From Albula goreensis (taxonomy: Eukaryota > Chordata > Actinopteri > Albuliformes > Albulidae): 64,000 bases of DNA. How positions within the stretch are numbered: the first letter of the stretch is position 1; each line of letters starts with the position of its first letter. A program made the position numbers and the translations under genes. The notes beneath the pieces were generated by a model, which was given only the letters and a program-made list of their open reading frames with translations, had not been told where the DNA came from and searched no databases. The stretch is taken from the NCBI GenBank assembly GCA_022829145.1, contig CM040746.1:12088184-12152183 (forward strand), written 5' to 3'. Positions 1 through 64,000 of the stretch are shown here, piece by piece.

Positions 1-1497
1 CAACCTATTTGTGTTTTGCCTCCCACATGGACCGATACGTTTTCCAAGTTTGTCAAATAATTTTATCAAATTAATTTGTAAAAGTTAGAGATAGATGCGG
101 TTCAAAATGTGTGTGGCTCACATGTCAGGGGACTGATACCCGAACATTTGACGGTACCACTTGAAAAATAAGACGAGCACCAACCACAGGGTGCTGTGTA
201 ATGGTACGAGGTAGGGCAAGCCTATTGGCCAAACCAGTAGGGAAGTGTGGACGTTTTAAGAAATGTGTATCAGGCGTCTCCGAATTTCATTTATTTATTT
301 GGGGGGGTTATTTTTTTTTTTTTTTCGTTATTTATGTATTTGGTGATGTTATGTGGTCTTTAGCATATTTAAATGTCAATAACATATGTACTAAAATGTG
401 TGAATGTGTAACAATATGTACCAGAACTGTTGAGATTGATGACTGGCACGGCATAGTCAATAGTCAAAGTGAGAAGTCAAAGACAAGTGAAAGTGAATAA
501 TAATGTTCAAGTCTGGTGCGGTATTAACATGATCTTTAAAAGTACTACTTGAGGAAAGATATACTATCATGTACCTTGGCTAAAAAAAAGAAAACACAGT
601 GCTCCTTTTCCTCTGTCCACAATCTATTACAAATAAAATAAAAGAACAGCCAGGCTTTCTTTCAAAAACAGAAAGGGAGACAAACTAATCTTTCAACTGA
701 ATAGCACTTGTACAGTTTGTGGGAATTCAAGAACCCCATATTTCTCTTTTAAGTTGCAGGGAGCCCACCATAGTTAGTTAGAGACTGCCATGTGTGCCTA
801 ATTGTTGGGCTTTTTTCTGTCTGTGAGCAAACAATCGGCAACAGGCTGAGCAAAGACCTCCTCACCCTGGGTGGAGTGGAGACAGGGGCACAGATTATTT
901 CATTTGCCAACAAGTGCAACATGCTAAACAATCACCAGCAGAAACCACATGAGACCTGCAACTTCTTAAAAATACAGCTAACCCAGATAAAACACAGTCA
1001 TGGCAGGTTGACCGAACAAATTTCTTACTAATAGAAAAGGTTTTTCGGTTTGTGCACACTGTGCAGTGCTCACATACTTGTCTTCCATGCAGTGATGGAA
1101 GCAATTGATACAGCTACTGTTGTGTAAATAAACCATCTCATTTTATTGATATGATTTTTACAAATGTAAAATTCATTGAAATACCATCAACATGCTACAG
1201 TGTTGACGATATTGTTTAATATTGTGCTTTACACGGTCTAAACATACTGAAACATTGATAACATACTACATCATTGCATATGATCGCAAAATCATCTCAT
1301 TCTTAAAGGAAACAAATACTGTACTGATAAATTGCATTATGCAGTTACTCTGTAAATCGGCTAAACATTGTAGATTATTTTAAAATGAAATGTAAATATA
1401 CTCTAATTGAATAGAATCATAAAAAAAAATTATTCAGATTTTTCTTTGAATTAGAAGAAAAAGTTTAAGACTGTTCTCCATCTTATAGGTTTTTTTG
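1..1497. other. intergenic DNA
   Basis: AT-rich DNA with short G and T runs at 301-325; no coding exon or repeat family recognised. Confidence 0.55.
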
Positions 1498-1780
1498 TTC
1501 CTCCAGTCCGCGCCTTTTCAAATCCTCTTCCATGAAGATGCCACACACCGCTCACAGAGGTACCGGATGAAAAGAGCAACACAGGATAAACATGAACGGA
1601 GACGGAAAATGTCGACGTATTCTTATTTTATTTATTTATTTTCACACTGACAGCTAGACGCGGAAAAGAGGTAGGGTGGGGGAGAGGGGGCGGTCAGCTT
1701 TATCGAAGAACCTTCATTAGTGTTAGCACGTGGGGAACGCGCTCAAAGGGCCTTCATTAGAGCGAGCGACGCGGGCAGAG
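1498..1780. promoter_or_regulatory. CpG-dense patch, candidate promoter or enhancer
   Basis: About 20 CpG in under 300 bp (GTCCGCGCC, GTCGACG, GACGCGG, GAACGCGC, GAGCGAGCGACGCG) in AT-rich surroundings. The word CCTTCATTAG occurs twice, 40 bp apart (1,711 and 1,751). No exon is recognised next to it. Confidence 0.35.
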
Positions 1781-4700
1781 TCCTTTTGCATGCAATGAGA
1801 ATGTCAGCTTCACCTCGGTAATTTGTAACATAATAAGTGCAAGTACAATGACTGCAATGCAAGCACATTGGGGGAAGGGCACACAGCCTGTCTCCTTTAC
1901 TGGGATTTTTAAAGAGTCTTGATTAGAAAGTATAATTAGACAGTATAATGAGCCACCAAAAGAACTATAGTAAAGATGATCTCTCCTGAGACTGATGGAA
2001 AACAAATTAATGTGGTGATTTGGTTTTAATTATTATTTTTCTATTAGTTTGCGGCATGCCTAGGCTACCCATCACACATAGGGGCTGTGCTTGCAGTTAT
2101 TGATTTTTGCCTGACACATTCAGGGAATACAGATTTTAATCATCTCAGTATGCCACACTCTGTAATTCCATTAAAAACAAGAACCTTCCAGCACCACAAA
2201 AGCATTTAATTTCAATGACACACATTTCTTAGCGAGCTGAAAACAGAACCTTCACAGTAGAAGTGGCCTAAGGTTTTTCTGGTTTTTTTTTTTTTTTTTA
2301 CACATAATTAAATTGAGAGTTCTTTATTATATTCCCTTTTCAAAAGCTGTTAGTCACAAATGAATGACAATGGAGAAAATAAAAGACAATGCACCACTAA
2401 TATTATGGTATTAGCTTGCACTTAACAGATTTAGCAGAGTGGTTGTTCAGCATGTACAACATTTGAAATTGCCCATACTAGGAATATTGTTATTAAACTG
2501 ATAAGAATATTGTTGGATGAGAATATAGTAGTGTCATGCCTGATCATGTATTTAATTTAAATAACACGGCAATCAAGGTGTTGTTTAAAAAAAAAAAAAA
2601 AAAAAGACGCACAGCACATGTAAAACACACAAAAAAAATATTTTTGCTTGACAGTGCTGCTATTTGTATTTATGAATAAAAAATACCCACTATATTATTG
2701 CATAATTTACACAAATGAATACTAATAGACATAAAAGGAAATTAAATTATCTTGATTGTGGGTCAACATTATGCAATCATGGTTGCTGCAAATGGTTGTC
2801 ATGGTCTTGTTTTTCTATGTTGTCAAAGCCCTGCTGAATTTTCAAATGCCAACATGACTTTTTTCCCTAGCTTGTTACTATCAGAGATTGTGACAAAGAC
2901 TTCATAAAATATAATGAAATCACACCATTGCAGCCTTTTGTTGGTGTGATATTGATTATATGCTAATTTCTGCCTGGAAACACAATGGAGAATCTTAAAG
3001 AGCATGCCTCTTATCACTTATTTATAGGCTTATATTTCACATGAATTAGATGAGTAAATGTAATGTCCATGTGTGTAATGTCCATGAATATTTGTACAGT
3101 ATAAAGCAATGTTCCATTGTATGTCAACATACAACATGCTTATCAAGGGCATTTCAAGGGAAATGTTTCACCAGTGTTAATGTCATCTTCATTTGCAACA
3201 GTCAAGTTGAAACAATGATTTTAATGAAAAATAAACATGCAAACTACAGCACTAATACTAAACCATTGATATAAAACATGTCATTGGCACAAGTAATAAC
3301 ATGAATTATAATAATACAATACCATGACAAATTCTACCCAGGTTAATGTCATTGGTGTGTGGCTTAAAATATCTGTAAATCTTTGCAAGTGTATCTATAA
3401 AAATTTTTGTGTATCCCTCAAAATTTGGAGACTTGGGGGGCTATTTGATTGTACACATATTTCATTGGGTTAATTGGTAAAGAAGAATGAATTAACCTTT
3501 GACCCCTGCACAATGCAATCTGCAGAAGGTAGGTTGGGGGTTGTGGAGACAGCGATAGATATGAAATGGTTTGCTATCCTGAGCACTTGTGCTACCAGCA
3601 GCACTTAAGCTGTCCGTCTCCCTGACTGCCCTCCCTTTCCAAACAGGATGTGAAGGTCAAATATGGAATTGCTACTACCGCTTAGACTTATGGTGTAATA
3701 CGCGACAACAGACCGGTGTAGCTGTGATGACAAACTATGGTGACATCAACACAGCAGCAAATGGGCAGGTCACACATGCAAGAGCACGCACACACACACA
3801 CCCACACACCCACTCAGGGAAATTCCTTTCAGTGAAAATGGCTGTTAACTCACAGAAAACGTAGAAACTCAATGGCTGTCATGAAACACAGTTTTTTGGG
3901 ATAACAAAACAAGTCAAATAACAGCCTCTCTTCAGCGAAGCAAGTGCATCCTGATCAGAATTTAAAACGCATCTTTACCAGGCAGGATATTTATACATTT
4001 AATGTCAGCAAATTTTCTAGTTAGTGAGTGCAGTCATAATTTACTACTTTTACCTTGGGAAATAAAAAATTCAGACATCATTTTAATTAACTGCATGGAG
4101 AGAAAATGTCTTATCAGTCAACGGTCTGGTCCATTTTTAGCAATGTTAGACATTTCTGCTTGCAAAGGAAATCACACACTAACCTTGATGCAGACTGTGC
4201 TTTTTTCTGTAAATGATCTGCTCTCATTAAAATGAAAAATTAAAGAGATGAGATGATGCTAGAATCACTGGGATCTCAGTGTTGATGTGATGGCTACACT
4301 TACAATTATGATTTCCCATCCCCTGCCCCCCTCCCCCTCACACCCATTTCCAAAAATCTTCAGTCAAGATAAATCAAAAGATACAGCCTTCAAGGTTGTT
4401 AGGAACAAAAACCCTGGTGGGATCAATGCATAGATCCAGTACTGCATAGATCAGTTAAACACAATCTGCCACCTGGGTATTGCAGTATTTGAGCAGATAA
4501 ATATTACTAGTTATTCACAGAAAATAGGACCCCCAAATAGCAATCCAATTTGTGGAGATGACTCTCAACTTTAGCATCTGTGGCTATTGGGAAAGATACT
4601 TTCATTTCATAATTCTTCTGAAAGGCCTTTTAAATTATCATACCGTTCATAATGCATGCCCTAATGGAAATATTAAACACAAGCTAGCACTTTAATCTGC

Positions 4701-6599
4701 AATGAGGAGAATTAGCAATTTGTCACTTAGAGAACTGAAAGAATACTTAAATTACAATTGCTTCTTGCAGCATGGGTTTGCATCATTCCACCCTGCACTG
4801 GAACAATACACTGTAAAATGTATAGTGTTGAATAAAATCAGATCATATGTGCTCGTTCAGAACATTTCAATGCTGTGCCACCATGTCTCTCATTTCATCT
4901 CATAACTATTAATGTTAATTTCAATGGAGGTACCTTAAGGATAAAAAATTAAATTCTGCAAAGTAACAAGTGTACATCTCCTTGGGAAATATAACTTTTT
5001 AAAAATACATTTTATTTTTATTTGTATTTTATGACTGATTTACAGGACAAACTAATAAAACAGAAAGGTCTAATAGAGTTATAATCTGACTACATTTGCC
5101 CACTACATAACTACTTCTGAACACTCAGAAGTTATTTTTTGGTTTATTGACAAGAATGGTCTACATTTATTGATTAATTGGTTTCATTGATTTCAGAACG
5201 AAACTTAAGCTTTCACTGTATGTTTCATTGTGTCACAATGCAGTTGGGCCATGTAGAAAGAACCAAAAAGTAAGTTTGTGTTTTCTTTACTCAACATAAT
5301 CTACGGCTCCTGCAAATGACACACAGTCTTCATCAGGGACTTACCTCCAGAGTTTTAGAATATGCTATATTCTTCCTTTTTGTCAAACAATAACTGCTGG
5401 CTTTGAAGTGTAAAACCTCTTTTTTTAATCCCTGATAAATATGAAGCGAGCATTGTCTGTTGGTGATAGCAGCAGTAGAACGCCATCTTTCCCTTTCGCT
5501 GGTCGACTTATTCTTTTGAAATGCTGCCTGCACTTGAAACGTGGTGGGGTGGAAGATGCTGGTGGTGCCCTGCTTTTTTGTTTTTTTTTTCTTTTCATTT
5601 TTTTTCAACAGATATACAGCACTAAAAGGAGTCTGGGAGTGCAGCGTGGGAGAAGAGAGGAATGTGTTTCAGCTTCCTTTGAACAACATGAAAATAAGCT
5701 GGTTCTCGCCAGAAGTTAAAAGTATTGTCATCTGATCCTGGAATGACTTCAGCTTACATTGAGCAATATAAAGCTCTGCAATGGAATGTACGATGGACAA
5801 GGCCTCCGGCGCACATATGGACAAGATGCCATTTATTTCAGACGATGAATTAACCCTATATCACAAGACTTGCATTACCCACCCCCCCACCCCCCCAACT
5901 CAAAATATCCCTCTTTGCGTGACCTCTTCCAATGGGTGGCCATGTTAATGGCAGCCATTGTTTTTGCCCTGCTAACTGGAGCATGTTCTTGGACAGAGAA
6001 TGAGAAGGAAATATGAGATTGCAGGACATGGGAAACAGATGATCCTCCAGTCATGTTTACCTGAGCCTGTGCTTGATTGAAAAGGTGGATATCAGTCCTC
6101 TGTTCTCGAGGGAATGGAGGATTGATATCCAAAAACATAAGAAAAAAAAAAAGGATTAAAAAAAGACCCCCAGTTTGAAGCAGGGAAAAATACCAGTTTA
6201 CCAGTTTTACTTTCTGAATTTCTTAACAGTTGGCTAAAATGTTGTGTGTTGTAAACAAGTCATCACCATAAAATATTACCGTGTATTTGAATTGTATGTA
6301 ATTGAGATTACTGACCATAAATTATTCCACAAATTTTGTCTTTTAATTTGGAATATCTTGAATGGTTTGTAAAATACCTAAGACCATGTTCTATAAGACC
6401 CGACAGAATTCAGGTCTTATAATTATTATATTCAGTTCATAGGAAACACAGAAAATCAGAGATAACTTATAAATGCACGTTAGTTATTTTAACATGTGCA
6501 ATACAATGTGTTGTACAGCGGCTTGTAAGTGTTTTCCTGTAAACACAAACGCCATGTCTGACTATTGAGGACCATATTCAGCTGTTAACTGTGACTAAT
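1781..6599. other. intergenic DNA
   Basis: Poly-T at 2,282-2,299, poly-A at 2,587-2,605, a short CA run at 3,789-3,812 and a C-rich tract at 5,879-5,898. No gene recognised. Confidence 0.6.
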
Positions 6600-7450
6600 G
6601 TGTGTACAGTTTTACATCAAAAGATATTTCATTTATGACTGTTGCGGCTCTGTCTTTTCATAAAGCCATTGTTATTCACATATCTCGTAAACAGAAGCGG
6701 CTTGGCACATTTTATGCCAACTGTCATTCTGTGTCATTTCTTATTTATGCGAAGCACTGTCCGTTTTAATTAGCAATTTCAGGTCACGGTAAAGCTCTCC
6801 TCCTCCTCCAGGAAGCGGAGCGGCATATGTGTGAAAGGCCTTCGGTGTTATTTGATCAAAAATAGGCCATTACAACCATAATCACAATAGTGCCTCGCTC
6901 CTGTAATGTATGTTCCCAGGAAGCGATCAGTCTTGGAACGAAACAGCAGGATGGAATCTGGAACGCACTATGGAAACTCAAATGTCAAGCTCTGTCTCGA
7001 AAATAAAGAGCTTTGCCCGACAGAATAATTATAATGTAAACAGATCCAATTATTTCTCGAGTTTCGAGAGAGGCTTTTTTTCTTCACATAAATTCTTCAA
7101 TTAATTATGGTAATAACCATACTCGCAGCAAACATTTATTTAAAAAATACCCTCCCCAGTGCAGATGAATAAGGTTTTGTTGCGCATAGAAATTCAGCAG
7201 CAAAACCTTCAGTGTTCTGAATTGTAGCTCTGTTGTATTTTAGCTATATGATAACAGCGATAACAATGCAATCGTTATCAGTAGCGACCATTTTTCTTCC
7301 TTTTCTTGCTTGAATCGACAGTGGCATCAAATCAGATAGGGTCCATATAACATGGAGCTTGCTTTCGTTAGTTTTATACCATCACGTTAGATGTTATTGT
7401 GATTAGCAATAATGACGATATGATTGTTTAAAATATGTCTGTACAGGCTA
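6600..7450. promoter_or_regulatory. candidate conserved non-coding element cluster
   Basis: A high-complexity block free of microsatellites, with many homeodomain-type cores (TTTTAATTAGCAATT, TAATTATAATG, CAATTAATTATGG), a nuclear-receptor half site (AGGTCA), an E-box (CATATG), a Fox core (GTAAACA) and a TCF-like TTGATCAAAA. It looks like a developmental enhancer, but conservation cannot be tested here. Confidence 0.3.
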
Positions 7451-8073
7451 CTGGTTATTTGTCCTTGGTACGCTGTCATTATATTCCTTTTAGATGGCAT
7501 GTGATAGACCTTGACTGCCCTGCTTTCTGGGGAATAGCTATAAGCTCTTGGATCACAATATTTACTACAAATTCGAACCTACATTACTTCTTAAGGTAGA
7601 CAGCGGAAGCTGTTGCTCATCCTGTCTGACCCTTCCATACTTATTTACTTCCCAGATAAACACCTTATTCTATGTCTGAAACCTTGCATTCCTAATGAAC
7701 ATTACTTGCAGATGTTTTTGAGCAAAGCTGCAGTCCAGCTGAACTGATATTACCAAAAGCATAGATCACCCTGATACCTGAGTGCAGCAAAATCATGGTG
7801 ATGCGGTCTGTGGCATGCGAACCTCTGGTCTGCCACATACGGAAACATATTTTGACAGAGCTAGTTCTGCCCCTTTTTCTTTCCCTGGAATCACTGTGCT
7901 AATTGAATAAGTTATCTTTGCACTATTGAGACCAGTGTCATGCTTTCAACTATTTATGCTAAAATGCACATTCATAAATGACATAAATAAGGTTTTTCAA
8001 GTCTTTTTTCTACAATCAATTTTATTCTGTATCTTCAGCACCATGTTTGCAGAAGTGTTCGGAGAAAACAATC

Positions 8074-8077
<4 letters not shown>

Positions 8078-8147
<70 letters not shown>
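8078..8147. repeat. (TA)n microsatellite
   Basis: About 34 uninterrupted TA units directly before the inverted repeat. Confidence 0.97.
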
Positions 8148-8150
<3 letters not shown>

Positions 8151-8238
8151 TACAATATAAAATACACAGTATATTTCTATATACAGTTAGTGTGTGTGTA
8201 TATATACACACACTAACTGTGTATTTTATATTGTAGAC
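8148..8238. repeat. perfect 23-bp inverted repeat with nested palindrome, abutting a TA array
   Basis: Arms 8,148-8,170 and 8,216-8,238 are exact reverse complements (left arm begins GTCTACAATATAAAATAC). Inside, 8,183-8,220 is itself a near-perfect palindrome built on ACAGTTAGTGTGTG. It could be a small MITE or a hairpin-mediated rearrangement. Confidence 0.85.
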
Positions 8239-8694
8239 TAGAAATGAACTGTGTTTTGGATTCGTATCTGCACCTCTAAACTCAAAACTGAATCTGCTGT
8301 TAGCAGACTGAGAGTATGACAAAACAAAATGGAGATGGGATGCAGTCAGTCTTTCAAAATAGCTTCATGGGGGATTTTACAACAATTCTCAAAAAGTACC
8401 TTGGGCCACCTACAATGGGGTTCCCCAACTTTTTCATCTCAAAACATCAAAAATTACACCGCGATGGAGAACTACCACCTCAATAAGATGCAAAGTATTG
8501 AGACCTTTATCCAACACCCACAACAATCTGTCATGTAGTAATTAGTGAACACAGGGACACAGTACACAGGGACATGTGTGAATCATATTTTCATAATATT
8601 GTTGTCATGGATCTATATATAACAAGCATCTGTTAAAATATATAACAATTACCACAACCACAATGTTACCAAGGAGGTGTATTTTGTTAGAAAG

Positions 8695-8778
8695 TCATAC
8701 ATACATACATACATACATACATACATACATACATACATACATACATACATACATACATACATACATACATACATACAT
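8695..8778. repeat. (CATA)n microsatellite
   Basis: About 21 uninterrupted CATA units. Confidence 0.97.
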
Positions 8779-10385
8779 AAGGAATTGTTGAAATATAAAA
8801 AGAAATAAAAACAAAATACATTTTTGATTCAGTGGTTGGGGGGGTGGGCTCTGGTTGTCCCAGAACTGATCCCCATTCCTGAACCCCTGTTTAATATTAC
8901 ATTAAGAAATGAAGATCTTCATGCATATGTGACATTCTGACATGCATTATGTCAGAAGAAATTCACTGTTTTATTTGTTGTACCCCTGGATAAGCCAAAT
9001 GAGGTATTTTCAACTACATTAGATGTCCATGATAATTATTCCAAGTGAGCTCAGAAATCTGAATTGAATGGCAGCAAGGAACTAAAGAGAAAGAAATCCA
9101 CATGTATCTCATTACAAGCTGTTTCAAGTTTGAGCTATGCATTGCACAAATGCAATACCCTCTGAAGACATACCTCAGCTAGCCTTTAGCATGACCTGTA
9201 CAATTTCATGTGAAAGCAAGCAGTTCATTTTTTAACGTTGGGTTAGTTAATTTCAGTACAAGCAATTGTGTTCAGTGTCATTAAGTGCCTCCAGACGGAA
9301 GCTGACAAACTCCTACAGTCTTAGCAAAAAGGAGCTATCGAGCACACTTAAGGGTTCTTTGTGTTGTCCCCTGGGAGAGACATTAGAGGTTCTTCTTCGA
9401 TGCTGGCATCTCTCACGGGTTCTCTGTAGAACACTCAGAATAAGGTTCTATGCAAAATATTTAGAGAAATCAGTATCTGAGAAGAACTTTTAAGGGTTCC
9501 CCCAGGGTTCCCCCAATCTTTTTTTCTTAATTCAAGGATTACGATTGAAGGATAATTCAAATAATGTGTCTCACACCCAGGTCAAGAAAATATGACCTGA
9601 TGCCTGTTCTGAATTCTGTTTAAAATGTTTGATTCAAGCCATCCAATAAAGCTTTGTAAATTCTGTGTGGACAACACATTGTTGTATGGGATGTACTGCT
9701 GTATTCTGATTTAATGGACCCCTTTCAAAATCTATAAATAATGCATATGAACACACAGACTAGATCCACTTATGACAGCTACATGAATGCTAATGAAGGA
9801 CACATTCTTTAAGTAATAATTAAAAGTATATCACTTAGTACTTTAGCATCTGCATTTATTGGAAACCCCTTATTGCACAATCCATATGCCTACATTTTAC
9901 TGACCTATTTACATTGGTTGTTAATCACTTAAGTTTAGTCTTGAAATCTTTGACAAATTGTCAGCAATGAGAACAGCTTTCCAATATCATGCACCTGTCA
10001 AACTAGCTGGCTATCTAGCTTCTATATTTACAGATGGCTACTAATTACACTAATGCCCTTTCAACTTCAGAGAGTTATGATAGGAAACATTACTTCTTAA
10101 AAATTGCCCGACACCTTAGAATCAATGGGACTTGGATATGTTCAGATAGCTAGGCCTAAGGAGGCTTATTTTACTGTCACTCTAAGCATGTAGGCTTCTT
10201 CATTGTAGAAGACTTGACTCTACATTTATACTGTCTGTATTCTTCGTTATAATTCTATTGAATGAAAAAGAGAACAAAATCTCGACTTTCTGTGTTTGAT
10301 TCTGTTGACTACCTCCACTCATAATTGCACAGTTCCTTACGTTGCAATAAACATGGTCAAGGGTTCTATCTCTCTCTTTCTCTGT
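8779..10385. other. intergenic DNA
   Basis: It includes a possible dispersed repeat at 9,340-9,515 with the word GGTTCT repeated (GGGTTCTTTG, GAGGTTCTTC, AAGGTTCTATG, AGGGTTCCCCC). No gene recognised. Confidence 0.5.
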
Positions 10386-10466
<81 letters not shown>

Positions 10467-10468
10467 AC
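10386..10468. repeat. (AC)n microsatellite
   Basis: About 40 AC units, nearly uninterrupted. Confidence 0.97.
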
Positions 10469-11720
<1,252 letters not shown>

Positions 11721-13727
11721 GGTAATAGATAATATTTGAATAATACATTGAAATTGGGGTTAGATTTATTCCATCTTGAGTGAAAAATGACTTTGAAAGA
11801 ACTTTAATAGTTGATTAATAGGGTGCAGCAGGTGCATCATTGAAATGATTTAATGTGTCAAGGGGAACAATGTTGAAACAAGAAATAATAATCAAGCTGG
11901 CATTCACCCAGCAAAGAAAAGCTGCATCAAGAAAGAGGAACAACTGCAAGTGCAATTGAAGTGCAACAATAAGAATAGATGGACACCTGACAGGATTTGT
12001 TGAAAACCACAGAACAACGGTCTCAGAAATGATCACACAACTGCATCTGCGCATCCATGGCACAATCTTAATGAAACACTGTGTCCGTCATCGGCATTTC
12101 ACCGCTTGGAAATATGTGCTCATAAAATTCAGTGTTGGCAAAATCGATTTGACAGTCATTATTCTGATTTTATATGAGAAAAACAAATGACACCATTTTA
12201 TGTTTGATTATTAATTATAACGGTTGAAATTCTAAAGATGAGTCATGATTCTGAACTATGGGTGGATGTGAAAGTGGCTAGCCATCAAGCAGGAACTAGT
12301 GTGAACAGTGGTGACAATTACAATGTGCTAAGTATTCATCATAGGGCCTCAAACGATTCTTAACACTTATTGCTTTGGGTCTTGCATTTGGGTATACTCC
12401 CTCAGACCAGGTTCCACTGAACTAAAAATGGGAGGAGTTTGCATATAATATCAGTGATTTGCTGAGAAGAACTAATGGCAGAATATTTCTATACAGTTTG
12501 TGTCCATTCCAAGCACTTCCCCTAACTTCCTCAGTGTGAGATTTGGGTGGAGAACTAAAGTATGATCATTTTCCATTCTGAGAAATAATAAAAAAAGAAC
12601 ATCAAATAAATGAGCAAACTAGTGCAGTACTAATAAAAATGAATCTTCAATCTTACTACCCTTTATAGGAGTGCCATCTACTGACTGAAATGCAGATTGC
12701 ACCAAACTCATAAAACAAAGTGCAGCCTCCAGATAAGACAAATATCAATGTTTTGGTCAGAGTAAATTGCATTAAGTTATTTCTGCATTAGGAATTCTAC
12801 TGCATTCTTCTGCATTTCATTTTTTCTATTCTTCAACTGCATTTTTCATATTTTACAAAAATCTCCCAACATTTAAAATTTTTCTGAAATGTGTCAGGAT
12901 TGATGACTTTCTAAACACTCTCTATCTCGGATAATTTGCAGAGGGTATATAGATATCCATATATATATATATCCCATAAGGAATGTTGGTAAAATGAAAA
13001 CATGGCTCACAAAAATGCACTTTATGCTTTTACCCACCAACAAAATTCTAATTTGGCAGGACCCCTCAAAATACAACAGTCGAATGAAACTCTTCATAAA
13101 ATGATTTTTCAATAGGAATTGAAGTCGTACGTCTGCATATACTAATATCAAGTCTAGGACAACAAATTATGAGACAAAGATATTTTTTCACAAAGTGAGG
13201 CTATATGACCAAGATAACAAAATACTACAATTGAATATAATTATTAAATTGCCAAATGCTTGTGTAGCAGTAATTTATCAGAAAAAAAAAATCATCTGAA
13301 TAAATATAGCACTATCTTTCTTAATCCTTCTCAACAACACAATTTATATCATTTTGATACACACCAAATCTTTGGAAAAATTCAGCCTGAAATGAAAACT
13401 GAACAGCTGTGCATTAAAATTTACTGTGCTGTCCACCCAGAAACACTCCTGAATCGGGGTGTACAACATGAACTGCATCTCTGGTTTTAGTTGGCAGACT
13501 ACTACATTGGGGGTTCTCGCCTAGTAGATTTTGAGCTTACCCGGTTCTTTTCTCTCTGACAGATAAGTGGTTGATTAAGCCATTCATCCTACCCATTTCT
13601 GGTAGGGTGATGGGTTTTTTTTTTTGCCAAGACTACGGTGTGACTGTCTGGCATGAACTTCAGTCTAAACTAAAGAATCTTGGGAAATGCAAACTAAGGG
13701 TGTTTAAGGTGAGTCTGCGATAAACAA
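11721..13727. other. intergenic DNA
   Basis: AT-rich, with a short TA run at 12,959-12,971. Nothing recognised. Confidence 0.6.
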
Positions 13728-14036
13728 TCAGTTCGTCCAGGTAGATGCCTCACTCTTCAGATCTCCCAGGAACCTGTCCATTAGCCTCTGGAAAGTGGCC
13801 AGGTTGTTACATAATCCAAAAGGTACCCTTTTATATTGATATAGGCCTATTGCTCCATGCCTATTTACCAGTAGCTGGTTACAAGGTCCATTGAGGAAAG
13901 CCATTTGATCATCGTGAGACGGATGGTAGACGTCCTTTGTGGGCAATTTCATCTTCATGTGATCAACATAGAAACAAATAGGACCACCCTTTTTGCAGAT
14001 GAGAAAAGACACTGGAGAGCTATTTGAGCGGCCCAC
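13728..14036 (-). pseudogene. Ty3/Gypsy reverse-transcriptase fragment
   Basis: A short open stretch with the order of a Gypsy RT: SNSSP.SFLICKKGG, CFYVDH, then VPFGLCNN.ATFQRLMD and LGDL. The central piece with the first catalytic Asp is eroded and the YxDD box is absent, so the copy is non-functional. No LTRs, gag or integrase were seen around it. Confidence 0.75.
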
Positions 14037-14039
14037 AGA

Positions 14040-17000
14040 GCTGCATGAATTACCAGCTCTTACTCAACTCTTCCAAAATAAGCTTCACTTAAAATCAACT
14101 CCACTCATAGTAGCTTAACTTGCAAATTGAGGTTTTGTATGAAACAAAGCCCTGTGGTCAATTTTAAGAGTTAACTTAAAATAGTTAAAACTGAAAATGT
14201 CAATCATATTGGCAGACAGAGGAGAATGTGTATTTACAGAAGCGTTTGTGTGAATAATTTGATTCTTTTGGTGAGGTTTTGTAGTTGCTAACTAGATAGG
14301 TGATGAAAAGGTTGCTGTGGATTTTTATGCTGTCTTCAGTGGATGAAGTACCCTCCATTTAAAACTAGTGGTCAGTTTTCCCCTTAAAATTGATCTTTAT
14401 ACAATAATAATATGTATGTCATGTTATATCTCCAGAACTATGAATTAAAGTGCTTAAATGTGGCTCTTGTGGAAGCTCAACTTTTGCACTCACCAAAGAA
14501 TTCAAGACTGATGAATAGCCAGGTATCCACCATACTCTACCTGTCCACCTACCACCCTGTCCCCAAGATCCTCAAACACATCTCCTCAATGTGACTGAAA
14601 TCCATATCAAACAAGACACTTTGAGCTGACTTTTCCTTTTATGAGCAAAACATTTTTGTAACAAAAGGAAACCGCTCATATCCACCCATACATGTTTGAA
14701 CCTAAGACAGACGTTGGTCCTCTAGCTAGCCAAGTTGGGTAAATTCTTAGTGTAGACTTTAATTAGTATGCTATACCAAAACACAGGATGACTTCACCAC
14801 TGAACAATGATGATAGTGGGGCTTTTCATATTTGCATACCTGAATAGTTTCTCTTCTCCTTGATCAGTTAAACAAAATTTGGTTGTAAGTGTTTAGCAAC
14901 TCTAATCAGTTTACGAGGTCTTATTTGGAGTCCAGGCTATCTTGACATTAGGACTCCATTGTGGTGGGTGTGGTCCGCATGAGTAAAACTTTTGAAAAGC
15001 ATTGCATTTTCTGCATGCTTTTTTAAGATGTAACTCCTTTTTGTGGATTTTCCCTTATAACATCTATGGCTTGAATTATTATTTTACCTAGCTTAACCAG
15101 GTGAGCTGTGTTTAAATCAATTTAACTTTCATATGAACTCTTGTCATTAATTGCAATTTTTATGTAATGTGTTTGCAGTCATACCAGCATAATTCCTAAG
15201 TGTAAGAGTTAATCGAGGTGGGGTCCTGGCAGTTCTAGAAGATGGAAATACTGATGGGAGGTCTCTTTGTAGGGGGTTGGATAACTTCCATACCAGGAAA
15301 GCTCACCCATCACAGAACCACCACAACCCTTTACTAGTTCTTCCATTTTTCATTCATTATCTTGCATACCACACATTTTCTTCATGTATACAAAAGTAAT
15401 TAATGAGACCAGGAGACCAGCCAATGGTAATAAACAACCTGTAACAAAACCATTTGAATGTAAAAGTGTTTTTTTTTTTTTTTCATTTTTATGCATTTAA
15501 CAGTTAAAAGTTAGCAACACATTACATAAGGACATTTTATTTAGGTTTTTTAGTTTACACAAAATTATATTATTTTACAAAGGAATTCTAATATTTTTAA
15601 TCTTTACTTACAATGAATGTAATACTTAATTTTCCTCTCTAGTAAAAATACTATTGCTTCTGTTTCTAATGAATACTGTAACAGAGGTGTCAAGAAATGT
15701 CCTCATCTTTACACTTATTGTATACTGTTAATCCAGAATAGAGAGACCCATTGAAGTTGGTTGTTCAGACACATTTGTTCAGGTAAAGAATATGTTCCAT
15801 TAACTAAGGCCTATATTCATCCATGTAATTACAATCCATCCTGTCCTGAACCTGGAGTAACAAATTGAATCAATTCTTTTTCACATTTCTCACATAACTT
15901 TTTTTTAAGATTTCAGTGACCATAAAATTCATGTTCCATACAAAAAATAACAAAAAGTAGAACTAGCTTCAATGAATTTCATTATTGGCTGCTCACGAGT
16001 CAAACTGCAGTTAAACTGAAATGAGGAGAGGCATGTTCCTAATATGTGGTAAACAAACTTGTATAATGGCATTTAATATGGACACTGTAAATAAATGATT
16101 TATCAATGGTACAATCCAGTACTGAAAGCTGAATTACTCTACAGAAACAAAGAAGCTTGGTACATTTAGCATCATGGACACAATATAATTACAGTACAAG
16201 TATCATTATTTTGTTTCTGGAATGTCTTCATTCCAGTTCCTTTAAGTGCTAATATTTAGGCTGAGATTTATTTCAAAGATGTTAATGGGAAAAAGCTGGA
16301 TGTGAAGCCTGGTTTTGTAATAAAACACAACAACACCTTCATCTGTATATGTAAAAATGGTGAATAAGAAAAAAACAACATTGGTCACTCTTCTGGCTAA
16401 TTAAATACATATAAAAACAAAATACAAGTAATTTTAACGTAATGTTTTTCAAGAATTTCTCAAGTGATAAAGGAATATCTGATGTGCATTTTGTGTCTGA
16501 ATATCCATTTCCATGTCTTCCAGTTGGATACCCCCTGATGCCTCAATGATCACCTGAACATATCACGTTCACACAGCAAAAGACAGGCACATGTTTTTGT
16601 GGCTGTCAGTATGGTTCAGTTTGTCACATGTGCGGAAAGTGGGATTTGATTCATTGCTGAGATGATGCTGCTTATGCTATGCTTGGACCACAGGTGTTCC
16701 AAACCCTCAGACTGCTTGTGCCTTTTGAAGCTGAAAATATTTTTTTTCCTGGCTAGTCTATTTTCAGAGGTAAATTAGTCATGATAATTCAGTCTAGTAA
16801 CATCTTAAAGTTAGCAACCTATTGTGAAGCTTAAATGAACCTGTAGACTCTTAAAAATTTGCTACACTTACGTAAGAAACATGTATGTGTCCATTATATC
16901 CATCTGTCTGCATGTATGTATACATATATTTATGTGCGCATATGACTGCTTGCTTGTGGCCAGTTTACTGTGAGTTGCAACAGAATCACCAACAAGCTGC

Positions 17001-20000
17001 TAGAACACAGAAACTTGTTACTTTCCTTGTCACTTGTGATTAGAGGATAAAATAGAAGTATCAGATATTTCAGTGGTTTAAAGATGTCTGCACCACCCGT
17101 CAGTTGTGGATTTCATGATTTTATAATGAAAAAGCTTAATCATACTAATGCATAAAACTATACCTATCCCTTAAATATACATTATACATACAATTTTCTA
17201 ATTAATTAATACCCCTCTTGATATTAAATAATGTTCTAATTTTTTATTTATCTGTGCAGATCTACCATTTACAGATTTTATCTAAAAATGAATATTCTAA
17301 ACAATAATGCTTAAATGTATGCATTTAGAGAATATTTGTATTTTAAAGTCATTATTCATTGCTTTTACTGTATTTGTACTATAGGCTATATTATATTTTA
17401 AAATCTTGTATAAGGTATTCCCAAAGTACGTTGGCTAGTTTCTTCTCAATTGAAAAAATACAAAACATACAAAATACATACTTTTTAGTTTCAAATAAAA
17501 CTGGATTTAAAAACGTTGCTTGAAAGAAATGGCTAAATTCACCACGACCCAACATTCTGAGAAGTTATCTCTTGATACCTCCTTGATACTACGTCTGCTT
17601 GTTAACATTGCTGGTATAACTTTACATTTACGTACACAAGAAATTAGACTTATCCAAAATGCCAATGGTTCCTGACAAAGCGAACAGATTCAGATGCACC
17701 AACAAAGGAAACAAAAAAATGGCTTTACACATTGTACATAAATGAACTTAACATGACATGACAAAAAAAACATACAGACTTGGTCTAACCAAAATGTATA
17801 CTGTGGCACACTATGTTTGTTTATGTAAAAGCACAGTGACGGAGGAACGTCACAGACATGTCTCTCTGTCAAAGCCCTTCACCATGTCTGTCCTCCTTTC
17901 CTGTCTTCTTATGATGCTATTGGGAAAACTGTAACAAAAGAAAGAAATTATGAATTAGTCTAAGAACCCAATCAAAAATCTTGGGCAAACAGGACGTATA
18001 CCTTTTAAATGTCCAACCACGGGAGTCCTCATCTATCAGGATGCACCAACCATGTTTTCCAATTGGAGGTGATGTAACGCTGATAGTGGAATATAGTATA
18101 TATGTGTAGCCTCCTCTAGCAAAACTTGTGAGCCAGACAGTTAAGAGGTACATAGGGGTACACAGGGGGGAGAATGTACAGCCTGAGACAATGTCAGTGA
18201 AAGGACAGCTCTGTCTATTCACAGCAAGTAAAGGGCTGAATGCCTCTACTGAGGCCTTGCTCCACCTGCGTTGTGATTCTCTGATTGGACTGGTGGTGCC
18301 AGCCTTGTTCAGAGGTGCCTTTTGCTGACATTTCTGAGACGGACCGTGAAAGAAAAAAAAACAGCAGATGTCATGCAGAGACGGCCCCAAATCACGCTGC
18401 ACGCCCATGCACCACGCATGTTGCTGCAGAACATGCAGAACACATATGCGCTCATCCTCCCAGCTCCAGTCATGGTTTTGCATTCTCCACATAGAGAACA
18501 GATAAAGAAAAAACAGGGACACCCTGTTTGAATATTGCATAAAGAGGCATATTCACAATGCTGTTTGTCTCCCGTCTGATAAAAAGGCAGACCTATCTAA
18601 TTGTAGGATTGAAGGCTGAGATTCTGAACATTTTTGAGCCACACATAGGGTATGTGGAAGCACACCTGATAGCATTCTAGGCAAGTCAGAAATGTCAGGT
18701 TAAATTAAGGTTACTGGAAACCGCCATACAAATTCAGTCTTTATGGAAACTCTAAACCCTATTGAAATATTGCCTTACATCACGCAAAGACAAACAGCAT
18801 TTGCTTGGGCAGGTCACAATACTGAGTAAACATGGGCAATGAGGCAGCCAAATCGACAAAAGCCAAGAGGGAGCAGGGTCTTACCTTTGGGAAATCAGCT
18901 TCTAAGAGGTTAGGAAAGTGAGCTTATGGTAGAAATGGAATGAAAAATTCAGTCAAGAAATGACTTAACTGCCCTAAGAGGGGAGAGTTGCCAATCTACT
19001 GAAAGGACAAAGCAGGATTAATAAGTGCTAATTAATAAATGCTAAATGTTCAAACATTTTCATAGGTGACTGACATTCACCTTTCATATAAACAGTAAAA
19101 AAAAAATTGAAGAAAATTGTTCATAATGGAGCTACTCACCACTACTTCCAACCTGGCAGATTTTCTGGTTTTCTTTATTAATATACTAATGAGTATAATG
19201 ACAGTTTCCATATAGGTATGAGAACCAGTTCCTTCTGAACAAGAGAATCACTACATGATTCTAAGCCTACAGACACTATGGCCCATCAAGAGTTGAGTAG
19301 CCTTGGTTTGAACAGTATAAAGTATGCCTACTGCCAACTTTGGGATGCGCAGATAAAGTATTTAATTCTTTCATACATTGGGCTGAATTTATGAATTCAG
19401 CTCTGTGAGCATTCAGGGATGATCCACAATATTGCACAAAGAAAAGTAAAACACTTATGAAAAACTTGCTGGGTGAAAAACGTATAAATCTGTGTGGCTA
19501 AAATTGAGTACAGTAGATCTTCAAAGATCAGAGATACACATAGACAGATGGTTGTTTCCAGTTACGAGCAACAAACTGGCTATCGATCATCACAAGCAAG
19601 TCTCAAGCATTCAAACCGGATGCTACAATAAATCTATTTTATGAGGTAACCAGCTGCTTTCACAAAACAATTAGACATAACCAAAAAGAAAATTTAGCTA
19701 GTTAGCTACAAGAATAACCCATATATAACCACATGGGGGTAGACAAAATAATGCAAAAACCACCAATTTATGAAGGAATAAGGAGTGCAGCCACTCCTTA
19801 TTGAGCCTCTGGTGCTGATTAGAAAATTCAAGTAACTGAACTGAATATCTGAAACTTTAACAATATGTATTCTAATGTAGTGTTGATATCTTGTGGAGTT
19901 GCTGTCTGTTGTGTCCAGTGACAGCAATCAATTTATTCTCTAAGTGCTGAGTAAGACACAGTGGGCTGTAGTTGAAGGACATGAATGCAACAAGAAAATG

Positions 20001-21490
20001 CTAACAGTTTATCAGAGAAAGATGGGGCCAAATCAGTTTCGGTATTTTAATGATAGAAACTCACACAAAGCAAAACTCAATGGGAAGGGTAGGGGAAAAG
20101 TCCCTGAAATGAAAGGGGTGGTGAAAAAATCCCCTTGAGATGAATAAACCTTTCCTCTTAATTATCTGTCAGTAAAAGAAATGGGGAGCAATACAGAAAA
20201 TGAAGAAAGCAACAAACTCCACATAACAAGAACATACTACAAAGACAGTGCATTAATTCACGGACATTTTGGTGTTACACTATTTTGGTGTTCTCTTCAA
20301 ATTTTCTTTGGGAAAAAAAACTGCTGCTATCTCACTAATCTGCCAGAATCTGAGGCATAGATATTTTCATTGGTAATGTATAATTCCTGATGCAGAATTA
20401 GTGGCAGAACAGAAATGCAACTGGTTGGTTTTGTCATACGACTTATTCCTATCTGTCTTAGACTGGCCAAATAGTGGAAAGTACCTGTTTAGTACAACTA
20501 TGAATGGGTGATCTCCAGTTCATATCACAATGAAATTTCAAGCTATTAACAGTACTACCCACAACACCATGCAGGGGACAAAAACTGGTTGGGTGAAGAG
20601 TACGCTATGAAATTTGGAGTTCCCCTATAATGCAAATGCTCGACAACTGGCTCCTGGGCTCAACACTTTTTCATCTAAACCTAAACTTTACCGAGTCTAC
20701 TGAGACTAAATCAAACACTGAGTCTCTCTGCTCCAGAGGCCCTGAGTCCTCTGTTTATTACTAAATATGATAGAAATGTGTCACAGCCAAATGTGTCCCC
20801 ACCAACCTCTAAACAGTCATGATATTGTTTGTTGGTGCCTACATATGGGTTTTCCTCAAAATAGGGGGGGTTTGTATAACCATTAATATGTGAAACAGTT
20901 CTGCTTTAGTGCCTAACATTGTTCCAAGATAGCAAAGAAAAAGCATTTCGGCACATTGCACTAACAAATAACTGATGGCTATTTATGCTCTCTGCTATGT
21001 CTCTCAATCTCTAGCACCTTCTACCACCACTGTCCTGAAACCTTGAGGGTGAGGTGCTTTTCGCAAAAGTGTTTGAATAAACTATACCTGCAAGGAACTG
21101 TTTACCTAATCTTCAACTCACTCTTGGTGAAGAGAGATTTGTTTATATTGCCAGGGAAAACATTGAGGATTTATTTAGCTGAGCTACCTGAAAAAACCTC
21201 AGGCACAACTAGGGTACTTTAAACTGAATGCATAAAAAATCCATAATAACTTGCAATACTATAAACTATAAAAGTAAGAAATTTGTTTATGCCCCTGTGC
21301 TACATTCTGCTTGCATTGCCAAGAGAGGTCCCAGTTCATGTTTTACGTTACAGTTTAATAAACAGTCACAGCGTGATGCTTGCATACATTAACTACACAG
21401 AGTGAACTGGCCCATATTTCATAAGGGGGAAATTTATAACACAGCAAGCAACAGTGAATGCATGTAGAATTCTTACTAGCTTTATCACAG
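14040..21490. other. DNA downstream of slc4a10
   Basis: No exon recognised. It includes part of the slc4a10 3' UTR near its upper end, a short perfect hairpin at 19,778-19,803 and AT-rich DNA. A 207-codon frame at 17,917-18,540 (minus) has no family resemblance. Confidence 0.55.
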
Positions 21491-21503
21491 AACATAGATT
21501 TTT

Positions 21504-21509
21504 TTTATT
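21504..21509 (-). promoter_or_regulatory. candidate poly(A) signal of slc4a10
   Basis: AATAAA on the minus strand, about 315 nt after the stop codon, followed by a T/G-rich stretch (CTATGTTCTGTG). Another AATAAA lies at 21,170-21,175. The hexamer is common in AT-rich DNA, so 3' UTR length is undecided. Confidence 0.3.
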
Positions 21510-21822
21510 TGTGGGTGAACTACTGTTTGTTTTATCTTTTCAAGATGAAAGCTTCCAAAGGTTTACAGAAATCCCTTTGAAATATTTGTGTATGGTATTT
21601 GCAAAGCCATTAACTTTGACCCTTCTGGTACATAGAAATGTTTACATGGTGTTTCACTTATCACAAACAGCTGGAAAATTATACATTTTCCAGTTTGACA
21701 TTTCTGTTTATCATGAATTTAATATCTAATTAGTCTATATTCATTTTAGATTTCTTGAAACAGATTAACTCAAATAAACAGTAATAAAAGGTACATTTGT
21801 TATCCAAAAGCAATATTAAAAT

Positions 21823-21940
21823 TTAAAACCTTTTTGAGCTTGGTTCCTTTTGGGAGTTTTCTGTGCCGAGGGATTTCCAAACATTCCCAAAAGAGGTTTT
21901 GGACATTTCATCAGAGATGTTCACTGTGGAGGGGTCGTCC
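21823..21940 (-). CDS. slc4a10: slc4a10 last coding exon E23
   Basis: After TTTTCAG| it reads (K)[18 protein letters not shown] then [20 protein letters not shown] and a TAA stop. [13 protein letters not shown] is a close match to the SLC4A10 C-terminus; the final residues differ from the mammalian ending and no PDZ-type ETCL ending is seen. This exon needs phase 2 input, whereas E22 as sequenced provides phase 1; in that case translation would end after about ten other residues. Confidence 0.88.
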
Positions 21941-24900
21941 CTGAAAACAAACATGAACATAAACCCCTGAAACGGCCTCTTTACAAACCATATTTCAATC
22001 ATTTACACTATTTCATACATTTCTGAAAAGACAAACTATCTTATATATACAGGTATCCATTAAAGGTTTGGTGTTACTGATTAAAACCAGGCTGAGGGAA
22101 CACAATTTTGTCCATTCCATTCCCCTGGCTTGTCTGACCTAACACCAGTGTCTGTAGTATCAGATAAACTCACTTTGACCTAACACCAGTGTCTTTAGTA
22201 TCAGATAAACTCACTTTGACCTAACACCAGTGTCTTTAGTATCAGATAAACTCACTTTGACCTAACACCAGTGTCTTTGTATCAGATAAACTCACTTTGA
22301 CCTAACACCAGTGTCTTTAGTATCAGATAAACTCACTTTGACCTAACACCAGTGTCTTTAGTATCAGATAAACTCACTTTGACCTAACACCAGAGTCTGT
22401 AGTATCAGATAAACTCACTTTGACCTAACACCAGTGTCTTTAGTATCAGATAAACTCACTTTGACCTAACACCAGTGTCTTTAGTATCAGATAAACTCAC
22501 TTTGACCTAACACCAGTGTCTTTAGTATCAGATAAACTCACTTTGACCTAACACCAGTGTCTTTAGTATCAGATAAACTCACTTTGACCTAACACCAGAG
22601 TCTGTAATATCAGATAAACTCACTTTGACCTAACACCAGAGTCTGTAATATCAGATAAACTCACTTTGACCTAACACCAGAGTCTGTAGTATCAGATAAA
22701 CTCACTTTGACCTAACACCAGAGTCTGTAGTATCAGATAAACTCAACACCAGAGTTTGATAAACCTTTGACCTAACACCAGTGTCTGTAGTATCAGATAA
22801 ACTCACTTTGACCTAACACCAGAGTCTGTAGTATCAGATAAACTCACTTTGACCTAACACCAGTGTCTGTAGTAAACTCAGACCTAAACTCACTTTGACA
22901 GATAACTCACTTTGACCTAACACGAGTCTGTAGTATCAGATAAACTCACTTTGACCTAACACAAGTGTCTTTAATAAACTCACTTTGACCTAACACCAGA
23001 GTCTGTAGTATCAGATAAACTCACTTTGACCTAACACCAGAGTCTGTAGTATCAGATAAACTCACTTTGACCTAACACCAGAGTCTGTAGTATCAGATAA
23101 ACTCACTTTGACCTAACACCAGAGTCTGTAGTATCAGATAAACTCACTTTGACTAACACTTTGATCAGATAACACCAGAGTCTGTAATATCAGATAAACT
23201 CACTTTGACCTAACACCAGAGTCTGTAATATCAGATAAACTCACTTTGACCTATCAGAGTAAACAGATAAACTCACTTCTGTAATGTCCTTCCAGTGGAA
23301 GATAAACTCAACTTGTAATGATCCCCCAGTCCTCCTCCTCAGCCAAAATACTTTGTTCTTCCTGGAAGAGGGAAGAGAAAATAAAAAAAAACCTCCAGCA
23401 ATGGTTTAGGGGGAGTTCAAATGAAACATTCTACAGTTGTAAATATAGGTAGTCAACACAAATGTAGTTGATGTGCTAAGTACAGACAATCAGCTCACAT
23501 TCCTAGAGAAAGACAATCAGCTCACATTCCTAGAGAAAGACAATCCTAGAGAAAGACAATCAGCTCACATTCCTCTGATGTAAGTGGAAATAGTTCCATA
23601 GTTTCCCAAAAATACCTCAGCTTAGCTAAACATTAGCATACCGCATCATTCTTTTTCAGAGTCACAAAAATCTCTTTTTGTAGCCACGTCAGTGATAGGT
23701 AAGACATTTTTTTTTACTTTTCCTTTTTTTCCCACTCTGAACTGTTAAGTCCACTGCAGCAGTCTACTCCTGCCAACTCAGGAGGAGTATGCCGTGGCCA
23801 GTCATTCCTCCGACTTGTGACAACTGGTCCTCGCTTATTTCCACACTGCGGGCGTACCACCAGTCACACGCTGCCTATGTAAGGACTATGCAGTTGGCCT
23901 CGCAGATGTGGACCTCCAGCCTCTGGCCAGTAACAGTGAGGCTGGGATTCGAGCACCCAGCCTATGTTCCACCCTGTGAGCCACTTGGACCCAAAGTGTA
24001 AGCATTTGTATGCATGACCCTATGCATGCTAGGATGATATTTGTCTATTTGGATGACCCATATCTGTGTGGTAGCCTCAGGCTTGCATACGCCCTTATTT
24101 AGGCAGGTGTTTACATTTTTGGGCACAATCTGTACCTCTGCATAAATGAAATAGGATATTAGCTTTTCACAAAAGGAAATTGTTTTTAGCTAAAAGAAGG
24201 CTCACACCAAAGCTCTTGTACATATTTTGAGTTATGTCACCTGCCACCAGAGCCTCAAACAAGGTGAGAGGCTGCAAAATGTTTGAGTCTGCACTGTACT
24301 AAATGCTGAAGTAAAACCTATTTTAAAAAGTGAGTGAACAAGGGCTTTTGCCTGGTTGTCACTTTTGGAAAGGCCAGTGTGGCATCCTCTGTTCCATGTG
24401 CTTCAGAAGCCAGCTGAAGGGGCTCCAAGAGCTCTGTCACTGAAGATGTCAACTGATTGCCAATAATTTGTTCCATTTCCTTAGCCAAGAGAGTGGAGAG
24501 AGCCCCACTTCTAAGAGAGCCTTAAGCCATTAACACAGACTGACAGTTTGTAAACTCCATGGACAATTGAGACTTTCAATGAATAAGAGCAGAACTTGTA
24601 CAAAACAAAAACTGGCCCAGGAAAACTCTTCAGGGCAGACATTCATCACCCAACTGTTATATAGTTCACCCCAAAAATGAGGGTTATTCATTCATCTTCT
24701 TAGCTTGATAAACATCCTTTTACTCAGCAATGACAACCCTCTGTGGCTCCTGGTTGGAGATAATCTTGTATCTGACTGTTGTTTCCTTCATTTTTAGGTG
24801 AAGTAGCATTCTGAGATTCAAATCTAGGTGCTTCATTTGAGGTGACATAAGACATCCAGCAGCCTTCTGCTCTGTTAGCCATACCCAGGATGCATAGAGA

Positions 24901-27900
24901 AATGCTGCCACTCACACAACACACACACACACACACATACACACACACAAAATCACCGCTACATGTCACATACGTAGACAGCTGGAATATTCGGTCTCTA
25001 CAGCCAAGCTTAGATCATTCACATATGGATGGCTGTTGTCATGGCTACCCTGTTTTTTTTTCTCTCATAATAATTGAATCACTCCCTCCTCTTGCATGAA
25101 TTCTTGTCCATAGTACTTGCATAAAATTTGTCCCTATTTCATTTTTTACATAGACTTGGCTTCCTTTTTCATTTCCAGATCCCCCAATGTGTAGATGGAG
25201 TGTTATCTCTCTTATTTTTAGAACGGGTGTTAGCTGGGTGTACATGTGTGTGTGTTTGTGTGTGCATGTGTGTGTGTGCGTGCGTGCGTGTGCATGTGTA
25301 TGTCATCGACCTGCTGCCCGTGGCTCTGTTTTGGCACTGGTACCTCTTCTTCTGTGTGTGTGCGTGCATGTGTGTGTGTGTGTGTATGCGTGTGTCTGTG
25401 TGTGTGTGTGTGTGTGCGTGCGAGTGTGTATGCATGTGTGTGTGTGTATTTGTGTGTGTGCATGCGTGTGTGTATGCATGTGCGTGTGTGTATGCGTGTG
25501 TGTGCATGCGTGTGTGTATGCATGTGTGTGTCTGCGTGCGTGTGTGTGTGCGCGTACGTGTGTGTGTGTATGTGTGTGTGTGTGTGTGTGCATGCGTGTG
25601 TGTGTGTGTATGTGTGTGTGCATACGTGCGTGTGTGTATGTGTGTGTGTGTATGCATATGTGTGTGCATGCGTGCGTGTGTGTATGTGTGTGTGTGTGTG
25701 TGTGTGTGTAGTCTTCCTGCTGCCTGTGGCTCTGCTTTGGCTCTGGTACCTCTTGTTCTGCATCCTCCAGTTTCTTCTTTTTGCTCTCTGGCATGAGGTC
25801 ATCCAGCCAGCTCAGCTCTCTCTTTGTGAAGAGGAAATCGAGCAGCTTTCGAATAAACACCAGGGCCAGCACCTGAGTTAGAATGAGACAGTCACATGAT
25901 AATCAAGCAAGGCACACCTATCAATGCAGTCATTTAGAAACTTGCTTGGGTTACACAGTGTCTTTTGCCAAACGTGCATTGTTAAAATACATCCTACAGT
26001 ATGCAAAATGCATGTAAACTCTAAAAGATAAAACAAGTAGTAAGGGCCACTTCATTTAACAAGGCTTAACCATGGATTTATAAAAATAATGACAATAGAT
26101 AATCACTGAAATGAATGTTACTGACAACCTATTCAAGCTGCATTACATGCATTTCCATGTATTACAATTTTGCTGAATCATAGGGGAAGGACTACAGCCA
26201 GTTACTTGCAAGCGTTAGTTGATGCAAAGAGCAAAGACAGGAAGAGATGGAGTGCAGAAAAGAACGAAACTGAACTGACCTGAAATAACTGACCTGAAAG
26301 GGTCAAAGTTAATGGCAAATAGATCTCTAAAAATGGGTTTTCAGGTTAAATTAGGAGTTTGAGGGGTTGTGTGGAAATCTTGCAGCTGAATCGTTATTAT
26401 AAACTAAGCAGTTTGTACGCAGCACAAGTGAAGTGCCTGTACAAAATGAGGGGTGGGGCAGCTCACCATCATGGGGAAGACAATGGCCGCCCTGGAGGTC
26501 TTGATTACCCATAGCAGAACCAGGCAGCTGAGCTGGATGACGGTGAAGAGGTGGACCTTCCTCAGGGGAACGTGCCGCAGGTAGATGAAATCAGGCTGGT
26601 GCTTGGCTGGCATGCCAAACAGCTTCAGACGGTCAAAGAACTGGAGGACGACAGCCGCAATAAAACACTAATGCTGTGGAAGACTACAACAAATCATGCT
26701 GTAAAACACAGATACCAATTATGCAACAAGGGAAAATTCAAAACTGATTAGCATTGTCTTGATGGGTGAAAATGCACCACAAGGCCCTGATTTTGGGTCC
26801 TGAGAGGGGACCCTTTACCTGTATCCCCCTGAGTGACGATGCGCCCATGTAAAGGAACACTCCATATAGGACAGGCATGGGGATGAACTACAGAGACACC
26901 AAAAGAGAAGGGTCAGTAATACCCATTTCACACATTAATGAAACACAGAGGGGCTTGTAAATATCATTTTATTGAGTTCTTAAGAATCTCATAAAGACAC
27001 TCAAACTTATGTGCCAATACTTCCCCTGGAACCAACTGTAGTGTTTAATGAGATGCTGTAGATTAATGTAATAACTATTTTTATCGGTTGTGGATTGGTA
27101 TGGTCTCATCCTCACTTATTGTGAGCACTTCTCTGAGTTACTTTGGAAAAGAGCGTCTGCTAAAAGCCTCAATGTAAATGTAAATCTTACCCAAAATTTC
27201 CCTTCTCTTACCTTAATGACAAAGTATGAAGTGGTTTGTTATAAGACTTCACAAAAAAATCACAGCACTATAAAAAATCTCTGACAAGGTTGGGTTTTAA
27301 TGGTGTTTGGTCTGATACAGACAATTTTTAATTATTTGTAGAAAATGCTTTCCTGTTTTAAACTGGTAATTACGTGATAGTGAAGCAGACGTGAGTCAAA
27401 TGTTTCTGAAATACTTCAAATTCTTTACATGCTGTTAAGAGTTGGGAAACATCATTGCAGATCCCTGGGAATAGTCTACCAAATGTGCTTAACCAAACAC
27501 ACAAATTTAAGAAAGAAGACTGAATAACAGAGAAAATGAATGCTCTTTTCAAAAATTGTTGCTAATATAAAAAATGTACAAGTGTTTAAAAGATTTAAAT
27601 AATTTATTAGTATTTGATCCTGGCTGTTGAGAAGGACCATGAGATCAGTGGGCATACATTCACTGTGAGGCAAGAGAAGTGGTTCCACAAGGTTTTGTGG
27701 GATGGGCCCGGCTGTCTGACCTTGAGCACAGAGGTCATGAAGACGGAGCAGCCCATGAGCAGGAAGATCATGAGGCCGGTGAAGCGCTGCTCTCGGATCC
27801 CCAGGAACTTCGGCTGCTCGCCGGGGGCCGAGCACTCCGACTCCAGCTTCAGGCTGTTGACGTGGGAGATGGAGAGCACGGTGGCGGCCACGAACCAGGG

Positions 27901-30900
27901 GAGCCCCATCACCGAGCACACGCCCAGCATCACCCCCACCACGAAGAGGTCCAGGTGGTACCCACAGCCTTTCTGCATGGACAACCAGACAACCACCAAA
28001 TCAGAATGGGAACTTGCTTTTGCAGCTCACTGAAAAGTCATTAGTGTACTAAATATCAATCTCAACTTGACATGCTTCACAAAGAGCTTGAAAGTACTTC
28101 ACAAATATTTTTGCTAATTTTTATTCACATATTTGCTGATTTTGTCAAGTTTCAATGTCCACTAAGCCAAGATTATAGTCCACTGCAATATTATTTGCAA
28201 ATTTAAAAACTAAATACTACACCCTTAACCACAACACATGTTAGATGTGATTTGATACAACAAAGAAATTTGTGAGTCACCAAGACAACTACAGTAGCCC
28301 CCTGTATCTGCAGTTTTAGCAACCAAGGTTTACCGATCCAAAAAAAAGTGGAAAAATCCAAAAATAAACTGTTCATAAGTTTTCCCTTTGACCCCATATC
28401 CACACTTCCCTGCAGAACTCTCATCCAGTCTGCCTCTAGCGTTCTCACTGATAGCATTAGTTGCCACATTATCACAATGTCTGTGTCATTGTTCCTTTGT
28501 CCTTTGAGGTGTATAAAAAGCATGATTTTCATTGCTCCCTCATCCCTTGATACATAATACGTTTTCATTGTTCTATCGTCTCTTGAGTATTAGGCTGAAA
28601 TGTCAGAATCCCTTTCATTCAAGAGAGTGAGAGAGAGAGAGAGAGTACAGTACAATGTACTTTATTATTACTGTATTTAATATTTGTAATGTCTTGCTGC
28701 ATGTAATTTATCAATTAAACTTTACCATATGTATGTACAGTATGTACACGAAAATCACGTTCTTCATGGGGTCAGCAGATGGTTCACTATTATCTGCGGT
28801 TTTCGACCATCCACAGTAGGTCTTGGAACGTATCACCCATGTGTAGTTCACTATTAGAGCTACTTAGAGTGGGAGAATGAAGCACCATATATTAAGCTGA
28901 TTTTCTGTTACAGTTCCTGACCTGATTTCTCTCGTGGGCATGTAATTAATAAGAGGGCCTATTTTCCACACCTTGAGCTTGTGCTCCTTCCTGTTGATGA
29001 TGACAGCAGTGATCTGCTGGTCCATAAAGATGAGGATGGTGCAGAGCAGGGCGGGGATGACCGTCACGACCGTGGTCCACCATGGGTTCGGTCCCAAAGG
29101 GTTGATCAACCAACCACGGTCATCTCTGGTCGGCTATGGGAGGTCAAGACATTTACAAACTGCAAACAGAACGGGCTCCTGGTACTGCAGACCCCTTTTG
29201 TAAACAGTGAGTCAATTTCAACAGAGCCAAGTACCAAGAAAAATGTGCTTCTTGTAAAATCAGCAGTGTGACATTCTTGTGATTGCAAAAGGCAGCCGAT
29301 TAGCCTGCTGTTGTCAGCTCACCTTGAACTTACTGGGAACCTGGAGCTTTGGAGATGGGACTCCCAAGGCGTAGTCAACGAGGACCATGGTGAGGATGGT
29401 GATGAAGACAGCAAAATCACTGATAATGGATCTCACCTGAGGAGCAAATGATTGAATTCTAAAATATTATAACGTGGACCCTCTCCACTCTTCTCTATCA
29501 GGACTGACAGGCTGTGGATAACTACAAATAAAAACTGCATCAAATTAAAATGCAATTATGATTCAGCATGCATGCACGCACACACACACACAATGGGACC
29601 TTAAAATTACCTTCACATTCCCTGAATTAATACAGTAATCATTTCAAAGTTAACCCCAGGGAAACTTAATGTTTTTTAAAAGCTGATCTACACTTGTGGT
29701 AGCTCCAGTTAAACATTCTTGAGTTCCTTTAAGTTCCACCCTTGGGGACATTTAGCTTCAGTCATGCAATTCTAAATAACCATTAATACAGCATAGGACA
29801 ATGACTTTCCCAAGCTCTTCCCAAAGTTAACACTAGAGGGCGCCAAAAGGCTATGAAATTCCAACAGAACAGGAAGAGAAGTCTGACTTGCTTTAGTGGG
29901 GAAGTAGCGGCTCGTCTTGAATTCCTTGAGGAAAGAAGACATGGCGACAGTGGAGAAGAAGAGTACAACGGACCAGAAGAGGACATCAGGAATGTACGGA
30001 CCATGAGGGCCGCAGGCGCTTCCCACGAATTCCCCTCGTTTCTTGATGCAATCCTGAAACAGCAAAGCAACAAAGGGAACATCACAGCCTTGTTTCTGCC
30101 ACAAGGACTGACAGAAAGTGTGATCAGTGGGTGTAACAGTTCACTGGCACAGATTCAGTCTGACTGCAATGTACCTTTTTCCTGTCCTCTGACTGATATT
30201 TTCACTGCTCCCCTTTTACCTGTTTGTTTATCAAAAAGGATTACTGTTGTGCATTTTAATGGGAAAAAACTAATGATGGTACAGAATTTCCAGAAATAAC
30301 TGTAACCCCTGCCTAAATTCATAACTCAGTGGCAAATATGGTCAGTTTGACAATATGAATATTAATTAATTAAATTCCATATGATTAATAAAATGTAATA
30401 TATATATTCAAATGTTAAATCATTGCTGAACACCCACAAAATAAATGTGTAAAATGTTTTTCAATTCTGAATATTTTTTCCCTTGCAGATATTTCTTGCC
30501 TTGAGATGAACAAGCCATTGGGTGAGCAACACATTTATACATTCATATAAATGAACAACAGCCCTGATTGTTTGACAGTATTGATTTGCCCAACCCCTCT
30601 GTCCCTGAAAGCATTAAAGGCGTTCTGAAAACACCCCATGCAATGCTTTATAGAGTGGCAAAGTGGGTCACATGAGCGGACCCAGGAAATGGGATTTCCT
30701 GTTCTTTTTACCATAGGTGTTTACAAAACCTTAATTTTTAAGCAAAGTATTTGTGGGCAAACCTTGAGGCTATCATTTCACTAAATACATCGGTCCTTTA
30801 TATCAATTCATGCTACCTGTTTGGTAAATTCTTTTGGCTGGGTATGACTTCAGGGATATTCAAATGTGGCCCACTTGTGACATTGCAACTGGATACAACT

Positions 30901-33900
30901 TCAAACCGGTTGCGAAATGGCCCAGATTTTTCAAATGTGCACTGCTGCAAAACAATGTTGAATTTAGCCTTTAAAACTCAGTTTGGTTTATGTGTCTGAT
31001 ACCCTCAGCTCAACTACAATGCAATTACAGGAGTGATTTTGACCAGAGGGGGCCTTTTGCAAGAAATTCTATTCAGTATGTGTTTTTTCCAATGACACAT
31101 TTTTGTCCCCAAGCCTACTGGGTTCACTGAGATCACTACCAGTGCACATCACTAAAGATGCTCAGTTCTGAGTCAGATATGATTCTTCAGCTATAACCAG
31201 AAACAAGAACATATATATATATGTGTGTGTGTGTATACATGTTATCTGGAAAATCACTAAAACATTAACAGCGATCACTTCAAATACATTCTGCATCAAC
31301 AGCAGTGGCAGCTGTCATTTAAAATATGTTATGAGAGATGCCCACTTCAGTTTAAATACAAGAATTGTCAGAGAAGGACTGTGTAGATATTTGAACAGCT
31401 GATAGGTCACTACGGGTGCATAAGAAGTAACATCAATACAAAGAACTTTCTTTTACATTGAAAAACCTGTAAATCTTTTATTTTAAGCATAAACTGGCCA
31501 TCATCAGAGTAATTCTTGAGGACTGAAGCTACAGCATATACGAAATGTGTGACTTTTATCGTCAGTCTAGAGAAAAATCATTTTATTGAATATAAATAAG
31601 TGGAAAAATTCCCTCTTTGTGTACATTGTGTACACTAAGGACTGGGCTACTGTAATGGGTTAACGAATGAGTTTCCCAAAATCACACCATCCTTTTTGTG
31701 TTTATTCCTTTTGGTGAAGCATCTCCACGTGTCGTTTTGCTTTAGGCACTGTGGGTATGCACATCTGCTTAATAGCGGTATGTGCGTGCACGCGTGTGAG
31801 TCGGTGCCATTGTCCATCGAACATAAAGGTAGCATAGGCTGTGTTAGGTCCTGCTGCACCTGATATTATGATAAAAAGTTGTAATTCATAATTAATTCCA
31901 ATTGTAATATAGTCTAGACATGTTATTTACTTAAGTATTCTTGTTATTACCCAATATCACTTATCTATTTGTCATTTGTCATCATTCATTTCTGAGGTAA
32001 ATATAGTTAACAAAATATATCAAACAAGTTAGCTCGCTGGAAAATGTTAGGATAATAAATTCTATTAGTTGTAGCTTTCAGTTGTATCTTTTAATTGTCA
32101 GGTGTGTTTCTTTGCTCAGGGGAGTAAGAGAGTAACTGTAATCAAAAGTCTTTCCTTTATGTGATAATAAACAGAAATAAAGAGTGCAAATATCTGCAAG
32201 TATGGAGACAAACAATTTTGATGCTTGATAAATGCGGCAGAACACAACGCAGACACACCACCAATAGGTGCTGTGGTACAGAATGGCTACACTAAATGTC
32301 TGGTCCAGCATTGTATGGCACCTGAGTAGGTATACACCCACAGCTAGCAGTACTAGGTAGACACAGACAAAGCAAGCATAGCAATAAAAGACTTGACAAA
32401 ATCAGCCATACGTTTAATTACCCAATTAGCAAATTTAGGGTATTATAACATAAATGAAAGCCTTCTGACATATGCAATGTATATCCAATAACAAATCTAC
32501 CAATCGCCATCCACGTTTGCAGCCTTAAATTATTATGAAAAGTCATGGTAATAGCATATTAAAAAGGCCCCTTCAGTGTGTGATGTGCGAGACTGGTTTA
32601 GGTACTAAATTATAAAATGTGCATCATTACTTTTAATGGCAAAGCAGCCCAGGGAGGAAACAAATGGAATATATAAAATGTGCTTTTACAGTGATTTTGC
32701 GTGGCTAATCCTGTGTAATCCAGCCCACATGGCCTTAATCTCCTCTCTTGGTGCGGTTCCATCTGGGAAAACACGCCACACAGAGACAAAAGCTCAACAA
32801 AAGCCTTCTGTGTATTCATAACCTTTCCTGACAAACAGCTTTTTAATCTCTAAATAAAAGCAGGTGACAGTGTGAAAGTGCTTTTCCTATTTATAGACGT
32901 TAGTAATATTCACTAATTCATGATACGGTGTCTCTCTCTATGCGTAAAACATACTGTGTCTGTGCGACGCCTCTTGAATCTGTAGTGCGAAGGCTTTATG
33001 TCTCAAGATGAGATGTGCGTAACCTCCTTTTACCTTGACTTCCAGAGCCTCCCAGTAAATCTCAGTTGTGGTGATATTATTGTCCTCCCAGTACTGAAGG
33101 GTGGCATTGTTGGGGTCTGGAGGCTCCACACAGATGCACCTGTAGGGGAGACACACCTGGTTTACCTGTCCAATGACATCACTGACTCCAGCAGGTACTG
33201 TAAGCCTTTCTGCAAACATTCTGCACCATTCCTGAATAGGTCCTGATGCTACAGGCCAACGATACACATAAAATGCAAACTGCATGGCCTTCATTTAAAA
33301 AATGAAGGAACACAATTGTTTAGTGATTGGGAAAAACATGCACTCCTTGAGATTTTTCACCCTACAGTTCAGACACCAGAGATTCAAGCCCTAGTTGTCA
33401 TAAGCAGACTGGGAGCCTAGAGTAACATAAATGCTTTGTCATGCCTTAGGTACAGAGAGTTTAATTTGACAAGATGTCCTCAAATTTCCTCGTAGCTCTC
33501 ACTTGAAAGGCTTGAAAGGAATAAAGGTGAAGGTCACACATTTCCCCATTCTCTTCAAATGTGCTTTTACAGAAACTAGACAATGAGAAACAGCTGTCAC
33601 TTTACATTGATAATGGTCATTTAAAATAGTTTTTATTTACCATATTTTATTATAAGGTCTAGTATAGCCAATACTACATGTCAAAGCTTTTCTGGTTTTT
33701 CAGATCAAAAATCGATTTGTAACTTGCTGGTAGTCTACACGCTTTGTAATGATGGCTATAGAAGCCATTATTTAGTAAGAAACACTAGCCCGCTCAAATA
33801 CTCATACTGTTAAGTGACTGGTAGCGGATCCAAATTGTGTTAGCTCAAACTATGTTCAGTAGGCCTTGGCAGCACCAAACTGGCTTAAGCCTCACCAAGT

Positions 33901-36900
33901 AAGGGACAGGTTCAGTCAGTGCAATGACCATGTTCAATCATGCACCAGGAAGCCCCTCTGGTCCATCATGTGATTGCTGTGCATGAAGCATACATCAACA
34001 CAATGACTGCACAAGCTCAACTGGTGGACCATAGAGTGAGAAGAAACCCGGACAACAGTAGTGTATGTTTTTCAGGACAGCACATTCTTCCTTGCACTTT
34101 TCTGTATTGATGAAGGAGTTTTCTATTCAAACTGGTCTTTCCAAACTGGGATGAAACAGAAAAACCAAGGACAACATTAGGGTGAGTTAGGCCTTAATGA
34201 TATGAAGACACTGATAATTACCATGCTAAATTTCAATTGAATTTCAATTCTTCCGGTGCTGGTTGAGCTAGCAGCGTATTTGAGCAGCTATCTAACCCAA
34301 ATTTGGAATGACGTAAGAGCATTAGAACATAAGAACATAAGAGCATAAAATGAAAGAACAGGCCATTTACCTACAATCTACACAGCACCCAGTACCAAGT
34401 ACCCAGCAGCAAGCCTCAACTACATGATCTGGCAACCTGTTCAAAGTATTAACAACTCTTTGTGTAAAAAAAAGTATTGTAGGTAGTTTACATCTACACA
34501 AGTACACTTTAAAATTTGCAGCACTGCACAATTTGATGTTTCAGTGGTAGTTAGCAACCTGACAAAGGTTTTCAATTATATACTGTTGACAAGTTTCCTT
34601 GTTGTGGTGTGCACAACTGTATTCATCCCTTTAAATATATTTGAAATAGATTTTCTTATTTTTTAGCAGTTTCTTAAATGCACTTAATTCAAGGTTGATA
34701 CTTGTGTTTACACTTTTTAGCCATTTAAGGTGCATTTTAATTTTAAAGGTTTGTATTATTTTACATACTATACACATACATATTATTTAACAAGTTATAA
34801 TTTATCTGCTTTTTATGTATGATTTACAGTCACCTCCAGAATTATTGGCACCCAAAATATGAGCTGTGAAAAATTAACAAAAATAGTACTGTATTATATT
34901 CAATGAATTACTGTTTTGGTAATTCAACTGCATTTGTTTAGATGCATTTGTTAGAGCTAATGTTTTAGAATCACTCCAGTCTCCTCAGCTTGGGTCTTGA
35001 TGTTCCACAAGAATGACACACTCCTGTGTTTGGTGAAATGTGACTTTGATTGAAAGAAGCTTTTGTACTGCTATTATTTATTTATTAATTTGGTGATTTA
35101 CTGACACTTTAATCATGCGTTGGGTTATCAGATAAAACCACAGCCTACACTGTCAAATGATATGAGCCAGCTAGTTGTGTTACTACCCATCCATGGGATC
35201 CCACTGCAGCTTAATTGTAGCAATTCATTCTAATTAATAATGAATGAATTTTATGTCTTGTAATTGAGTAAGGAAGATTCAGCAGGTTTTGTACTTCAAG
35301 GATAAATAACTTAAGCATAAGTAATTAAAGAGCTTAAATGCACTTCATGGCCAAGGTAAATGTTGACATTCATGGGAAATACAGTGGGCTGCATACTAAC
35401 GAATATTGGGTGAGCTTGTCTAAGTTATTGTTCATGTTGATGGGATAGGTCTCGCCCAGGTGGATCAGCTTCTCCAGGGCCTCATAGATGAAGATGATGC
35501 AGATGAGAGAGGCGAAGGCTTCCTCCGTGAAGCGAGTGATGTAGCAGACGAGCGAGCTGGCATCCGTGGCCACCAGCACCAGGCAGAGGAATGCCGTCCA
35601 CAGGCCGATGCAGCTTCTCAATGAGAGGTAGGACAGCCCATATTCCCTGGGGATGGATAGATGGGGGAAGGGGAGGGACAGAGAGGAAGTGAATTTATAT
35701 AATTATTGTGTGTAGGTTCATAATCTCTCAGGCCATCTGCAGTCTGACTGACCTATGGACTTGATACGTTTTTTCAAATATGATAGCATTAACACCAGGC
35801 GGAAATCAGTAACAAAGGGTTGCCCTTTTCATCCGCCTTCCATTCCACTATGACCTGGTTTCTGCTGTAAATCGATCCATCCACTCTCAGGACTACGGAC
35901 AATTGTACCTGCTCGCTGTCAAAAAATCTATCTTAAATTCTTATGTACACATTTCCTGACCTTCCTCATACACTTCACTTTCCTACCTGGTATTTCACTT
36001 GGAGAGCTAACATAAAATTTGCTGCAGCTACATTCCATATCTACATTGTTTGAACTTGGGGAAATTACGCTATGTCTGGTGAATGCAATATGGAGCCATG
36101 TGAATGAAGCTATTTCTGGCATACAGCAATGTGTGATTGTGCAAATAAAGCTAAGGCCACTTTATAAAATGTTCATAACTGCAATGATTAATAATTTACC
36201 TGGTTCTACTTTAAGCTAGCATGTATGATACATATAAAGTAAACATGTCAAAGAACACAGTATAACTGTATAACATTATTCTGATTAGTCTGATAAGTGT
36301 ATGCTATGATATTTCGATAGCAGTTACAGAACCACCTAAAAAATAGTCTGATCAATGTGTATTGTGCAATAGAAGTACTACTTGTTGAGAGCCAGAAGGC
36401 TAAGACAATATGGTGATATGATGGACTGGCTCATCTCCCCTGGCAGTACAGCACCTCGTAAATGAATGAACCAGACATTACACACTTGTTCATCCTTGTA
36501 CTCAGCATGTGGGACTTGTTTGCGTGGTATTGCCTTCACTTTTCGTTTGATATCAAAAAACGACACACCTACATCAGTTTCTGAGATTGTGTGAGAAAGA
36601 AGAGGCAGCTAAGTAACCCTGATATTTAATATTCATTTCTGAACAGCGGAGGGTGTGGAAGTCTGATGTCCTTTTGTCTCAGGTTTAGCTCTCCCAAATC
36701 GTTCAATTATTCTTGGCAAATGAACTGCTTTATCAAAAGGCAGGGGTTCTTGAACTCAGTTCAGGGGACCACTGTGTATGCTGGCTTTTGTTACAGCAAA
36801 TCAATTACTCAGTTCAGGGTGTTGAAAGCGTGTGTTAAGGTCTCCCAAATGTGTTTCCTAGCACTTACTTTAACACAATGCAGGTTTGGTTCAGTGTCAA

Positions 36901-39900
36901 TTGTTCTGCCATTCTCATTTTCAATGATTTGTGATTTATTTTCAGTGACCTTTTGTCATTTTGTTCAGCAATAGGGACAGCAATGATTTTCAGTCTCCAT
37001 AATGTAAGCAAAGGAATTATGTGCTATGTAGCACAGCAATGAAAGCATCATTTGTCTGTGACCTGATCTGGCTGGTTTCAGTCCTTAATTCTGAATGACA
37101 CATTTATTCTTCATAGAAATCTTCGCTATGCCTGACACAATGTGGCCTTACGACAGTATATCATTTTTAATTAAGAATTAAGAATATTTAAATCAGGGCC
37201 TCTGGGTAGTAAGACGTCTGCCAGGGAGCTCTGAAATGTGGGGTTCGAATCCCGGTCTCGCCATTGCACCCGGTCTGCATTGGCAAGATTGTTGGGCCAA
37301 GCCTTGCCGGGCATGATAGGGGATAAGCTGGCTAATTTTGTTAGTCTCACTATTGTGCCCGCTCTGGCCATGCTGGGCACCTGTGCTGCACGAACTGAGG
37401 GTACGCTGACTGCGTCATCCTCCAACGTCATAGGCAGTTTGCAATTAGTGGTGCAGCTGCAGTGTGAATAGAAGCGAGATTATTGTCACGTGAATCGGAG
37501 GAGTCACGTGTTCAGCCTCTCCTCCCAAAGCTGGCAGAGTGGGTGCTGTGGTGAGGTCAACAAGTTTGGTTGGGTTCAGGTTGCGAAAAATTGGGGGAAA
37601 AACAGAATATTTAAATAAAAAGCTGATTTAGGAGTTATAACTGTAGTTGGAACCAAAATCAGCAAACAGAGTATGTCCCGAGGATCTGGGTCCTCTGAAT
37701 GTAGCAGCACTGACGTCTGAAAAGCTGAATTATGCAAGTCACTGCACACATCACATTACACATTCAGATTCACAGGATCCTTTCATAAAATATCATGTTT
37801 ATGTGGATCCAAATTCGGTAATGCGCTGTACATACTGAGCTGGTTATTTAAACTTATCAAGCGTTAGTGCTGCAACATTTAGAGGAAGCCCACAGCAAAA
37901 TGAAACATAGCTTCAGGAAGTAGTAGTGCTTGCATAATAAATCAAGGGGCATAGTAAGATTCTATTCCAAGTTGCACTTTCTGACACGGTCTCCATATCT
38001 GGTACATGGCTTACAAACCATATATAATATAATATCTTGACATAATGGACTCTCCTCTATTTTGTTCAATGGGTAAAGTCACAGTCTTTGGTGTTTGTCA
38101 TGTAGGCTCATATGCAGAACCCAGACAAACAACAAAACAAACGATGAGACTTACTTGCAAAATTTAAACAATATCTTCTCGAACACAAGCACCGGTCCTG
38201 TGCTGCCCAGTATAGTGAGAGGTTGGCCTGCAAACACGGAATAAGCTATTCCTGTCATGGAGGCTCCAAACAGGGATTCAATGGCGCTCTGGAAGAGAAG
38301 GAAATCCACCTTTGAATGAGCAGGATATATAGTTTATGCAGGAACAACTACCTCTGCCAAAACCCAATCACCAGTCCTAAGAAAAACAAGGAAAAACTAT
38401 TCATTCATTTTTTTCTTTTGTATTGCTTGACTTTTAATCACCTACTCTTACTTTGCTCTCAGTGTTTAGTTCTAGCATCTGACACTGAAGTACGTGCATT
38501 CTTTTAATGATGCAGTTTGACCGGCACAGGCAGACCACAGCGGAACCAGAGCAGTCTATTGTGCAATGAGGTGTGAAAACGTCTTCCAGACTGAAGCATC
38601 CACCCATCCCCCCCCCTTAGCCTCCCAAAGGTGTATACTGCTATCCAATATGGGAGTGCAGTAGAGTGATGCATAACTGACTATGTAATTACTAGACTCC
38701 TAACCAGTGGCCATGGACAAGCATGACTATTTTAGGTTCTCTAATTCCCTTTGTTCCATGGTTTTATGTATGCGCTCTGTTTTGTTCTGTTATTATTATT
38801 ATTACTATTAGTAGTAGTAAGTAGTGGTACTTATAGTAGTACCAGTAATAATAATAACAATAATAGTAATAATCATCATCTTCTTTCTCATGTCTCTTGT
38901 TATACAGTCTCCTATATACTCTGGCGCTTATTTAACTTACCTATGACTGAACTGCCCCTCATTGCATGGTATTGTATAACACTAAATAGGTATAAATATA
39001 ATCTTCCTTTTACACATTGGTAGGTAAGAATTTCCACAAACACTGTAATCATGGTATCACAAGTGCCCCTGTTCCTGGGGACAGACTGTGAATTATGTGT
39101 ATGGACTTACAATGCGGCCCTCGGTAGCTTCCCCAAGCAAACCCCCGAAGGTGATGACAGGTGACATGCAGGCACAGTACAAGAAGAGGAACGATGCCAA
39201 GCACTGGAGGCTGACCGCATCTGTGAAGTCCGACAGGTAGTGCGGCAGTTTGCGTTTAATATCCAAGATGAAACCGCCAAAAAGCCTGAAATCAGAGGTC
39301 AACCCAGAGCTGATGAATTAACAAGCATTAAATATTTACTTAAAATATTTATTTAGTAGCAGATGATTCACACTACTGCACAAAATCTGAAGACAGCACT
39401 TCCCCAAAAATCACTAACCTAAGCAGCAGTATTTGATGTTATGATAAACATAACAAAGTATAAATCCTTTATAAACTGAAGTATTAAACAATATTTATAA
39501 AGGAATAATATATATGGTGTAGTAATATGTGTAATATGTGCTGATATTTGTAATGAGTAAATGCAATCTCAGTTAAGGGTGTTTTTCCACTGTCACAGTG
39601 CAACCTTCCCTGCTGGCCACACAAAGACTGTGCCCACTTTTGCATTGTGACTTTTGTTGAGTCAAGTGAGAACAAGCAGTAGAAGTCCCCATCTGGTGCT
39701 GCATAGTACAGGCCAGGGGTGATGTTAATGCTAGCTAATTGCATTAGGACACCTTATCAGAGAGTGACACTGCCTGAGTCAACATTAATGGTGAAGGACA
39801 TAGTTAGCTAACTACACTGGGACACTGAAGCAGACATTCTTAATGCAGATACTGAGTTAGCCAGTTGTACTGCATTGGTCAGCTCTAAAGTGGTCACAAA

Positions 39901-42900
39901 AAAGATGAGAAGAAGAAGAGCAGTTCACAAATGAAATATCTGTGTAGCACGGGTTCCTCTGACCAATCATGCATTCTCATAATTTTAAATAACAAATCTG
40001 CTGCATCTATCAGTGTGGCAATGTTATGTTTGCATGTATCATATAAAGTGCAAGTACCAGTACAGTTATGAGTGTCAGCAAACAACATAGATTGATTAAA
40101 AATGGAGATAAATGTTAGTCTTTCTAAATTAGCGACTTCAGGGCTTGTCGTACTCAATTCTGGCTCTGCCATTATGCCTACGCTGTTTTTTTGTTTCAGC
40201 CATTGATTAATTTAAATTGTTGAAGTCATGTGTTTAAGTTCTTCCACAATATGAAATAGTGTGTATTTTCAACTAAAGCCAATTTTAACATTGAATATCT
40301 GTGGACACTTTCAGAACAGAAACACAACCTTTCACTCAGGACATAAATTTCTGTCTTAATACACATTATAGAGGCCTGCCTCACACACTAAATAGGAATT
40401 AATGGTTTCACACTGAACAGGAGTCTAAAGTCTTACACCCTAGATGGGAACATGTTTTATTACTTCTGGTTCATGTGTTCTACTAAACCATGGGCACAAT
40501 GCAAATGGACCCACCAAGGCATGAACACATTCCCAAGCCGCAGCAAAGTGCAGGCATTTGTGAGCTGGCCAGCATAGGTTGTCGTAGTAACTGTGGGCTT
40601 GACTTTGATCCATTTCTCGTTCTGCGGCTCAGCTGAAACATGACTCAGACTCAAACCGGGCCCCTTCCCAGCAGTCTGGCACGGACATTTCACTTCAGGC
40701 CAAAAGCCATTTGGACCACAGACAATGCTAAACACTTCAACTGATTAATACAAGTTAAGTCCTACTTCGCCATTTCTATCACAAGAAATACTATGTATGT
40801 GAATGAGGCACCGCTCTTTAGTAAATATGACGATTGTATACAATGTACTTAAGCCATTGGTGTTGTTTTCCCTACAGCCAAAACTGGCAGATATAAAATA
40901 TCTGTGAATGCAGAGCTAGGATGTGAGGGGAACAGGAATGTGAAAACTTGGAGCCACCATATCTGAACATCCTAATTAAAATGCTAACTACAAGACCAAC
41001 ACTACATATGACATAGTTAACTAATGCCCTTCCAGGAAACTGAACACCCCCACTATCACAACCGGTTACTCCACCCCCACTTCTCTCTCACACCACCCAC
41101 ATACTCGGTGGAGTATTCCCTCCTACACCGTACACACACACACCTCCATGGTAAGTTATCCTTTTCCTTCCACACACCCACCTACACAGGGGAATGTCCC
41201 ATGCCTTCTACACCCCCATCTCCATGGAGGGGGCTGTGCTCATGCTTTTCTTACACTCACCTCCCTGTGCGCTGCAGCTCTGGACCGCCATGTCCCCCAT
41301 GCTCAATCAGCTCTGCCGTGCCGTTGGGCACTGCCGGAATCTTCCGCTTCTCCTGTAAAAACAAGAAAAAAAAACAACTGTATACTAAGGAAGGCACCAC
41401 TGCTACTAAAGAAAACACCTAAAGCAGTCAGTTTCTGCTGTTAAAATGGAAATCCATGTATTTCTTCTATTACTCAAGCAGGCTCCCGTATCCTCTGCTA
41501 CATAAGCTCTACCTGCACTGTAACTGATATATTTAAATGACAAAGTTAAAATAACTAAAAATGTTTAAATGGAAACAGAATGAGGGTGTTACTCTCACCT
41601 GAGAGGGGACATTTTTTGGTGGCTCTATTCTGATTGATGGGTCCCATTCTCCTGGTGGCAGTACTGTCACTTGATCCAGGAATTCATCTATGCCAGCCAC
41701 CAGATCATTACGGTCCTTGGCTTTGTAGGCGACATCATGGAAAACCTGAGACAAACATATTGAGTCTTGCTCAATCATGTAGAAAAGGCAATGAAAGTAA
41801 TCCATGTGAACTGAAATAAGCTGATGTATGCAGAAAGCATTGCATGCAATCCATCTAACACCAGTGTGTTTCGACTTCAGGTCAATGACTGATATATATT
41901 TGCCTCATCTGCTTTTCCGCTGTTCCCCAAAATTTCCAATTATAATTCTATACATACCAAGAAAATTGATCAGAAATGAATACAAAACTTTGTAATAAAC
42001 TTCAGCTTGTTACTCAAAGTTATGGAGAGAGTGTACAGTGGAACAGTCCTCCCAACTCTTAAGCCTCTCCAATGTGGTGTCATGGCACGGCATCAAGAGA
42101 GCAGATTTGGGTGTCTGCGTAAATCACAAGAAGTGACAAGACGCTAACTAATTAGCAGGTGGATGACTTCGCTAGTCATGACAGGACAGATTCACATTAT
42201 AATTCCAACAAACACTTGGTGCTTGTCTTACCACCTCAAGTGTTTCATGAGATCTGTTTCAGGCTGTGAAATGCCCCAGTCTGCTGCCCGGCACGCACCA
42301 AAATGTGCTGTCACATGTCTGAGCATGACATTCGCTCGGCTTCCAATTTAACTCTGTGATGGGCCTTGCTGGTTTGAGATGCGGTACATCACAAACACAT
42401 TTTGGCTACTGATAAATGCAATCGCAACACTGTTTCCACCAGCTGCCGTGTGGGACAGGTATGGCTTACCTCATCGGTCATTAGAGTCGCGATTGATCTG
42501 CCAATCTCATGATACTGAGGTCCCTTCCCAAATGGCCCCAGCAGAATGAACAGGAATCTAACAGAGGGAGCAGAGCAAACAGTTGGTCCATTACAATCCA
42601 AGACTATGACAAGATGCTTTCAGTGCATCCTTCAATAGACAGTCATTTTTAGTCATATTCAGTGAGGGAAAATTTACCTTCGTGACGATGAAATATGAAT
42701 TTCATGCAAATATGAATCTATGTGTTTAATACTTTCAAGGAGCTTGCAAGCAGAAATGAAAAGTACGAAGTGCCGAGTGGAGTGGTTTCACACTCAAAAA
42801 TCTAGCTAGTGCTACACTTACTCAGAATAGAAAAGCAAATACTAACCTGTCTTTAGGTAACCGTGTTGTCAAAAGCCCCGGTGACTATATGGTCTGTGTT

Positions 42901-45900
42901 TTGAGAACAAATCAGTTGTATCTGGTGGATATAGTAGTGTTTGGTGAGCTCTCCTGATGGGTACAGGGTCTTTGGTGTTATCGTCTGTGGTGACTTTGGG
43001 GTCTGTGGTATGAACTCACCTGGTTGTGATTGGAACTTCTGCCAAGCCATTCAACAGGACCGCAGGAGAGAGGCGCACAAATGCCACCACGGGTCTGTCC
43101 AGAAACTCGAGCTCACCCACTAGGATATTGGATGCCTCTGCACCAGGAGGAATCTTCTTCATGAAGTGAAGGTCAATCTATACCAACACATCATGAGACA
43201 TGCTGTCTTAATTAGTCCTTAGAACCTTGCTGATATCAACTGGAAGGAAATAAATAAAAAATGTGTGAAATACCCGCTAATAAAATTCCTACAATTGTAG
43301 GAATCACATATTTACAACATTACTGAAAAATTAAACTGACTGTAGGACTGCACGAAAGTACATACCAGAAGCAACACAATGTTGGGTGAACTGCAGTTCG
43401 AGTGACTGGTTGCAGTTCATAATGAAGAGGAGGAATGTACCACTTTGATTGTTTTGCCCATGAAGAAAAAAAATATACAACAATGACCTAGCTAGTTCAT
43501 ACAGTCTTATTTCAGAACTTTGAAACATGTAGCTATGGTGATTTTGTATACAATCACAAGTCAGCTGTACTGACAGGCAGCAAAAAGCTCAATAAAATTA
43601 ACAAGCAACAAGCTATAGTCATGGACAATGATGCATTCTTTTAATAAATTTTCAACAATTGGTTAGCTACAACAGTTACATACTTACTGTGCTCTAAAAC
43701 ATTTAAAAAGAAAATTTTAGTTATTAGTTGTCTTAAATTAAAGGCACATATCTTGTGAACTTCTCTTTTGAATGCTCTTACGCATTGGTAGCACATACCA
43801 GGAACTCATGATCCAGAGGAGATGTACTGTATTTCATTAAAGTGGCTTAGCAAGTATGTCTTTTTCTTTTCCTCAGATGATGGATATTCAGGCTGATGTG
43901 ATAATGCTCTTCCAATTTTTAAGCTTCAAAAATCTGAATAGTTTATGTGCTGTGTCTCTAGCTACTGTACTGCTACGGTTATGAACTGCCAAACTCCCAA
44001 AATATTTTGCAGAGTTTCAGTGCTCGGGTTAATTTTTAATTGTAGAAGGCATTTATATTTGGAAAAATGTAAGCATGTGTGCTAAATACAGCAAGCCAAA
44101 ATTATGTGGAAATAAATAATTTATGAGCTACAGCAGTGTGTGTGCAGTGGAATAGTCCTTAGTATGCTATGCATACTAAAATGTGTGAGATCTTGACTAC
44201 CATGACTCAATGTCAAAATGTTTGCGGATGTTTTGTGAAATAATATTGATCATCTTGTAAGCTGGCTTCAACCGTTTCTACAGGGAGTTAAGAGTTAAAG
44301 TGATGACTGCAACATATTGCACCTCTTCAGGCAGGGGCACATGTAGACCTACGCTATCTGATCCTATTTGTATTCAGCTCCTCTCTGCACTGCGTCAGCT
44401 CAAACAGCTGGAGTTTAAAGACACAGCAGCAGAATCCATATGCCTCTGCACAAGTCTGTTACCTGTACGTGTTTGCTGAGTCACTCCTCACGCAGCCATA
44501 TCAATCACAATGTGACCACACCCCACACACACCAGCTACACTGCTCCAAACACAGCATACCGCGCTGTAAACTTGCTGACTGAACGCCTTCTCATATTGC
44601 AGCTGAGTGCACACTATGGGTCATGGAACGCAAAGCACCCCCATTCACACAAATCATTACATTCACAGTCACTGTATTTTGAACCACATTCAACTACAAC
44701 TCCACCATTTACACGACCACATACAAATCGGTATTTTTAATCTAACTTCAATATATTCTTATAATATATATTATAGGAAAGGATATAAGAAATAAAAACT
44801 AAAAGGAGACTACAGTGGCCACAGACTAAAACTCAGGACATGAGCAGAGACAGGCTGCACCACACATGTCTCCCTGCCACTGCAGATGGAATTATTCATC
44901 TGCTCTAGTTTGACCGATGGGATGGCAAATCAAGGAGTACAAATCTAGGTCACAGAATTTTACACAGAGATTAATGCTCTGAAACGGCACATCACTTATT
45001 TTCCCAAACACATGTAAAACCCTTCTCAGGGAATCCTTCTCGCACCTCCTCGCCACTCCACCTCACCCTTTTCTCTCCTCAGACTTTCCCCTCCCTCATC
45101 TGTCTCCATTATTCCCATTATATTGCACAGGGGCATTGGCTTGATGGCCAATGTTGGATAGATACGGGGGTGGTGACTATTTTTGGCCTTTACAGTAATG
45201 CACAACTGCTGCCAGAAGTGTGGAGGATTAGCTGCAAAATCTATATTCAGCAGAAAGTTTTAAAACGTTGAACAGTGATTTATTTTGTAGAATATGATGA
45301 TGAAAATAATGACAAGGGAAGAACAAAAGGTATATCCTTACATTGTAATAGTGCTTGCATCATATGGTGCTGGTATTAGGTTGTACTGTATTTGCATATT
45401 GGATACCTTGTCTTTACATTACAGCTCATGAAAAAGAGATGGTATGCTTGAATAAGTTATTTGTTCATGGTCCTAGCAAAATTCCACAATAAGCCAATGG
45501 CCTGCACTTATCCTGATCTGTAGCACATCAGTCTTTCCTCGCCTCCAACAATCAAAAAGCACTCATGGCTTTTCCTCTGAAAAAAAAAGACAAAACAGCA
45601 GGGCACCTAAGAATGCATTTTATGTAAGCCAGCTTAAATTGCCAGTTTGACCCTGGGGTTGACAATTTCTGCCAATTTGGAGTAGCTAAGATTTGAATGC
45701 TTGAGCTCACAGTAAAATTAAAAAAGTGACAATATCAATTTGTTCTTCAGGTGTACTAATTTTAATTCCACACTTTCACTTTTCAGTGAAAGTCTTAGCC
45801 TTCAGTGTCAGTTCCATTCTGTATCTAGAGTGTAAACACAAACTGATCCCACTTTTTTTTTTTTTTTTTTTTTTTTTTACTAATTTCTCATTTTCCAAAC

Positions 45901-48900
45901 ATGGAATGTATGTGAAATCTGTGAAGGTCTGTGAATAAAGATTAGCCAGTCAGCATAACACCACAATGCTTTGGAGGCATTGCCTACTTCTGAAGCTAGC
46001 TAACTGCCTGGCTAACTAACACTGACTAAGCTATCAGTTGTATTTTGAAAAAACAGCTGTTTGATGTGTATCCGAGTGGGAAAAGTCTGTCAGTGCATTG
46101 TTAACTAGCCTAACAGTAGGTGGCTGATGAATACATTTATTCATTTTATTGAAAGTAATCATCAATAATCACTCATGAGTCTATCAAGTGTTTCTGTAAA
46201 TTTATATGCTTATGTACAATGTTCAAGGAAGTGTACACAACTCAAAACCACATTAGCTACCATAGTTATCATAACAGACAAGATGATCTAGCTTGCTTCA
46301 GCCTAATGGTGGATACTATTCCACACAACTGACTGTATCAGATGAGTCACTTGTCTAACTGGTCAAACATTGCATGATTGGCTTGACAACAGATTGCCTA
46401 GAAACAATGGCTTGGCTTGGCTTCAGCCCATCATAGCTATTCAGATCTGTGCGTTCAAATGCACAAACTGCAGTGCTTACTGAGCCAGGATTCATATGGG
46501 GTGAACTACAGTATAACTGGTCATACCATTGCTCATGGAAACAGGATTTAAGACAATAGGTGGAGGGCTAATTGCTCAGGAATGGCTCCTATAATCTATG
46601 AGGTATCTGTAGACCACTTGCTCTGGCTATATATGCGATACATCCCTACCGTACAGTACAATTAAACAGCAATCGGATGTATGCTTGTCAAAGATCACGC
46701 GTGGTAGTGTTCACTTCCTAGAAGGCCACAGATTTTATTTTTGTGAAAAGCTGAGCTGGTAAGTACAACTGGGTATTCCAAGCTAGCAGGAAAATAATGG
46801 CTAAATTACATAAAATATAATGAACAATCCACTAAAAGAGGCTATGATCATTATCATTTTCATCATGGAATACATGTACATTTTATTTCTCCCCCTTCTC
46901 TTATTAAGAAAATAATTATAATGATTACAGAATGTAAGCAGTCAAATGTAGAAGCTACTACTACACAGTGTTATATGTTTTCATAACTTTCAACTCATCA
47001 GCACCTAACTAGGCTAATTTTTATCTTTAGGCAAGACAATGAGACATACTGTGCAATGATATGAAGGCTTACTGAGGTGCACAAGTCTGATGTATACAGT
47101 GAAGGAGAAACCACTCTAACATTGTTGACCTAGACTGAAATTGAATCCTTATTTTCAGTACCATAGATACCTCATAGTGAATAAAACGATGACCTCTGCA
47201 GTTTGCCTAACACAATTTATAAAGTTATTGCCATGAGTACAAATATATTTATTCGTAAATAATTTTACCAGACAGTTGTATGATAGAAGTACCATAGCCC
47301 ACAATATGTAACCTTGCTAAATTCACCGTCTGAAAATAAAATCTGTTTTCTTTTTTAAATCCATTTCTAAAGTGCTTTTATATAAAAAGATAAAACGCAT
47401 TAGTAAATACAATCTGCCAGGAAGTTCACTTCCAGTCTCAAGTCAAGATTATGCAAAAAGGGTACAATTACAGATAAATGCTTCTAGTTATAGGATAAAG
47501 ATTATTTTCTAGCCCAGGACAAGGGTGCATACTGAGCTAGGTCAGGTGAGTTAGGGTCAGTGTGCTATATTTTATATTTTAAAAAAACCTAACAAGAAAA
47601 TAGGAGAGCACTCTATTAAAGTGATAATGCATCCTATGCTAGCAGTTCACATCATAAAACAATTCAAGTACTTAGAACTAATTAGTTTTGCAGACACTCA
47701 TAAACAAACATACTGACAATTGCACATAAAGTTTTTGCAGGATCAATCATAATTTTCTCCTGACAAACACATCAAATAAAATGTTTTGAAAACTATTCAG
47801 AGGAACAGTCCAATGAATTAGCAATGAATTAGCAGTTACGTATTGTTTTCAATCTCAGTTAAGAGTTCATTAAGGATCTAACTTACAAAACCAACAGAAT
47901 TACAGTAAGTATGAACTTAAAGACTTAAATTGTTCATTAAGCAGAAGTGGCCTTCATAAAGTGTACTTTTCGTGACACGGCAAAGTCCATATCCCTCTTA
48001 CACTTTCAAAAAAGGTCAAAAATGTGGTAAGCTTGCTAAGCAAACTTTAGATTATGAGTGGGGAATGATCTCCAAGTCTTTGGAGGGAAAATTCCTTAAT
48101 TCCCCACACAAAGCCACAGAATGCAAACCTTCCTCCATTACCAAGAAATATCGGAATAGTAACCCCCTCTGGTTCTTACCTTACTGAAGTCCACTGCGCT
48201 GTTCTCTCGGCTAACATCACCCTTCCCCTCAGTGCAGGGCTGGGACTGGGGGGAGATCATCTGACCTGGTTCAACGAAAGAATGGACTGAGTCACTCACA
48301 AACACTGCAGTGTTGTTCACCAATGATGAGTCCTTACTAGCAATCAAAACACGTTGCCAATTTTGATAAATCACAGCTTTTTTCATTGTACTCATTCATA
48401 GTCTTATTTTAGGTCATATTTATGATCAGGGTTAATTCAGATGGTCTTGATAAGGTGAGTATTTTTTCCACAATCTTAAAGCGTGGAATATCTTAGATTG
48501 GCAACATCACCTTATACTATGGTGGGGATCACAAGGTGGAAGAAAGACGTCGAAGGATGTGAAAGATGGGTGTAATGTCTGGGAATTGTGGAAGGTCTCT
48601 GTGAGGAAATCAGTAACTTTACACATGCATTCATTTTGACTTTGGCATGACTGATATCTAAGACAGATCGACATAGGCATGAAATAATCCAGAACCGACA
48701 GACCACAATGAAAGAATAACAATAAGAAACGTGAAAGCAAATTTCATTTCATTGGTCGATCTGAGCACAGGCAGGAAGACGTAGCAATTGCAAACTGAAA
48801 TAAACAGCATGCCATTGCGGTTTAGCTCATATGCTCAAATTAACTTGAAATCAGTGAAGGCACTGTAATCTATTGCAATTTAAAATAGCATCCACGCATG

Positions 48901-50563
48901 AAGAAACACCAATTTTACAACCCCTTTCGATAAAACATTTGGAGATAATGTATTTTTACTGTCTTACTAGTCAAACACCATACCTTTTAAACACTGTTTT
49001 TGACCAAGAACTTCAATGCAATTATTCTGAGCATGTTTCAGATCTTACAGAAATATGGTGGCCCCCCTAATCCGGACACCCTCAGGACTGACCATCTTGT
49101 CCAGTTTATCAAGAGTTAGGGTACTGACAGACTGTGTAACTGGCTTATATGTGATCTTTTGAATCATAAATTAAGAAAAAGAAAACTGAAATGATTTTGA
49201 TGATTCAATCATAGTTTTATTTGATACTCATTATTCTTGTTATCAAGAAAAATTGACTGGTTTGTCAACTCACCTTAAATTGAGTCAATTCATCTTACAC
49301 TACACAACACTGACAAGACATACATAACCACACAAATCATAATTGCAGCTGATGGCTGCACCACAAAGTGAATTGCGCTGTCTGTTGCTATGGTCACGAC
49401 TTGACTGACATGATGAGTCATTCTCTGGAATAAAAGCACTGAAAAGCACATGTTCCTCAGATGGAAAAAAATTGATCAGACCATTAACTGAATTGCTGAT
49501 TGTTCTTTCTTTGACATTTTGGTGTATTGTCAGAAGACACATTTATCAATAAAATAAGCATTCCAGAATGTGGAATAGCAAGGGACTTTTACCATTGAAA
49601 GAATTGACACATTTCTGGGACGAGGATATATGTTAGGTTTAGCATGAAATCCGGTATGTCGGGGTGTCCGTTTTAAGGGGATCCACTGTATTTTCCTTTA
49701 CATAATTACTAAAAGGGTTTGTGGGGTTTTTCATGTGCTAGAATTGGCAGGTGAATCATAATGTTGGCAAACTTGCTTCCTAAACATAATTCCTGTAAAA
49801 GGTGTTTGAGCTTTTCATACAGTGACCAATCAATCCATGTCTGACAATATAATTACAAAGCAAGGTTTTTATAAGTTTACATATCAGTTACACTGATTAC
49901 ATTTGTAAGATATTTGAAATGATCAAGAAATTGTTTTTTTTTTACTAATAAATAAATGCTACTAAAAAATAAATGTCATGAGTTGTTTTATCTTTTCATT
50001 TTGGAAAATAGTTATGGAGTAAAATCAAAGGCTCCCATGGCCAGCGTTGTCTGTGAGAGGCAGGTACACATATGCTCACAGACAATCCTTGCTCACCAAC
50101 TCTCTGTGACTTGTCACTCGCAAATCAGCCTCAGCGACTGAACACCACACTTCCCAAGTCCCCCACCCCAAACCCCTCTCACCCCAACAACATTAACAGA
50201 CACATGGAAGAATACCACCTTCACAAGTTATGTTTTAGGAAGGAATAGGAGATAAAGTCTGTCAAGTTTTGAGTTGCCTGCTTCCGGTTCTTCTTCCTTG
50301 TCCAAGGGCTGGATATCGGAGATATCCACGGCACAATGGGGGCCAGGGCTGCCTGTCTGGGGTCTGTGGTGTGGTTTGGCAGGGGGGAGGTGGTGGGCGG
50401 TGGATGAGCTCGGGAGTGGTGTGGAGATGGAGACACAGTGAGGGCAAAAGAGTGGCCACGGCACACAGGATGAGACCTGCCTGTCTCCCCCTGCCTCGGC
50501 TGCCGTAAATGAGCCCCTCAGGGAGGACATGAGGGCAGAACACAGAGACGAACCTCCTGCCAG

Positions 50564-50594
<31 letters not shown>

Positions 50595-53305
50595 AATGTG
50601 TACACCAACAGGAAAGAAGAGAAAGAGAGACAGAGACCAGGACACTGGAAAGAAAGACATGGACAATGCAGTGTACCGTGATACAGAGTACAATGAGCCA
50701 TTAGACTGTGAGGGGCAGACAGGAAGTAGAACATCGGTCTCTCTGGAATCAGGAATCTTAATAGAGGGAAGAGGATAAAATATGTGTGTAACACCCCCAA
50801 AATGCAACCCTGCACACAAATATACACCAAATCCAGAGGGTACAAATAATTCCATACTACACAATCCCAGATAGATGTAATGTCTTTCATACAAAAATGC
50901 AAATAAGACTTGTTGATAAAAAATTCAAATCTGATGTGTGAACATCAATCCTACTTTGCTCTGAAACCTTAGCTACTGTTTGTCAAACTCTTGCCTGACA
51001 CGCTGGCAACACAAAGAATAAATTATGCTGGAAAGAAAATCACTGTTCACACCTACAGTAAAAACAGTCTCCTTCAACCAACTGCTTTCTTTCCTCTTTG
51101 ATTTTGTGAGTTTCAATAAGAAAAGCAGCAGAGTGGATATTTAGCGGATAGGATTGCAACCAGAGGGATGAAGGTAACAAGGATTGGTAGTTGCTGGTAC
51201 AATTATACTTACATCTAATCACTCGATTTACTGTCAAGAAGCATGACTGGAACTATCTACACAGGTTTTCCAGGAAAAGGGCCTAAGCTAAGCAAATTAA
51301 CTACGATAAGGAGGCACACGAAGGCACCTGTAAACAGGGACACTAAAGTACTGCTGGGAATGAGAAAAGTGTAAGATTACTGTAATCAAGAGTGCAATAA
51401 CATACAATACTCCTGCAAATGTGGGTACAAACAAGTAAACTACTACCATAAACAGTGGCACAGGACAGAACAATACTCCTGTAAATATTGGCAGTGTAAG
51501 GGACAATTCTCCTGTAAAGTGGGACACAAGATGGAACAATAGTCCTGTAAACTGGGATACAGGATGGAAAAATGCTCCAATAAACAGGGGCACAGGAAGC
51601 TACAATACTCCTTTAAACAGTGGCACAGGAAGGAACAATACTCCTGTAAACTGGAACATCGAATGGAAAAATACTCCTGTAAACTCAGACTGTGGAATGG
51701 TGTCAGAAAAGCTAACCATTTTTGTCCATGGAGTGGGGCTCTGACTGTTTCTTGCCGATGTCAGCGAAGGAGCGGACGATGGGAATCCGGTTGGCCAGTT
51801 TTTTCTGGTTCTGGTGGTGGTGCTGCTTGAGCAGGGCCTCTCGGATCTTCTTTCGCACATCCTCACTCAACTGACCGCAAGACTCATGCTGGTCTAAAAT
51901 CATATCTGAGGACAAGAGCACCAACCAGTGTTTCAGATAACAGGCAACACAATTAGTTGTACGTACACAGTCCACCCATGCCATAACTTATATATGCATA
52001 AAATAATGCAAGAAAAAGAAGGAAAACAGAAAACAATATACCAACTAAGAAAATGAGGAGCAGTGTATTCTCAAAGTTAAATGAAAATTTGTGAGGTAAT
52101 GCACCAGGGTGGAGTCACATTTATAAATGGTTTAGCTTTTTTTGAAATCTATTTTTTTCTGTTAGCATGCATCCATAAACATATCTGGGTGATTTTATTA
52201 TTAGCAAAAATAAAAAATAAATAGCAAAGCAAAAAATAAAAAAACTGACTGAATCACTGCATTTAGGTGAAAACATGTAATGACAGCTATAACTCATAAA
52301 ACATACAAATCATTAATGAAAATACAGGATTATGGGTAGTTCCAATAAAATAACAGTGAGATAAATGTGTAGAGAAAGAGCAGAAGCCAAAGGCATTCAC
52401 TGTATGTGCCATTGTTAATGTCTTTTAATCTGAATTAGGGAATGAACTGCAAGAAAAAATGTTGCGCTGGCAGAGTGATCTATGTGGGTCACAGCTGATT
52501 TAATGAGAAGACTGACCCTTCCTCCTTCATCATGTCATTCCATGAATGCTGAAAATATCATTTAGCCATACCTTTTATCTGATACATTATTTAAGCGCAT
52601 CTGCAATGTTCTGAGAAAGATGAAGGGTTAATGAGGCTCACGGCACACACCGATATTCAGCTGATATTCACTAAGCCATCTGAATGTATAATAAAATGGA
52701 CAGCAAATTAATCACAATTTCTAAGCAAGCTTTGTTCCTTTTTGGGAAAAAGGGCAGTCACCAAATGTGCATTAGTATGAGCCTTTTCATATGAATTATA
52801 AATCTGTATTTAAACATATTCCAGTTGTGGAACAATGGAGACCGGATGCAGATCGGCTTAAAATGCTCTTGTTTATCTATGTAATGGATAGACCAGCATG
52901 ATTTCTGTTCCAGAGCAAATATAAGTATGAGCTCTTCAGAAGTTAATTTTTCTCAGTTAGCCAGCACTTCTTCTGACTCAGGTGTGTGCTACTCTCTCAA
53001 GGCTAAAAATGAAAAATGTCTTTTCTGAGTCTCTGAGTGGTTGCTGTGGAGCTCTGCTTTGGCTGGGCTGAAGGGCACAGCCTTTTCCTTGAGCACGTCT
53101 TCCACTCAGACACACTTACGGTACGGGTCAAGAGACGCTTCACTCTCTGACACACTGCCACCAAAGCACAAAACAAATGTATAAAGTGAGATGTGTATTC
53201 CAAACCTTTCCAAAGAAAAACCACAACCCACTCCCGCACTATTCCACTCAATATTTCTTACTTAGTACTTTTAAGAAATTACACAAATTGGTTTATTTTG
53301 TATTA

Positions 53306-53369
<64 letters not shown>

Positions 53370-56300
53370 GGGCATGTATATAAAAAGAGATTCTTCATTG
53401 CAATGGGATTTTCTGATAAATTTGTTACTAACAGTACTGTATTGCCTTACTGCACCAAAACCATATGAGGTTAATATCACAGTAGTGGAGAAGCGTGATG
53501 GCATAATTAATAACTCTGCTACAGCATAGCTCAGAAAAAGGAAGTGAAAATCTTTGTATTTGTTTATTTATGCTTTGGAGGAAGTGCATCTAATAAGATG
53601 AGGCAGCTCCTGGTTTGTGCGGGGGAATCTGTGGGAGTGCAGGCTGGGGGCGAAGGTCGAGGGGATACCTGCAATCTCCTCCAGAGAATTGGCTCTCATA
53701 TCTAGCAGCACGGTGCCATTAAGGATGCAGCTGCGAAGCTCAAACAGGCTGTGCAGGGACAGTGTGGCCACGTAGGGCTTGCTCCAGCGCTCGCCACCGT
53801 CCTCCACGTCCTCCTCAAACTTGAGCCACCTGCGAGCGGACCAGAGCGGAGGGGGTGAGCGCCCAGGCAGGGAGCAGGCTGGAGTTCTCTACGCAGCAGC
53901 ACCAACTTTCCCCCAGAACCCCCCAAGGGGCTCTCTCCTGAGCACTGATATCGGTCACACAGACGGTGAACCCAGGACTGAGAGTCTGTGCCACTAGAAT
54001 GACTAAACACATCTAACCCAGAATACAGAGCTCCTCTGTTGGGTTTAAAATGAGTTCCTTTGAGGACAACTGCAGCTAGCAGATGAAGAAAGTTACCAAG
54101 ACACTAAGTTACTGAGATCCTCTTCTTATATACTGCTTCAGTTTCACATTAGTGTCATTAAATTCAGAGCAATAAACATCAAAGCAAATACCTGCCAAAG
54201 AGGGAAGTGAGGTGGACTATCTTACTTTCCAAAGGTGACTTTTGCCTAAATCTCGTAGCTGGACAGCTGTTCATTTCTAGCTCTATGACACTACCAAGAA
54301 CCTGAGTCAAAGAGCCATGACTATGCATGGCAATTACAAAATGGAGGCTAATATTTGTCCCTCACACACATTGTGAAAACCCTGCATGGAAGCCACTGCG
54401 GGGCTGTTGTACAGTAAAGTCAGTATAACAGAGGCAGCTGATTGCTCCTGACCTGTGTTTGTTTTAAAAGCAGATTCCCAACCTCTCAGCTACCCCTTTA
54501 GAGTTTTGGCTTCTGAGCATTGCTCACACAGCGCAATTTAATAGAGCTTTATTTAGCCTACATCTGAACGGTTATACAACTCCCTCTCTTTATATAATAT
54601 TAACTCTGTAAGGCCACAGCAGCAGCTGCTTTGGGGAAGCCACATTAATCTCACACTCAAAACGGGCAACCATCATTGACTGTGATTTCCAATCTGTCCG
54701 GATTGATTTAGTTAATCTTTGGCACATGTGCTTATAGCAACTATGCACATAATCTTTAAGAGGAAATATCTTACATAAAGATAAAAAGAATTACCATGTA
54801 TCACAGGATGTAGCGAGAATACCAATGTAACAAGACCAGATTATGTTTACTATATTTGTTTCTATTATCTTATGACTTCATGAGTTTAATACTTGTTTCC
54901 ATTATTTTATGACTTTATCTTTGTGAGTGGGTGATCCAAATGTTGAGTTCAAAAAGTTAAGAAGAAACTGAAAACAAAAGACTACACACATTTTTAACAT
55001 CACTGTTGCATTGTCCTGACTTGCCCAGGGATTATATATAGACTAACACTGGTACAGTAAACATGATGCACTAACCTCCATGTTGATTACTATTTAAGTG
55101 AATGAAGCACAAATGTGAAAATAGCTGGCGGTAAATAAGCAAAGGAGCAGGGTGTTGAGGTGGGGGGAGGGGGATTGTACCGGGCGGTCTCTCTCCACTC
55201 AGCGTCCTCCCCCTCGCGTAGACAGATCTCGTCCAGCTCGGTGAAGAGGTCGTGAGGAATGTGCTCTTCATCATCGTCCTCCGTCCCCAAGAGGAACTGC
55301 ACCCTCTGGGATGGGGTGTCTGTGGGCCATAGGGGAGAGGGCATTGAGCCATATTCACAAATAATCCCTGGTTGTAGCTGAAGCTACTTTACACAGTAAT
55401 GATACACTTTAACTGGCATTATAGCCTCTTTAAAGTCTTTTCAAGTCAAGTCAAGCGCTGTTGAGGAAAATGTTGAAGTCATTTAGCATACAATTGTAAA
55501 GTTACCATGTTTATCCAATCATTGTTTAAAATTACAATGATGGTAATGTTTTAGTTCTGAATTTGAAAATGCAATGTTAATGTTCTGTGGATACATTTGA
55601 AGCTACACTCCAAATGTAAGTATTACAAGGAATTCACTAACTAAGTGGCTATTGAAGGGCTGTTATGTAAATGTTTGATACCGAACCCTGCATCTGTCCA
55701 AACTCTTTTCCTACGGTCTGTGTTCTCCTGGCACAACCATTAGTGTAATGAATCCATTTACAATGACACAATCACAGTTTCTTTCATGTTTTCACACAAG
55801 CGAGTCAGAAACTTCCACAGCAACGCTGTGATCAGTACAGAGCCGAGCAGCTCCAAGTCTCCGTTCCTCCTGGTGAGGTGTGAGGCACTCCTCATGTCAG
55901 ATAGGCATTGGGGAGAAACGAGCAGCACAGAACACTGCACGTTCTCAGCAGCCTGTCGTAGCACGCAAGGCACAGCAGCAACCAGGGTAAATAAAGAACC
56001 CTCTTTTCCAGGGCAGGCTTGTTTCACTCATCTCCAGTGTTGTGCTGGTTTTAAAATGTGGGACTGGGATCCGTATGGACATTAGGGGCCTGCTCTGCTC
56101 TTACTGTAGCTGGGCGAATCTCGGCCGTCGTCGACACCAGAGTCCCGCTCCCTGTCCCGTTTCCGGTGCCTGTGTCCATGGTGACGGTGTCTCCTGTGTG
56201 GCTTCCGGCCCAGGGGAACATGAACTCCAATGTACAGCGTCCGGTGGCCTTTGGAAAGGGGGAAGGCATAAGCAAATGTTAAAAGACCAAACAAGGTTGA

Positions 56301-59300
56301 GATAACCACAGGGTTACTGCTCCACAGTGCTAATGCACCACGCTAAAATGAAAAACAAACAATAAATAAACAGCCATGAATATAATACAAACTTCAAATG
56401 CTGCAAGGTCAGGACGGTGACGTTTAAATGAAAGTGGATGCATCCGGGGGACACAAAGTGGATTCTCTCCCTTCACTATATTAAACAAAGAGACATTCAT
56501 TTAAACGCTTAAGCTGGTATTGTTCCATTTTCAGTAGTTGGCCCTATCTTGATCGAAGCACAGCTGTGAGGGAAGGTGGCTAAGGTTCAGGAACGAGTGC
56601 AGCTGAAATAGCAAAGACTTGATTCCTGTTACAAATCCAATGCTACATCTGGTGTCTTTGAACCATGGGGAGGACAAAAAAAATGGGACAATCATCTAAA
56701 AGCACTGAACACTGACAAACCTTTTATCTGGGCACAGGAAGAGCACTTTAAATGTGATGCTGAAAAACATTTAGTGGAGCTTGACATATAAATCATACCA
56801 ATCTAATGGAGCTGCTGGGGAAGGCAGCTTTTAAAATCATTGTTGTTGTACCAGCTTACCTTCTTACCTATTTTTGAGGCTTAATAACATAAACAGTAAT
56901 CAGCCAAAGTCTGCTGCGGTCACACAACGTAAACAATGCCAATTAACCACATTCACATATCCATAGCTTGTATACAGTTTAAAATCCACGGGCTTCCACA
57001 AATTAATTACAATATAAGATGAACAAAAAATAAGTATGTAGTATACAGACACATACAAATGGATGACATTACATTGCTAGACAGAAGTATAAAATAAAGA
57101 ATACCACAATGAGGGTAATGAGTTGAGCTGCAGTATGAGAAGGAAAACCATCCCACAAGGAATCATTTTTTACCTTAAAATATTTTTCCCTATTTTCCCC
57201 CCAATTTTAAATACTCAATAATACTGACAAGCAATGCTCATGACGGCAATGGCTGTTGTCAATTCACACAATCTCCTCCGAAACAAATGGTAACAGCTGC
57301 CACATCTTTTTGCACTGAAACAAGAATTCAGCCTGCACAGACATAGCCAGTGGAAGACATTTTATATGCAGCTTTGTGCAGGCAGCCTGTGGCCACCCGA
57401 CTGGTCGTCGGAGACGAATGAGACACTATATTATAATGAGATAGTATAACAATCCCTTATAAAAAAATAATCAAAAAGAAATCTGGTATAAAATGCATAT
57501 GCGGTGTAGGGTATATCTCTAATATATTTACACAATGGCAGTTATAATTGTATTGTGCATATGAAGAGGGGATAGCTGACGGATGTCACAGCGGGGAGAG
57601 GATGTGGCCTGTGTCCCGCAGTGACAGTCTGAGTTTAATCCATGTCGACTTCCTTTCTCTCCCCAATCTCACCTGAGGGAGCAACACACTGCTAATGAGG
57701 CCGTCCCTTCAGGACTCCTGCAAAAAGTGGTAGGACATCCGAACCATTAGCCTTCACTGCGTAGGCAGCAAAACCACCAGTGTCAATCAGAGAGGTAGCT
57801 GCTCGAGCCTCTGTCAAAGACACTAGATAGTTTGGAAATGATGGTGAACTCCAGCAGTTTGACACTGAAAGTTCCTTACCTATTCTTCTGTATTAACAAA
57901 CAGCACATATGCCCTCTATGCCCTCCCTTATTACTCTCCATTACCCATGATGCACTGAGATCAAAACATGGAAGTCAAAGGGAAATAAAGCAGGAGTTTA
58001 ACATATTATTGTAAGGAATTCACCCTCATCCTCCATATGAACACCAGCAACTGTAACATTCTGCCATTTTATTGTTTAAAAACAATACAACACATTTTTT
58101 CATATTTTGATATGTCTGGCATGAATTAATTACATGCATGCGCAGTTCATGACTATGCAGGCCTCATGGGACCTTGGTGAAAAGAAGGAGGAGGTGGGCT
58201 TTGAAAATGAGCCCTCTCTCCCTAAATAGTACACGAGTGACATCCTGCAGCTCTATCCTGCGCCAAGACCGTGCGTGAACTGCAGCGGGTCTGCCGCATG
58301 CGAAACTGAGTCACCTGTCACGGCGCATCATGGTGGCGAAGTCACAAAACCAGTGCGCACGTGTCTGCAGGAAGCTTCTGTGCCTTTGTTGTTTCCGTCT
58401 GACACAATCCGGGGCGGGGGCTAACTCCAATATCATTCAATATGTGAAAATGGGAGACCTCAAGTAAAAACATTGCTTGCAAACGCATTGACTTGATTTT
58501 ACTAAAAACATCAGGGAGTAACTACAAATTCAAATGGAATGTTCTCACCATCCCCAAATAATTTTTCACATTGATTATGTGCTCTGATTCATTTCCCATC
58601 TATAACTGGCCTTAATGTTTTTCTCCAAGTGCCTTCGGTTTGGCATTAGAAATGTCTCCATGCAACGACATAATATGCTAACACCAGAAAAATGTGTGCT
58701 ACACAATAACTAAAAAATACTTTCCCTAACACATAGTGAGATAATCAGAAATTATGCAGCTGAAATTTTTAAGATCACTATTTTGCACAAACTGAATCAT
58801 CTTAAATAAAACAGGGGACATGTTTCCTTTGTGTGAGTGCAGTGCTGAGGATTCTAAAATAGAACATTTCTTGAGGCTGACGCAGCACTGATGTCACAGC
58901 TCGAGGATCGGAAGGAGGAATGCGCTCTCTTCTTTATTCGTGTCCCTTAACAAGAGAGTGACAAGTCAGCCCATTAACGTCCTCTCCAGATCACATCTCC
59001 ACACTGTCTCCTCAGTTTCAAATTTGGGATCGCTGATGCCCTCCTCTCTCTTACTTGTCATCATCTGTTGTGTCAGCTTTAGCTTTTGAGTCTTTTTGCA
59101 ACTCTTGACACCAAAAGACAATACCATATTGTATTTGAAGGACAAAGAACCCACTGAAACATATTTTTTCAACTCAGAGAGACAAAAAGTTATAAAACTT
59201 CCAGACAAAATCTATTTGATGTTGATTATTACTGGATGGTTTTTTTAAACTTTGTGATCTTGTACAGTGTAACAGCAAAACAAAAAATCCTCCAAGATCT

Positions 59301-59428
59301 CACAGACTCTTACAGCAGACAATTGTCCTTACAGACTCTCACTCACCTTCCAACTCTTCCTTCTCGAAGTTGGTTTTTAATAAGGACCGGGTCCCACCTC
59401 TGTCGACCACAGCCTCTTCATCGTTTCT
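21823..59428 (-). CDS. slc4a10: slc4a10 (NBCn2/NCBE) Na+-coupled bicarbonate transporter, 23 coding exons, 5' end missing
   Basis: SLC4 bicarbonate transporters of this subgroup move Na+ and HCO3- together across the plasma membrane and regulate cell pH; NBCn2 is mainly neuronal and choroid-plexus in mammals (family knowledge). Twenty-three exons were found by translation. E1-E21 total 3,003 nt (1,001 codons) and every junction keeps phase. The order is cytoplasmic band-3-like domain (E1-E10), membrane domain (E11-E21) and cytosolic tail (E21-E23). SLC4A10-specific features are SHRRHRHRGHKHRKR-like basic repeats in E2, the SPQS...DVSREN linker in E6, the tail KKKKLEDAE followed by EEQS, and the last exon with NISDEMSKT. 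Mammalian proteins are about 1,090-1,120 residues; here roughly 16 N-terminal residues are missing, and the mammalian optional cassette of about 30 residues after FSK was not found. Odd points are a GC donor after E15 and a frame conflict at E22. I cannot tell which teleost paralogue (a or b) this is. Confidence 0.95.
22135..23290. repeat. 41-bp minisatellite of about 28 units filling the intron E22-E23
   Basis: The unit (plus) reads TTTGACCTAACACCAGTGTC then TTTAGTATCAGATAAACTCA, C. Two main subtypes (GTGTCTTTAG and GAGTCTGTAG/AAT) are clustered, with broken units at about 22,744, 22,880-22,980 and 23,150-23,290. On the gene strand every unit contains GTGAGTTTATC, a consensus donor. It takes up nearly the whole 1.37-kb intron. 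Confidence 0.97.
23313..23361 (-). CDS. slc4a10: slc4a10 exon E22 with an apparent one-base frame conflict
   Basis: In phase 0 after E21 it reads [16 protein letters not shown], matching the mammalian EEEQSMLAMEDE tail at its start. The end of the exon reads GDHYK in the next frame, which would join correctly to DDPS in E23 (mammals have GHYRDDPS). The switch falls at the run of five G in GACTGGGGGATC; one more G would restore continuity. The donor is AA|GTTGAG (GT at 23,312-23,311). A second, stronger copy, GAA|GTGAGT, lies 36 nt further and would give an 85-nt exon, but an in-frame TGA precedes it. The acceptor is CTTCCAG. Confidence 0.7.
23483..23574. repeat. 27-bp tandem repeat, about 3.5 copies
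   Basis: CAGACAATCAGCTCACATTC then CTAGAGAAA recurs, with one internally deleted copy in the middle. Confidence 0.85.
23706..23993 (-). mobile_element. tRNA-derived SINE copy
   Basis: On the minus strand it has a B-box-like GTGCTCGAATCCC near 23,950, the body words TTGTCAC and TCGGAGGA shared with the 37.2 kb copy, and an A-rich 3' end (AAAAAAAGGAAAAGTAAAAA). Confidence 0.65.
25237..25716. repeat. long interrupted TG/CA array
   Basis: (TG)n with many CATG, TATG and CGTG interruptions, split in two by a 44-bp non-repetitive insert at 25,311-25,354. His-Thr and Cys-Val open frames across it are repeat artefacts. Confidence 0.95.
25311..25354 (-). repeat. duplicate of the E21 splice-donor region
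   Basis: These 44 bases match 25,717-25,760 with four differences. The latter span the last 11 nt of E21 and 33 nt of intron, so the duplicate carries a decoy donor GAG|GTACCA (GT at 25,343-25,342). Confidence 0.92.
25750..25872 (-). CDS. slc4a10: slc4a10 exon E21, last membrane helix and start of C-terminal tail
   Basis: It reads [20 protein letters not shown], then [21 protein letters not shown]. The KKKKLEDAE tail distinguishes SLC4A10 from SLC4A7 (KKKKEDD) and SLC4A8 (KKKKLDDAKK). The donor is GAG|GTACCA. The same frame stays open past the donor through the CA array to 25,303, but that extension is repeat-encoded His-Thr and not expected to be protein. Confidence 0.95.
25873..26466. other. 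slc4a10 intron E20-E21
   Basis: Nothing recognised. Confidence 0.7.
26467..26640 (-). CDS. slc4a10: slc4a10 exon E20
   Basis: It reads [20 protein letters not shown], then [20 protein letters not shown], then [39 protein letters not shown] is conserved in the Na+-coupled subgroup; two membrane helices follow. The acceptor is CCAG|TTC, the donor ATG|GTGAGC. Confidence 0.97.
26819..26887 (-). CDS. slc4a10: slc4a10 exon E19
   Basis: It reads [23 protein letters not shown]. This invariant SLC4 block contributes a membrane helix. 69 nt, phase 0 in and out; acceptor TGTAG, donor CAG|GTAAAG. Confidence 0.96.
26888..27720. other. slc4a10 intron E18-E19
   Basis: It holds a SINE 3' tail at 27.09-27.19 kb; otherwise AT-rich. 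Confidence 0.7.
27088..27186 (+). mobile_element. SINE 3' tail typical of fish genomes
   Basis: TTTGGAAAAGAGCGTCTGCT, AAAAGCCTCAATGTAAATGT closely follows the very common fish SINE ending TGGATAAGAGCGTCTGCTAAA...AATGTAAATGTAA. Confidence 0.6.
27721..27972 (-). CDS. slc4a10: slc4a10 exon E18, TM9-TM10 and following helix
   Basis: It begins [20 protein letters not shown], continues [20 protein letters not shown] and [20 protein letters not shown], and ends [37 protein letters not shown] and [18 protein letters not shown] are conserved blocks. The exon is GC-rich compared with its introns. Confidence 0.98.
27973..28971. other. slc4a10 intron E17-E18
   Basis: More than half of this intron is the Tigger-like element; the rest is unremarkable. 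Confidence 0.75.
28292..28864. mobile_element. non-autonomous Tigger/MER2-like DNA transposon
   Basis: The left part reads CAGTAGCCCCCTGTATCTGC then AAATAAACTGTTCATAAGTT; the right part has ATCTGCGGTTTTCGACCATC and AGGTCTTGGAACGTATCACC, ending GAGCTACT. This word order is that of Tigger-group (pogo) elements known from vertebrates. TA flanks at 28,290-28,291 and 28,865-28,866. No transposase frame; an internal GA microsatellite lies at 28,625-28,646. Confidence 0.65.
28972..29133 (-). CDS. slc4a10: slc4a10 exon E17, TM8
   Basis: It reads [20 protein letters not shown], then [20 protein letters not shown], then [34 protein letters not shown] is an invariant SLC4 motif. The acceptor is CATAG|CCG, the donor AAG|GTGTGG, the latter weak at positions +4 to +6. 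Confidence 0.96.
29323..29436 (-). CDS. slc4a10: slc4a10 exon E16, TM7
   Basis: It reads [20 protein letters not shown] then [18 protein letters not shown]. [14 protein letters not shown] is a family landmark. 114 nt, phase 0 in and out. The exon begins GTGAGA, which itself resembles a splice donor. Confidence 0.97.
29437..29891. other. slc4a10 GC-AG intron E15-E16
   Basis: It starts (gene strand) with GCAAGT at 29,891 and ends CTCCTCAG at 29,437. It contains a CTCF-like motif and a short CA run at 29,579-29,592. Confidence 0.85.
29830..29843 (+). promoter_or_regulatory. CTCF-like motif
   Basis: ACACTAGAGGGCGC matches 13 of 14 positions of the CTCF core consensus CCASNAGRKGGCRS. It lies about 50 nt inside the intron, just downstream of E15. 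Confidence 0.35.
29892..30053 (-). CDS. slc4a10: slc4a10 exon E15, end of loop 3 and TM6
   Basis: It reads [20 protein letters not shown], then [20 protein letters not shown], then [14 protein letters not shown]. The second pair of loop cysteines (DC.., SACG) and TM6 are present. The exon ends ACTAAA and is followed by GCAAGT, so it must use a GC donor to stay in frame with E16. Confidence 0.96.
30054..33033. other. slc4a10 intron E14-E15
   Basis: About 3 kb of AT-rich intronic DNA with a short TA/TG run at 31,211-31,236. No repeat family recognised. Confidence 0.65.
33034..33139 (-). CDS. slc4a10: slc4a10 exon E14, start of extracellular loop 3
   Basis: It reads [20 protein letters not shown] then [15 protein letters not shown]. 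The C-x-C pair matches the conserved loop cysteines. Two N-glycosylation sequons are visible, NAT and NIT. Human has a third, NLT, where this protein reads ALE. The acceptor is CTACAG|G, the donor AAG|GTAAAA. Confidence 0.95.
34318..34475 (+). mobile_element. degraded retroelement fragment of a type common in fish
   Basis: The repeated word AGAACATAAGAACATAAGAG, then AGGCCATTTACC, then AACTCTTTGTGTAAAAAAAAG closely follows the word order of a LINE-related fish repeat that I recognise from memory. Strongly diverged. Confidence 0.45.
34829..35075. mobile_element. Tc1/mariner-type repeat fragment
   Basis: CAGTCACCTCCAGAATTATT then GGCACCC matches the terminal sequence of a widespread fish Tc1/mariner-derived repeat. 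The opposite inverted end was not found, so the right boundary is a guess. Confidence 0.4.
35401..35646 (-). CDS. slc4a10: slc4a10 exon E13, TM4-TM5
   Basis: It begins [20 protein letters not shown], continues [20 protein letters not shown] and [20 protein letters not shown], and ends [39 protein letters not shown] and [13 protein letters not shown] are the classic SLC4 signatures. At 246 nt it is the second longest exon. The donor is TTC|GTTAGT. Confidence 0.98.
35647..38154. other. slc4a10 intron E12-E13
   Basis: It holds the best-preserved SINE copy (37.2-37.6 kb). The rest is unremarkable. Confidence 0.7.
37197..37612 (+). mobile_element. tRNA-derived SINE, best-preserved copy
   Basis: The head has the RNA polymerase III B box GGTTCGAATCCC at about 37,240 and an A-box-like GTAGTAAGACGTCTGCC upstream. 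A tRNA-unrelated body of about 350 bp follows and ends GAAAAATTGGGGGAAAAAC and an A-rich tail. Shared body words (TTGTCAC, TCGGAGGA) tie it to copies at 23.7 kb and 57.2 kb. Confidence 0.75.
38155..38288 (-). CDS. slc4a10: slc4a10 exon E12, TM2-TM3
   Basis: It reads [20 protein letters not shown], then [20 protein letters not shown], then FKFC. It includes [17 protein letters not shown], part of the half-helix substrate region of the SLC4 fold. The donor AA|GTAAGT splits a Lys codon. Confidence 0.97.
38289..39110. other. slc4a10 intron E11-E12
   Basis: It holds a hairpin-forming TAT/TAG/ATA trinucleotide stretch at 38,790-38,872; nothing else. Confidence 0.7.
38790..38872. repeat. compound trinucleotide repeat arranged as an inverted repeat
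   Basis: TTATTATTATTATTACTATT and AGTAGTAG on the left side, AGTAATAATAATAAC and AATAATAGTAATAA on the right, with a central GGTACT / AGTACC pair (38,826-38,831 and 38,838-38,843). Confidence 0.8.
39111..39285 (-). CDS. slc4a10: slc4a10 exon E11, first transmembrane segment
   Basis: It reads [20 protein letters not shown], then [20 protein letters not shown], then [18 protein letters not shown]. The [20 protein letters not shown] stretch is TM1, followed by the family signature [14 protein letters not shown]. The acceptor is TTTCAG|G, the donor ATT|GTAAGT. Confidence 0.97.
39286..41260. other. slc4a10 intron E10-E11
   Basis: No repeats of note. At 41.04-41.25 kb there is a pyrimidine-rich stretch with loosely repeated CACACCCACCTACAC-type words just downstream of E10. 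Confidence 0.65.
41261..41352 (-). CDS. slc4a10: slc4a10 exon E10, linker to membrane domain
   Basis: It reads [20 protein letters not shown] then [23 protein letters not shown] and GPELQRTGR match SLC4A10; the middle is variable in the family. The donor is AG|GTGAGT, and the split Arg codon completes in E11. Confidence 0.95.
41599..41745 (-). CDS. slc4a10: slc4a10 exon E9
   Basis: It reads [20 protein letters not shown], then [20 protein letters not shown], then EPPKNVPSQ. The [18 protein letters not shown] motif is a family landmark of the distal cytoplasmic domain. The exon is 147 nt, phase 0 in and out. The acceptor is CTCAG|GTT, the donor CAG|GTGAGA. Confidence 0.97.
41746..42469. other. 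slc4a10 intron E8-E9
   Basis: Nothing recognised. Confidence 0.7.
42470..42557 (-). CDS. slc4a10: slc4a10 exon E8
   Basis: It reads [20 protein letters not shown] then SIATLMTDE, the strongly conserved FLFxLLGPxGK..[15 protein letters not shown] block. The acceptor is TTAG|A, the donor GAG|GTAAGC; 88 nt. Confidence 0.97.
42558..43019. other. slc4a10 intron E7-E8
   Basis: Ordinary intronic DNA with short internal repeats of TCTGTGG near the E7 donor (42.95-43.01 kb); nothing else. Confidence 0.7.
43020..43177 (-). CDS. slc4a10: slc4a10 exon E7
   Basis: It reads [20 protein letters not shown], then [20 protein letters not shown], then [12 protein letters not shown]. It matches the conserved [21 protein letters not shown] block of the cytoplasmic domain. 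The acceptor is GTATAG|ATT, the donor CCAG|GTGAGT; 158 nt. Confidence 0.96.
43178..48179. other. slc4a10 intron E6-E7, the largest internal intron
   Basis: About 5 kb. It holds a poly-T tract at 45,853-45,878 and otherwise unique AT-rich DNA. No cassette exon matching the mammalian optional insert was recognised. Confidence 0.65.
45853..45878. repeat. poly-T tract
   Basis: An uninterrupted run of about 26 T inside the intron E6-E7. Confidence 0.95.
48180..48265 (-). CDS. slc4a10: slc4a10 exon E6, linker of cytoplasmic domain
   Basis: It reads [20 protein letters not shown] then NSAVDFSK. The SPQS and DVSREN..VDFSK landmarks match the SLC4A10 linker. In mammals an optional cassette of about 30 residues follows FSK; no matching exon was seen in the 5-kb intron downstream. 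The donor is AAG|GTAAGA. Confidence 0.93.
49056..49688. mobile_element. non-autonomous pogo/Tigger-like DNA transposon
   Basis: Left end TGGTGGCCCCCCTAATCCGG and ACACCC; right end GGGTGTCCGTTTTAAGGGG then ATCCACTG. These form imperfect terminal inverted repeats sharing CGGACACCC. TA flanks both ends (49,054-49,055 and 49,689-49,690), as expected for a TA target duplication of the Tc1/mariner-pogo superfamily. About 630 bp, with no transposase frame. Confidence 0.6.
50566..50591. repeat. (CA)n microsatellite
   Basis: A short run of about 13 CA units with one interruption. Confidence 0.95.
51400..51695. repeat. 33-bp minisatellite beside the E5 splice donor
   Basis: The unit reads ACAATACTCCTGTAAACTGG then GACACAGGATGGA. 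The last copies start at 51,602, 51,635 and 51,668, exactly 33 apart; earlier copies are increasingly degenerate back to about 51,400. Because 33 is a multiple of 3, frames stay open across the array on both strands; these are not genes. Confidence 0.9.
51717..51905 (-). CDS. slc4a10: slc4a10 exon E5
   Basis: It reads [20 protein letters not shown], then [20 protein letters not shown], then [22 protein letters not shown]. The [11 protein letters not shown] and [13 protein letters not shown] motifs place it in the NBCn/NDCBE subgroup. The donor ATG|GTTAGC is followed almost at once by a 33-bp minisatellite in the intron. Confidence 0.96.
51906..53668. other. slc4a10 intron E4-E5
   Basis: It holds a TA microsatellite at 53,309-53,367. 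The remainder is AT-rich and unremarkable. Confidence 0.7.
53309..53367. repeat. (TA)n microsatellite
   Basis: An uninterrupted TA dinucleotide run of about 29 units in the intron E4-E5. Confidence 0.97.
53669..53829 (-). CDS. slc4a10: slc4a10 exon E4, core of band-3-like cytoplasmic domain
   Basis: It reads [20 protein letters not shown], then [20 protein letters not shown], then [13 protein letters not shown]. This is the most conserved stretch of the SLC4 cytoplasmic domain ([10 protein letters not shown]...GERWSKP...SLHSLFELR). The exon is more GC-rich than its flanks. The acceptor is CTCGCAG|G, the donor GCAG|GTATCC. Confidence 0.97.
53830..55180. other. slc4a10 intron E3-E4
   Basis: Ordinary intronic DNA; nothing recognised apart from a G/T-rich stretch before the E3 donor. 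Confidence 0.7.
55181..55319 (-). CDS. slc4a10: slc4a10 exon E3
   Basis: It reads [18 protein letters not shown], then [20 protein letters not shown], then AEWRETA. The acidic [15 protein letters not shown] segment is a hallmark of NBCn2. The residue after DEIC is Leu here and Trp in human as I recall it. The acceptor is CCACAG, the donor CG|GTACAA; 139 nt. Confidence 0.96.
55320..56104. other. slc4a10 intron E2-E3
   Basis: Ordinary intronic DNA; nothing recognised. A short ORF shadow at 55.8-56.0 kb has no family resemblance. Confidence 0.7.
56105..56248 (-). CDS. slc4a10: slc4a10 exon E2
   Basis: It encodes [13 protein letters not shown] followed by a His/Arg-rich stretch ([19 protein letters not shown]) and [13 protein letters not shown]. 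This basic, disordered segment is typical of the N-terminal region of electroneutral SLC4 members and has been linked to autoinhibition and IRBIT binding in relatives (family knowledge). The acceptor is TCCAAAG after a long pyrimidine tract, the donor A|GTAAGA. 144 nt, in phase with both neighbours. Confidence 0.95.
57175..57420 (-). mobile_element. tRNA-derived SINE, 5'-truncated copy
   Basis: On the minus strand it shares TCGGAGGAG followed by the 3' tail AATTGGGGGGAAAATAGGG with the copy at 37.2 kb, and ends in an A-rich stretch. The tRNA head is not recognisable. It is well diverged, hence old. Confidence 0.6.
58200..58440 (-). promoter_or_regulatory. candidate internal promoter / alternative first exon of slc4a10
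   Basis: About eleven CpG within roughly 110 bp, unusual in this AT-rich window, plus GGGGCGGGG (Sp1-like). On the gene strand there is GCCACCATGATG (ATG at 58,331) followed after 17 nt by CAG|GTGACT; a weaker donor after 10 nt would be in phase with E2. Mammalian NBCn2 is known to have alternative N-termini. Only the sequence signals are seen; use is inferred. Confidence 0.3.
59347..59428 (-). CDS. slc4a10: slc4a10 exon E1 (second coding exon of the family)
   Basis: It reads [15 protein letters not shown] then [12 protein letters not shown], plus one base of the next codon. This corresponds to residues just after the mammalian N-terminus ([15 protein letters not shown]). The acceptor is CCACAG|AGA and the donor GAAG|GTGAGT; 82 nt, phase 0 in, phase 1 out. 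The presence of an acceptor shows that the exon with the start codon lies further upstream and is outside the window. Confidence 0.93.
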
Positions 59429-60841
59429 CTGTGGAAACACAATCAGGGTTGTGTCAGCTCATGTCAATGCTGTGGGCTCATGCTTCGTGGCACTGGCTGC
59501 TCTGCTTGTCTCGCAAAATGGTACTCACTTCAGTCAAGGTGAAAGTGATCAACCTTAAGCTATTCATCGTGCCAGGCTCCATTCAGTTGGCTGAACCCAC
59601 TAGGCCCGGGTAAAGTCTTTGGTTACCAGACGTGCTCTGGTGGTAACCCCCTTTGTCTGTGAACTCTCCAAGGATTACCATACCTCCTTAGTTTATTCCA
59701 ACTGACCTTTGCATCTTCAGTCCGTGGGCTGAGAGAACATCCAGGAATATAAACAGAATGTACTTTCAAAGGCTAACTTCCAAAGACAGTTTCCATGGCA
59801 ACTAATGTGGTCGATGGGAAGTGTAAGAGGCATCCTTCCTCCATAATGCAGACAGCATTACAGCATTTTAGCCACGGTTTTAACAAAGCTTCCCCTACAT
59901 CTGTCTGGCCCCTACCAATGCCTTACACTTCAGCCTGATGGAAAATTACTGTATATGGACTGTATATGACGGTAAAAGATCTTTGAATCAGCCAGCTGTC
60001 ATTCCGCATTTGATTGACAGACAACACTAAACAGAAGTTAGAGCCGGGAAATTAGGGTTCAAATTACATTGCATTTGTGCTGTTAAAACTGTCTGCTGTT
60101 TTGTTCATGGCTAACAGGCACCTAAGATTATGATTCTAAGTCCATCAAATCAATCCATTATGGCATTTTGAGTTAATCTCATTGTGGCTGCTGCAGACAG
60201 GGTCCCGTTATAGTAGTCTCATTAAACCTTGTTTCCAGGTGATCAAGATAGAGGGAGTCTCTCATCAAAATGTAGCAAAGCAGAATACATCGGTGGAAAC
60301 TGTGTCTGTTCAGAGTGAGAGGGATTTCAATGACAGCACAGTCAGAGTAAACGTTTTTGTTGTCGTTTTTGAGTCTGACTGACTCAGAGGCCAGATCAGT
60401 ATTAAACAGCACTGAGAAATTATGACTCTGCTAAAACCCAAATTAAAGAGAGCTGAAAATATGAAATTTCAGATCAGTGATGTAGTTTCCAACAGGTTAT
60501 GTAACATGCATTTGCAAGTGGTCCATAATTTGTAAAACCTACCTTTATAGTCAAAATGGAGAATGGTAGTAACACGTAACGTCACTTAGAAGTGAAATTA
60601 AAACTTTTCAAGTCATGGTTTTCTTTAATCCTCAATTTCAAATGCTCTATGGCAGTTTCAGTTTCAATGCTGTAATTCCATCTGTCAGTTCAGGAGGGCT
60701 CAGATTAACATGAGCTGCAATGTGTGCTGGCAGGCTTCAGTCTTTCTTTTCATGCTGCAGTTCAGCAGTGGATCTGTGCAGCCACTGTGCCACACAGCAG
60801 CATGTGTTTCCAAGCCAGGCAGACTGCCGATTCCCAATCAA

Positions 60842-60858
60842 CCAGAGGGGGCGCCAGT
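60842..60858 (+). promoter_or_regulatory. weak CTCF-like motif
   Basis: ACCAGAGGGGGCGCCAG resembles the CTCF core but lacks one base of the left half. Low confidence without binding data. Confidence 0.2.
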
Positions 60859-62488
60859 GAGCAATGAGGCAGAAACCACCTTAGTATTGCTGTCTATGCA
60901 CACGCTGATCCTTGACCAGTCTGACACAGTAGTGTTTACCGAAAATGACTGTTTATACATTAAGCTTGTCAGAATAAAATTAATTGAATCCTTACAATTA
61001 AATAGATTCTTACTATACAGCACTCAAAACATTGAAACTTAAAAAAGAAGCCCAACAAGAGAACAAGAGGAAGCATTCTCTGCTGCAACTCAGTGCAAGA
61101 CTCCCTTCCACCTTGCAGATTTACAATGCTCAGCCAAAAGGAACTCTATTTCGGGCTCGGGACTCAACCAACCAGGGGAATTGCTCAGCCGAAACAATCA
61201 TCACCTCAACAAATCAAACAAATTGTTGACTGTAGACAAGGAGGCTAAATACAAGGTGATAATGTAATTTCAGTAATCAAACACATTTTAAATACTTTTG
61301 TGGTTTGCACATTCAGAACAGGGGTCACCGATTTGACACATGAGGTTGACCTGGGTCACAACATGCATGTGACAAGAATAACAAATGATCAAACTATTAA
61401 CATTAAACAATGCACTATTTACAAGCACTGTTACTAGTAAAATGAATGCTGCACAAGTTTTAGTGTCCGTGCAGCTGTTTTGTCATATGTTAAAAGAATT
61501 CTCATTCTATTTTTGGTATCAGATTACATCCAACAAGGGATGGGTCACAGTAAGTGTGTTTGCTCATTAAGTGGATTGCTGGCCCATTACATTACGGAAC
61601 CACTGGTGTAGGGTATTGCTGCCCATCTGAGTGCGACTAAGGACGAAAAGAAATCTAAGGACTACGCCGGGAAGAACGACAGCAGGAAGTGAATCTAATT
61701 AGAGATTTGGGGAGATTAGATTGATGCACCACACATGTTTGGCCATGTGATTGGGCAGGGAGCATGCAGAGGCTGGTGGAAGGAGGGCTGGGTCAGAATA
61801 CCTACGGTTTGATATTGTAACACTGAGCAGTACTGCAGTTAAAAGGGGCCACATTTAGGAAATTCAGCTACGGATGGTGAAATCTAAGCAATAGGGGTGT
61901 GAACAATGACACTATTTGCTGGTTTATCAGTAAATGGCTGTTTTAATTTTTGACCTTCAGATATTTAATAGATTGTAGATAGTGTCAGTATCAGACAGTT
62001 GGCCAAGGTGTAAAGCTGGGCCTATAGGCTGAGAAATTTCTTTTTTAGAAAATTAATTTTCTCACTAATATCCTGGATCATTAACCATTAGCATCTGAGG
62101 CAGGATGCTAGCTAGAATTTACATCCTTATGCTTCATAATGTTTAACACAACGGAGTAGAATTTTGCTTCACTGCTCTCCCACTTCTAATTTGTATTATC
62201 ATCAAAATACCTCTTACATTTAACATGTGTAATTAATTTTTAATTAAGAGGCAACTGAACTAAAATGAACCAAAAAAATACTGAGCTTTTTCTTCACGTT
62301 TGCTTTTGCAAGCAGCAATGTTTTTGTAACATCGATATATGACTTCAGAACAGCCATCTTCGAATGCTCAGAAGGGGATTTAAATTTGTCATATCAGCAA
62401 GTAAGCAGGAAGTGGAATCCAGTTAGAACCCTTGAGGGCTGCCATGGTGCCACCCTGCCAGTCTCCAGAGGGAAATCCCTTCATGGTA

Positions 62489-62617
62489 CCATCACAAAGG
62501 CAGAGGGCCAATGGCCTCTCAGATCCAACAACCATCACAAAGGCAGAGGGCCAATGGCAACTCAGATCCAGCAGCCATCACAAAGGCAGAGGGCCAATGG
62601 CCTCTTCATGACTGGCA
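62489..62617. repeat. 43-bp tandem repeat, three copies
   Basis: CCATCACAAAGGCAGAGGGC recurs at 62,489, 62,532 and 62,575, a constant 43-bp spacing with few differences. A fourth partial start (GGCATCACAAAAGCA) follows at about 62,615. Confidence 0.9.
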
Positions 62618-64000
62618 TCACAAAAGCAAGCTCACATCACTCCTACTTCTCTCTTACAATATGAAATGTGCAGATTTCCAATGCAATTGAACTTTGCTCT
62701 CATAAGCTATTTTTAGCATGTAGATAATTACATTCATATACCCATATACTAATGGTCTCTCACAGTACATTTTATTTTAATAGGGAGATGTTATGAGGTA
62801 AGCTGAGACTAGTGAAAACACATAGAATAATGACAACATAGTGAAGGTTTCAGTTATGGGACATTGATCAAAACACTACATTCTGGCCAATTTTATATTA
62901 AATCACAGGATAGTACAGTAACAGTAAGGTACACAACACCACTGGTAATTGTAGAACATTTTTCCCTTTTTCTTCTGTTTTGGGTTTGGCATTTTATTAT
63001 GCTCCTTGCTACTGCTGTGCCACCCACAGCCACACATAGGCCAAACTACTCTGCAGCATTACACACTCTTTTGATGGACTGACTCACAGAAGAGTGACTA
63101 TCTCCGGCAGCACAAGCAAGAAGGCTTACTATAGCAGAGCTGACACTAACTGGAGCAAGGACACGTCTCTCACTTACAGCAACAGATAACCTGTAGGTGC
63201 TTGGTGAATAGTAAATAGATGCTTATATAAATGTAACCATAGGAAGCTTGGTCAACCCTATATTCATTGGACTATAGGTGTCTTATACTGGGGCACTATG
63301 TATGCTGGCATATGCACAGATATGTTTATCATTACAACCCATAGACCCCCCTCTTAAGGTGCAAGTATAAAGATTTAGTAAACAGTGACAAATATAAAAA
63401 CATGAATATGCATCTCATACTGGACAACTGGGACATGTAGACAAAATCCCTGTTAGAGGAAAACTAATTTGCTTGTCATGGAAATACAGTGTCTGTCATG
63501 CCAATCAGAGGCTTCTGTTTAGCTTTGGAAATAAATTATCCCTGGCCATGGTGCAGACAGCTGCATCAGTGTCTGCTCTACAACGCCTGCATTTCCCACA
63601 ACAGATTTGTCATGGCTGAGACCGAAAAGAGGCAGCGCACCAGTCATGTGATCGAGGCTCCAGGGATGTAGGGCGGTAATGTAGACCAGAGCACGCACAT
63701 CACCTCTTGCGGAAGACAATCCAGCTCAAGGGCACACTGGCAGGGAGAGTTCAATGTGGGACAGCGATGTGGCACACTCACCCCTACATTCCTAAGTTCT
63801 TTTTCTGTCAGCTTTCAACAGAGATATTTCATGTGCGTACTGACCAGGGACGCTTTGTCCTGGATCCTGAGATGCTACTTATTTATAAAACAGGCACTGC
63901 CCAATGAACTTGAACAATTGCTACAGCTAATAAACCCACATGCTGAAGTGAAATACTTTCAGTGCTGGTGAGCAGATGGAACTGATGTTTATGAAAGAAA

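Follow-up and report, generated by a model that had tools for sequence, protein, structure and literature searches.

The window, the whole stretch of 64 kb that was analysed, carries on its minus strand the exons of SLC4A10 (NCBE/NBCn2). A hand-joined query of these exons gave 9mix as the top PDB match (1215 bits vs. 1149 bits for 9ovr), with a longest aligned stretch of 601 chain residues and a tail match of E 3.4e-30. The best match and the conserved tail, whose last exon ends in DRETCL, place the gene in SLC4A10. A second collinear SLC4A10 copy is present on contig C5 of the same genome. Comparisons of 18 exon pairs by codon showed identities of 78.9-88.5% for 17 pairs and 96.9% for one, and one further pair aligns at 74%. 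The genome is probably that of a teleost, and the two copies are taken as presumed products of the teleost genome duplication. The most similar pair involves the exon at 27715-27975, which differs from its C5 counterpart by 6 silent and 1 replacement codon differences and looks like the result of a recent gene conversion between the two copies. A GC donor (GCAAGT / GCAAGC) at window position 29884 is found in both copies. At 8684517-8684544 (L023) a separate 13-bp tandem duplication involves the exon-22 donor of the C5 copy, with CAGTACAAGTAAG occurring twice, 15 bases apart. The features around exon 22 and in the downstream tail are as follows.

25750-25872, minus strand: exon 21, ending in phase 0 (PDB 9mix alignment, HSP to the C5 copy and splice sites; last base 25750, start counted from its acceptor AG)
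23484-23561, minus strand: short tandem repeat in intron 21 with the acceptor-like word TGATTGTCTTTCTCTAG (sequence and TRF)
23277-23361, minus strand: exon 22, homologous extent of 85 nt (homology to 9mix and the C5 copy)
23300-23330, minus strand: copy 1 of the junction word, within exon 22, containing GTTGAG at 23312 (shuffles of copy 1 vs. copy 2)
23308-23310, minus strand: in-frame TGA in exon 22, the one stop inside its translation
23264-23296, minus strand: copy 2, the exon end plus the donor GTGAGTTTATCTG at 23276, homologous exon/intron junction (homology to C5)
22133-23276, minus strand: 41-bp minisatellite with 27 GTGAGT donor words including that at 23276
23204-23250, minus strand: hypothetical exon, a 47-nt array stretch that as a substitute for exon 22 would preserve the frame (best of 227 pairs)
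21830-21940, minus strand: exon 23, entered in phase 2 (homology and splice signals; end counted)
18885-18901, minus strand: 17-nt micro-exon after exon 23 (splice signals; kept in C5 with the upstream intron)
17850-17928, minus strand: last coding exon, ending in DRETCL and a stop (start counted from the sequence)

The minisatellite covers 22133-23276 on the gene strand with a period of mostly 41 bp. TRF called 22135-23159 (25.3 copies, score 1202), with more overlapping rows reaching 23330, which confirms the 41-bp array of the preliminary description. The junction word CATTACAAGTTGAGTTTATCT and its near copy CATTACAGAAGTGAGTTTATCTG, 36 bases on, were found on the minus strand where that description had placed them; the about 28 further units that it counted are nearer 26 after the near copy. 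Within 22050-23361 there are 27 GTGAG(T) words, 24 of them exact GTGAGTTTATC, and two GTTGAG words, one in exon 22 (23312) and one in the array (22747). The exact 11-mer GTGAGTTTATC occurs 24 times on the gene strand of the whole 64-kb window, identical to the 24 of the array. The 22-mer AAAGTGAGTTTATCTGATACTA has 18 matches in the 932-Mb genome, every one in the array, and its backward control has 0. Cutting the array at GTGAGTTTATCTGATA yields 22 segments, 17 of which are one of three exact 41-mers (7, 7 and 3 copies), suggesting that the array spread recently. Folding of the RNA over 532 nt, beginning in exon 22 and running into the array, gave no signal (z -0.63). About 120 bases upstream of exon 22, the short repeat of intron 21 (23484-23561) has a 27-bp unit that combines TGATTGTCTTTCTCTAG with a GTGAGC donor-like word.

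Homology to human SLC4A10 (9mix) and to the C5 copy places the end of exon 22 at 23277 (...LPLEGHYR). The C5 exon 22 is 65 nt long (counted), reads ...VQVPLEGQY-K-DDPS and ends with AA before GTAAGT in phase 2, with exon 23 joined in frame. The exon ends of the two copies are identical at 18 of 22 bases, and the window frame runs to A/GTGAGT with the donor at 23276. By our own count, the window exon is 20 nt longer than that of C5, through an 18-nt in-frame stretch with the TGA and 2 nt before the donor that change the phase from 2 to 1 relative to C5. The score of the alignment between copies 1 and 2 was reached by 0 of 2000 dinucleotide shuffles, and that of the exon-side part alone by 2.8% of 5000 shuffles; judged by these alignments, the two copies are homologous. 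Thus the preliminary description, which had exon 22 end at 23312, took for the boundary a GTTGAG that lies inside the exon, in a degenerate second junction copy.

Donors were scored with a scoring matrix against 40 others picked by eye in both copies of the gene, from 56250 downstream and except for the exon ends near 51703 and 26807. On this matrix GTTGAG 23312 scores -1.94, lower than all 40 other donors, and homology and score together rule it out as the authentic exon 22 donor. The donor at 23276 scores 8.05, the 26 other GTGAGT words of the array 8.26 each and the C5 exon 22 donor 8.94, compared with a median of 8.16 for the 40 gene donors. The array donors had been described as stronger than the authentic site. 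They do exceed GTTGAG, but GTTGAG is not the authentic donor and the array donors are ordinary for this gene. The exon 23 donor is weak in the window (-1.11 vs. 8.16 in C5, same matrix).

Other donor-bearing arrays were sought as three occurrences of AGGTRAGT spaced 12-42 bases apart, which gave 653+898 matches genome-wide vs. 521+464 for the backward word, these counts being matches rather than arrays. Counted singly, however, the word is less frequent than the backward one (64,899 vs. 107,890). The listed stretch of contig C1 (to 69.92 Mb) holds 13 donor-word arrays and 9 backward-word arrays, 2 of the 9 shared. Five of the 13 begin at coding exon ends, with homology extending to within two residues of the donor. 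They lie in DENND5A (PDB 3cwz, Rab6-interacting protein 1, E 1.8e-21; Pfam PLAT below the cut-off), harmonin (7x2e, E 1.2e-4), fucokinase (9iip, E 4.4e-9; Pfam GHMP C-terminal), an SLC6 transporter (Pfam SNF, E 2.2e-18) and dopamine receptor D4 (DRD4; 8iru, E 2.8e-4). In this order, the next unit repeats 14, 3, 10, 27 and 10 exact exon-side bases and 17, 9, 10, 29 and 9 exact intron-side bases, and four of the five arrays repeat exon bases. The DRD4 array (C1:2489277-2489684, L062) has a 25-bp unit repeating about ten last exon bases and the donor. In the SLC6-like array (C1:69727617-69727696, L069), with 27 exact exon bases and the donor, the unit is approximately a copy of the exon end. The remaining 8 of the 13 arrays showed no confirmed coding exon end; the piece read for one (L070), 92 bases before the first donor word, is repeat-like. 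C1:479672 and C1:12280064 resemble exon ends by repeat (10 and 17 exact bases), with no match in Pfam. A Pfam scan of 9 of the 13 arrays (103 frames) returned SNF, GHMP and six weak families, mostly in repetitive frames.

The complete genome-wide set of CAGGTAAGT arrays comprises 18, of which 12 are without a recognisable exon and none was seen to begin exactly at an exon end. One (L083) starts 31 nt after a likely exon end and another (L081) ~80 nt after one. Of the other four, L078 is masked, L074 and L082 have <50 bases of flank, and the L080 piece stops short of the array edge. A Pfam search with 95 of the 198 frames from these arrays returned 5 weak families. For the controls, 118 frames from both edges of 7 backward-word arrays yielded one Pfam match (fn3, E 1.9e-4), and ten control-edge frames scanned singly gave none. 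A preference of the arrays for real junctions is not significant (5 of 13 donor arrays vs. at most 1 of 7 controls), and this comparison is uneven, the donor arrays having had hand-picked PDB searches and the controls none. Real donors are estimated to form a good part of AGGTRAGT-type words anyway. For arrays at junctions a simple reason would be enough: a duplication across a junction would be tolerated because the first donor and the exon are left intact. Two further arrays, C1:124548-125220 and C1:70765727-70766028, have units with acceptor-like words (CCCCCACCTTCCCACAG; CACTTCTGTCTGTAG), and a 3' splice-site counterpart of the donor arrays may exist.

Comparison of copy 2 with the next unit, 32 bases on, showed 15 exact bases, 2 of the exon and 13 of the intron (-2 to +13). 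Upstream of -2 the unit and the exon are identical at 6 of 30 bases. Local alignment of the non-donor part of the unit with the exon end gave shuffle p values of 0.41, 0.30 and 0.07 for the three unit types, and anchored alignment of the unit gave 0.42 to 0.68. An origin of the whole unit from the exon was rejected on these values. The C5 copy has an exact tandem match of 13 bp across its exon-22 donor at a distance of 15 bases. Among the other donors of the two gene copies, with the GC-donor pair left out, 0 of 38 have a tandem match of at least 13 bases, the longest being 10. The contrast of 2 of 2 exon 22 donors with 0 of 38 others corresponds to 1 in 780 by Fisher's test (own arithmetic), for a question chosen post hoc.

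The array begins with a unit placed on the exon-22 donor, bases -2 to +13 recur in the unit after it, and five arrays on C1 begin at coding exon ends; growth from the junction is therefore credible, and as read from these repeats the array likely grew from the exon 22 junction. Since nothing upstream of -2 matches beyond chance, the founding segment was likely mainly intron side. The earlier proposal that the exon/intron boundary is the founding unit holds to this extent, although the boundary it used was the wrong one and the similarity on the exon side is not significant. A weakness of this explanation is that the unit has only 2 exact exon bases, compared with 10 to 27 in four of the five other exon-end arrays.

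An array born inside intron 22 could also have spread or been converted outward and overwritten the intron start, the donor then resembling the unit through replacement. The unit indeed matches 13 bases of the intron side and barely the exon side (2 bases), and 12 of the 18 CAGGTAAGT arrays begin without a recognisable exon end. However, such a replacement would have to end precisely at a donor, and copy 1 in the exon has exon-like bases (ACTGG..GGA.CATTACA), indicating that the duplication crossed the junction. We regard the intronic origin as doubtful. A coincidental position at the exon end is improbable. Minisatellites often contain strong donor words, and the genome-wide triples (1551 vs. 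985 for the backward word) indicate that such arrays are frequent; the listed part of C1 has 13 vs. 9 arrays, with 2 of the 9 also in the first list by our own count. Coincidence nevertheless leaves aside the 15-base word common to the first unit and the junction at a distance of 32 bases, and the 0 of 38 other donors with a tandem match of at least 13 bases.

The downstream tail is intact from exon 23 through the micro-exon to the exon encoding ETCL. Exon 23 differs from that of C5 by 9 silent and 4 replacement codon differences, and the last exon of C5 ends in DRETSL and a stop. NBCn2 variants are described with a C-terminal cassette of either 3 or 21 residues, the latter with a PDZ motif (PMC4464172). 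The 17-nt micro-exon brings a stop, which fits this choice, and it probably decides which of the two known forms of the C terminus is made. In the micro-exon region (18865-18955), the upstream intron is 86% identical over 94 bases between the copies, as is typical of a regulated exon. The intact tail and the mostly silent changes of exon 23 fit a very recent lesion, rescue by splicing or an assembly error. An assembly error or a rare allele, if it concerned the lesion and not the array, would account for both the TGA and the shifted phase, and exon 22 would be spliced normally in most individuals. Besides the intact tail exons, the basis of a single haplotype would allow this. However, the lesions lie in exon sequence outside the repeated units, and besides the C5 copy there is no second copy of the locus in the 208 contigs, so that we consider an artefact unlikely.

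Splicing predictions presuppose that the assembly is correct at the lesion bases. An exhaustive enumeration of single-intron GT-AG joins from exon 22 to exon 23 as assembled found 0 of 9413 in frame. Two-intron paths keep the frame in 423 of 253,960 cases, all from the weak donors 23351 or 23312. Replacing exon 22 by a different stretch preserves the frame with 227 of 9048 acceptor/donor pairs, of which the top one delimits the 47-nt stretch 23250-23204 (acceptor 4.8, donor 8.3, vs. 9.9 for the exon-22 acceptor). A part of the array could thus act as a substitute exon or micro-exon and restore the frame to exon 23, either by this replacement or by, e.g., a 19-nt unit piece after one of the weak donors, and the acceptor of exon 23 itself scores only 5.3 on the same scale. 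However, exon 22 has a stronger acceptor than the array stretch, the 8 pairs in which acceptor and donor both reach at least 5 all lose the frame, and chance alone predicts some frame-keeping pairs. We judge such a rescue very improbable. The same holds for its coding form, in which the array stretch (e.g., the 47 nt) would be a replacement coding exon, its units encoding part of the C-terminal tail of the transporter with ETCL in frame; this is hardly to be expected.

With the donor at 23276, 142 nt would separate the TGA from the downstream end of exon 23. The usual rule for nonsense-mediated decay is 50-55 nt, so mRNA decay would be expected with this donor. In the proposed course of events, the young minisatellite would have arisen in one of the two SLC4A10 copies when sequence at the junction of exon 22 and intron 22 was duplicated in tandem. 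The founding segment would have carried the 5' splice site (-2 to +13 of the exon end 23277), and slippage or unequal exchange would have produced about 27 copies with mostly a 41-bp period. The degenerate second junction copy within exon 22 would have introduced the in-frame TGA. This order of events is the one we infer from the repeats. Splicing is then predicted to use either 23276, the strong donor closest to the exon, or a donor further into the array, with translation stopping in exon 22; most such mRNA would enter nonsense-mediated decay or give a protein without the ETCL tail. Both the splicing within the array and the decay are predictions from sequence. It appears reasonably probable that the array came from the exon-22 junction and that, in the sequence as assembled, it impairs splicing of the tail. 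The full explanation, a junction-born young minisatellite with an exon stop and predicted tail loss, is likewise fairly probable.

The mechanism as such is already known, arrays in ABCA7 and in an interferon gene being precedents. The interferon-gene minisatellite, presumably that of IFI6/6-16, reportedly offers many splice donors. In human ABCA7, a VNTR of intron 18 with a 25-bp unit adjoins the exon, and its first GT serves as the donor of exon 18; when one unit is retained, a frameshift and premature stop result, and longer alleles go with exon 19 skipping (PMC5954066). The array here likewise starts at the exon's own 5' splice site (exon end 23277, first GT 23276) and has a consensus donor in its units, the window GT being a predicted donor whose phase is 2 nt off that of C5. 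In contrast, canonical splicing at the first ABCA7 donor keeps the frame, as described there with RNA data, whereas exon 22 here holds a second junction copy and a stop. Apart from 2 exact exon bases (6 of 30 identical), the unit here lacks exon-end sequence, although this is seen in 4 of the 5 exon-end arrays on C1. The ABCA7 description does not require such bases, the array beginning with GT (PMC5954066). Human duplicated genes have variable tandem repeats at exon-intron boundaries in primate-specific segmental duplications (PMC2812944); as here, some of those described lie at such boundaries, and they have units of ~30 bp and change gene structure. In potato RdRp, an intron was gained by tandem duplication across an intron-exon boundary (PMC4974935). 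That duplication also copies splice signals across the junction, but there it makes a new intron. The copies here are 36 nt apart, which would be too short for an ordinary intron. The literature listings leave this fish locus unnamed. New in this case are the stop-bearing copy of the junction within the exon, the availability of a reference copy from the same genome, and an indication that a fish genome may contain such arrays in some number.

With the C5 copy serving as the reference, the locus illustrates how duplicating an exon end in tandem can multiply donors and at the same time damage the exon. The small survey suggests that junction-born minisatellites are not rare in this genome (5 of the 13 donor arrays read on C1), and gene models and RNA maps at such exons should therefore be checked. 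If one of the two SLC4A10 copies has lost the tail, this would be a concrete case of duplicate-gene divergence.
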